Assembly (NCBI GenBank): GCA_905116865.2
Contig: CAJHNH020006645.1
Location: forward strand, 1-64,000
DNA: 64,000 nucleotides
Direction of reading: 5' to 3'
Source: Candidula unifasciata
Taxonomy: Eukaryota > Mollusca > Gastropoda > Stylommatophora > Geomitridae
Every line of letters begins with the position of its first letter. Within the stretch, counting starts at the first letter, position 1. This document shows, one piece after another, positions 1 through 64,000 of this stretch. Made by a program: the position numbers and the translations under genes. Below the pieces are notes generated by a model. The model was not told the DNA's origin. It saw only the letters and a program-made list of their open reading frames with translations, and made no database searches.

Positions 1-280
1 GACTTCAAGATTTGGCAGGAAACTCCCCATAACGTTCCACGGCATGGGGGGGGGGGGGGGGAAGCATTAGGCTTAGTGGTAGTTGCTACTCATTTTAACA
101 TTAGCCCTAACCCTGACCCCCCTATAATATGGTACAGTCCAGGGTAACGCCTAGGCATTCCCTATGAAATCTCGAAGCCGACGTATCAAACAAAAGTACC
201 ATTGAGAACAACTATTTATATGCTGTTGTGTGGTTTTTGTTTTTGTTTTTTAAATTTTTTTCTATAAAGTCATTACATGT
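1..280. other. RTEL1 3' flank, nothing recognised
   Basis: AT-rich sequence with a G homopolymer at 45-61; no gene or repeat family recognised. Confidence 0.5.
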
Positions 281-600
281 TCAGTAAAAGAGCAACCAAG
301 AGGTTTCGAAAGAGGCGGGAGCCCGAAGACAACTTATCACAGACATCAGAAGGAGACAGTCATCACTTTTCGGCCATGTTATGAGAAGAGGGAAAATAGA
401 ACATGCTGTGACCACTGGAAAGATATGTGGAATGAGGGATAGAGGAAGACAACGAGAGAAGATTCTAGACAGTCTTGTTGCATGGCATGGCGGTGTGTCG
501 GCACACGAACTGATACATGCTACAGGAGATTGTGGAATATGGAGAGGCATGATCGCCCACGCCAGTCGGCAAGGCACCTGATGATGATGATGATGACATG
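281..600 (+). mobile_element. RTE-like 3' end
   Basis: Plus strand encodes RRGKIEHAVTTGKICGMRDR and [20 protein letters not shown] and ends GGCACCTGATGATGATGATG. The same 3' end is inside hAT copy 1. 3' flank of RTEL1. Confidence 0.7.
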
Positions 601-867
601 TTCAGTAGGTTGCCTTTGCATTCTTTAAGGTGCGACACTAACACCCGTGTCAAAGCTATTGCAATCTGAACTACTTGCCGACTGGTATGACGCTGATAAT
701 GTTGTCAAAGTCAATGCATGGCTTTCCGCTAGGTAATGATAGACGAGTTTGTCTCCTCCTAGCTGCTACCCAAAGGTTTACCCTACCATCCTGAGATTAA
801 AAAATGGCAGTCTGGATGGAAGACCACCAAGGCAGATGCCAGATACCCTGTTCTGCGTTCATCCGAA

Positions 868-1053
868 GATGTAAATGCGTTGTATCCGTTTATAGCATTT
901 ATCCGAAGATGTAATGCGTTGTATCCGTTTACAGCATTTATGCGAGATGCAAATGCGTTGTATCCGTTTACAGCATTTATGCGAGATGTAAATGCGTTGT
1001 ATCCGTTTACAGCATTTATGCGAGATGTAAATGCGTTGTACCCATTTACAACA
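868..1053. repeat. 39-bp tandem repeat, about 4.7 units
   Basis: Unit GATGTAAATGCGTTGTATCC then GTTTACAGCATTTATGCGA; 39 bp equals 13 codons, so both strands stay open. The unit derives from the start of the dispersed repeat family also seen at 16825, 36385 and 60100. Confidence 0.95.
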
Positions 1054-1239
1054 TTGCTACGATATTTGCGCCTTTCGGCCAACACATCTTTTCTACATGC
1101 ATTTGTTGACCCGGTTTGTCTTCCCAGAGATACCCAATTCAATTGTGAAAGAAGTTATAATTAAAGTACATATAAGTTATATAACAGCCACACGAGCAAG
1201 ATGCATCCTGCAATCCTATGCGGGTATAAACGATCGGGC

Positions 1240-1410
1240 AGACGATGCGACTTACATTTTTTTTAACAGGATAGCGGCACTCGATGAAAGAAATGTCCCT
1301 ACAATTTGGCATCTGCAAATGCTAAGCATGTGCTCCAGCAATGTCAACTGTATGCTGTCAAGAGAGACGCAATCTGGCCTGTACCAGCCTCGATAAAGAC
1401 AAAGTTGTAG
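1240..1410 (+). mobile_element. I-like retrotransposon 3' fragment (weak)
   Basis: The plus strand in one frame reads NVPTIWHLQM-like then AKHVLQQCQLYAVKRDAIWP, resembling the His/Cys-containing C-terminus of RNase-H-bearing elements. Confidence 0.45.
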
Positions 1411-2039
1411 GCAGAGAAATAGACTGCACAGTAGCTTTCATAAAGGTTACCAGCCTCCTAATAGGAAGATTTCTGACAGAAGAATCAAAGAAAAAAGAAG
1501 AAGGAGATGAAGAAAAACATATGAAACAGGCACTCGAAGGATTAACTCTTTGAGTCCCAAGGAACGCATCATACGTTCCTACCTAGAAGCCCAATGAACG
1601 CATGATGCGCTGATTTTATTACTTTCTTTACTACCCCCTGGGGCTGTGATGCTAAACCCCCTGGGACTCAAAGGGTTAAATGTCATGCTGTGAAGTAATA
1701 GTATTCTCTCTCTCTCTCTCACTCACACACACACATGCATATCAGATTCAACACTTGCTGGCTTATAAATGAAATATGTGACAGTAAACGTATAAAGGGC
1801 CCTTTCAAATGCCTTCAAGCATATTGGGCATATATGGCAAGACCTATCTATTACAGTCCCAAGTTCATAACTGCAGCAATACAGAAGGTTCAACAAGTTT
1901 TCACACACAGGAACAATACCATTATTTTGAAAACATTTCAATGTGTCATCCACTACAGAAGCACAGCTGGAGTTACACTGGTAATGACATCTGTGGTATG
2001 TTTATTTGTCCTATGTATGGAAACTTATGGGATACCCTG

Positions 2040-2405
2040 TCATCATCATCATCATCATAAGCTACTTCTGCCGTTAAGCATCGTGGGGAGGAATAATTTA
2101 TGATCCAGTGCATGTTGGCTGCCACTGGCTTTTGTCATGCTGTGAAGCCTTAGAGTGTCTTCAATGTTGTCGATCCACATTTTCCGCGGCCGTCCTCTTG
2201 CTCTTGTAGTTGAACTTCTGAGATGTAGTGCTTGTGATGGTATTTGATCTTGCTGCATTCTAAAGAGATGGCCAAACCACTTGATCTGCTGTTTCTGGAT
2301 GAATCTAGTACAAGGTGTCATTCCCACAATTTGCCTGAAAGTTTCGTTATTTACTCGATCTCGTATGGTTAGGTTGGCTGCTTTTCTCAGGCACCTCATA
2401 ACGCA
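2040..2405 (-). mobile_element. RTE-like RT C-terminal fragment
   Basis: Minus strand includes QKQQIKWFGHLFRMQQDQIP and ARGRPRKMWIDNIEDTLRL, the usual end of these ORFs, and finishes at an ATG-repeat tail (2041-2058). Confidence 0.75.
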
Positions 2406-2699
2406 GGTGGTGATTTTGCGTATATGGGCTTTAGATAGTGTTCATGTTTGGCACTGGTAGCCTAATGTTAGAATGAAGATGATGTTAATAATCTGTCTCT
2501 TTGCACTCATAGTTATGCTTGGATGTCTTAATAATGGTGGCAATTGGTATATAAGTGCACTTGCTTTCTGACATCTGTACTTCCTAAATGGGAGAGGGCA
2601 GAGCCTAACATGCTTTCCCTGCCTCAAGGCCAAGCCATTCAATTCTCCTGAGGTGAAATTTAAAAACTTAAAAGGGGGAAAACCAGTCAATTCTGCAGT

Positions 2700-2940
2700 T
2701 AGTAACCGGCCACATGTACACAAAATTTAAAACTGGTGAATCAGCCATGTGCACATGTGGATTGGCACCCAAGACAACAGATCATGTCCTCAGAGACTGT
2801 CCCAAATACAACATATCAAGACAAAACTTTTGGCCAAGAGAAACATCGGGGCAAGTCAAACTTTACGGGTCGTTCAGTAAATTACAAAAGACAGTGAATT
2901 TTATAGCGGAGACAATATTGCAGATATAGATAATCTATTT
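2700..2940 (+). mobile_element. I-like retrotransposon 3' fragment
   Basis: Encodes SAMCTCGLAPKTTDHVLRDC then PKYNISRQNFWP, the CTCG...H...C motif of this C-terminus, ending with a stop. Confidence 0.7.
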
Positions 2941-3479
2941 AAAGCGTATGAAAGAAGAAGCAGAAAAAGAACTGATGTACAAAGAGAATGAATTAATGTG
3001 AACTTCAACTAAGAAGCTCAGCACAAGAAAGAAACACAGATGCAAGCAAATATTTTGTTTTACCGCAAACTAAGAAATATTCAGACAAAAACAGTCACAA
3101 CCCATAAGTTATCAAAATACTTTAAAAACAAAACGGCAACAGGAAGTTGATGTGAAACAATTTTTACTTAGTTTATTAGCTTCCCATAAATAGTTTGCAT
3201 TGATATGTTTTTGGTATCAGCTCCGCCCAAAAATAATGTAAAAAAGGACAGGACACATAGATCACTGAAATTTGTATTGCTGCAACTAATCCATAGTTAG
3301 TGGTCAACTAAGGATAACATAAGCAAGAAATTATTAGGGCATATAGAATAATTTGTGCTTGCTGCACATTTTCCCGTAGCAACTAATGGATGCGAGTCAG
3401 GGACTCTTAATCTTTGAAAAATAAAGAAAATCGAGAAAAAAAAATCAAGCTTTTGAACTAAAACCCTACAGAAAAATTC
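2941..3479. other. RTEL1 3' flank, nothing recognised
   Basis: AT-rich, stop-dense on both strands; no supported feature. Confidence 0.5.
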
Positions 3480-4025
3480 TTAGAACACCAATGTACTTAC
3501 TTATTGCTTCTCTTCTACCTTGGGGTATAGAGGTTTGCCAGAGAGATTACCAGACTTTTCTAGCTGCAGTTTTCTTTTTTTGACTTTGTTCAACTCCAGT
3601 CCTCTGTCAGTCAGGGACTGTTAGACGTTGTATTCCCAGTGACCCCGGGTCACCCTGTTTCTTCCCCATTTCAGTCTATTACAGCTCCACGGTATCTGAA
3701 CTGGCTGACCTGCTGTAATGCATATCTTTCTTTTTTTGCGTTCTCTTTCTATCATCGTTCTATCAATCTTGCCAGTCGCTACTAAGTTCCCCAGTCCAGT
3801 CCTTCTTATGTCGAAAAAAACACACAGAATGCATACATCTAATAAGTTTACAATTTTCTACTGTCTTAATGAGGACTACTTCGTTTATTTTTCTATCACT
3901 CCATTGTATTCTTTGCATTCTTCTCAAAAACCATTTATCTGCAGTGAGGAAATATTTTTCAGCTTTTCTGCTTATTTTCCTTGTCTTCAGTAAATTCAGA
4001 ATCCAAAGCGGCAATGATGTCATAG
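3480..4025 (-). mobile_element. RTE-like RT fragment, decayed
   Basis: Minus strand contains EKYFLTADKWFLRRMQRIQW and SDRKINEVVLIKTVENCKLI, an RT C-terminal region. Downstream of the RTEL1 stop. Confidence 0.65.
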
Positions 4026-4433
4026 AGAAATTACTCTATTTTACCATGAATAAGACGCCATCATGTGGAAGAGGACATCTATTTGCTAGCCCTAAATTAG
4101 GAAATATAAATTTTAAATACATTCTGTGTATTCGTGACTTCCAATTTCAAACAAAACAATTTTGGGAAAACATTGTCTTACACAAAGAAAAATACAATAC
4201 TTCCATTTCTTTCAGATCACCTCAGCCACCAAGGACAGCTGGTCACCTCATAAATGTAGGCAACAATATAACTGTCTTATACAGTTTAAATCTAGGATTT
4301 TTTTGTTGGATTCACATCTCAACAAAATGAAACAAAACAAAGTGGCTCTTTGGGTTACTGATGTCAAATCTTCAGAGGGAATATAAAAATCACAACAAAA
4401 ATGTGAAAACAAACAAACAGAAATTGTTGAATG
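4026..4433 (-). other. Probable RTEL1 3' UTR and flank
   Basis: Directly downstream of the stop. AT-rich with no AATAAA or ATTAAA that I could place on the minus strand within the first 300 bases; the cleavage site is unknown. Confidence 0.4.
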
Positions 4434-4526
4434 TCACAATGCCTTGGTCACTCTGAGAGGTTTTAGGTGCTTTCTCTTGACACGTGTGCCACAGTGAGGG
4501 TACGGACATTTACGTTCTTCTGACAC
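4434..4526 (-). CDS. RTEL1: RTEL1 terminal exon, coding part with stop
   Basis: Encodes [20 protein letters not shown] then [10 protein letters not shown] and [16 protein letters not shown] aligns with the final CPACHTASRK of the human RING, completing the zinc ligands. Acceptor CTCTACAATCCAG. 31 codons including stop, phase 0 with exon 26. The 3' UTR end could not be placed. Confidence 0.8.
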   Translation of the reverse strand: MSEERKCPYPHCGTRVKRKHLKPLRVTKAL

Positions 4527-7500
4527 CTGGATTGTAGAGGCAAAGAAGTTACTAGTTTTATTCAAAAACTACTCTGTTAATTAACATGTTAAAGAAATAT
4601 TGGTCAACTAAAGTCATACACAATCAACATCTACAAAATAATACTAATAATAATGTTCTTCTTCTCTGTTCACCCGCTGTAAGCTCCGACGGAAAGTTCT
4701 GGTTGTTCATCCAGCTGTAAGCTCCGACGGAAAGTTCTGATTGTTCATCCAGCTGTAAGCTCCGACGGAAAGTTCTGGTTGTTCATCCAGCTGTAAGCTC
4801 CGACGGAAAGTTCTGGTTGTTTATCCAGTTGCACACTGGCTTTGTGTCAGGGCCTGAGTTTTGTGGGCACAACCGTTTTATTGGTTTCTTTGGGTGCAGT
4901 TGGTTGTTCCTTGTCGCTTGGGCAGATGCACTGAAACTTCGAAGTAAGCTGGGTTATAATACTGATACTAAGAATCCATTAACGTGCTACTGGATGGCAA
5001 TGTAATTATCAACCGTGCTGGCCTGATATTTATTTTTACAAATAGAAATAAAAATGTCTTCAGCTCAATAATATTTATTTTCAATCTGGAAAAAAAATTT
5101 ACTGTCATCCAAAATTGTCATTAAGACCTGTATTTACCACATTTTAGGATGGCGTCGAGATAGTGAGACTGGGTGGTTAGGTAGGTGTGTGAGTATGGAT
5201 GTTTGTGTGTGTGTATGTGGGGGGGGGGGGGGGGGGGGAAAAGGGGGGGGAGGTAAGGCATATGAACCTGACTATTTAAGTCCAAATGGCTAGTACAGTC
5301 ACCATTAATTGCACAGGTTAGGTTTCTTATTTTTGCCGCCCCCAGTGAAAAAAAAAATTACCGTCACTTTACTTGAGGATTCAAATCCGGATTTCTGGAA
5401 AGAGAGTCCACTATTCTAACTGTTTAACCAGTGGCTCCTCTACTGAACTATCTACTTAACTCAAAAACTGTCTGTTTCCAACACTGGAAGCAGCACTTTT
5501 AACTATCTACTTACCTCAAAAACTGTCTGTTTCCAACACTGGAAGCAGCACTTCTAACTATCTAGTTACCTCAAAAACTGTCTGTTTCCAACACTGGAGG
5601 CAGCATTTCTAACGTATCTATCTAGTTCCCTCAAAAACTGTCTGTTTCCAACACAGGAAGCAGCCCCTCTAACTTAACTATCTACTTACCTCAAAAACTT
5701 TCTGTTTCCAACACTGGAAGCAGCATACAGCTCCACATTCATGCTGATACCCATCGACCGGAAGTTGTCCACACAGAACACAAGTTGAAAATATTGTTTC
5801 ACCTGAAAACAAAGATAAGTGCTTTCTTGATATCCTACCCCAAACAGGGGAAATCCACAGGTCACGGGACAGTCTAATATTTCTAGGGGTGCTAGATAGG
5901 CTGCATGCAGTTGTGGGACCTAGGCTGCATGCAGTCGTAGGAACGTAGGTGGGTTGGGGCCATTTATAGATGTTTTGGGGTCGTTAAAACATCAGAAAGC
6001 CTGGAAACCAAGTCTGACAAACCCTCTAAAATGTTGGACTGTCCTGTGTCGTCATCTGGGGTAGAATATTAAGAAAGAACCCAAAGATGTAAACCTTCAC
6101 TAACATGCATGTCTCTCTCTCTCTCTCTCTGTGTGTACGTGCGTGCGTGTTTTTTTTCTTTTCATGATCATCCTTAACAGGTGCATTGAAACTGGAAAAA
6201 GCAAAAATACCTCTCCACAACATGCAATCCCGAACATCATGTTCCGTTCGTGTTTTGACACCTTTACATGCTTCTTTCTTCTTCTTATTTTCTTTTCTCC
6301 TGGAATGCCTCGCGACAGTACGGCAGGAAAAGATCTATAGAACGGGCCTTGTGAGATCTTTTCATTTTCTATGAACACTAAGTAAGTCACTGTCAGTTTG
6401 CTGGACCAGTCACAGTGTTTTTCAAACTTCCTAGAAGGTCACACTTGAACTAGACTATCACATTTAAACATGTCCACTCTAGAATGTCTGAAACCTACCC
6501 GGTTAGATGCTGTCCGAAACATCCCCTTGCCTCGTTATCTTAAATGGAAGTCTATATGCATTGACAAAGTATTTACCAAAATTCTTTTATCTTCTAACCT
6601 TTTTCTAGTCTGTCTGGTCAACATAATATGTTCCAGTTTCTTTCTTCTTATAATATTTTGTGGCATGGTCATTAATTGTCCAGGATTCAAAGGCATATGT
6701 TAAAACTGGTTTTATTTTGTTTCCAAATCGGCAATGCCCATGTCTTACTAGGACAAAGAAGACAGAAGAGGAGAAGGAAGAGCAGGAAAAAGAACAAAAA
6801 CAAGAGGTAAATACTTCAAGAACAAGAAGTAAATTCTTTATGCCTGGTTTACTGTGGTAAAGGCAAGGTAAACAAATTTGAATACTCTAATTTAAAATAA
6901 TTTAACGGACACCTAAAACACTAATCGAAAATTCTGATCAGAATGGCTGGTTCTGCATCAGTTGGTGGTGAATTGATGTATGACAAGCTAGATGTTGGAA
7001 GGGCATTTTGGGGGCAAGTGAAGAGGGCGGAGGCAAAAATAGATCACCAAGGTCTGTGGAGAATCGCGCTGCAGGGAGTTACCCGGGGATCTGGCCGATG
7101 CTCAACAATCAAGGGAAAGGCGAGATGGATATACAATCAGACAGTTACTGGTGCCATCAGAATTGGAACTCTTCGCCTGCTGCTGATGTTGGGGATGGAG
7201 CGCTTGTCGGGGGGTGTCCCAAGTGCTGTGATGTCGATTCTGAACTCAACATTTAACATTCTGGTTCAGAATTTATAAATTCTTTCATACCAGAAAAACT
7301 CACAGATAAATGACCGACCAAGATGAATTGTTTCTTCTCCCTGTGTGGGTTCTGGAGGCCCTGTGTGGGTTCTGGAGGCCCTGTGTGGGTTCTGGAGGCC
7401 CTGTGTGGGGGCAGAAAAAGAACAGACCCACAACCACTCTAACAAGCATGGCATAAGAGCCCAATAATTAGGGGTTTCCTTCGAAGTAGGGGTGCATTTA

Positions 7501-10500
7501 CCTGAGAGGCAAGGAACCACAGTCTGCACACAAATAAGCCAGATCTGTAAAACAGATGTGCATGAAAAAGCCAAATTCTGGAACACTACTTAAGTCCAGA
7601 AGTGTACAAACAACCAGAACTTTCGGCCTAAGTTTACAGCCAGTGAATGTGAAAACGAAGAAGAATGCTTTCTTCGAAGCTATACCAGCTGTTTTTCTAA
7701 AGTGGATGGTACCTCATCAGTGATGGGGAGGAGTTAATCTTAAACTAATCAAATGTTCCTTTCTGGAGTCAGCAGAGCAAGTGTATGACTTTCAACAGGC
7801 AAGGGGAAGTGTTATCCTGCATGCTAACCAGAAAAACTTGAATGGTGTCTCAGTGAATGCAATCCATTCATGCTTCATTCCATTAGACTACTGTTCCCTT
7901 GAGGAATATAGTTGTGAAATCTGGACTCAAAGGGTCTTCTGCTCTTCCACCATTTGTGGCGAGATGTGGGGAGATGTTGTGGCGAGATGTTGAGGGGAGA
8001 TGTAAGGAGATGTTGTGGGGAGATGTTGTGGGGAGATGTGGCGAGATGTTGTAGCAAGATGTTGTGGGGAGATGTTGGGAGATGTTGTGGGGAGATGTGG
8101 TGAGATGTTGTGGGGAGATGGTGTGAGATGTGGGGAGATGTTGTAGCGAGATGTTGTGGGCAGATGTTGTGGGGAGATGTGTCGAGATGTGGCAAAATGT
8201 GGGGAGAAGTGGGGAGATGTTGTGGGGAGGTGTGGGGAGATGTTGTGGCGAGATGTGGGGAGATGTGGTGAGATGTTGTGGGGAGATGTTGTGGGGAGAT
8301 GTAAGGATCGTTTGAGCGCTTTTTTCAATGCATTGTTTAAGCTGGTGTTCATTTCTGTCAGGTTGCTCCTGATGATGTCGCTCCATCTCTTGCGTGGTCT
8401 TCCCCTTGCACTGTGTTTATTATATTTTTTTCAGCATGGCTCTCTGTGGCAGCTGGTACCAAGGCATTCTCGTCAGGTGGCCAAACCATCTCATCTGTTG
8501 CTCTTTAATTAACTGTACGACTGTTTTCAGTCCTAGTCTTCTAATTTCTTCAATCTTGATTTTATCTTTTTTGAAAGGGTTGGTGCTGTTCATGTAACCG
8601 TGACATTGACCTTTCATTCATACCTTCCTGGACTCTTCTGGGTCACAGGGGTGTGTGAGTCTATTCCATCCTGGACATCTCACGGAACGGCACAATGAAC
8701 AGCGAGACTCAACATCAGTCAATGCATTGCTCACAGAACGCCACAATGAACAGCGACACTCAACATCAGTCAATGTGTTCATCAGAGAGGGGCCAGATGC
8801 CACAAAATCACATATAGTCGGTGTCCCCGAAATAATATAGAATTAGGTCACACCCCTACGCCATAAATGAAACAATGTGCAGTGCGTAACCTAATTTAAA
8901 CATCAGTTATTGTGAACAGCAGCGTCCGTGGCTTAGGCGTTGCGAGTCCGACTCGTAATCCCAACATACCGTGATAGAAACCCACTGCTGGCTGCGTGGA
9001 TTTTTATCATGGTATGAGGCGTCGCAGTTCGACCCAGCCTAAAATGGACACCAGAATGGCTGTCCTGGGAAAGTAAAGACGGCCGGCGTAATGCTGACCA
9101 CATTACCCATCCAGTGCCGATTGGTCTGTAAAAATATGGGACGCTCTTCCCATATACCAGATGCACCTAAGGCGTGAAAAGGGATCTTTACTTTTTACTT
9201 TTTTACTTATTGTGAACAGCACCAAAGGGGTAAACCTGAAAAACTTCCACATGACCATGCCCGATATGGAAGTCATTATTTCAGGCTTTACCCACTGTGG
9301 CTATTGCTTCTTTAGAACTTCACTGGTAGGAAAGGGTTAAACTTATGAACTGCATTTCTAGTTTCAGACTGTGTGCGTTGGAACTTCTGACAGCTGCCTT
9401 ATGCATTTAATGCATGGGTATGCTATTTGCTAAGACTGCAGTCTGTGTCAATTTTTTCACAAGGGACAGTAAAGGACATTTTGTGAGGTTGTCACTGGCA
9501 CAGGAGCGAGCAGAGTGACCCATTTGCTATAAATTGAAACTGCAATTACTTGATTACTTATGAAACTTATACAGAACATGCCTGTTCAACTATTCTGACC
9601 TTCAGGAAACCTGGCAAACTCACGCCTTCCTGTTTCCACCTCTTCCCAAGTTTTTGGGTAAACAAACATATCTGGGGTAAAAATTCCATCACTTGGATCA
9701 ATGGCTCCCTTCTGCACCAAGTCAAGATACGTTTTCCGGGCATCATATCTAAACTTCTCGGTGTTCATGGTGCCCGAGCTCCACAGGAAATGGCCGTGAC
9801 CATGCAGAGCACTATCCTGGCGAACTTCTTTTGACCTCATGGTGATAGCTCCATCATCACGCATCGTGAGAACTGTCAGGTTAACGACGTCCTTGTACTG
9901 AGGGACGTAGCCCCGAAACTCTGTAGAGATTTAGTGGTATCAGGTCAGTAAATTGTGATCCACCAGGAAGTCCCGCATTAGTTAAATTGATTTCTTTATG
10001 AATCTTCTTCTTCTTCTTCAGCACTTTATCACACAGTTGAGCATATGGGTTCAATTAACTTGCACCAAGTCTTTTTATCCCAGTCTGTAAGTATCTTTGC
10101 AATCACCATCATCATCGATCAATCAATTTGTCCCCTCTGGGCTGTAACCTAAAGATTTACCATACAATCCTGAGATTAAGCAATCTCAATCTGAATGGGA
10201 GAACAATAAGGTAGGCCCCCCCCCCTCCAAAGAGGTTATAATAAGGGCACCCATAATGGCTATGCCAGCCAGGTGTAACTGTGCCAGCCAGGTGTAACCG
10301 TGCCAGCGAGGTGTAACTGTGCCAGCCAGGTGTAACTGTGTCAGCCAGGTGTAACTATGCCAGCCAGGTGTAACCATGCCAGCCAGGTGTAACCGTGTCC
10401 GCCAGGTGTAACCGTGCCAGCCAGGTGTAACTGTGCCAGCCAAGTGTAACTATGCCAGCCAAGTGTAACTGCGCCAGTCAGGTGTAACTGCGCCAGCCAG

Positions 10501-13500
10501 GTGTAACTGTACCAGCCAGGTGTAACTGTGCCAGCCAGGTGTAACTGTGCCAGCTAGGTGTAACTGTGCCAGCTAGGTGTAACTATGCCAGCCAGGTGTA
10601 ACTATGCCAGCTAGGTGTAACCTGCATCCCTAAGTGAGTAAGGACATCATCATCCTCTTGCTGTGCTATTTATACGTCACTTAGGGGCTTGCTATCTATT
10701 CCCTTCACTCCATTCTATCCTGTGCAACATTCTTTTAGATATCATGGATGGAAGTCAGTCCAGTACCTGTGGTCTCTCTCATCAACGTTCACATTAGGGT
10801 TTCCTCATTTCCTCAGTCCATTTGCTGCCCATATCAGTCAGTGCCTGTCTGGTAATAGCAAAACACTGCTGCTATTTGGTGTATGCCAAAAGGGGGGTTA
10901 ACCGTCTTTAAACTGTCATTATGACATCACCGTTTTTATCTGCAGCACGATGTCACATGCTTAACACTCTTGACATCCTTAATAACAATACTGACAAGTT
11001 ACAACAGTGGTCTCCAACCTGCCGCCAGACCCCCCCCCCCCCACCTCCTCCCTCCCCAGGAAGTGTTGTTAACTCCTCCCAAACCATGAAAATAAATGGG
11101 TTACATTTTCATTTGTCATTATGATTACAATGTTGGATTTAACAGTCACATTGGCAGCCCAGGTTATTGTTATTGTGTATTTTTTGTTTATTGCAACAAT
11201 CAGTACAAGTAAACTTTTGCTGGAGTTATCCGTTTGAATACTTTTACTATTACTTCCCTTGAAAAGGTAACTGGAAAAAAAATATATATTGAGCCGTTAT
11301 CTTCCTTGAAACCACATATCTACATGTGTCTGAGACAATACATTTGTCTGTCTCCTAAAGTGTTAAATACTTGTGTTGGTATTACAGGGGATTCTTCTGG
11401 TGTAGTCAGGGGCAATGGCTAAAGATACGGCAGCGGTAGAGACAAAGATGAAGTAGAAAACAGGATATTAAATACAGGATCTTAGTTAGACCCCTATTTC
11501 CACATGGCCCACATATAGGGCAGCTGTGGAAACCACGATAAGGTAGAGGATGGGAGAATAAGACTTTCTTTTACTATGCCAGAAAAACCCTGGGCAATTA
11601 TATCTTGTAAATAATAAAACACGAAAAGTGTAAGTAAGCAGAAATAATGACAACAGATAGAATATCATTGCAATATTTCCCCACTGTGAATTTGAACAAA
11701 GAAGACACAAACAACAGATTGCACAATTTAGTTTTGCTAAATATACAAGGCAATAAATGGTGCAATCTGTTGTTTGTGTTTTATTTCTCCAAAACGACAG
11801 AATGTTGAATGAATACCTTTGATATCTCTGCTAGTATCTGTTGTTGAACTGGAGCTGGTAGAGGCTGCAGTACTGCTTGCCGTAACTGAACCATTGCCAT
11901 TGGTTAGATATACATCACCAGATCTGGAAGTAAAGCAGTTAAAAACTTCTTTCATACTGCCAATATTTTATAAACTATTATATGTGGATGTGGAAGACAA
12001 GGAAAAGCTCCCATTTAATTTTCCAAGAATAAGTTTGTGGCCAGTTTCAAAGTAAGGTTTTTAGTGTAACAGAGCACATCGATTTTCAAAAACAATTTTT
12101 TTTTCAGGTTTGCTACACTAGCCTCAGAATATAGGTACAGTTAAAGCTCATTAACACAAACCCAATTTAAGACAAACACTTGATTAAAATAAACAAAATG
12201 ATGGCCATGTATTAGTTACACAATATGTGAGATAAAACGTATTAGAAATGTGCTGGGAAAAACAAGAGAAAGAAGATAGAAGGTTACTTCAATCTTCGCG
12301 GTTCACCAGCTACACTCTGGCGGAAACAATACTGCAGGCTCCACACAGATCTCATTCCGGTACAGAATGGTTCCTTGCCTCTCCGGCATAGAACTCCGAT
12401 CGAAGGAATCAAAGTGGTTTGGGGCCTATTCTTGTTTTCCCCAGAATGAAACCACACGGGGGGGGGGGGGGGGGGGGGGACAGTACCGGTGAATGATTTC
12501 ACAGAACATCAAGGAATCAAATGGTTTGGCCATCTGGTTAGAATGGAAGAAAATCAGCCAGCAGCAAGAGGCCGACCAAGACAGAGAGGGGTGGAGGGAG
12601 TAAAAGAGAATAAAGAAACATAATATCATATTAATACAAGTTACACTACTAGCAAAGGCCAGAAAACTACATCTAACTCCACTCTGTGACGCTTTATGGT
12701 ATAAGCAGCAGGACAAAAGAAGTAGTAGTAGTTTCCAGTTACCTCAACATTTTATAGCATACTTTTTTGGTTTTCAGTCCTTTTCATTTGGAATGTGTGT
12801 TTATGAGGTTTTACTGTATTCTGCTTCATCAAGTCCCTAACTGCTGATCTGTCCAACTTCAAGCATTGTCAGCAGCTACATTACACTAGCTAAAAATGGC
12901 TATCCAGTCTATCAGAAGTGAACATAATCAAGCCACATGACTACTATTTACTTGATTGGAATAGGCAGGCCATCATTGTACGTCTCAAGACAGGGCAGAA
13001 TAAACTTAACATACAAATGCACAGGCCCTGTCTGAGAAGTCCACCTTCATGAAAATGTGGGCTGTGCATATAAACTACAGAACATATCTTGCAAGACTTC
13101 CTTCACTGAGAAGTATTCTGGCCCAGTGAGTCAACATCATACTCAATGCTATATGGAACTCAAGAGGAACTTGAAAAAAAAAAAAAGTAAATTTTATGGA
13201 AAGAACTCATCTGACCGTAAATTAAAGAAGTGATTACAAGAAGAAGTTTTACATAGAAGAGGCGTGGAGCCTTATGATGATGAGTTTTCAATAAACAGAT
13301 AAGAAACAATGTAATGTCTCCATATAAGATACCACTGAAGGTTAACACTTTTGCTCCTATGTAGTGCAAGGTTCTCAAAAAGTAATTAAACATCACTGGT
13401 TCTATCTGCACCTGTGCTGCATTTAGGAAGGCTAGACATGAAACATTTACTAAATCTAGCATCGGAGGGGAAGCTTGTGAACTAAACGGTTTTTTTAAAG

Positions 13501-16500
13501 TCATGCTGATGTAAAATTTCCCGTAGCCTCAGTAATAGAGGTCACAGCATGAGTCACTCTACACATTTAGGGCCCCAGGGCATGTGATTAATGATTAGAA
13601 AGGATTATCATCACAGCACTCTGGACAGATCCATAGGTGCTCTGATCTCCTCCTCAAAAGCTCCACAAGTGTAAAACCACTGATGACCCCTGTTCTGTGC
13701 ATTGGAACAGAATTTTGTAAGAGATCTTTCCTTGCACACTCTATGGCAAAAATATTTCCCAGGTTGTGTCCTTGGCTTGCTGGGCAGCTGCTTTGAAGGC
13801 TGCTGTTGTGGTCTGCATGGTGTGTTTGCATTCCTGCAGTAGGTCTGGAGGAGAGTCAGTGGATTTCATTGCTTTCTGCCACATCTTTACAGCATGTCTT
13901 TTAAGTACCCACGCTGACTCGACCTCATCATTCCACCACAAAGGTTGTTGCAGCTGTTTTATTCTGCCTACAGGGTGTTGGCTTTTGATTTTACTAAGCT
14001 CGCTTACGACATCATTTGCGGACGTGTATTTAAAAGGGGTTTGAATTGATCCTATGATGTGTGCTGACACCCTTTTTTAAGAGAATAACAGAGGGATAGT
14101 GGTCGCTGCCATGATTACCTAGTACATACCAACTACAGAGTGGATTCAATGAAAGTGAAACTAAAGCCAAGTCACGCACACTGCATTTCCTTCACTCTGT
14201 TCATGCTTACTAATTACTCCCTGTATAGATATTTACATATTTTAAAAAAAAGAAAGAATTGTAAAGGAATTTTATCAAATGTATCAATGACCTGTGTAAA
14301 ATGTGTTTTAAAGATTATATAGGATATCCCATGGGGTCATGGGTCACTGAGGGTTGCAAGGAAGGGGGGTCCGCAGGGAAGAAAGGGTCCAAATAAAGGA
14401 CTCCCATAAGTCGTGTCATGTAAACTGGAGAAATTGTACTGAATTAACATTTGTTAGTTGCACATCCACTTTCAGAATGTACACAGCCAACTCCAGTTTT
14501 ATTTAGTTGTTTGTGATTTTACTATACAATTTTACCTTGAGTAGATTGTCAATGCTTTCTGAACTCTCAGCACTCCTTTTCATCATCGAAATCTATGTAA
14601 AACGGTCTGCTTTAATTCGTCTGCAGTCTGAATGAAACCGGCAATTATAAAGTGTATTCGCAACATCTAAACCACTGACACTAACTGATATTTGTTGGCG
14701 ATTCTAAATTTTCTACCGGCAGCTACTACATTTGTATTGCAAATATGCTGCACAGAGGATCTCCCGTCTTTCACCCATATTCAGTTTCAGGACATATGGG
14801 ATCGAGGGAATGTCTAATATTATTATAAACCAACAGATCACATAAGAAATTTCAAGGCCCATGCCGGGTTTTGAACCAAGTAAATCATAGTCAAAACTAG
14901 GATCTCATATAATACCAGGGAATGCCCTGGTACCAAATGCTACAGAGAGTCAAGCTGAAGAAAAAAAACATCAAGAATAGCCTTAAAGAAATGAAGGCCA
15001 ACAGATACAACACAGGAAAGAGCACACAAAAGACCTCCAGGTAAACCAAAGTTTTGAGGGGGCTGATTGGTCTCGAGACATGGTGATTGGTCTCGAGACA
15101 TGGTGATTGGTCTCAGGGCATGGTGATTGGTCTCGAGGCACGGTGATTGGTCTCGAGGCACGGTGATTGGTCTCGAGGCATGGTGATTGGTCTCGAGGCA
15201 TGGTGATTGGTCTCGAGGCATGGTGATTGGTCTCGAGGCATTGTGATAGGTCTCGAGACATGGTGATTGGTCTCGAGGCACGGTGATTGGTCTCAAAGCA
15301 TGGTGATTGGTCTCGAGGCATGGTGATTGGTCTCGAGGCATGGTGATTGGTCTCGAGACATGGTGATTGGTCTCGAGGCATTGTGATTGGTCTCGAGACA
15401 TGGTGATTGGTCTCGAGACATGGTGATTGGTCTCGAGGCACGGTGATTGGTCTCAAAGCATGGTGATTGGTCTCGAGGCATGGTGATTGGTCTCGAGGCA
15501 TGGTGATTGGTCTCGAGGCATGGTGATTGGTCTCGAGGCATGGTGATTGGTCTCGAGGCATTGTGATTGGTCTCGAGACATGGTGATTGGTCTCGAGACA
15601 TGGTGATTGGTCTCGAGGCACGGTGATTGGTCTCGAGGCACGGTGATTGGTCTCGAGGCATGGTGACTGGTCTCGAGGCATGGTGATTGGTCTCGAGGCA
15701 TGGTGATAGGTCTCGAGGCATGGTGATTGGTCTCGAGGCATGGTGATTAGTCTTGAGGCATGGTGATTGGTCTCGAGGCATGGTATCTGTCCCCCACGAG
15801 TGCTGGAGGTCCCGGCTTTAAATCTCTGTGACGGCTGGGATTTTTTCACGTAGACTTCTTGTAATTCCCCCTGGTCTCTGGATAGTAAGATCGGACACCC
15901 GTGTGTATTGTTACTCATGTAAAAAAAATCCCTTGGCAGCTGGAAATCGAAAAGCTGCCTGGGCGAAATATGAACTCTAAAAAAATCTACCCAAAGTAGT
16001 TCAGGATCCTCGCCGATGCTACGGAGTTTGTGCACTGCACTGAGAATCTTCAGACTCAGGTTTGAGTTAGAAGTAGAACGGAGCACTTAAGGGTTACCAC
16101 CCTTGTGCCATAATGTTGATCAGTTGTTTAAACAGAAACATAGAAGATCCTTACAACCCCCCCCCCCCCTTTCAATCAAGTAACTTGAGGACGTGAAGAA
16201 GACAGAGAATACAAAAATTCAGAGACAAAGAAGACAGGCACTACACCTCCCAGGCATACTACCTTAACAAATGATCATCGTGAAATACTTCCCCACCTGT
16301 TGACATGTCCAGTCTTTGTTATACTAGTGACCACATCATCCCCCACACGAGGTGTGTTCTTATCCAGCAGACTGTTGCTATCATTCTGTGAGGGTTTGTA
16401 ACCACATGAAAGACCAGTAAGTTCGTAGCAGGTTCGAGCATAGTACTGTTTGTCTTCCTGGCGAACAAACCTAAAGAACTCTTATCAGATAAGAAAAGAA

Positions 16501-19500
16501 AATTAAATTGGTTAAAATATAGTAAAACCTGGAAAGGATAAGTCATTGCATAAATCTGACAATATAATAAAAACACATTATTCACTAGTTCCCTTCTCCG
16601 TGTGTTTCTTGGACAGTCGCTGTTTCTTCAACATGTTGCGGTGCAAGGACAATCTAGTTTTACAGTTCTCAGCATGTGTCCTATCCAATGCCAGCATCTT
16701 TTCCTCATCTCTTGATTCACTGGAATTTGTATAGTTCTATCTCAAAGTTTAGGTGGTTCAATTTAATTCCCTCTATTCTGTGTAAAAATTAATGTATGCA
16801 GTTCTTTTTATCCTGCCTTCATCTCAAGAGGTAAATGTGTTGTGCCTGTTTACAACATGGCTTAGATATTTGCAACTTTTGGTTGACACATCTGACTTCT
16901 GCAGGAATGTGTTGCTTGGGTGAGCCTTCCCAGAGATTTATATAGTTTATTAGTAACTGTTTTAGTTGCTATCCATGTTTTGGATCCATAAACAGTACTG
17001 ACAAACACAGCAGAGCATTGCATACAAGATCTGTTCAACCATTATCTGGTCTGTATGTAGGGAAAATGAAATAACTCACATGGACTCAGAAAATATTTTA
17101 GGTCATGCAAGACATTATGCGCAGCATGACGGCAGAGCTGGGCTCCATTCTTAAAGAGGCCTTGCTGAAATACTTCAATGGCGGGGTATCTGGGTAAATG
17201 GTTTGCATTCCCAAAGAGTCTACTTGAAGGAGAATAGGGCTTAAGAACTCCAGAAAAATAACTTTTTCTTTCCCTGCTACAAACTGGTTACTTGTTCACC
17301 TTGTATATTCCAAATATTTTATGTCTCTTTTGTGTTCTTGGGGAGGTGTGGTTAAAATAGCGTCAAGGTGCTTGCCTGCTGGCGGGAAGGTCAAAAGTTC
17401 AAATCTGCACCGGGAAGATTTTAAACAGAAAAATTACCTTGGCTCCTAGGCCAACCTTGACTAAAATAGGTAACAGCTAATGTCCTGTGAAGCAAAGTCA
17501 GCCATAGTGTTTTTTACCACATCATCCCCTGAGTGCTGCTTGGTCTATTAAAATCATGAGTCTTAGACGAAACGCCATGTGAGGAACTGGCATAAAAAAA
17601 AGGTTCTTCACTTTTAAGTTTTGTGTTCTCAACAAGTCATTAACTAATGATTTCATTATACAAAGCATAACAGTCTAGTTGTGCTCTGTTTTCAAAAAAG
17701 CCTTTCTTGAATACTTCCAACAAAGGCAAAACAGCTCAGAGAAGTGTTTTCAGTTCTAAAGAGACTATTTTGAAAGGGATTACTGCATTTCAGATCTCTA
17801 GGTGAATAACTAGGTTTTTTTCTAATCATAAGGTCATAACTTTAGACCTTTAGATCCAAAATGCCTTACTGCCAAATAATGGTTATCTGGAGCAAATTTG
17901 GAACCCTCTATGAGCTGCTCATCCTTTGCACATTTGAAGACTTTCCTAATTATACTATAAGCATGATAATTTAACATGTGCTATGGAACAGATAAACTAT
18001 CGAACTATTGCCCTGATCAGTCATGCAAGTAAAATTCTACTAAAAATTATAATGAGAAGACTGCATAAGAAAACGGAAGAAGAGATTAATGTAGCTCAGG
18101 CTGGATTTAGACAGGGAAGAGGAACAAGAGATCATATATTCAACATGCGTTTAATAATAGAGAAGTGTAGAGAATTTAATGTAAATCTGTTCTTATGTTT
18201 TGTGGATTATTCAAAAGCATTTGACTGTGTACAACATCAAAAGCTTTGGGAAATCATGAGGAATATGGGCTTTCCATCACATATAGTGCAGCTCATTAAA
18301 ATGCTCTATCAAGACCAACAAGCAGCAGTCAGAATAGATGGAGAGACATCAGACTGGTTTGGCATCAAGCAAGGAGTCCGTCAGGGATGTGTGCTGTCAC
18401 CATATTTGTTCAACCTGTACGCCGAAAATATAATGAGAAATGTAAGAGATGATATAAACAAGGAACAATATGATGCCCTAAACATCGGTGGTCATGAAAT
18501 ACCAGAAATTCGTTATGCTGATGATACAGTATTACTATCAACATCACAAAATGGTTTAGAAAACTTATTAACCTCACTCCAAAGAAATAGTGAAAATCAT
18601 AACTTATTTCTTAACATAGCAAAAACAAAGATAATGCATACAAACAAAACTGCCATGGAGAAGGAAATATATGTTAATGAGGAAAGATTGGAAGTGGTGG
18701 AAAATTTCGAATATCTTGGGTCACTGGTTACCAACAATGGTGACACAGTGAAAGAAATTAAACGGCGACTATCAATTGCTCTTCAAAGACTAAAACAACT
18801 GAATAAATTATGGAATTGTACAGATAGAATTACAAAGGTCAGATTTTTAAGAGCATGCATCTTTCCCATTGCAACATACGCCTGTGAGACCTGGACACTT
18901 ACTAAACAAGCGGAACAGCGCATAAATGCATTTGAATATAAATGTTACAGACAAGTTCTAAGAATATCTTGGGTAAAGAAAAGAACAAATGCATCCATAC
19001 TTCAAGAGCTGAATATTGAAGAGGGTTGGCTAGTAAAGACAATAAAACAAAGAAAATTGAAATATTTTGGTCACTTGAAACGTCATGGAAGTCTCGAGAG
19101 AACAATAATGGAGGGGTATATGCCTGGGAAGAGAGGAAGAGGAAGGCCAAGGAGAAGATGGGTGCAGGATGTGGCAGATGATCTCCAGATGGGTGTATCA
19201 GACGCAGGACATCTTGCTCATGATAGGAAGGTTTTCCGGAGGGTTGTTATGGCAGCGAGGTTCCGCGAGGGACATGCTACTGAATGAATGAATGAATGGA
19301 ACAGATAAGTTCATAAAAAGATAAAGTTCCAACTTTAAACAGAAAAATGAAAATAGAAACAATAAAGTAGATAAATGCAGCAGAAATAACAAACAAAGAA
19401 GAACAAAGTCTATGTATAGAATTATAAAGTAGTAACACCATACTTTTAAACAAATGGTGATTCTCTGGTGAATGGGTGAATAAATCTGCCAACACAGGAA

Positions 19501-22347
19501 CCACGTCGTGAATCTGTCGCTCTCGTAAATACTTATTGAGGACGTCTGAGAATCTTTTGTACAACTCCTTGTTTAGTACAGCTTTCACCTGAGAGTTTGA
19601 AATAAACCCAAAAAAAAAATATTTTATTTTGTGTAGTCACACAATAATGATAAGACATTTTTTTAAAAATGCAGACGGCACATATTATCACAAAATGGTA
19701 TAGAAAAAGCGAATTTTTTAGTACAGGGGCAGATATCACAGCCCAGCAGCAAACTGCAACACAACAGGCCAAGTGATCTTTTAAGGGTTGAGAAAAAGGA
19801 AGATATTTTGCTGCCATATACTAGAAAGACCACTGATCACTGGCATCATGAGAGCTAATAGACTGAAATGGTTGGGGCATATTGAAAGAATGTCAAATGA
19901 CAGAGAAGTAAAAACTATTCATAAAAGAGATGAATGGTCGTAGACCACAAGGCAGACCAAGAAGAAGATTCAGAGATAATGTCCAGACAGACCTACAAAC
20001 ACTTGGTGTCACCAACTGGAAAGAGAAGGCCAACCAGAGAGATTTGTGGAGGCGGGCGATATCTGCAACAATGAACCTCAAGGGCTCGGAAGAAGAAGAA
20101 TACTAGAAAGGTTTTGGAGACAGGAGTTAAGAAAATTTATTTTACCCTTATAACAAAACAAAACATACAAAATACACACACAAACAAAACATCGCAAGCC
20201 TTCAGGGAACTGGGAAGCAAATGGATAGAGAGATACGCCTTAATTAGAGCCAATGTGGATTATCAGTTTCCTACACCAAAAAAATACATGTGTTTGGCCA
20301 ACTTCATGGGTACTGACCATTTCTATCAATGACTAGCTGCAATTCTGGTAGCAACTATTGGTGCTGCCACCTCTAGTAGCTGTCTTATGTATTTACTGGG
20401 CATGCCAGGACTAACAGTTTGTTCACTAGTGTTTAAATGGGACAGTGAAGGGCATTCCATGTGATTTTCACTGGCAGGAACAGAGCAGTTTTAGGATGAA
20501 GCTGAAAGCTCAACTACCAAGTACTGACTCCACTAAAAACTCCATGAAGATATCATGACTCTAAAATTAGCTATTACTTTTATTGTTTTGTTATCTATAC
20601 AGATGATGGATTTGTTTCGTGGTATGGGACGTCTCAGGTCGACCCAGCCTAAAATGGGTACCAGGATGGGCTGTCCTAGGAAAGTAAAGACAGCCGGCGT
20701 AATGCTGACCACATTACCCACAGAGTGCTGATGGTCTGTAAAAATATGGGGCACTCTTCCCATATGCCAGATACGCCTAAAGGCGTGGAAAGAGATCTTT
20801 ATTTTACTCTTTTTTAAAAATCTTTACATATGGCTCAGTAATTAAGGGGTGCGATCTGTGTGGGCATACACAATGCAGGTGAATAGAAAGACAGCAAAAG
20901 ATACAAGTTAGGCATTCAGTTTAACTACTTCTAGTATGATGACCGAGACAGCAGCTGTCACAGGGGCACTTACTCTGGCAGAACAGAAAGTAACTCACAC
21001 ACTGATAGTGACAGACTCAATGTGCATGCTTAAGAAGATCCAAACTGGCAAAGTCAGACTATAAAGGATTCACAGCATCCAGAAATCCTGCCTCAAGAAT
21101 GTATCTTGGCTGTACTTGCCAGGACTCGCCACAGTGAAAGGAAAAGAAAGCCATTTCTGCAGTAGTTAGTGCAGGAAGAAGTATGGACAGGGCAGACATA
21201 CTTCATCCCAGACATGTTGAGACATAAGAGTCAGAGAGGATGAGCTGCCTGTTGGGAATAGGTATTACATGATCCAAAGCATGCAGAAACCCGATGCAGA
21301 CTAAAGAAGTAAGATATGCTGAACAACTCCTCCTGGGTTTGTTGAGCATGGAGATAGATGGCTGCTGCATTCGAGGATGGAGCACAAATGGGTGGAACTG
21401 CTGTAATAGGATATCGATACGGATAACAAGTAACTCAAATTATTTTATTAAGGCGGAGAGCAGTGTGAAAGATTTAGTAGAATGAAGTAAAAGCTTCTCC
21501 TTTTGTTTCTGTTTTTGTCTTTGAGAACAGATCCAATGCTCCCACCCAAGCATACCGTAAAAGGTCATTAATAGGGCTGTACCGAATAGTGATTTTCCCT
21601 ATTCTGCCGAATACGAATAGTGGGACCAACTATTCGGCCGAATACGAATACGAATAGTGTATCATCATCATCAGGTGCCTTGCGGACTAGTGTTGGCGAT
21701 TTTGCCTCGCCACAATCTGCGATCTCCTGCAACATGTATCAGTTCGTGTGCTGACACACCTCCATGACATGCAACAAGACTGTCAAGAATCTTCTCTCGT
21801 TGTCTTTTTCTATCTCTCCTTCCACAATTCTTTCCAGTGGTCGCCACATGTTCCATTTTCGCTCTTCTTATAAGATGGCAGAAAAATGATGTCTCCTTCT
21901 GATGTCTGTGATTGGTTGTCTTCGGGCTCCCGCCTCTTTCAAAACCTAGTGGTTGCTTTTTTTTAGGCTGTCCAAGGTATTTTAAGCATTGTTCTGTAAA
22001 ACCACATCTCTGAGGCCTCAAAAAAATGGTTTGGCCTGGCTACCTATTGTCCAGGACTCATAGCCATTTGTTAAAACTGGATGTATGTAGCAAGCAAGAC
22101 AAAGATATATTGCATAAGATGTTCTTTTTTTAAAAATAAAATAGTTTTTGCCTGTCCTATTTTGTTTTTTACTTTAGTAATGCATCTTTCATCTGATTTT
22201 ATCCATGTGTCAGATTCGCATTTAAATCATCGTTCGTTCTGGCGTTCGTTCGATGTAATTTAAATGCACCTCCATATTCTCGTTCGCAATATCTTCAATT
22301 TGTTTTGGGAAAAGACACCCCGAAAGAACGAAAAAAGGCATGCTCTA

Positions 22348-22412
<65 letters not shown>

Positions 22413-25400
22413 GATACACTTTCAAGTTTCTTCATGCCTTCTTTACCACAACAGTAGCGTTGCCTAAATCTGTCATAGCGGGGAAAACTGCAACCCGGTT
22501 GCGTGGTAACAGCGCCTGCTGACTCCTAGGCATCGCAGCAGAGGTTCTATAACCGTATGCGTATGCCAGGGGTGCCGCGGCGAAAATCAAGAAAAGTCGG
22601 CTATAAATTGTGACATTATTAATGAGAGAGTTATTTCAGTCCATCGCAGTGTATGCAGAAATCACTATTCGTATTTGGCCCGACCGCCACTATTCGGCCG
22701 AATACCGAATAGCTATTAGGTCCACTATTCGGCCCTGAAGGGAATATTCGGTACAGCCCTAGTCATTAATAATCGATTTGATAAATCAGATGTGTTGAGC
22801 TGAAAGGCTCAGATATCACAGTCTAGCTATAAATCACAAAACAACATACTATAATAGCTTTTAAGGGCGAATATAGAAAAAGAATAAGTTTTCATACCTC
22901 TGTAATATAGCTCAGTGATGTCTCATGGGCCATCTTGCTTTTTGTCTGTTCTATTTTTGTTCTCATTTCTGTTGCAGAGGCAGAAACAATTATTTCTGTT
23001 GGTGAATTCTCCTTAAAATATACAAACAAAAATCATTTTCAAAACTGCTTATATTTTGTTCAAATATACTGTGTTTTCTTGAAAATAACCCTAACCTAAA
23101 AATAATCAAAAGCAAAATTTTCTGGGATGCTAGTAATATAAACCCTACCCAAAATAAAAGCTATAGTTAAGATCATAAGCCAGACAGTTCTTCCCCTGAA
23201 ACACACAACGGATGTACTGAATTATATTTATTTCAATACTAAAAAGACCATGGAGAAGATGGTCATGGAGTCTTTCCTTTTTTCGTTCCCACTATCAGTG
23301 GTTTTCAAATGAGAAGGCCACATGCCTTTATGAAGTCTGTGGTGCGATGTATGTCTTCCACTGTTCCAAACAACTTGGTTTCTATTGGAATGCCAACCCA
23401 CACAATGGATGTGACTATCTATACAGATGGCTCTGTGTTGAGGAGCAGACGGAGTGCATGGGGGTTCATAGCAAAAGCGAATGGACGTCACCTAGTGCAG
23501 CAAAGCCTGGCATATAATATCACAACGTCTAGTTTGAGAAAGGAGGTGGTGGCAGTCACTGCTGCATTCCACTGGCTTCAGAATCTGCTGTTAACACATG
23601 CCGTGATTGTAACTGACTCACAGAGCATGTTGAGAAAGATGCAGACAGGTATGCTCCCTGCAAAGTGGCAAGCATCACTTCAGAGGTCCCGGTAGTTAGC
23701 ATCCTTTGGATATTCTCTCCAGGTCATGCCGCTGTGTTGGGAAATGAGCAGACCGATAAACTGCCCAGTTCTGCGCCACTGTGGTGAAATGATGTATGAC
23801 AAGCTAATGTTGTAAAGGCGTTCTGGGAGTGAGTGAACAGTGCAGAAGCGCAAAATGACCATTACGGTCTGAGGAGAATGGCGTAGCGAGACGTTGCCAG
23901 AGGATCTGGCAGATGCTCAACACTCAAGGGAAAGGCGAAGACGGACATACAATCAGACAGTTACTGGTGCCATTGGAATTGGAACTCTTCGTTTGCTGCT
24001 GAAGATGGGGAGGGAGCGCTTATGGGAGTGTCATAAGTGCTATGATGTTGATTATTAATTCAACATTCTTCTTCTTCTCAGCGTTCACCTGCTGTAAGCT
24101 CCAGTGAAAAGTTTTGGTTGTTCGTCCACTTCTGATTGGTCTTGTTCCAGAACTTGATTTCTATGTATACATTAATTTTATAAAAATCTGGCTCATCTAT
24201 ATGCAGACGGTTGGTCCCTCACCACTCAGGCAGATGCACACCAACTTCGAAGGAAACTCCTTAATTAGTTGCTTTTTACGACATGCCTGTTAGGGAGGCC
24301 GTGAGTCTATCTTTTTTTTTTTTTACTAAACTAAAGATGGGGCTCACGAATTCCATTCTTCTAATAACAGGATTTTTAAAAAAAATTGTATTACCAAGAC
24401 TAAACAGCAACTCTCAGATAAGCAGGATTTATTTCTCAGTATGGGACTTACTTTTAGCTTGATTTTTTTCTGCTTTCCTGGCAGTTTTTTCACTGGAGGC
24501 TGATAAGTTGGCATCTGAAACTGAGACTGTAAAACAACAACAAAACTGAATAAATTACACAAGTGAAGTGCACACCATTATATAGTTATATAAATAAGTA
24601 AAAGAAAGTCGGGACATTCATTTCTTGCCATCAAACCATGAACATTGCCACTGTTAACTGTATATGTTGAATCCTCCCCACCAAAACAAAAGACGAGAGA
24701 CATACTGTTTTTGGGAACAGTATGTTGTTGTTGTAAGTTTGCTTTCTAGACAGTAGTAATCCCCTGCTGACAAGTGGTCTGTCTTCCTGAACAGTGAACC
24801 ACTGTGATCTTAACACTACGAGCGCAGTGTGTCCATCAAAACTGCAATATCTATTGGCCCTAATAACAATTAAACATAACACAACCGCATTACGCCCTAC
24901 TTTCACGATAAACAATGTATCCTGTATTGGGAATGTGCACAAAATAGCAGTCCATGACAAGAGAATGTAACGATCCAAAAGAAAAATCACATTCACGTCC
25001 CAAAGAATCAACTAAGAATTGTGATATTTTCAATAACAAAAATACAGTATTAAAAAAGTACAGGGAAATCAATCGAAACTACATAATTGCAACAAACAAA
25101 TACTTTAGGCACTAATGTTTACCTGTGACTGATGATTCTGAGTACTTGTTTCTGGTGCCCCAACAGAAAGATCCTGAAAGGAAAAACAGCAAAATGAACT
25201 ACAAGAAATAAAAAACAGAAATCCTGATGATTTTCAACTACCTATTTCAATAACTGACAAGACAAGTAAATGCCATGGACTGTGTTGTGTGGAGGGGGTA
25301 CATCAGGAAGGGAATGAGAATGAAAGAAGAAATGAATGCAGAAAGGGTGAGAGCTTAGTGTCTGAGAAGAAACAGATTAAACACAAATGTTGACAACAAC

Positions 25401-26700
25401 GGTCATGAAATCCTATGCTATAACAGTGGAAGACTTTTCTTAACATGCCATCAGCCTGGGCTGTGAATCTCATGTCTCCTCATATGTAACGCAATGTAAC
25501 ACTATCATCTGGAAAGAGGCAAATATGCCAGTCTTAACAGACAAACAGAACTTTAATTTTTCCTCCTCCATGATACTTTCTGAAATGTTAACACAAAGTG
25601 ACTCAACCAGTCACTATTCTAAAGTGAAAATCCAACAGGAGAACATTCTGGAAACCTTGTTAAACTCGAGGGGATCAACTTATTTGCACCATATTTTATC
25701 CCATATGGCTTGGTCTCTGTCCACAGAAGGGCTAACCGCCCACTGAGAGCGTCTCAAAAAGCATAAACACCATAGCTCTGATGACTATCCTCGGGGTCTC
25801 TGTAAAAATTGCACTAGTGAACCAAACGGCATAGCCGTGAAATGAACATAGGATATTAAGAGCGCAAAGGAAATGGCTTGAAACTTCGCCAGAGACCTCA
25901 TGAAAATTCTGTTAAACTATGTACACAGTTATATTAGGACACCCAAAGGTAATGAAGCTACCTGCAGTCCAATATGGGTAGGTAATGATAGTGTGATTGA
26001 TAAAAGATGTGTGGAAAAAGAGACGGAGGAAGGCAACGCAAGAAGGTTCTTAAGACCCTTTTCTCTTGGCAGAGAAGGGGGTCGGCACACAAACTGACAC
26101 AAGCTGGTGAAGATCCCAGACAGCAGAGGTACTTAATGATGATGAATGGTTGTGTTGCAAAGAGGATTTTCTTCTTTTTGCTGCTGTCCATATTTTTTTC
26201 TGCGAGCCTTACTTCACTACTGGCCTCATGACAAACCTTGGTCTGGTACTGCAGCTGACTTTGATCTCTGGTAGATAAGAAGTGAAGTTGCGACCACAAT
26301 CCTCTCAGCCGCCCCGTGTCGGTTCCAGGGCCCTATTATAGGGAAAACAAAAATAGACCCACTGCCTAGCCAAGCATGGCGTAAGAGTCGACTAATAGGG
26401 AGTTTCTATTGAATTCGGAGTGCATCTTCCAGAGGCAAGGAACCAACAATCTGCACACAAATGTCAGATCTGTAAAATGGAGGCACACGCAACACTCAAG
26501 TTTTGGAACAGGACTGCAGTCCAGTAATGGACAAACAACCGGAACTTTAAAAGTTTACAGCCGGTGAATGAAAAGAAGAAAGAAGAACCCCTAAGCCAAC
26601 AGGTTTCTCTCTCTCACACACACAGCGAGCGAGCGAGATAGAGAGAAAGAGAGAGCAGAGAGAGAGAGCAGAGAGAGTGAGAGCAGAGAGAGAGAAAGAA

Positions 26701-26731
<31 letters not shown>

Positions 26732-26739
26732 GAGAGCAT

Positions 26740-26776
<37 letters not shown>

Positions 26777-26784
26777 AGAGAAAG

Positions 26785-26831
<47 letters not shown>

Positions 26832-29800
26832 AAAATAAAGCAAACACTGAACTCCCCACTAACCTCTGTAGACTCCAAAGCCTCAAGCAACGATCTTTTC
26901 TTGGACTTTTCAATCAACTTTGGCTTGGCATACTGCTTGCACAATGTTTCCTCTTCCTCTGAGAAATCAATAGTCAACAATCTAATACAAATGATACTGG
27001 GTTAAACCACAAGTTAACAAAATGTACCTGGTCGTATCGTATGTTTAAAAGGTTTTTTTAATCACTTGTGTTTGGAGCCCCATTTGAGTGGTGGTGGTGG
27101 TGGTGGTGGGGGTTGGGGGGAGGTGTGTGTGGTACACACTCATTGCCCATTAACAAACCTGTTGTAAAAAGCCACTGAAATCGATTATGCTGGGCGGAAA
27201 GGCACTGATGTTGCAGCCTAGCTGTAAACCACAACGTTCTTTTAAGGGCTAACTCAGAGGTAAAAGACAGGGTGTTTAAAATAAAGGTGATGGGATCAGC
27301 TTCACTGAATCAAATTTTTACCTCAAGTGGCTCAGTCTCTCTTTGCAGAGCTCCTTGTCGCCCGCCAGCAACATGGTTATGATTCCGTGACCTGCATGTA
27401 AATCTAGGATCAAAGCACGCGCCACTAACAACACACTGCTCCTGACCCAACTTAATAGGTCTCGGCATCTGCACAAAGCTGATCTGCACAAAGCTATCTG
27501 CACAAAGCTGATCTGCAAAAAGCTGATCTGCACAAAGCTGATCTGCACAAAGCTGATCTGCACAAAGCTGATGTGCACAAAGCTGATGTGCACAAAGCTG
27601 ATCTGCACAAAGCTGATCTGCACAAAGCTGATCTGCACAAAGCTGATGTGCATAAAGCTGATCTGCACAAAGCTGATCTGCACAAAGCTGATGTGCACAA
27701 AGCAAAAACTTCATCATAGTTCCAGCAACAACTCAGAATGATCTATGAAACACACACCCCCCCCCCCCCCCCATCCCCCCACCACAAAGTGATTAAAAAT
27801 AGGACAACCAATAAATGCAAAGCACTGTTAATAAAAACTTGCAAAAAAAACATCCAGTGTCCAAATATCAATGTGATGGTTGACATTGTTTTGTCTTGAT
27901 ATCTAATATTTTGTGTGTGTCTGATGTTGGTCAAGTTACAAAGTACAATGGAATACTGGACACTAAAAATATGTTGGTATAACAGACTCTTACAAGTACA
28001 AATGCAGCCAATTCCCCTACATCCTTAAGCTCCCCTTTCCTAGCACATGCACACCCCTCTTGAAAATTCCTTGCGTAACTAAGAGAAGCTGGTGTGTGTG
28101 TGACTGGCTATCTGATCCATAGAAATCTATCTGTAAAACCTAATACTCTACTAGGAGTTTACGGATAAAAGAAGAGATTTCTTTATGAGATTCTCACAGT
28201 GACTCGAAAACTTCCACATGGCAAGCTCCAGCTCATGCAGCAGAACCACACAAGCTTGTCATTTTAATGTCCTGGGTTGAGTTGAGTTAACATCCGAAAT
28301 CACAACACTCAGGACATTCCCATAAATGATCTGCCCCCACCTGCAGCAGTCAGCAAAGCATTTCACTGCCGATGGTACCAGTAGCAGATTGATTCAGTCT
28401 GTCTTGAGTTTTATCTGTGTCGTGCTGGCCAGTTCCTTTAGTCACTCGATGCTAAACCATTCACTGTAATGATCCCTTCATGGCTCCGCATGGTCGACTT
28501 GCCTCCAAATCAACATGCTTTGTTTGTTTATTGTATTCTGTAAAGCTTATATATATATATTTATATTTGTTTTTCCAAATTTGTTTTTACGTACAAGCGA
28601 TACTATCAAACCATACTATCAACATTATTTTATTCCTATTAATTATTTCAATAATAATTTCAGTCAATATGGCTAACAGGAAGGTTTACTGTTTTTAGTC
28701 ATGGCAAGATTTTACTTCTGACAATAGTTAGCCATTGTATTCTCCTCCATACGTAGACTAAAATGAAATAGTGCCGTAGCTCAGCAACGAGTGCATGGTG
28801 CAACACTGTTAGCTGCAAATGTCATTTGGAATGCTTTTCAAATGTGACCAAAGCAGTTTGTGTTGTAAACTGCAGATTCAGAAACTGGTGAGTGGCCTGC
28901 TATCAGAGATCACTGCCAGTGCCTTAAGCACTTAATTCTGCAGCTTCCATTGATGATGGATTGCATTTCTACTGTTGGACTGTTTGTGTTGGCACTTCTA
29001 ACAGCCACCTTACGCATTTAATTTGTATGTGTATATGCCTTTGACTTTATTGAGACAGTCTAATCAATGTTCTCACAAAGGACAGTGATGGACATTCTGT
29101 GTGGTTTTCACTGACACATGAACGAAGCAACTACGGGGTGACCCGTCTGCTATGAAGTTAGAATTGTGATTACCTGATTCATCTTCTTCAGCATTCCGAG
29201 CCCTTGAGGTTAATAGCTGCAGATATCACCCGCCTCGCAATGTTAGACGGGCCTGCGTGCTCAATTCTTAACCCTTTTAAAACAAAGTTTGTTCGTTCGT
29301 TCATTATCTCCTTGGCCTTCTCCCTACAGTTGGTGACACCAAGTGTTTGTAAGTCTGTCTGGACATTATCTCTCCATCGTCTTTTTGGTCAACCTTGTGG
29401 TCTACGACCATTCAGCTCCCTCGTGTATACAGTTTTTACCGCTCTGTCATCTCTTTCAACATGCCCCAGCCATTTCAGTCTATTAGCTCTCATGATGCCA
29501 GTGATCAGTGGTGATTTAAACAGATTACAAATCTGCCTGGTTACTGGTTACCTTAAATACTTTTTTGTTTTTGTTTTTTTTGTGTTACTAAATTAAAAAA
29601 AATTAAGCATGCAAACAAACCTGTCGAATTTCTCAAACCAGGTATATGGCATGCCACACTGCTTGCACGTTCATATTCCACAGCAACATGGTTACGGCTC
29701 TGTGACCTGCGGGTAAAGCTGGGGTCAAAGCTTGCACCGCTGACAACACTCTGCTCCTGGCCACTCTTGACAGGCCTCGGCATCCCACACGGAAACTGAA

Positions 29801-32800
29801 ACAGAGGAGCCGATGTATACAAATTACAATTTTACTGATCAGACAACCAACTTCTTCTTCTGTGCGTGCTCTCTTAAAACTGTGGTTGATAAGTTGTGGA
29901 TTACAGCATGGCCGAAACATCTGACTGTTATCCTGTCTGGGTGGGTCACAAGTGTAAAATTTTTTAAAAAGTTGAGAAATACTGCTCCAGCCACTATGCC
30001 ACTGCAGCTCCTAAAACTGAAAAAGAAGAAAAAAGACTGAATGCCTTGATCTGTCTCAAAGTTATCATGCTAATAAACAACCCTTTTCCCTAACTGTAGT
30101 TGCATTTAAGGCTGGGTAGATCTAGAAACCAAACCCAAAAACAAATTTGAACACATTCAGATCGTAGGTGAGCGACTATCTGCTACACGACATCTGTCCA
30201 ATGCTAATAAACAAAGATCTTTACTCACATTCTTCTCAGCTTCTTTGAAAAATGCAATGACATCTTTCAAAGCCTGGCCAAAAGTTTCGTAAACCTGTGC
30301 CTGCTCTCTCACCCAAGACGGCAGGGAATTTCTATTCTCAAATGATGAAAACCTGAAAAGATATCACAGTATCACACAGATTTATCAGGGTTAAAACAGA
30401 AAGAGTTAATGATCATGTATGTGTGTATAATAAAAATGTGTGTGCTTGTGTATAAATGTGTTTTTATTGTTGTGACCACCCAAGAAATGTTAATGTTGAA
30501 GTGTGTATGTATGTGTGTATAATAAAAATGTGTGTGCTTGTGTATAAATGTGTGTTTATTGTAGTGACCACCCAAGAAATGTTAATGTTGAAGTGCATGT
30601 AAGCAGGTTCCGTGTTTGTATGTGAATGTCTTCAAGTTTACTCGTGCCTGCACAAAACAGACAGACTTAACCCTTTCACCTCAGGAGCAGTAAAAATTTA
30701 AAAAAGTCATGACCGCATTAGAATCCCGGAAAAATATCTGTAAACAAAATAATAATGTTACATGTCACTAGTGAATTTGTTTTCCAAATAAATAGATATA
30801 TGCAAGCAGTAATCAATAAACACGAACAGTGTTAGGCCTTTAATAAAATACATCCTAGAAAAAGCAATATATCTGGTCACTCATACTGTGTCCCCGTGAC
30901 CTCTTACGGGAAACATCAACTGGGTTTTTAAGCTATTCTGCTCAAAGGAAAACTCCCTAAATGCTGTTGTTAGTTAATGCATTCATAAAATGATCTTAAA
31001 CATTTGCGCAGGTGCAACAACAGCCAACAGCATTAACTATCGGTCTCGTACACAGGTAACTATAAACAAGTAGGAAAAGTGACATTTATGCGGAACTGGA
31101 CCCAACTGGAAGTGTCCGTTTTCAGTTTCATGGGGAAAAACTGGTAAAACATAATCAATAATGCAGAACTCAGGGAAATAATAAAATATATTTTAGTGAA
31201 TCAAGTAGTGAGGAGAAGACATCTGCACTGGAGAGGAGAAGACATCTGCACTGGAGAGGAGAAGACATCTGCACTGGAGAGGAGAAGACATCTGCACTGG
31301 AGAGGAGAAGACATCTGCACTGGAGAGGAAAAGACATCTGTACTGGAGAGGAGAAGACATCTGTACTGGAGAGGAGAAGACATCTGCACTGGAGAGGAGA
31401 AGACATCTGTACTGGAGAGGAGAAGACATCTGCACTGGAGAGGAGAAGACATCTGTACTGGAGAGGAGAAGACATCTGTACTGGAGAGGAAAAGACATCT
31501 GCACTGGAGAGAAGACATCTGCACTGGAGAGGAGAAGACATCTGTACTGGAGAGGAGAAGACATCTGCACTGGAGAGGAGAAGACATCTGTACTGGAGAG
31601 GAGAAGACATCTGCACTGGAGAGGAGAAGACATCTGCACTGGAGAGGAGAAGTCATCTGTACTGGAGAGGAGAAGACATCTGTACTGGAGAAGAGAAGAC
31701 ATCTGCACTGGAGAGGAGAAGACATCTGTACTGGAGAGAAAAAACACAAAAGCATGGGTGGTGAAATGCATGCACACACACACACACCCATACACTCACA
31801 CACCCACATACCTTCACACACACATAATCACACCCCATTCATCCACATAGAAAGCTACATACCCACACAGACACGCACTCACTTAACACACCCACGTACC
31901 TTCACACGCACATAAACACACCCCATTCACCCACATACAAAGCCACATATCCACACACATTCCATACACATACAAACATACAGATATAAACACACAGACA
32001 CACCCATAGAAACAAATGCAGACACATACACACAAACAGACATACGCGCACATACCCAATCACACATGCAGATACACACAGCCATGCGACACACACACAA
32101 ACCTGCATACACACACGCAGACACACACAGACACATATGCACATATACACCCAGACTCAAACACACACACAATCGCAGACACACGCGCGCGCGCTGATGC
32201 TCACGCAGATACACACACACACACACACACACACACCCACACGCAGACATAAATATACAGTCACACACGCAGATAAAAATACACACACATGTTGACACAT
32301 CCAGAGACACTACACACAGAGACATACACAGATATATACACACAGACACGCATATACACAGGCAATTACCCAGATACACAAACACATACAGGCACATACA
32401 AAGACACACTCACAAACACAACAAAGACACACACATACAAACACACGCAGGCAAACACACAGCTGAGGAGAAGACATCTGTACTGGAGAGGAGAAGACAT
32501 CTGCACTGGAGAGGAGAAGACATCTGCACTGGAGAGGAGAAGACATCTGTACTGGAGAGGAGAAGACATCTGCACTGAAGAGGAGAAGACATCTGTACTG
32601 GAGAGAAGACATCTGTACTGGAGAGGAGAAGACATCTGTACTGGAGAGGAGAAGACATCTGTACTGGAGAGAAGAAGACATCTGTACTGGAGAGGAGAAG
32701 ACATCTGTACTGGAGAGGAGACATCTGTACTGGAGAGGAGAAGACATCTGTACTGGAGAGGAGAAGACATCTGTACTGGAGAGGAGAAGACATCTGTACT

Positions 32801-35800
32801 GGAGAGAAGACATCTGTACTGGAGAGAAGACATCTGTACTGGACAGGAAACATACAGGGGAAAATCTTACTATAATAACAATACAATAGGCATGAGGTGG
32901 TTGGGAGCACCTGCTCAAATAGAATCTGTATGAGCCTGTGGTATCTTCACGTTTTCATCATTTGAGAATAGAAATTGGCTGCCATCATTAGTGAGGGATC
33001 AGGCACAGGTTAACGAATCTTTTAGCAAGACTATGAAAGACGTCCTCGCATTTTTCAAGGAAGGTGAGAAGAGTGTGAGTAAAAAATATTTGTTTATAAG
33101 TAGGGCTGTACCGAATATTCGCTTCAGGGCTGAATAGTGGACCTATTGACTATTCAGTATTCGGCCGAATAGTTGCAGTCGAGCCGAATACAAATAGTAG
33201 TTACCTTACACCTGTTCTACATACACGGCCTTAATACTGACAACATGGAATGATTGGTTTTGTTGAAAGTTAATGCAGCTTTCATGCATTAACTAATCTG
33301 TCAGTGACAATTTACAAGTTTAGTTACTTGTTATAATACTTAGGATTTTTTCATTCCTAGTTATTAGTTACCACAGACTGACTGAAGGATGCAAAACATA
33401 AAATGTGTCTAAATGTTTACTATTCTGTACGAACACTAACTAGACATGACAAAAATGTAAACTCCGGCCACATTCAAGTCGATAATATGAAAATCAAACG
33501 AACGGAAACATAAAACTACTTGGGTGCAAATGTCAACTGCTCCAACAGGCTGAGAGAAGAAATACAATCTAGAATACAATCTAGAAATAAAGTATACTAT
33601 GCCCTTCAACGTCTGCTAAAGTCAAAGTGTCTGTCTCACAACACCAAGATCAAAATATATAAAACGTTGATAAGACAAGTCGTTTTAAATGGCTCTGAGA
33701 CTTGAAGCAGAAATAAAAAAGATGCAGCCTTATTACAGGTTTTTGAAAACAGTCTTACAACAAATCTTTGGGACCCATCTGTTGTGAGATGAGCAGCCAC
33801 CATACTCAGTGGACGAGTCGGGACTTGATTTCCCTCGCGCTCAGTAAAATTTAAAACTTAGACCCGTCCGGAAGGGTATATAGTCCCTTATATTGATCTA
33901 TACCTTTATCTGGTAAAATATTTATTTCTAGACCCTCCAGTTGCTTTGATAAATCTTCATTTTCAAACTTGCAACTGTAGGTTGGCAAATTCTGGTATTT
34001 TATTCAAAAATTCCTGTAAACCAGTTTACTCCTTGTTCATGAACACATGGGACTTTTTTTCTAAGCGTAGTTTGAAGCGGGCCTTTTCTGCCTGACTGCC
34101 TAGAAGAACAGATGTTCTAAACGGGGCCTATCTATGCTTTGAGGAGGCGGCCTTTGGTATCTAGGACATTTCCTAAGCTTGGGTAAGTTGATTAAGGTTG
34201 GCTACTGCTGCAGAGAAGGCAGAGTTAGCTATGTGATCGCACAGAGTTCGACCGTTCCTGATGTCCAGAGATTGGGCTCCGAACATTAAACCTTTCCCTG
34301 TGCAGACTAAATAGTTTGTGCTCTACATAACCCACACCATTTGTAAAGATATTAAACCCTACAAGTAATTATTCTATAACCAAACGTAGGATTTGTATCG
34401 ACTAATAGACACAGGTACAACTGGGTCATCTTTGGCCGGCTTGTTGCTGTGAAGCTGTCCTCAGTGTTCTAATGTGGAGTGTCTAGTGTGGGACTGTCTT
34501 GAACATAACAACAGAGTGACTGAACATCCGGCCAGTTCAAGAAACCAGGGATTCAGATAAGTGTGGTCAATCATGGGTTTATTGCCAGGCTTCACTATTA
34601 AATGTCCACACTGATCATAAGGATGAGATAGGCAGACTTTGGAACATTCATACACGTTCAGTCAATTCAAGATCGAGTTTGAAGTTTTGGTCCGTCTTAT
34701 CACTCTGGGTTCTTGAAGTTCTTTGCTGATTCTTATGTAATGTATGTGTTACACTTATTACAGTATTTCTAAAGTTTCACTATTGACTGGAGTGTCACTC
34801 ATTCATTGTTCTTAGCTGTCTAAAATACATGTATGTTCAATTAAATATTTTCATCTGTGTTAACATGGTTATGCTAGTAGACTATCATAACCTGGGGGGC
34901 TATCTTTTTATAGTAGTGGGGGTGTCCAGCCAAGTGTGCCTAGGAATATTATATATTTTGTAGTGCCAAAATTTGAGTTGCCCTACTCCTGAAATAAGTT
35001 GAGCGTATATTGGCCACGGGGCATCCCTTAGACCAATACGAGCCAACGACTCAACATAATTATTTCAGAGTGCTGTTGGTTCTTAAGGAGAATTCCTTAA
35101 ATCAGGCACGCGACAGGAGCGATATGTGACACCATCAAAGATGCTAACAGCGGGGAATGGAGAGTGAGAAGCAACAACGTAACACATAATCTGTTTAAAT
35201 CACCTTTGATCACTGACATCATGAGAGCTAACAGACTAAAATGGTTGGGGCATATTGAAAGAATGTCAGATGACAGAGAAGTAAAAACTGTATACACCTG
35301 AGAGAGGAATGGTCGTAGACCATGAGGCAGACACAAAAGAAGTTCGAGAGATAATGTCCAGCCAGACCTGCAAACAACTGGTGTCACAAATTGTAAAGAG
35401 AAGGCCAGCCAGAGAGATGAATGGAGACAAGTGATATCTGCAGCAGTAAACCTCAAGGGCTCAGAATGCTAAAGAAGAAGATTACTATTCTGTGCTACTA
35501 ATATTTTTAAAGATATATTTTATACACTATACACTTTTCGTATTCGTATTCGGCCGAATTGTTGGTCCCATTATTCATATTCGGCCGAATAGTAAAAATC
35601 ACTATTCGGTACAGCCCTACTTATAAGTATTGGCCAGACGCATGGTGTAGAAGAAGAAGAAGAAACAAGACATGATTCTGTATACCACAAAAGGTTAGTT
35701 AGTTGAGATTCTAACATCACTACAAATGGGTAGCCCCATAACTGCTCCATTCCAGACCTAGTGGAAACAAAACAAAATTCCTCTCACTGCCCCATTTGAA

Positions 35801-38800
35801 AACTAATGAAAAACTTGTCAGTCCCAGCAAAATCTTGAAGCCTGCACATGCAAGTAAAAATGCATAAGGCATCTGTTAGATATCCAATTCTTATTTGTTG
35901 CACATCAGAATTGCAGCTCACTGTTGTCGCAAATGGTCAATCCCACTGCCGCCATACAAGGAGACCACTACAGATGACAGAACAGTTGAAACAGACTTTG
36001 TGTATAAAACATAAGGTAGTTGATTTACCTTGTATCACAAAGAACAATGGCACCAAAATCTTTGTTGTGTCGAATAACACGCCCAATAGCCTGATTGACA
36101 GCACGTGTAGCTTGCTGCCTGTACCAAGTGTTTTCATTCAGTCCCTAAGTTATTGCAAAACAAACACATTTACGGCAAAAGCTCATAACATTGTCAAAAT
36201 TAAAGCAAAGCAGTCTGGTATACGATAGGCAGAAGCTTATTTCAACCCTAAGTATGTCAGGATTGTGAAGCTAAAAAAAAAAAAACACACACACAGTGAA
36301 TGGAAAATGTGAACCCAGCAGTTGAGCAAGATGTAGGAAGCCATCTTAGCAATCTTCCAGCAATCATCTACTTCTTCATTGCTTAGCCAAATGACACAGC
36401 TGCGCCGGTTAATAGCACAGCTGTGATATTTGTGCCTTTCAGCCAGTACATCCAACTTCATCGGACATTTGTTTATCAGCATAGCATTATTGGTTAATTT
36501 CGTGAGACACTTCACAGCCTCATTTGTGTGGTAACTTCTTTATCCTCTGATCCACAGGTGTCGTCTCTAGAGGTCTCATCTAGGGCAGCCACGTGCATCC
36601 TCAGAGAATAGCAGGGGCACAGGGGCAGAGCATGGCCATTCCCCGCCAAGGAGGCTTCGTTAAGTGCACAGAGGTCCATGGCACTGGTCCTGGATTCACC
36701 CAAGGAATTGCCACGTTCGGCATATGACTGCTTAATCTCAAATTCGTACACTAAACCTCCCAAACATCACAGGCTACACCCCTGAGGGATTCACAAAAAG
36801 CAGTCTGCAGATCTGAAACTTCAATGACTTATATAATACAAGAATTTTCTTCCTCTGCAAGTTAAACAGTCATAGCCAATATTGATTTGAATTATTGTGT
36901 TTTATGTACAGTTTTTAATAACCCGGTTGAATTAAAAATATAAATTGGACTTGTGACCTGAGACAGAATGAAACTTGGTCGTAAGTCGTGCAGGCCCTGT
37001 AGTCAGTCTTATGCTGATCCTTTCAAGTCACCTTGTACAACAAGCACAGGACGAAACAATACTACTAATCTTATCCTTTCCTTAAGGAACTCAGCAACAC
37101 AATGGCAAAGAATAACACACATCAATTATTACCTTGAATTTGTGCTTATTTTCCCGGAGAAAATCCATCTTCAGCTGAACTCGTGGGTCAAATCTTGGCG
37201 GGAAAGGTAGACCAGTAATCATCACAGCCCGGCCGTTCGTATCAGCAAAATCTAATCCTTCGCTCACCTAAAATAATATATTTTGTATTCTGAATTTTGA
37301 TGTGAATTTTTTTAAGTATATAGTATATGTCTCCAGACTATTTTAGAGGCGGACATGTAGAAGTTTCAACTGTGTCAGATCATATTGCACCATCCGGTGT
37401 CAAGGTTAAGCAAAGACAGCACAAGAGTCTCTATTTGTGTGCTTCATATATCATGCTTCCCTGGGTCTGATGTTCCTTCTGCCCACTGTTTACATCTGGG
37501 GTCTCTAAGGCAAATTTGTCAAGCCAATCGCCGTGCGTTCTGAACGTCGCTGGTTTGTTTTATGGCTGTGTCGTTTGGTTCACAGGAGCAATTTTTATTG
37601 AGAGTTGACTCCTCCGGCATGCTTGTTAGGGAGGCAGTGGGTCCATTCTTTTCCCCCACAATTTAGCAACAGAACTCACAGAGAAAGTTTATAAATAAAA
37701 ACACAGAAAAAATGTAAATTGTAACTGCGAAATGACTGCGTCTGTTCAATAATATATGCAAAAGCAATGTTGCCTATTCATTTAAAATACAAAAATCAAA
37801 AACTTTGAATACAGTAGAACCTCGCTTAATGAGCACCTCTCATAACAAGTAATTTGCATAACGAGCAAAACAACCTGTAAAAAAAATGACTTGCTTAACG
37901 AGCGATGTTTCGCATAACGAGTGGCGAGGAGAGGGGAAGTCCTGAATTGTGCGCATGTTACATCAGTCTGTGTTTAGCACTCGTTCTAGTAGCATCGTAG
38001 TGTCGCTTGTGATCACACATTTTCTCAAACTTGTGTTACAGTGATATATGTACATGAATCCTCCAGGCCTACAAGATGACCTCCCTGAAGAATTTAAGTT
38101 CATAAAGATCCAGTTTCTGCCTCCCAACACCACTCCGTTACTCCAGCCCATGGACCAGCAAGTTATTTTTAACTTTAAGAAGAACTAAAGCACTCTTCGA
38201 GCATTGTTTTCAGGTGACTGAAGGGACCAACCTCACTCTCAAAGAGTTTTGGAAAAACAACTTCCACATCAATGCCTGCCTCAAGATAATCGACAAGGCG
38301 AGGAAAGGGGTTACCAAGAGAACCCTAACTACTGCTTGGAAGAAGCTTTGGCCGGAAAGCTAAGTCGATTTGTGACTTTGATGGGGTTCGAGACTGTACC
38401 TGTAGAACCTGTAGTCAACGAGATTGTGTCTTTGGCCACTATCATGGAATTGTAGGTGGATAACAGTGATATCGAAGAGCTTATGGAGTTGCATTGTGTT
38501 TCACAGCAAGAAGTTTTGGGGGAAAGTGTGTCAGAGGAGGCAACAGAAAAGCAACAATCTTCTGGCAAAATAAGAGAAATGCTGAAAGCATGGCAAACTG
38601 TTGCATCTTACATTGAGAAGCATCACCCTAATAAGGAAGTGGCTATGCGTGTTGGAAATTTATTTAATGATAATGCTGTGTAGCATTTTCGCCAAATTTT
38701 GAAGCGTCGGCAAAAACAAATGTCTCTGGACATATATCTGATTTTTAAAAAGAATTAGCTATGTATCATAATTATTTCAATTTTTTTTTCCTGCAAATCG

Positions 38801-41800
38801 ATTCGCATTCCAGATGGGTTCGTTCCCCATTTGAAGAAAAGATGAAGATGATTCACTCTACTTAACAATATGTATATAATTTTCTTTGAAAAAAGGTTAT
38901 ACAAAGCATTTGTGAGTATTTTTTTCTCGACATGGAATGCATTATCGTATTTTACATTATTTTATTAGAGAAAAATTCTTTTGCACAACGAGTGTTTCGC
39001 TTAGCAAGTATGATTCTAGAATGAATTATGCTCGTTAAGCGAGGTTCCACTGTATATGGTAATCACCACCATGTGACATGCTGAGCAGCAGACCGTTCAT
39101 GTTTCTCCACAAGCGTCTGTCATGTTTTCAGTCAACAACTGATTGTCTTTTGTGCCACTCTGTCAGCCTATCCGGTTTTCTCTCCCTTTGTCGGCCTGTG
39201 TCTCTAAAACCCAAAATCTTTTCAGCTGTCACAACCTTCTCCAGACCTTCTAGTCTTTTAAATTGAGCACACACACACAAATTATGACTGTCTAGTCCTG
39301 ATATCTTCTCCTCCTTATCTTTGTGTTTAATGGCTGCAAACTCTGGTGAAAAGTTCTGGTTGTTCATCCATTTCTGGACTTCAGTGGTGTTCCAGAAATT
39401 GAGTTTTGCAAGTTAATCCGCTTTACATATCTGGCTCATTTGTATGCAGACTGATGGTTCCTCGGGAAACATCCTTTATGACTGGGGCAGAGAGACTATT
39501 CTATTTCCCCCCAACAATGGGGCCCATAAATCACAAGAGAGGTCAACAACTGATTGTCTTCTAAGCCACTCTGTTAGCCCATCTAGTATTTTCACCCTCT
39601 GTCGACCTGTCTCTAAAACCCTACATCTTTACAGTTGTCACAATGTTTTCCAGATGTTCTCATCTTTCACCAACCAAAGAAATAGTCCTGATTGTAATCC
39701 CAGGTCTCTATATTTCTGGCCTTTCTGCCGATCTGGATGTTAGTTTTATACAGAGCTCATCTGAATCTTAAGATAAACAAATTAACATGTATTGCCTTGA
39801 ATTCACAACAGCAAAGAGAGTTAGGAGGATCACACACTAGACAACATAAAAATCAAAAGCTAGAGGTACCATACCAGGAAATCTTCATCTCTGTAGCAGT
39901 TGTTTTTATTAAAAAAAAAAAAAAAAAATCTTTGAATACATTATCCTCATCATGATCGTGTGTCATGCCGTAAGCCTAGGCTGTGATATTTTGTCATCAC
40001 CATATGATTACCAGAATCACGGATCAGGTCAATGTTCCAGCCAGGTAGTTGGCTTCTTGCCTTTGATTTGCTCTCTTTTAATCATTTTTGCCAGTTCTCG
40101 AGTTCATTCCTTCTCACAACATGTAGAAATATATTGAGAGTCTATGTCTAATGGTTAGAAAAACTATGACTTTCAATTGTCTTGATCAGGAAGTGCTTTG
40201 TGTGTTTTTCTATTACTCCATGATATTCTTTGCTCTCTCCTCAAAAAACTACATCACTCTCACAAGTAAATGTTTTTTCAGTTTTTCTGTTTGTTTATGG
40301 TTCATTGTCACATATGCATACAACAAGGTCACTTTTGCCATGGTGACTCTTGCTCTAATTTCTGGGAGTGCATCTTGCATCAGAGGTTATGACTGTTCCA
40401 AGACAGTTGTTTCTACTGACCTGCTCAAGAATCTGTTCACATTAAAGGTAGAAAGTAGTTCTAGGTTGTGGCATACAAGGTTCTATGTCCATGTTTTCCT
40501 CATACTGCCTTTAATTTACAGACAATTCCTTGGTACACAATAATATGCGGCTGTGTCAATGCAAATACAACTAATAAATAGATAAATTATAATTTAAAAC
40601 CTCTACAGAGCAAAGGAATTCTAAATTATAGTTTTAAAACCAAGTTAGGTATTTTCAGTTCTAATATTTACATTTTAACACAGGTAAGGGAAAGTTGGAG
40701 ATCCATAAAAACATGGAATGAAAATTAAGTGTATTTGAAAACAAATGTCTGAGGGAAATTAGGAAAAAAATGGAATGGGTTCAAATAGAGTGAAAAAAAT
40801 AAGAGAAATGTCTGAGCAACCATTAGTGTCAACAGTTATATGACAGAGAAGGCGCTTTCTTGGCACATCCTGAAAAGAGAGGAATAGAGAATCACTAAAC
40901 AGAACTTCAAACAGGAAACAAAGAGACTGAGGAAGCGAGGACACCCAAAAGAAACCATAAAAAGAATGTTGACGAGAAAAGCCAAAAGCACTGGACTGGA
41001 TTACATTCAGGATACTGAATTGATTGCACAGGACAGAATGGAATGAAGAAATAAACTGCGAACCCTATGTGACACACAAGGGTGCAACAGGACAATGATG
41101 ATGAATTATGACAGAACAAAGGGAAAAAGAAATAAATTATACTAGAAACAGAATATGCAGAATTTATATTTTTTGTGTAAAAATAAAGTCTGAGTTACTC
41201 ACCTTTCCTCTACAGACAGCCATAAATATTGCTCCATTGAGATTCGGATCACTCACTTTAGTGTAATATTCGTCCATTGCCTGGAAAGATATTTGCAGTG
41301 AATTGATGGTTGGAATCAAAAGTAATATTACTGTAGGTGGCTGCAAGTAAAGGCCCTCACTTAGATAAAAGCTCATCAAAGAAGGAGGCATGGCATATAC
41401 ACATCCTCTGGGTGGTGAACTACTTTATGATTAAATGGACGTGGTGAAGGCTCGCTGGGGTCAAGGTAGACAGTGCAACAGAACAGACGGAGTATTCATA
41501 CATAAGCAGGCTAATTCAGCGGGAGGTCAGCAGGGGTCAGGAAGATATTCAACACTAAGGGGAAAACAGGCAAACTTTCAATCAGGTTACAACTAGTACT
41601 ATTAGCAAATAGACAGTTCGTTGGCTACCGAGGAAGGAGACGGAGGACGTGTGAGAATGTTAAGAGTGCAGGAATTTCAATTCTTGATTGATTCATTCAT
41701 ACACACAACTAGGAGAGGGTTGTGTGTGTGTGTGTGCTCGCAGGTGTGTGTGTGTGTGTGTGTGTGCATGTGTGCAGCGTGTGTGCGAGTGAGAGAGACA

Positions 41801-44800
41801 TATCAATAAAATGTATTCTTAATACAGTTAATATACTGGGAGATTTTTTAATTCTCAGAATTGACTTTTTCTCAAAGGTCCATCAACCCAGACAAAAACT
41901 GGTGTCAGGTCTTCTTCACATAACTTGTGCCATGTGGTGCTGGTAGTCATATCTATTCGCAACCTTCTTTCTCATGTATTTTAAATCAGTTCTGACAAAG
42001 ATGATCTTCCATGCAATGACGTCAAACTGTCCAGCATTTTCTCTCTCTCTCTCTCAGTGCATTCCTTTGCCAAACTCTTTATCATCTTCTCTGTCTTCCC
42101 TTCCTTCTCTTCTAACTCTCCTGCTGTCACAATATACTTCAGGTTCCCACGTCTCAAAATATGCTTAAGGAATGTGTACCATCTCCTTCTGGAATGGCAA
42201 TACATATTACCCAAAGTTAGATGTGTTCTGCGTTATCATGGTGCTTTCTTCACCATAGAAATGTGTATTTTTGCCCTGAAATGTATTTCTGGTTTTGCAT
42301 TAATCTACGCTTTTTTTCTCCCAATACAAAATGGCAAGAAAAACTGGTTAAAGTTGATGAAGAATTCTTCTTCTATCTTCTTCTTCTTCTTTGGCGTTCA
42401 ACAGCTGTAAACTCTGGCGGAAATTTCAGGTTGTTCATCCACTTCTGGACTGCAGTCCTGTTCCAGAACCTGAGTTTTGCATGTGCATCAGTTTTACAGA
42501 TCTGACTTATTTGTATGCAGACTGCTGGTTCCTTGCCTCTCAGGCAGATGCACTCCGACTTCGAAGGAAGCTCCCAATAAGTCGACTCTTATGACACGCG
42601 CTACTTTATGATAAAGCAGACGTGGTGGCTTTCTGGGATTAAATGCACAGTGTAATAAAACAGAGAATCCATGCACTGAAATTGCATTTAATAGGGGTGG
42701 GTTGAGCTTCTAGAAGATACTCAATACAGAAGAGGAAACATGGGTGGACTTTTAACCAGACTGCAGCTGGTACTATTAGCATGTCAGCTCTTTATCGGCT
42801 GCTGAAGAGGGGGAAAGAATGTCACATGTGCAGTGATGGATGTTCTTGATCCATTCACATAAACCTTTACTAACCTCATCAAATAAAGTTTTCCCCTTGG
42901 GTTCTACAATAACAGGTTTGTACTGTGTTATCACATTCCACTGATTGGTAGCCTGGAAGGAAAAATATTACAACAGCTGAAGTCAAATCAACTCCTGTTG
43001 CAGCTTCCAGTTTTTCTTCTTCTTATAGTCTATGCTGTGTGGCATTAATAAATTATGTCTGCCTCCAGCCTTCTATCTTGTGTACTGTCAATCACTTGTG
43101 TAGCAGGTCATCTTCCTATCATGGTGCCAAAACATTTTGTATTTTCCTTGTATAAGATGCTCCCCATCTCTGACCCTGTATAAGATGACCTCATTTATAA
43201 GATGACCCTGTGTATAAGATGACACCATGTCTAAGATGACCCCCTGTATAAGATGACCCCTGTATAAGATGACCTCCATGTATAACATGACCCCCATGTA
43301 TAAGACATCCCCCACCCGTGAATAAGACCCCCTGTATAAGATGACTCCATACATAAACACCGACATACATAATACAATAGTGTTTTTTTTTTTTTACTCA
43401 AAATTATAAAATAAATATTTTAAACATTTTCCATGTAAAAGATTACCCCCCAATTTTAAAATGATTTGGAGAAACATATCGTCTTACACACAGACAAAAT
43501 ATGGTTTATCTTTTCTTCTAGGTCTCCCTCTTCCTCTCCAACTTTCCTGCTGTCACCATGCACTCCAATTATTACCATATTTTACCTATTAAATATGCCT
43601 CATAAGATTGGTACCAAATATCCATATCATCCTCCTTGCAAATTTATCTAGGCTATCAAACATAACAAAATACATCTAAAATACCAGACTTCTTGTGCTG
43701 ATATTACTAGAAGAAACAAGATGAAAAACAGGAAGATCAAATTTGGTTTTGTTTACTCTCTTTACTTCACAAGCAATAATGCATCTACTTTCCCTACAGT
43801 GTCTCCCGCATACACAAAAACACATTCTCACAAACTGACTAGTGTACAAAGAATAAGAAAGAGTATAGAAACTAACTATCCACAATGACACTGTACTTTA
43901 CTTACCTTCCATTTCTCAATGCAGTTATCCATCACAGGATAAGAGGGAAAGAACACCAAGAGACCGTTTGGAACAATGCGGGCAAAATTCACTGCAATGT
44001 TTATTAATATAGATTAGGTCACTTCTGCACCTCAGCATCAGGAACGATTTTATCAACACACACTTCGTTTTGACAACAAATTTTTTTTTTCATTAAAAAA
44101 AAACACACCGAAATAAATGTTTGAAAATGTCGAGGACACTTAGCGCACCACTAGCATATGACGCTTAGCGTACTAGCCCCAAATTTCCGTAGACTAAAAG
44201 TTTAAAGTTGACAGGATTGACTTCACAACACCAGCTTTTATCCCATTTGGGACCAGTCTTCCTCTGCAGAACAGCTGGACTTTTGCTGAGAGGGTCAAAC
44301 AAAGCATGAACTCTAGTTCCGGTGACAATCCAACAGGGATCTACATAGTAACTGCACTCATGAACCAAACGATGCAGCTGGAAACAAACTCACGGCTTTC
44401 AGAGTGTGAGGCACGATCTATCAAAATGGTGTCAGTAGCAGGCCACCTAGGACATAGTGTGAAGCAACGTGTGTGACTCATGCAGTATTAGGTGTTTCAG
44501 TATGGAAGGCATGCAACCAAGAACGGCAGTGTTCAGTCCAGTGCCTATTATTTCTTCACTGTGTCATGTGTCAAAGTACTCTGGACAGTGAAAACGTACC
44601 CAGTGTTTGTGTTCTTCTTTGCGTTCACTGGCTTTAAACTCCAGCAGAAAATTCTGGTTGTTTGTCCACTTCAGGACTTTAGTCTTGTTGCAAAACTTGA
44701 GTTTTGCATGCGCATCCATTTTACAGATATGGTTTATTTTTATGCAGACTGTTAGTTTCTTACCTCTCAGGCAGACGCGCCGATTCAAAAGGAAACCCCT

Positions 44801-47800
44801 ATATAGTACACTCTTATGACATGCTGCTTAGGAAGGCAGGTGTTCTAATCCCTTCTACAACCACCATAATGCAGCCCCTGGAAATATTGGAAGAGTTTGT
44901 GTACGAGTGTCTCATGACTGTCCGGCATAGGAACTGTATAAGGGTGAACCCTTTTACAACGGCATCTTTGGCATCTTTGGCATCAAAGTCAAGCAAAGTA
45001 AAGAATTCTATTCCACACCTTCAGGTGCATATGGCACATTGGGCTGGACTTATATTTGAAAGACCAATCGGCACTCGTTGGGTGATGTGGTCAACACCAT
45101 GCCAGCCACCTTTACTTCCCAGGTCTTCAACTGATACCCATTCAAAGCTGGGTCGACTGGTAATTGTTTAAAAATAAAAGTCTGAGTCATAGAGGGGTCC
45201 AAAATATGCAATTTATTTTTATTCTTGAAATTAGTTATATCTATCTATGCAAAAATATAATGAATTTATGTCAAACACCTGTGAAGCTATGGCATTTTTA
45301 GAAGATTAAAAATGTAGTATCTGGAAAAGGTGCAAAGGTTACCGGGCTTGGTAGTCAGTGGGTTAATAATTGCTTAAAATCAAGACCAATTTTTTAATTA
45401 TTTTTTCAAGTAATTTTAAATTTAGGAACATTTTTATTTAAACAAACTAATCAGTATTGCCACAATAGCTGCATTTTTAAAAAAAATCAGTAATTTAAAA
45501 TATTAATATATTTAAAAATGCATAAATAACTTAGCTATTGTTGCTATTTCCGTTATAAAATTAATAAATAATTAAAGAACTAAAAAATCTAATGCTATAA
45601 ATTTGTGTTGGTAATGTCAGCTCTTGTGTATTTTCCCATTACAAAGCAATTTGTTATTTATTTAGTCTTTAATTACATTTCTGTTATTTATGTAAAAACT
45701 AAATTAATTAATTTCTTGCTTATGTTATCTTGTTTATGTTATCTCTTAGTTGACCGTTGGCGACTGTGGCTTAGGCGTTGCGAACACGCTTTGTAATGCT
45801 GGGTTCGATCCCAGCTGTCGAAGATTAGTCTTGCATTGGTTTCGCCAGTGGCACCAAGAGCTGGCCGTTCAGTAAGCAATAACAAACTAGTGAACATAAA
45901 ACTGATTAGAAAAACCACAGCAGCCAAAAACTGTTGTGGTTGGTTTTGCAATGGCCTGTAAAGGATACGCAACTAACTAACTTAGCTGACCACTGACTAC
46001 TGATAGTTGCCGCAATAAAAATGTCAGTGAACTGTTCAACAACTGTCACCATTAACAGCGCCATGATGTTACATTTACCAACAATCTCTTTCAATCATAC
46101 AAGTCAACATTAACTTACTTATTGTGTTTCCTAAAGATCTCTGGTATGTCTCATTAGATCTGACAAACAATGTAAAATAATTAGTCAAATTCTAAGTCTA
46201 AACATATGTAACACAGAAAACTTGCAAGCATGTGAAGTCAATTTAATGACTTTTTAGAATCAAAGATAACACAATGAAAACAATATCAGACTAGTCATTT
46301 TGTTTAAAACTTTGAACCGCACATTAAACCTTGAACTCTCCTAACTGCTTTTCTCATCCCTATAGTCAAAAAAGGTATAATTTAAAAGAAAGACATTTTC
46401 AAAATCAAAGTTTTTCCTCCAAGCTATATTATGCCCCAAACAGAACTTATTCATTCAATTGAAGAAAGCGAAATCTGTCCAGAAAAACAGAATAATTTAC
46501 AGTGAATACCAAACCTCTGTGATAGAGGAGAACATAACATGTCTTGCAGTGAAAACCAACTCACTGTGTTTGAAAACTAACCCCACTGTGATAGAGATCA
46601 GAAATAGTCTTGCAATGAAATTAACTCACTGTGATAGAGAACAGAACTAGCCCTGTGGTGAAAACTAACCCCACTGTGATAGAGATAAAAAAAAATAGTC
46701 TTGCAATGAAATTAACTCATTGTGATAGAGAATAGAACTAGCCATGCTATGAAAACCAATTATTGTGACCAGAACTATAATCTGTTCTAAAAGTTGTGCC
46801 CAACTGTAAAAAATCTGTAACTCAGTAACTGTTCGACGTAAACTGGTGAGATCTGCTATGCAACCTCACAATAATCATGTTTTTGTAGGAAAATAATTAT
46901 AATGTAAAGAAACTTCTAGTTTTTATTTTGTCTTAATTTTTTTGTTTTTTATTATTATTAACAGACACCAAATCAAAGCCTACAATTAGCATATTTTCTG
47001 TAAACGGATGGCACGAACAATGCAAATCACAAAACCAACCACATTTTGGAGGCCATCCATGCGAAAATCTAAGGAGCGCTTATCTTGAATGGTGAACTGG
47101 ATATTTCATGTACTGTCACAATCTCATTTACATAATTTTAACTCAGTTCATAGGGGGGTTTCACTCTCAGGTGGTCAGTCTTCTGTATTAATCTTCTGTG
47201 AGTAAGACACATTATATTTTATTGTATGGGGGATAGACTATCAAAATAATCACCACGCCTTGCTGCACATGTGAAAAGATTTCTAAAACAATCTCCAAGC
47301 TTTTCGTTTAAAGTAAACGATTTGTGTCAATTACTGTATATACTTTATAAACTTATCTTCATCCATACAGGAGTTTTCAAGATATTTGTTAAAGTTTAAG
47401 GGTACGACTTTTTGAAACAGACTATAGCCTTGCAGTGAAAACGAACTCACTGTGACAGAGATGAGAAACAGCTTGGCAATGAAAACCAACCATTGTGAAA
47501 ATTTCAGAACTAGCTTTGCAATATAAACCAGTCACTGTTATAGAGCTCAGAACTAATCTTGCAATGAGGAACTGTAACAGAAAAAGAGAACTAGTTTTGC
47601 AGTGGAAACCAACCCACTGCGGCAGAGATCAGAAACAGCTTTGCAATGAAAACTAACCACTGTGAAAGAGATCAGAACTAGTCTTGCAATAAAAACCAGT
47701 CAATATTATAGAGATCAAAACTAGTCTTGCAATGAGAAACAACTGTAACAGAAAAAGAGAATTAGTCTTGCAGTGGAAACCAACCCACTGTGGCAGAGAT

Positions 47801-49052
47801 CAGAAAGTCTTGCAATGAAAACCAACCATTGTGATAAAGCAGAAAAGGAACTTGTCATGCAATGAATACCAACCGTCTGATGCAGGAAAACCATCCACAC
47901 AGATTGATATAGACAACCGCTACATAGAAATGAAGCTGGACGCTTGGCTCACACACCAAGATTTAGACTTCTTCTTCTTCGCGTTCACCAGCTGTGACTC
48001 CAATGCAAAGTTCTGGTTGTTCGTCCACTTCTGGACTGTAGTCATATTCCAGAACCTGACAGTTGCGTGTGCATCCATTTTACAGATTAGACTCATTTGT
48101 ATGCAGACTTCTGGTTTTTTGCCTCTCAGGTAATTGCACTCCAACTTTCCATTTAGTCGACTCTTACAACATGGCCTTTTGGTAGGCAGTGGGTCTATTC
48201 TTGTTTTCCAATTAATCGACTTTTACAACATGGCCTTTTGGTAGGCAGTGGGTCTATTCTTGTTTTCCAATTAATCAACCCTTACAACATGGCCTTTTGG
48301 TAGGCAGTGGGTCTATTCTTGTTTTCTCTACAAAAAGGCCCCGGAACCCACACAGGGAAAAGACTTCAAACCCCTGGATCTGCAATTTGATCATTACTTG
48401 TCCATTGTAACTAGTTACCTGTTCTTATACTCTGAATTGAGAACCGTTCCATCAGGACCTTTACACAACGTCCCCAGCCACACCTGGCTTTTCTCAATCA
48501 CATGAGGGTTCTCCAACTGTACTGGAAAGGGTCTAATCGGGTGAAAACAGATGTAACAAATTAAACTTAGTACAAAGTTCAAAGTATATTTATTCAATTG
48601 ATGTTTAAAAAGATTCCCAAATTTTTTTTTTTTTTTTTTTTTATTTAACTTTTTTTTAAATCCATATTTTCTTGTTTCCATTCCTTTCATTCTTCTTCTG
48701 CTTTGCGTCACCAGCTGTAAACTGCTTCACAACTTGGTTTTGTTCCAGAATCTTAGTTTTGCATGCATATCCGTTTTACAAATCTGGCTTATTTATATGC
48801 AAACAGATGGTTCCTCATCTCTCAGGCAGATGCCCTCTGACTTCGAAGAATGTTGAATGTTGAATTAAGAATCAACATCACAGCACTTGCGACACTCCCA
48901 TAAGCGCTCTGTCCTTCCAACACCTGGTGCTTCAGGTTCTCCAAACTTGCTTGTATACACAATGAAGAGCACTGGTAAAACTGCAGAACCTTAAGGTGAC
49001 TTTGAAGAAAACATTCCTAATTAGTCACCTTGTAGGACATGCTTGTTAGGGG

Positions 49053-49087
<35 letters not shown>

Positions 49088-52000
49088 ATAGTATGGGGCC
49101 CGGAACCTACATGAAAAATTCATTTCATGTTTCATTTCACAACAGCTCTTCCTGTCCCAGTTTCGCATCCGTTTGTGGTGGTATGTGATTCCTGTCATTT
49201 TATTCGCTGCTAAAGATTGTGTCAAAATCTTCAACTGTACATATTTGTGTGTGTGAAAGCAGTTTCACAATCCTGATATCTTTGGATTCTAAGTCGGCTG
49301 CAGTCAATCTGGTAACAGGTCACTTTGTAAAGACACTGATAATAGTGTGGGCATCATACTGCTCAGTAGCAATGGCAAACTACTGAATGAAAAATTGCCT
49401 AGTAAAACTAAATAGCAGTCACTATGTTGCCGGCCCTGACAAGGTATTCACTAGTTTTCAAAAGGGACGGTGAGGACATTCTGTCTGATTTCCCACTAGC
49501 ACAGGGATAGAGTAGTTATGGGTCAACACATCTGCAGTGAAGTTGGAAGCTTGATTATTAACTAACATAAGAGCCAACAAATGCAAGTGCGCATAGACTG
49601 GTGAGCCCTCAAGGGAAGACCATGAGCATTGCCTGTCATTCAAGGAGGCTTCCATAAATGCAAAGCCGACACTAGGCGCTCCTAGGCTCACCTAAGGAAC
49701 TGTCACGGATCCTATCTAGTCTGTCTGTGCTGTACTGAATCATGATCTGGGTACATCTTAATAAGCCTCTCCTTGAATGTGAAGATCTAGTCTTGCAAAC
49801 CTTCCTGATTAATGAAGTTGGAAGCTCGACTAACTAACAACATAACAGCCAACAAATGCTAGGGAATGGTTTGCAATGTTCTGAAAAGGATTATGCAGCT
49901 ATCTTTAATTCTATCAACTCAGACATAACACAAACTAACATTTGCATCTCCATCGTGAAGGAATCCAGCGGTGACAGCGTCCCACTTGTGAGGATGATGA
50001 CTTTGACTCCATGAGCTAGCAGATCTTTCATTGTGTGGCCTGGGCTGAAGCACCAATAACTGAGTATTCTCTCTGCAAGCAAAAACAAGAATATTAGTTA
50101 ATATAGTGTAGTAAGATGCATAGGAGGCCAAGAACCAGGGAGTCAGATCGCTAGGGTGATCCAGGGGTTGCTGGGAAGACAACATCCGACAATCTCTGAC
50201 TGACAGAGGACTAGAACGGAACAAAGCGAGAAAGAAAACTGTTGATAGAGAAGTCTGGCGATCTCTCTGGTCAAACCTCTACACTCCAAGGTAGAAGAGG
50301 ATTGACTAAGTAAGTAAGTCAATTGTGGTAGCATGAGCGGCGGTGAACCCTTCCTTTTTGTTACATCCCTTGTCATTAGCTTACATTTACTCTATCTCTG
50401 CAGTTATTTAAAAAAAAATGTTCAGCAAAAAAAAAGTTTGTGTTTTTAAGATTGGATGGAAATTTCGTTTCTTTTGTGATATCCTACCCAGATGACGTCA
50501 CAGGACAGGGAGGTAAGACTGGGTTTTCCGGCTTTCTTATGCTTTTAATGACCTCAAAACATCTAGAACTGGCCCTAACCCCAACACACCAAAGACACCC
50601 ATGACTGCATGCAGCCTAGGTCTCACGACTACATGCAGGCTATCTACCACCCCCTGAAATATTAGACTGTCCCGTGACCTGTGGATTTCCCCAATTTGGG
50701 GTAGGATATTAATAAAGCACTGAAATTTCTTCTAGGAAAGGACTTCAGTGTTTAAACAGCTAAGATATTTTTATAATTTACTTTATAATTTTTTTCTTCT
50801 TCTTCTTGTTCACCAACTGTAAACTCCAGCGGAAAGTTCTGGTTGTGCATTCTTTTCTGGACTTAGGTCTTATTCCAGAAACTGAGTTTTGTGTCCTCAT
50901 CAGATGTGGTTTATGTGTATGCAGACTGTTGGTTCCTCACCTCTACGGCAGATGCACTACCGCTTCAAAGGAAACATCATCCCTAATTAAAAATAGTAGA
51001 CATGCTTGTTGGGAAGCAGTGGGTTTATTCTTGTTTTTGATCCCACAATGAAGCCCCGGAACCCATATGGGGAATGTAGTTATATAACTGTCTGTGTTGT
51101 ATTATGCTGAAGAAGGCTCTACAGCTACAATATTCATTTTATCATTCATTTGTTGGGAAGCAGACTAGTTGTACTCGTTCTAGTTGGTTGATTTCAAAAA
51201 CAGGGGCACTCGTGAGTTGAAGTAAATTAATATGTTAATTGTCTGATTACCAATCAGGCTGCACAATATTTCATTTATTCACAGGAGAAGAGACTGGCTA
51301 GAAGAATTAAATCTGCCTCAGGCAATAGGTTTGAATCACGACCTGCTCCAGCTGACGGGCCGTGCAGCTGACGTCACCGGGTCGGGCTAACGATGCGTTA
51401 GCGCAGCGGTTCTCAAACAAGAAATATACTATTTTTGACAGTGGTGGGGGAAGACAGCTTACATTTTAGCTTTTAAGTATCTACATGCCTTCGTTAATAA
51501 TTTCACAATTTTTAGCCGACTTTTCTTGATTATTGCAGCGGCTCCCTTGGCATACGCTCATGGCACCCCAGGGTGCCTTGGCACCCAGTTTAAGAACCGC
51601 TGCATTAATGCATCATTAGCCCCACCCGGTGACGTCAACAGCACAGCCCGTCAGCCGGAGTCTTTCATGTTTGAATAAATCAACAAACAGCAGGTCATTT
51701 ACAGAACGTCACTCTCTTCACGGCACACCTGAAAGTTTCTTTCTCTAACTAATTCTCCAGCTCTGTGTGCTTTCAAAGCCAACGCATCTTCAATATCCTG
51801 TATCCATCTGAGCGAAGGTCAGCCTGTGTCTCTTCTTCAGGAAACTACACCCTCCATCAACTGTCCTCTCAAAGAAACTATTGACAGGGCCAAAATACCT
51901 CAGCTTTTCGGGACAAGATGCTGTTTATGAGCCAAATCTCCTCAAAGTTCAGATCATACAGGATGTCTGCGTTTTTTCTTCTTCTTGATCTACCTCTATT

Positions 52001-55000
52001 CGAAGAAAATTTTTTTGCAGCACTTAAGCTCAAGCCGGCGTAATGCTGACCACATTACCCACCTAGTGCCAATTGTTCTTTAAAAATATGGGAGCTCCTC
52101 CCGTATGCCCTACGCGCCTAAAGGCGTGAAAAGAGATCTTTACTACACTTTATACTTTACTGAAGCTCAAACAGTTCATCCAATACCTGAAAACAAACTT
52201 CTTGGTATAAATATTACAGACAGAAACAACAAGAAGCAAACAGCACTCCATAAGTCAGAAAAATCATACCTTTCCTTCCTTCATTATTTGCAGAAGTCGA
52301 CCAGGAATCAATTTTCTTTTTGTTATAACTTTCTGCTTGCTTCTTCTGTACGTGAACCTGAAAAGCATATTATCCAATGTTAGTTTCTTCATCTGTTTTT
52401 CATTTCCAAATGAAGCTTGGGCCTTCAAACAACTCACATCAAGCCATTTGAAAAACTGTTCATGAGTGGTTGGATTTTACAGCTAAGAAAAGTCTCCTTA
52501 CATTAACTCTCTCTCCCCTGGTGAGTTAGAAAGAAACAAAGCCAATGACCCATATTTTGGGAAGTCCTGGTTGGAAAACTTTTCAAAAACCATTTACACA
52601 GTTCATACAAAATCCTAACCAGTCAATTTACGGAACAAATCAATATTAATTTCTATAGAGAATAAGAGCAGCAATCAGTAAATACGAATGGAGCAGAAAA
52701 TTAACAGACTTACCTCTCTCGACCATAAACAAATTTTTAAGTGGCTCATATCCAGATTTCCTAACCCAGTCACCGAAGAACCACTAGCTGTCGTGCAAAA
52801 TTATGACATCAAAATTTCTAGTTAAAAAGCCATTTGTTTACAAGGAAGTACCGCCTCCTCAAATGCTATTTTTAAAAAATTAATCACTTCCAGTTCTCCT
52901 AACATCTGAGCAGGTGCAACTGATACCAGTGCTATAAGCTATGCTTCTCGTCCTCAAGTCACAATAGCAAGTCGGTAAAGTGACTTTAATGGGGTATTGG
53001 ACATAACTACAAGTGACAGATGGCATGACAGGGTTAATATTTATCTTAAAATGCTCAGATATTGTCTAAAAAATTTAAAATGCTCAGACAATAGTTTAAA
53101 TTCCTTAAAATGCTCAAACAATAGTCTGAATACCCTCAAAATGCTAAAACAATTCTCCTTACATTAAAATGCTCACACAGAAGTCTCCTTACCTTAAAAT
53201 GCTTACACACTCCATACCTAAAAATGCTCATACAAAAGTCTCCTTACCTTAAAATCCTAACAGTCTCCTTACCTTAAAATCCTAACAGTCTCCTTACCTT
53301 AAAATCCTAACAGTCTCCTTACCTTAAAATCCTAACAGTCTCCTTACCTTAAAATCCTAACAGTCTCCTTACCTTAAAATGATCATACAAAAGTCTCCTT
53401 ACCTTAAAATGATCATACAAAAGTCTCCTTACCTTAAAATGTTCATACAAAAGTCTCCTTACCTTAAAATGATCATACAAAAGTCTCCTTACCTTAAAAT
53501 GATCATACAAAAGTCTCCTTACCTTAAAATGTTCACAAAAAAGTCTCCTTACCTTAAAATGATCATACAAAAGTCTCCTTACCTTAAAATCCTAACAGTC
53601 TCCTTACCTTAAAATGTTCACAAAAAAGTCTCCTTACCTTAAAATGTTCACAAAAAAGTCTCCTTACCTTAAAATGATCATACAAAAGTCTCCTTACCTT
53701 AAAATCCTAACAGTCTCCTTACCTTAAAATGTTCACAAAAAAGTCTCCTTACCTTAAAATGATCATACAAAAGTCTCCTTACCTTAAAATCCTAACAGTC
53801 TCCTTACCTTAAAATGTTCACAAAAAAGTCTCCTTACCTCAAAATGCTCAGACAAAAGTCTCCTCAGCTAAAAATTCGCACAAAAGTTGTATAAAAAATG
53901 CTTCGGTAAATGCCTCATGACCTTGAGATGCTCAGATAAAAATATTTTCTCACCTTGAAACATCCAGACATAAATCATCATTAAAAAGCCCAGACAAATC
54001 TCCTTACCTTAAAATGCTCAGATAAAAGCTTTTGGTGAGTGGTCAGAGTTGTATATTCCTTTGGCTCTTGACTAAATACAATCTGCAACAAGTAATTGAT
54101 AATATTTGTTTAATGTTTCTTGTCTTTAAATCAGATCCTTATATAAGTTTAGACTTAAAGACAAGGGTAAGAATGCTGGCTCATATTCGCAAGACCAAAG
54201 TTATAATTCTAATTACCGTGGATTCTGGGCTTGCGAGGAAATGAGCGTAAACGGGAGCTAAAACAACTGGGTGAAGCCGCAGAAAGAGCTTCGAGCTAGC
54301 TGTGGACACAGTGGAATGTCGTGGGGGATAGGCCTCGGTAGAATGGTCAGGGGCCCCCAGCGGAAAATGTCTCTCTGCCAACTGCCAAAGTCTAACATCA
54401 GTCCAACGAACCAACCATTAACTTGTCACTCTGGTCTGTGCAGGTACGCGTCTAATATGCTACCGCAGCGACAATATATAACACCAACCCTCACAATACC
54501 TGTTGCAAAGCCACCATGCCGATCTTGTCCCTGTCAGTTAAACGCAGCAGGAGAAGTCTGTGGCCTGGCTTCATGACCCAGGTTGGCCAACCCTCCAAGA
54601 CTGTCTAGAAGATAATGGGCAGAAACAATTGTTGACGAGGGATCTTTCTACTGATAAACGTTGAACTCATGCTGTGTCTGCTCCAAGTGGAGTTCTTCTG
54701 ACATATGATTATTATCATCATCTTCTTCATGTACCCGAGCTGTAAACTTCAGTGAAAAGTTTATGGTTGTTCGTCCACTTCTACACTTTGGTCCCATTCC
54801 AAAACTTGAGTTCTCATTGCACAACATTTGACAGATCTGGCCAATTAGTGTGCAGACTATTGGTCTACAGGCAGATGCACTCCGACTTTAAAGGAAACAC
54901 CCCTAATTAGTTGCTGTTTATGACATGCTTGTTAGGGGGCGGTAGATCTTTTCTTATTTTCCCCAAAGTGGAGCCCTAGAACCCACCTGGGGAAGGGATA

Positions 55001-58000
55001 ACAATTATATTTTAACCTGCACAGTCCACAGTGACTGCACTAGACAAGAGGCCATAACTGCTCACGCTCAAGACCCCTTGCCATTCAACGGCCTAAAAAA
55101 GTAGTAAATACAGGCAGTAAGGATAGCAGTAGTAGTAGTAGTAAAGAATATCAACTTCAATTGCTGCTGAAGATGGGGACGGAGCACTTATGGAAATGGC
55201 CCGAGTGCTGTGATGTCGGTTCAACTCACTGGGTTTAATTCCATATAGTTTCCCTGTGTGGGTTCTGGTGCCCCATTTTGTGGGGGAAGGGGGATGAGGG
55301 GATTGACTCATCTTTATGGTATAAACCTTTCATAAATGCATAGATAAATAAATTAAAGAAGTTTAGTTAGATCTGACTCGTGCTTTTAAAAAAAAAAAAA
55401 GGATTAAAAAGCTTTTTTTATTTTAAAGGGGAAAAAACTATAAAATTTTTCACCTTCAAGCAGTCAGCAAATTTTGATAATCCTGCTCCTTTGGTGCTTA
55501 ATGCAGAATTTCCTGATGTGAAAACATTATAGAGAGATACTGAATAATGGTGTCTGTACTTAGCTGTGTGTCTGAATATGTGTTGTGTGTGTGTGTGTGT
55601 GTGCGCATGTTGTGTTTATGTGTAGATTGTGTTTGTGTGTAACATACGTGTGTAGACTGTGTCTAAGTGTGTGTGTGATCACGTGCTGTGTCTGTCTGTG
55701 CTGTGACTGTGTGTGTGTATCTTGTTTCTGCATGCTTGTGTGTTGTCTGTGTATACCTGTGTAGTGTATATGCCATGCCAGTGTGTGCACCTGCCTGTTA
55801 AGTAAATGTTTCTATATGTGTGTTATGTCTGTGTGTATAATGTGTCAGTAAGTTTGTATGTGTGGATGTCAGTGTGTTTGTGTATGCTGTATCTGCGTAT
55901 GCCTGCTTATGTGCTCTGTTAGTGTGTGCACCTCTGTATGTTAAGTGTGTTTAAGTTTGTGTATATGTCAGTAGTTTGATGTGTGTGTGCGTGTGCGTAT
56001 TTCTGTATGAATATTTGCCATCCATATATTTACTTAACATTCGTACTATAGAAAGATTATCAGAATACCAAGGACCAAGAAGAGAAGAAATACTGACATT
56101 TTAAAAGATTTGAACAACAAGAAGGATTGGCTAACAAACAGCATCTTGTCTCAGAAGCTGAAATACGAGACAAGCTTTTTAAGTAAGTCCCGTTTTGACA
56201 GTAGCAACAAACACTGATGGAAAACATAAATGTGCATAAGCAGTATGTTTTATGCGGTTCCCCAGCTAGCTCACATTTATCACCTCTTTCTCATACACGA
56301 ATGTATGTAGTAATGTAGACAAAGATGGGAGAATATATAGAGATATAAACATGGCAATACAAATAGTAAAAGGATCTTCACAGCACAAGGAAATTTGTGG
56401 AGGGCAGAAGACACAGAATATAATACTAAACTTATAAAAATGTAACTCTAATATCAAATCAGTACTACTGCATGGAGCAGAAACATGCAGAACAAACAAA
56501 ATAATTGATAATAAACTACAAACATGCATGAACCCTATTGCCAGAAAAGGCTAAATCCAGTCAGTTGTAGCTCAGCCCTGTAAATGCCAATATTTCACCA
56601 CTGCTGCAATGACCTGCTCTCAAAAAGTGAAGTTAAATTCCATTGGGTTTATGCATGCCTAGTGTTTAGAAGGGTTTCCTTGAGAATAAAATAGCTTTCT
56701 TATAGCAAGATTGACTATCAATATTCCCATAAGCCTCACTGATAGAGGTAGCAGGGTTACTGTATTAGGCAACATACATATTTGTTTTGGGACTAAGGAA
56801 CGCATTTGATTTAATGCTTCCCTCAGTTCTTGTTTAGTAAATACTTTCTCTACAAAGCTTTAAATTTTCAAAACATCTTGTTTAATGAATACTTTCTCTA
56901 CAAAGCTTTATATTTTCAAAACAAACATTTTTAAAATATTCACAAATAAATTGTTCAATACTTCATTAACTATCTTGAAATGAAATATTTTTTCCAGAAA
57001 TTTCCATGTGGCCCATGTTGTTAGCAAAAGGGTTAAAAGTGACTGTGCAGAAGAAATAGTATGAAACAATAACTAACGTGCACCTTACAGAAAGAAATAA
57101 ACAATCTGGTGCTAAGACACACACTAAGAATACCCATTAATAGTATAATCCTTTCTGTGTGGGCTCCAGGACCCCATTTTGTGTGCGTGTGTGTGTGCGT
57201 GTGTTCGCCTGTGTGTGGGGGAGGGGGGAGGAATACAAAATGCTCCTTAACAAGCATGTTGCAAAGGGTGACTTACTATGGGTTTGCTGAAATTAGATGT
57301 GCTGGACTAAGGCAGAAATATCACAGCCTAGGTGTAAACCACAATAAAACATGCCAACTGCCTTTTTTAAAGTGAACAGAGAAGAAAAAACAGAAGAATA
57401 AAACGATTGGGTAGGGGTTGCACAGAAGAAGAGAAGAAAAAGAAAAATAAAAGAAGAAGAATAGAAAAACATAAGCAGAAGAAGACACATGATATTTTCA
57501 TTTTCTAGCTCCACTACAAGCCCATAACAATGTAACAAAGAGAGGTTTTAATAAAAAGAATTAAAATACATCCTAAAACTGACAGCTCACCATCATTGCT
57601 GAGGAAAGTGCTCATTTTGTCCAACACATCCAGCAACAAAGACTTGGTTGTCCAGTTAATGTTGACTTTAGCCAGGAATTCAAACATGTAGCTGTGGGAA
57701 AAGTGAAACGTGAACTTCTGCAATTTGATAAACACCTTGTTTTAAGCTGCGTCATATAATGAAAGCACCACTGCTGGTCCTAGGCCTGGATGAGAAAGGA
57801 GGAGGAGAAGGACAGAGCATGTGGCCAGCTCCCCTGTTTTGTAACAGAATCTTGATATACAAACTCACCTAAAAAAATTATGAAAGTCATTCTGGCAAAT
57901 TAGGAAGGTAAAAGGTGAGAGAAAACTGCTGGTGAGAGAAGACTGCTGATGAAAGCCACTCTGCCGAAGCCAGTGGCCAGATATGCTCAAAAAAAAACTT

Positions 58001-61000
58001 ACATAAAAAAAACTTTTCTTGTGGGTTTTTTCTTCTTCTTTGTGTTGACTGACTGTGAATTCCAGTGTAAAGTCATGGTTGTTTGTCCACTTGGACTTTA
58101 GCTATTTACTAGTACCTGAGTTTTACATGTACATCCGTTTTACTTGCTTATTTGAATGCCGTTTTCGTTCCCTGCCTCTCGGGCAGATGTACTACGACTC
58201 TGAGGGAAAGACTGGTTTTTGAGATGGTCAAACTATGGTAAAGTGAGGCCCAAAATGCTGGACTGGCATTCAGTTTATGATACTTTTTCTTTTTCTGGTT
58301 CACTGGTTGTAAACTCCAGAGGAACGTTCTGGTTGTTCGTCCACTTCTGGTCTTGTTCTAGAATTTGAGTTTTGCATGCACATCCGTTTTACAGATCTAG
58401 CTTATTTGTATTCTTTGCTTTCTTTGCATTGGAACCCACAGGGGCATAGAAATAAAAGAAAACCAAAAAAAAAACACATGGAGAAGGGAGCTGGAGAGTG
58501 AAGTTAAAAAGATGGAGAGGACATAGGGAGAGCTGCATGTGATAGCAAAGGATAGAATGACTTGGCGTGAGTTAGTTGACGGCCTTTGCTCCGTTGGGGG
58601 CTAGAAAGGCAGAGGAGAGTGTAATTATATTACATATATACCTATTTAGAAGGGGTTGAACAGAATATGTCTAGTTTAAAAAATGATCTTCCTCAAGTGG
58701 GTTCCTGGGTGGACTCCATTCTGGAGAACAAAGAACAGACCTATTGCTGCCCCCCCCCCCCCCCCCCCCCCCCCAAAAGAAATTAAGCATGTCATAAGAA
58801 GCCACTAATTAAAAAATAATGTTCCTCGTGTGGTTTTCCTGGGCTCCATTCTGGAGAAAAATAGACCCCCCCCCCCCCTCACTCCAAATAAGCAGGTCGT
58901 AGGAGGCGACTAATTAGGGGCGGTTTCTTCAAAGTCAGAGTGCATATCTACCTAAGAGGCAAGAAACCAACAGTGAGCATATAAATATGCCAGATCTGAA
59001 AAACATATGTGCGCACATAACTCAACCTCTGGAACAAGACTACAGTCCATAAGCGATCGAACTTTCTTCCACGTTTACAGTCCATGAACGATCAGAAGAA
59101 GATGAAGAAACATAATGTTTGACTGCTTTTGTTAGCACCAGTGAAAACGATTGCCAGAAATGGGGTTTACCCGGACTCACCCGCCAGGCAGTGTTTTTCC
59201 CTGGGCAGAATTCATAATGTCAATCGCATCCAGGTTTTCCTCCATCTCCAACAGTGTTTCTAAATCAAAGAAAGGATATTCAGATTATACAGTTGTTAGA
59301 TACAAATTATTATCATACATTCCCGATGTGGAATTTGGGGGGAACAAAGAACAGACCCATTAACTACTAAAGTAAAAAAAAAACCAGTAAAGGTCCATAT
59401 TCCAGGCCTTTAGGCGTATTGGGAATATAGGGCTAGACCTATATTTTTATAGACCAATCAGTACTTGGTGGGTGATGAGGTCAGCATCACACCGGCCACC
59501 TTTACTTCCCAGGACTGCACCTGCGATCCACTCAAGGCTGGGTAAACCTTGGATCAAGGTCACTTTAAAAAAAAAAAAGTCCAGCTCCATCAGGACGCGA
59601 ACCCACAACTTTCCCATCTGCAGGCCGGCGTCTAGCCGCCAATGCCACGGCGACTCCCACTACCTGTTAAGTGACTAAGGTGAATTTTCTTCTAGAATGA
59701 AGTTGCAAGCATGCCCTTAAAGGCATCTAATTAAGGATTTGCTAAAACTGGATGTGTTATGCTGAACGAGCCTGGAAACCATAACTCACGTCAAATGCCC
59801 TTTTAATTAAGGCTGACTGCAGGAGGAGAAAAAGAAGAAGATAAAGAAAAACGACTTACCTCTGACCAAATTTTTTCTTAGCATTAGGCAACTTACAATA
59901 TGTTCACTAATTTCTCTATTCATGGTAAACCCTTCTTAACTTGTCCTACCATTTTCAAGTAATGTTAATTCAAGGTATAACAGTTGTTATTTTATCTCAC
60001 TGTTTCCCACAGTTAATTCTTTAAGTTCCAAATATTGTTACCTAGAATTATAACAGCAGGGGTTTAGAAGGTTATAATATACTTCTCCTTTTCGTTCATC
60101 CAGGTGAAGTAAATGTGTTGTGCCTGTTTACAGCAGAGCTGCGATATTTGGGCCTTTCTGCTTACACGTCCGACTTCATCAAGCAATCGTTGACCGAGTT
60201 AACTTCTCAGATAGTTTCGTGGGACAGAGACATGACGTAGCCTTATTTGTGTGTTGTTCTCTCTGTACCCTTATCTACAGGTGTTGTCCCCAGGGACCCT
60301 GTCTAAGGCATCCGCATTAAGATATGTCTGCCCTCAAGGGAAGGTAGGGGCAGATCATGGGCATTCCCCACCATCCAAAGAGGCTTACATAAATGCAGAG
60401 CCGACACATGACGCTCTGGTCCTGGGCTCACCCAAGGAATTATCATGTACGCTTAGTATACTACCCGCCTACTGAAATACAAGGGGAGTCAATAAGTAAG
60501 TCACAAATGGTTATGGGATGGCAAGAAAATGTAGCTGGTGGTTTCTAAAGGTGTCATTAGATGACAGCAACATAGAACTTTATGCTTCCCTTCGTTAGAT
60601 GGAACTAGGTGTTGCATGTGTATTCGGATCACAAAATGGTGACTGTACTTGTTGTGCGGTGATTTTTTTGGGGGGAAGGGGGTGGACAAAAGGGTTACCT
60701 GCAAAGGACATTCATAAGGAAGTGCTTCCTGTTTATGCTGACAAATGTTTATCCCATAGAGTGGTGCATAGCTGGGTAAAAAAGACATTTCTTAAGGACG
60801 CTCTAAAATTGTCGATAAAGTCCGATCTGGTCATCCTGTTGAGACTGCAACAGACGCATCCGTGCAGTTGGTGGTTATGCTGACATTGTTCTAGGATTGT
60901 TAAAGAGTGCTTATAACCAAATTCAAATAAAGAGGTAACAATGTGAATGCTGATTCATAGTGTAAAGTTCTATTGATGCTTCATGATGCAGTTCAAAGAA

Positions 61001-63808: not shown

Positions 63809-64000
63809 CTGGAACATTCAAAAGAAATATAGCTGTGACAACTGAAATAAATCTTAATCTTATTTTGAGGCATGAATATAAAAACCTGTATTTTTGTGAC
63901 ATGAATATAAAAACAGTAATTATCACTGTAACATGAATGTAATTGCAACTATCTCTATGATATGAATAGAAGAGCATCTATGTCAGTAACATGTCTGTAA

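Follow-up and report, generated by a model that had tools for sequence, protein, structure and literature searches.

A minisatellite with multiple splice donors was reportedly described by Turri et al. in 1995 in the human gene 6-16 (G1P3, IFI6). In IFI6, two downstream minisatellite repeats are used as donors and three mRNA species are formed, according to the available part of one report (PMC4526556). Lancelets have "mirage" minisatellites at donors as well as at acceptors; their haplotypes differ in unit number, and splicing was regular by RT-PCR in the available sections of two papers (PMC3087553, PMC3902484). In molluscs, intron 3 of an abalone TSSK1-like gene contains a length-variable 27-bp minisatellite, as given in the accessible portion of the report (PMC6905558), and intron gain was discussed for gastropod haemocyanin in a paper whose available text does not mention mirages (PMC7931591). 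A literature search, with most subscription journals outside its coverage, found no published report of mirages in molluscs.

Here we analyzed a minisatellite at the end of an RTEL1 exon of Candidula unifasciata; the window is the whole stretch of 64,000 nucleotides under study. Like the lancelet mirages of Adh3, the globins BflGb6 and BflGb9, troponin C and PGBD5, the RTEL1 array has a unit which spans the exon-intron boundary, a real boundary among the copies, AG/GT in many but not all of the copies, and a concerted core with divergent edges, as far as the lancelet arrays are characterised in the available parts of their reports (PMC3087553, PMC3902484). It differs from them in its mollusc host and in its size of about 33 units of 30/25 bp, and in this mollusc several donors of one genome are affected and a rough frequency is given. 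Regular splicing is reported for the lancelet mirages in the same parts, whereas for RTEL1 it would follow from the gene model. In IFI6, as in RTEL1, the multiplied element is a working exon-end donor carried in a minisatellite, but the first decoy of RTEL1, i.e. the first downstream copy with a donor, lies beyond in-frame stops. The abalone array has the same mutational behaviour as the RTEL1 array; the RTEL1 unit, however, includes exon sequence and a splice site, and the abalone array is not so described in the available part of its report (PMC6905558). By its sequence features the RTEL1 array belongs to the known mirage class, and the novelty lies in the phylum and in the apparent frequency. 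The preliminary description had presented the array as singular, but several such arrays are present in the genome and the class was already named in the literature.

RTEL1 gene and its exon-end array

The gene model was obtained by tblastn with a human RTEL1 query which lacked the C-terminal zinc domain. The RTEL1 exons lie on the minus strand and extend from the helicase motifs to the harmonin-like domain region; two exons of the latter region, when joined, match Pfam HHD_RTEL1 (E=2.2e-12). The contig carries seven coding exons upstream of the window, of which the first begins MPLLEISGVQVNFPF near contig position 80412, and two further coding exons precede the array exon within the window. 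With at least nine coding exons before it, the array exon is thus at least the tenth, and its earlier label "exon 6" has to be given up. The end codons HFK and the frame had been read correctly (exon 54082-54008, intron from 54007, next exon from 52357); the exon has the 3′ end ...CTTTTATCTGAGCATTTTAAG and the intron starts with GTAAGGAGATTTG. HFK joins VHVQ of the exon 52357-52270 (VHVQ...WSTSA), and the counterpart junction in human RTEL1 is SYK joined to VHIH; this resemblance speaks for the donor next to the exon being the real one.

Some other features of the gene were observed. The RTEL1 exon FSSFENRN... has an inverted second copy about 2.5 kb off with 83% identity (32923-33100 on the plus strand, 30204-30382 on the minus strand), and related 23-bp minisatellites are found between the two copies at 31210-31738 and 32465-32848. 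A long open frame at 17950-19284 (plus strand) lies between RTEL1 exons and looks like a non-LTR retroelement reverse transcriptase.

The array is on the minus strand and its 30- and 25-bp units run unbroken from the last ~28 nt of the exon to ~53045. In an exact count over the whole window, the 18-mer ATTTTAAGGTAAGGAGAC was found 22 times and AAGGTAAGG 23 times, always on the minus and never on the plus strand; all copies of AAGGTAAGG lie inside 53030-54082, and one of them is the exon's own junction. TRF gave 53075-53875 with period 30 and 28.2 copies and alone stops short of the true junction, which is reached by wrap-around alignment to the 30-bp unit. In this alignment the exon tail 54035-54008 forms the start of the ladder and is followed by about five degenerate proximal units. 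The repeat unit straddles the junction 54008/54007 (...GAGCATTTTAAG/GTAAGGAGAC...), so that it spans the exon-intron boundary as in a mirage. The copy at the array edge is the true boundary, and the neighbouring exons of this protein-coding gene were mapped on both sides; the core units, of three nearly identical types, are homogenised while the edge units are divergent, which are further mirage properties. The place of the array, its intronic position downstream of the true donor and its nature as copies of a working exon end with donor, all proposed from the letters alone, were thus borne out by the 18-mer count, TRF and the alignment. The features are collected in Table 1.

Table 1. Position of the features of both exon-end arrays in the window
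Feature	Position	Strand	Basis or remark
RTEL1 coding exon	54008..54082	-	its terminal ~28 nt form repeat unit 1 (degenerate); aligns with human RTEL1
True 5′ splice site GTAAGG (AAG/GTAAGG)	54002..54007	-	7.4 bits, human donor matrix
Triple in-frame stop ahead of the first decoy	53975..53983	-	
Proximal degenerate units, one with a good donor (AAG/GTGAGA)	53838..54007	-	wrap-around alignment, donor scoring
Homogeneous core of 30-bp types (...TTTTGTATGATC..., ...TTTTTTGTGAAC...) and 25-bp type (...TGTTAGG...), with AAG/GTAAGG decoys	53218..53837	-	
Distal degenerate units	53045..53217	-	GAGCATTTTAA half mostly retained, donor half decayed in most
Following RTEL1 exon, acceptor TTTTCAG/GTT	52270..52357	-	
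Second mirage, 55-bp unit x 4.9	5446..5725	-	1/4 decoy donors intact
Exon with zinc-ligand pattern; its end is the first unit of the second mirage	5690..5802	-	true donor GAG/GTAAGT at 5689

The match between junction and unit was compared with background k-mers taken from both strands at every 7 nt, with the array excluded. The junction 36-mer 54031-53996 agrees with the unit at 31/36 positions against 24 for the best of 17,927 background 36-mers, and the match is therefore not due to chance. The exon tail alone (24 nt) agrees at 20/24, which was equalled by 1 of 17,931 background 24-mers. A stray unit at 52513-52478 is weak, as 3 of 17,927 background 36-mers are as good, and it is not claimed. 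No second near-identical copy of the array was found in the genome assembly of 1,344,651,174 bases in 7,176 contigs. A 45-copy, 27-bp minisatellite on another contig (L011 3549-4768, G000:C4440) shares GTAAGGAG and GTGTGAGC with the RTEL1 units at 66% identity over the array; it was rejected as an exon-linked relative, its upstream neighbour being a CA-type repeat, by which no link to an exon is shown.

In the second array of the window, the frame of the exon continues past the true donor with KVFEVSR and then a stop. The comparison of this exon with the Pfam RING finger gave E=0.021, below the cut-off, and by strand and order it is tentatively assigned to the C-terminal RING/zinc domain of RTEL1.

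Exon-end arrays in the genome

The exon screen comprised 153 exons, from 70 of 74 myosin-head, 48 of 49 chaperonin and 35 of 62 haemocyanin matches. Myosin and chaperonin were picked before any result was known, and haemocyanin was reused from an earlier search. The 62 matches of the haemocyanin beta-sandwich PF14830, a family typical of molluscan haemocyanin, lie mostly on two contigs, and 0 of 14 control genomes gave a match, although this panel is prokaryotic and thus a weak control. The family suggests a mollusc, and the assembly is also well above the size of lancelet genomes. In the automatic step a TRF array with a period of at least 8 had to cover 6 nt on either side of the assigned junction, and among the first 133 exons this was the case for 5 donors, out of 102 that had been assigned, and for 1 acceptor out of 126. 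In the wider screen of all 153 exons, arrays within -10 to +25 nt of the match end were listed, with 14 exons for the 3′ side and 9 for the 5′ side, and these were then read by eye.

Five of the 153 exons have clear donor mirages, namely the myosin exons L029, L050, L058 and L066 and the chaperonin exon L126, and the rate is 3.3% (95% interval 1.1-7.5%); the two window arrays are excluded from it because they prompted the search. L066 was not caught automatically, its weak donor being unassigned. L074 was flagged automatically, but it is ambiguous and was left uncounted, and in the eight other 3′-end candidates the array takes in no exon sequence, as it starts within the donor or past it. At the acceptor side there is one clear mirage among the 153, in the haemocyanin exon L156, where CTCTTTCAG is repeated. 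At this locus (G000:C5207:159450-160250) an acceptor-like CTCCTCTTTCAG ladder at the 3′ end of the intron runs into the true acceptor. The automatic acceptor flag at L060 concerns three copies of 11 bp and was not counted. In L048 (G000:C1027:74000-75200) and L083 (G000:C6997:168600-169800) the pyrimidine tract of the acceptor is like the last array unit; the remaining units are without AG and neither was counted as an acceptor mirage.

Tandem arrays (period at least 8) cover 16.1% of the sampled flanking bases, which are mostly intron, and 0.3% of the exon interiors of 133 exons. For the match edges of the 153 exons the values are 3.9% at the donor and 2.0% at the acceptor. As coverage drops from the flanks to the donor edge, donors are not preferred seeds of arrays, and donor-specific seeding was discarded. 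At 10 nt inside the match the values are 5/153 (3.3%) for donors against 1/153 (0.7%) for acceptors (p=0.21), and no edge comparison is significant. An earlier Fisher test of the asymmetry (p=0.09) and two sign tests (7:0 with p=0.016, 8:1 with p=0.039) predate the acceptor mirage L156; both window arrays, which had prompted the search, also entered the sign tests, and none of these results is relied on. Arrays seem to be tolerated at donors and perhaps more excluded from acceptors, a difference which is not significant in this sample.

Decoy donors and their possible use

The RTEL1 array is most likely a neutral mirage minisatellite, in which the boundary was duplicated in tandem, the exon-proximal donor is used and the decoys are tolerated. 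A segment spanning the exon end and the intron start would have been duplicated in tandem, after which the copies would expand, the middle would be homogenised by unequal exchange or replication slippage and the edges would decay. Judging from frame and homology, the spliceosome would use the exon-proximal donor and ignore the downstream copies; most simply, this donor would win because it is transcribed first and because exon definition couples it to the acceptor of the exon, and the decoys would be without function. Under such a first-donor rule additional downstream donors leave the mRNA unchanged, and thus the arrays would be tolerated.

Donors were scored with a human donor matrix, and a decoy was called good when its score was no more than 1 bit below that of the true donor. 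In RTEL1, 24 of the 32 decoys in the alignment are good by this measure and eight have a weak donor or none, so that the statement that each copy keeps AAG/GTAAGG is valid for the core but fails at the edges. The frame of the RTEL1 exon past the true donor reads VRRFVWAF and then meets stops at 53983, 53980 and 53977, i.e. 24 nt on, and the first decoy is at 53953 (+54 nt). As the in-frame stops precede the first decoy, any use of an RTEL1 decoy truncates the helicase. Isoforms of variable length, as suggested in the preliminary description and as in IFI6 with downstream copies in frame, are ruled out by these stops (TAA-TGA-TGA, 53983-53975); the 30-bp unit does preserve the frame, as had been said, but without effect, for the stops come first.

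The rival reading which survives best is that the decoys are partly used, so that RTEL1 is truncated after 8 codons and the array length sets the RTEL1 level through NMD. Against sole use of the first donor speaks that in model pre-mRNAs with a duplicated, identical donor the intron-proximal one can be preferred, which would predict mis-splicing at RTEL1. In favour of tuning, 22 decoys share the 9-mer of the true donor, and stops follow directly. The two downstream repeats which serve as donors in human IFI6, in the available part of the report, mean that decoys are not always silent (PMC4526556); the lancelet mirages, on the other hand, were spliced normally by RT-PCR in the part available of theirs (PMC3087553). 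We regard tuning by NMD as unlikely.

A regulatory ladder is still less likely. Here the intact donors would bind U1 and serve as a sink, prevent premature polyadenylation or enhance splicing at the first donor, and selection would keep the core homogeneous. The good decoys of RTEL1, all 10 of 10 in L050 and all 6 of 6 in L126 agree with it, but the numbers are only 0/9 in L029, 1/4 in the array 5446-5725 and 2/7 in L066, whose true donor itself has only -0.5 bits. The distal RTEL1 units have moreover lost the donor half and mostly keep the other half, and recent amplification alone predicts homogeneity. At the key donor positions of seven arrays pooled, 45 changes were counted against 38.3 expected (z 1.25), by which these positions are neither protected nor clearly targeted. 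Thus the earlier suggestions of a U1 sink or a splice enhancer gained no positive evidence, eight edge copies being weak or lost and good decoys being few or none in three other arrays. Selection to disarm the decoys was likewise not accepted: key donor positions are changed more often than expected in L029 (p=0.005) and L066 (p=2.5e-4), which suggests it, but the other five arrays (p 0.057 to 1) and the pooled test do not, and units within one array are not independent in these tests. Some ladders in the genome are intact and others are disarmed. Structural hiding of decoys was also discarded, as the predicted local pairing gives the true donor no advantage (predicted P(unpaired) 0.012 for the true RTEL1 donor, 0.002-0.114 for 23 decoys).

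Two further readings are very improbable. In pseudo-recursive splicing TTTTAAG/GTAAGG would be joint acceptor and donor and a chosen decoy would be removed in a second step, for which the T-rich stretch before AG/GT in core units speaks; AAG is a poor acceptor triplet, purines interrupt the tract and no normally spaced branch point was seen by eye. An assembly artefact, with repeat number inflated or the array misplaced, has a precedent in lancelet BflGb6, apparently misassembled in the draft genome according to the available part of the report (PMC3087553), but the edges of the RTEL1 array are diverged, its unit types are interleaved and the same design occurs independently in several contigs.

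The other ladders differ in what decoy use would cause. L058 (G000:C995:215300-216500) has a first donor GTTAGT of 4.5 bits, and 11 of its 18 decoys are stronger, up to 8.5 bits; on these scores position would prevail over strength. Its first decoy is in frame at +30 nt with no stop before it, so this stronger decoy could be the real exon end, the exon perhaps having gained one unit. The first decoy of L050 and of L029 lies at +44 nt and is out of frame, and later decoys meet a stop at +45. The chaperonin mirage L126 (G000:C2033:167100-168000, minus strand) has a 45-bp unit and an open frame. Use of a downstream donor in L126 would insert 15-residue repeats (VNSTVYVVLFVDTVQ) and not truncate the protein.

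Direction of origin and significance of the arrays

The direction of origin is best seen in the myosin exons. The repeat unit of L029 derives from the exon end DEESKFPK, a conserved myosin motif, and in L050, with the exon end LLDDECK, GTGCAAGGTAAG is present 11 times, counting the true copy. The paralogous exon L048 (LLDEECK and donor) has 0 unit copies and is identical to L050 at 49 of 60 nt across the junction. The conserved motif of L029 and the array-free paralogue of L050 argue that the exon came first in both, in agreement with the earlier proposal that the copies arose at the exon edge by slippage-type tandem duplication. In RTEL1 the loop before HFK differs from human, and in this gene alone an older intronic array may have overwritten the exon tail instead of arising there.

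Boundary duplications are present at about 3% of the sampled exon ends, and the mirages are most likely a by-product of minisatellite turnover, 16% of the sampled flanks being arrays. It is quite possible, though a little short of an even chance, that mirages occur throughout the genome of this mollusc at ~1-8% of 5′ splice sites, which in the case of a representative sample would mean thousands of introns, with donors chosen by position among equal or stronger ones, and that they supply raw material for exon growth, e.g. in the in-frame ladder of L126. With the present data mirages extend beyond lancelets into molluscs and have a first rough frequency, which bears on models where duplications make new introns or lengthen exons. 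The choice of a 5′ splice site among near-identical candidates is usually studied with constructs. The ladders of identical or stronger decoys make the rule that the first donor wins testable by ordinary RNA-seq, in many genes together.
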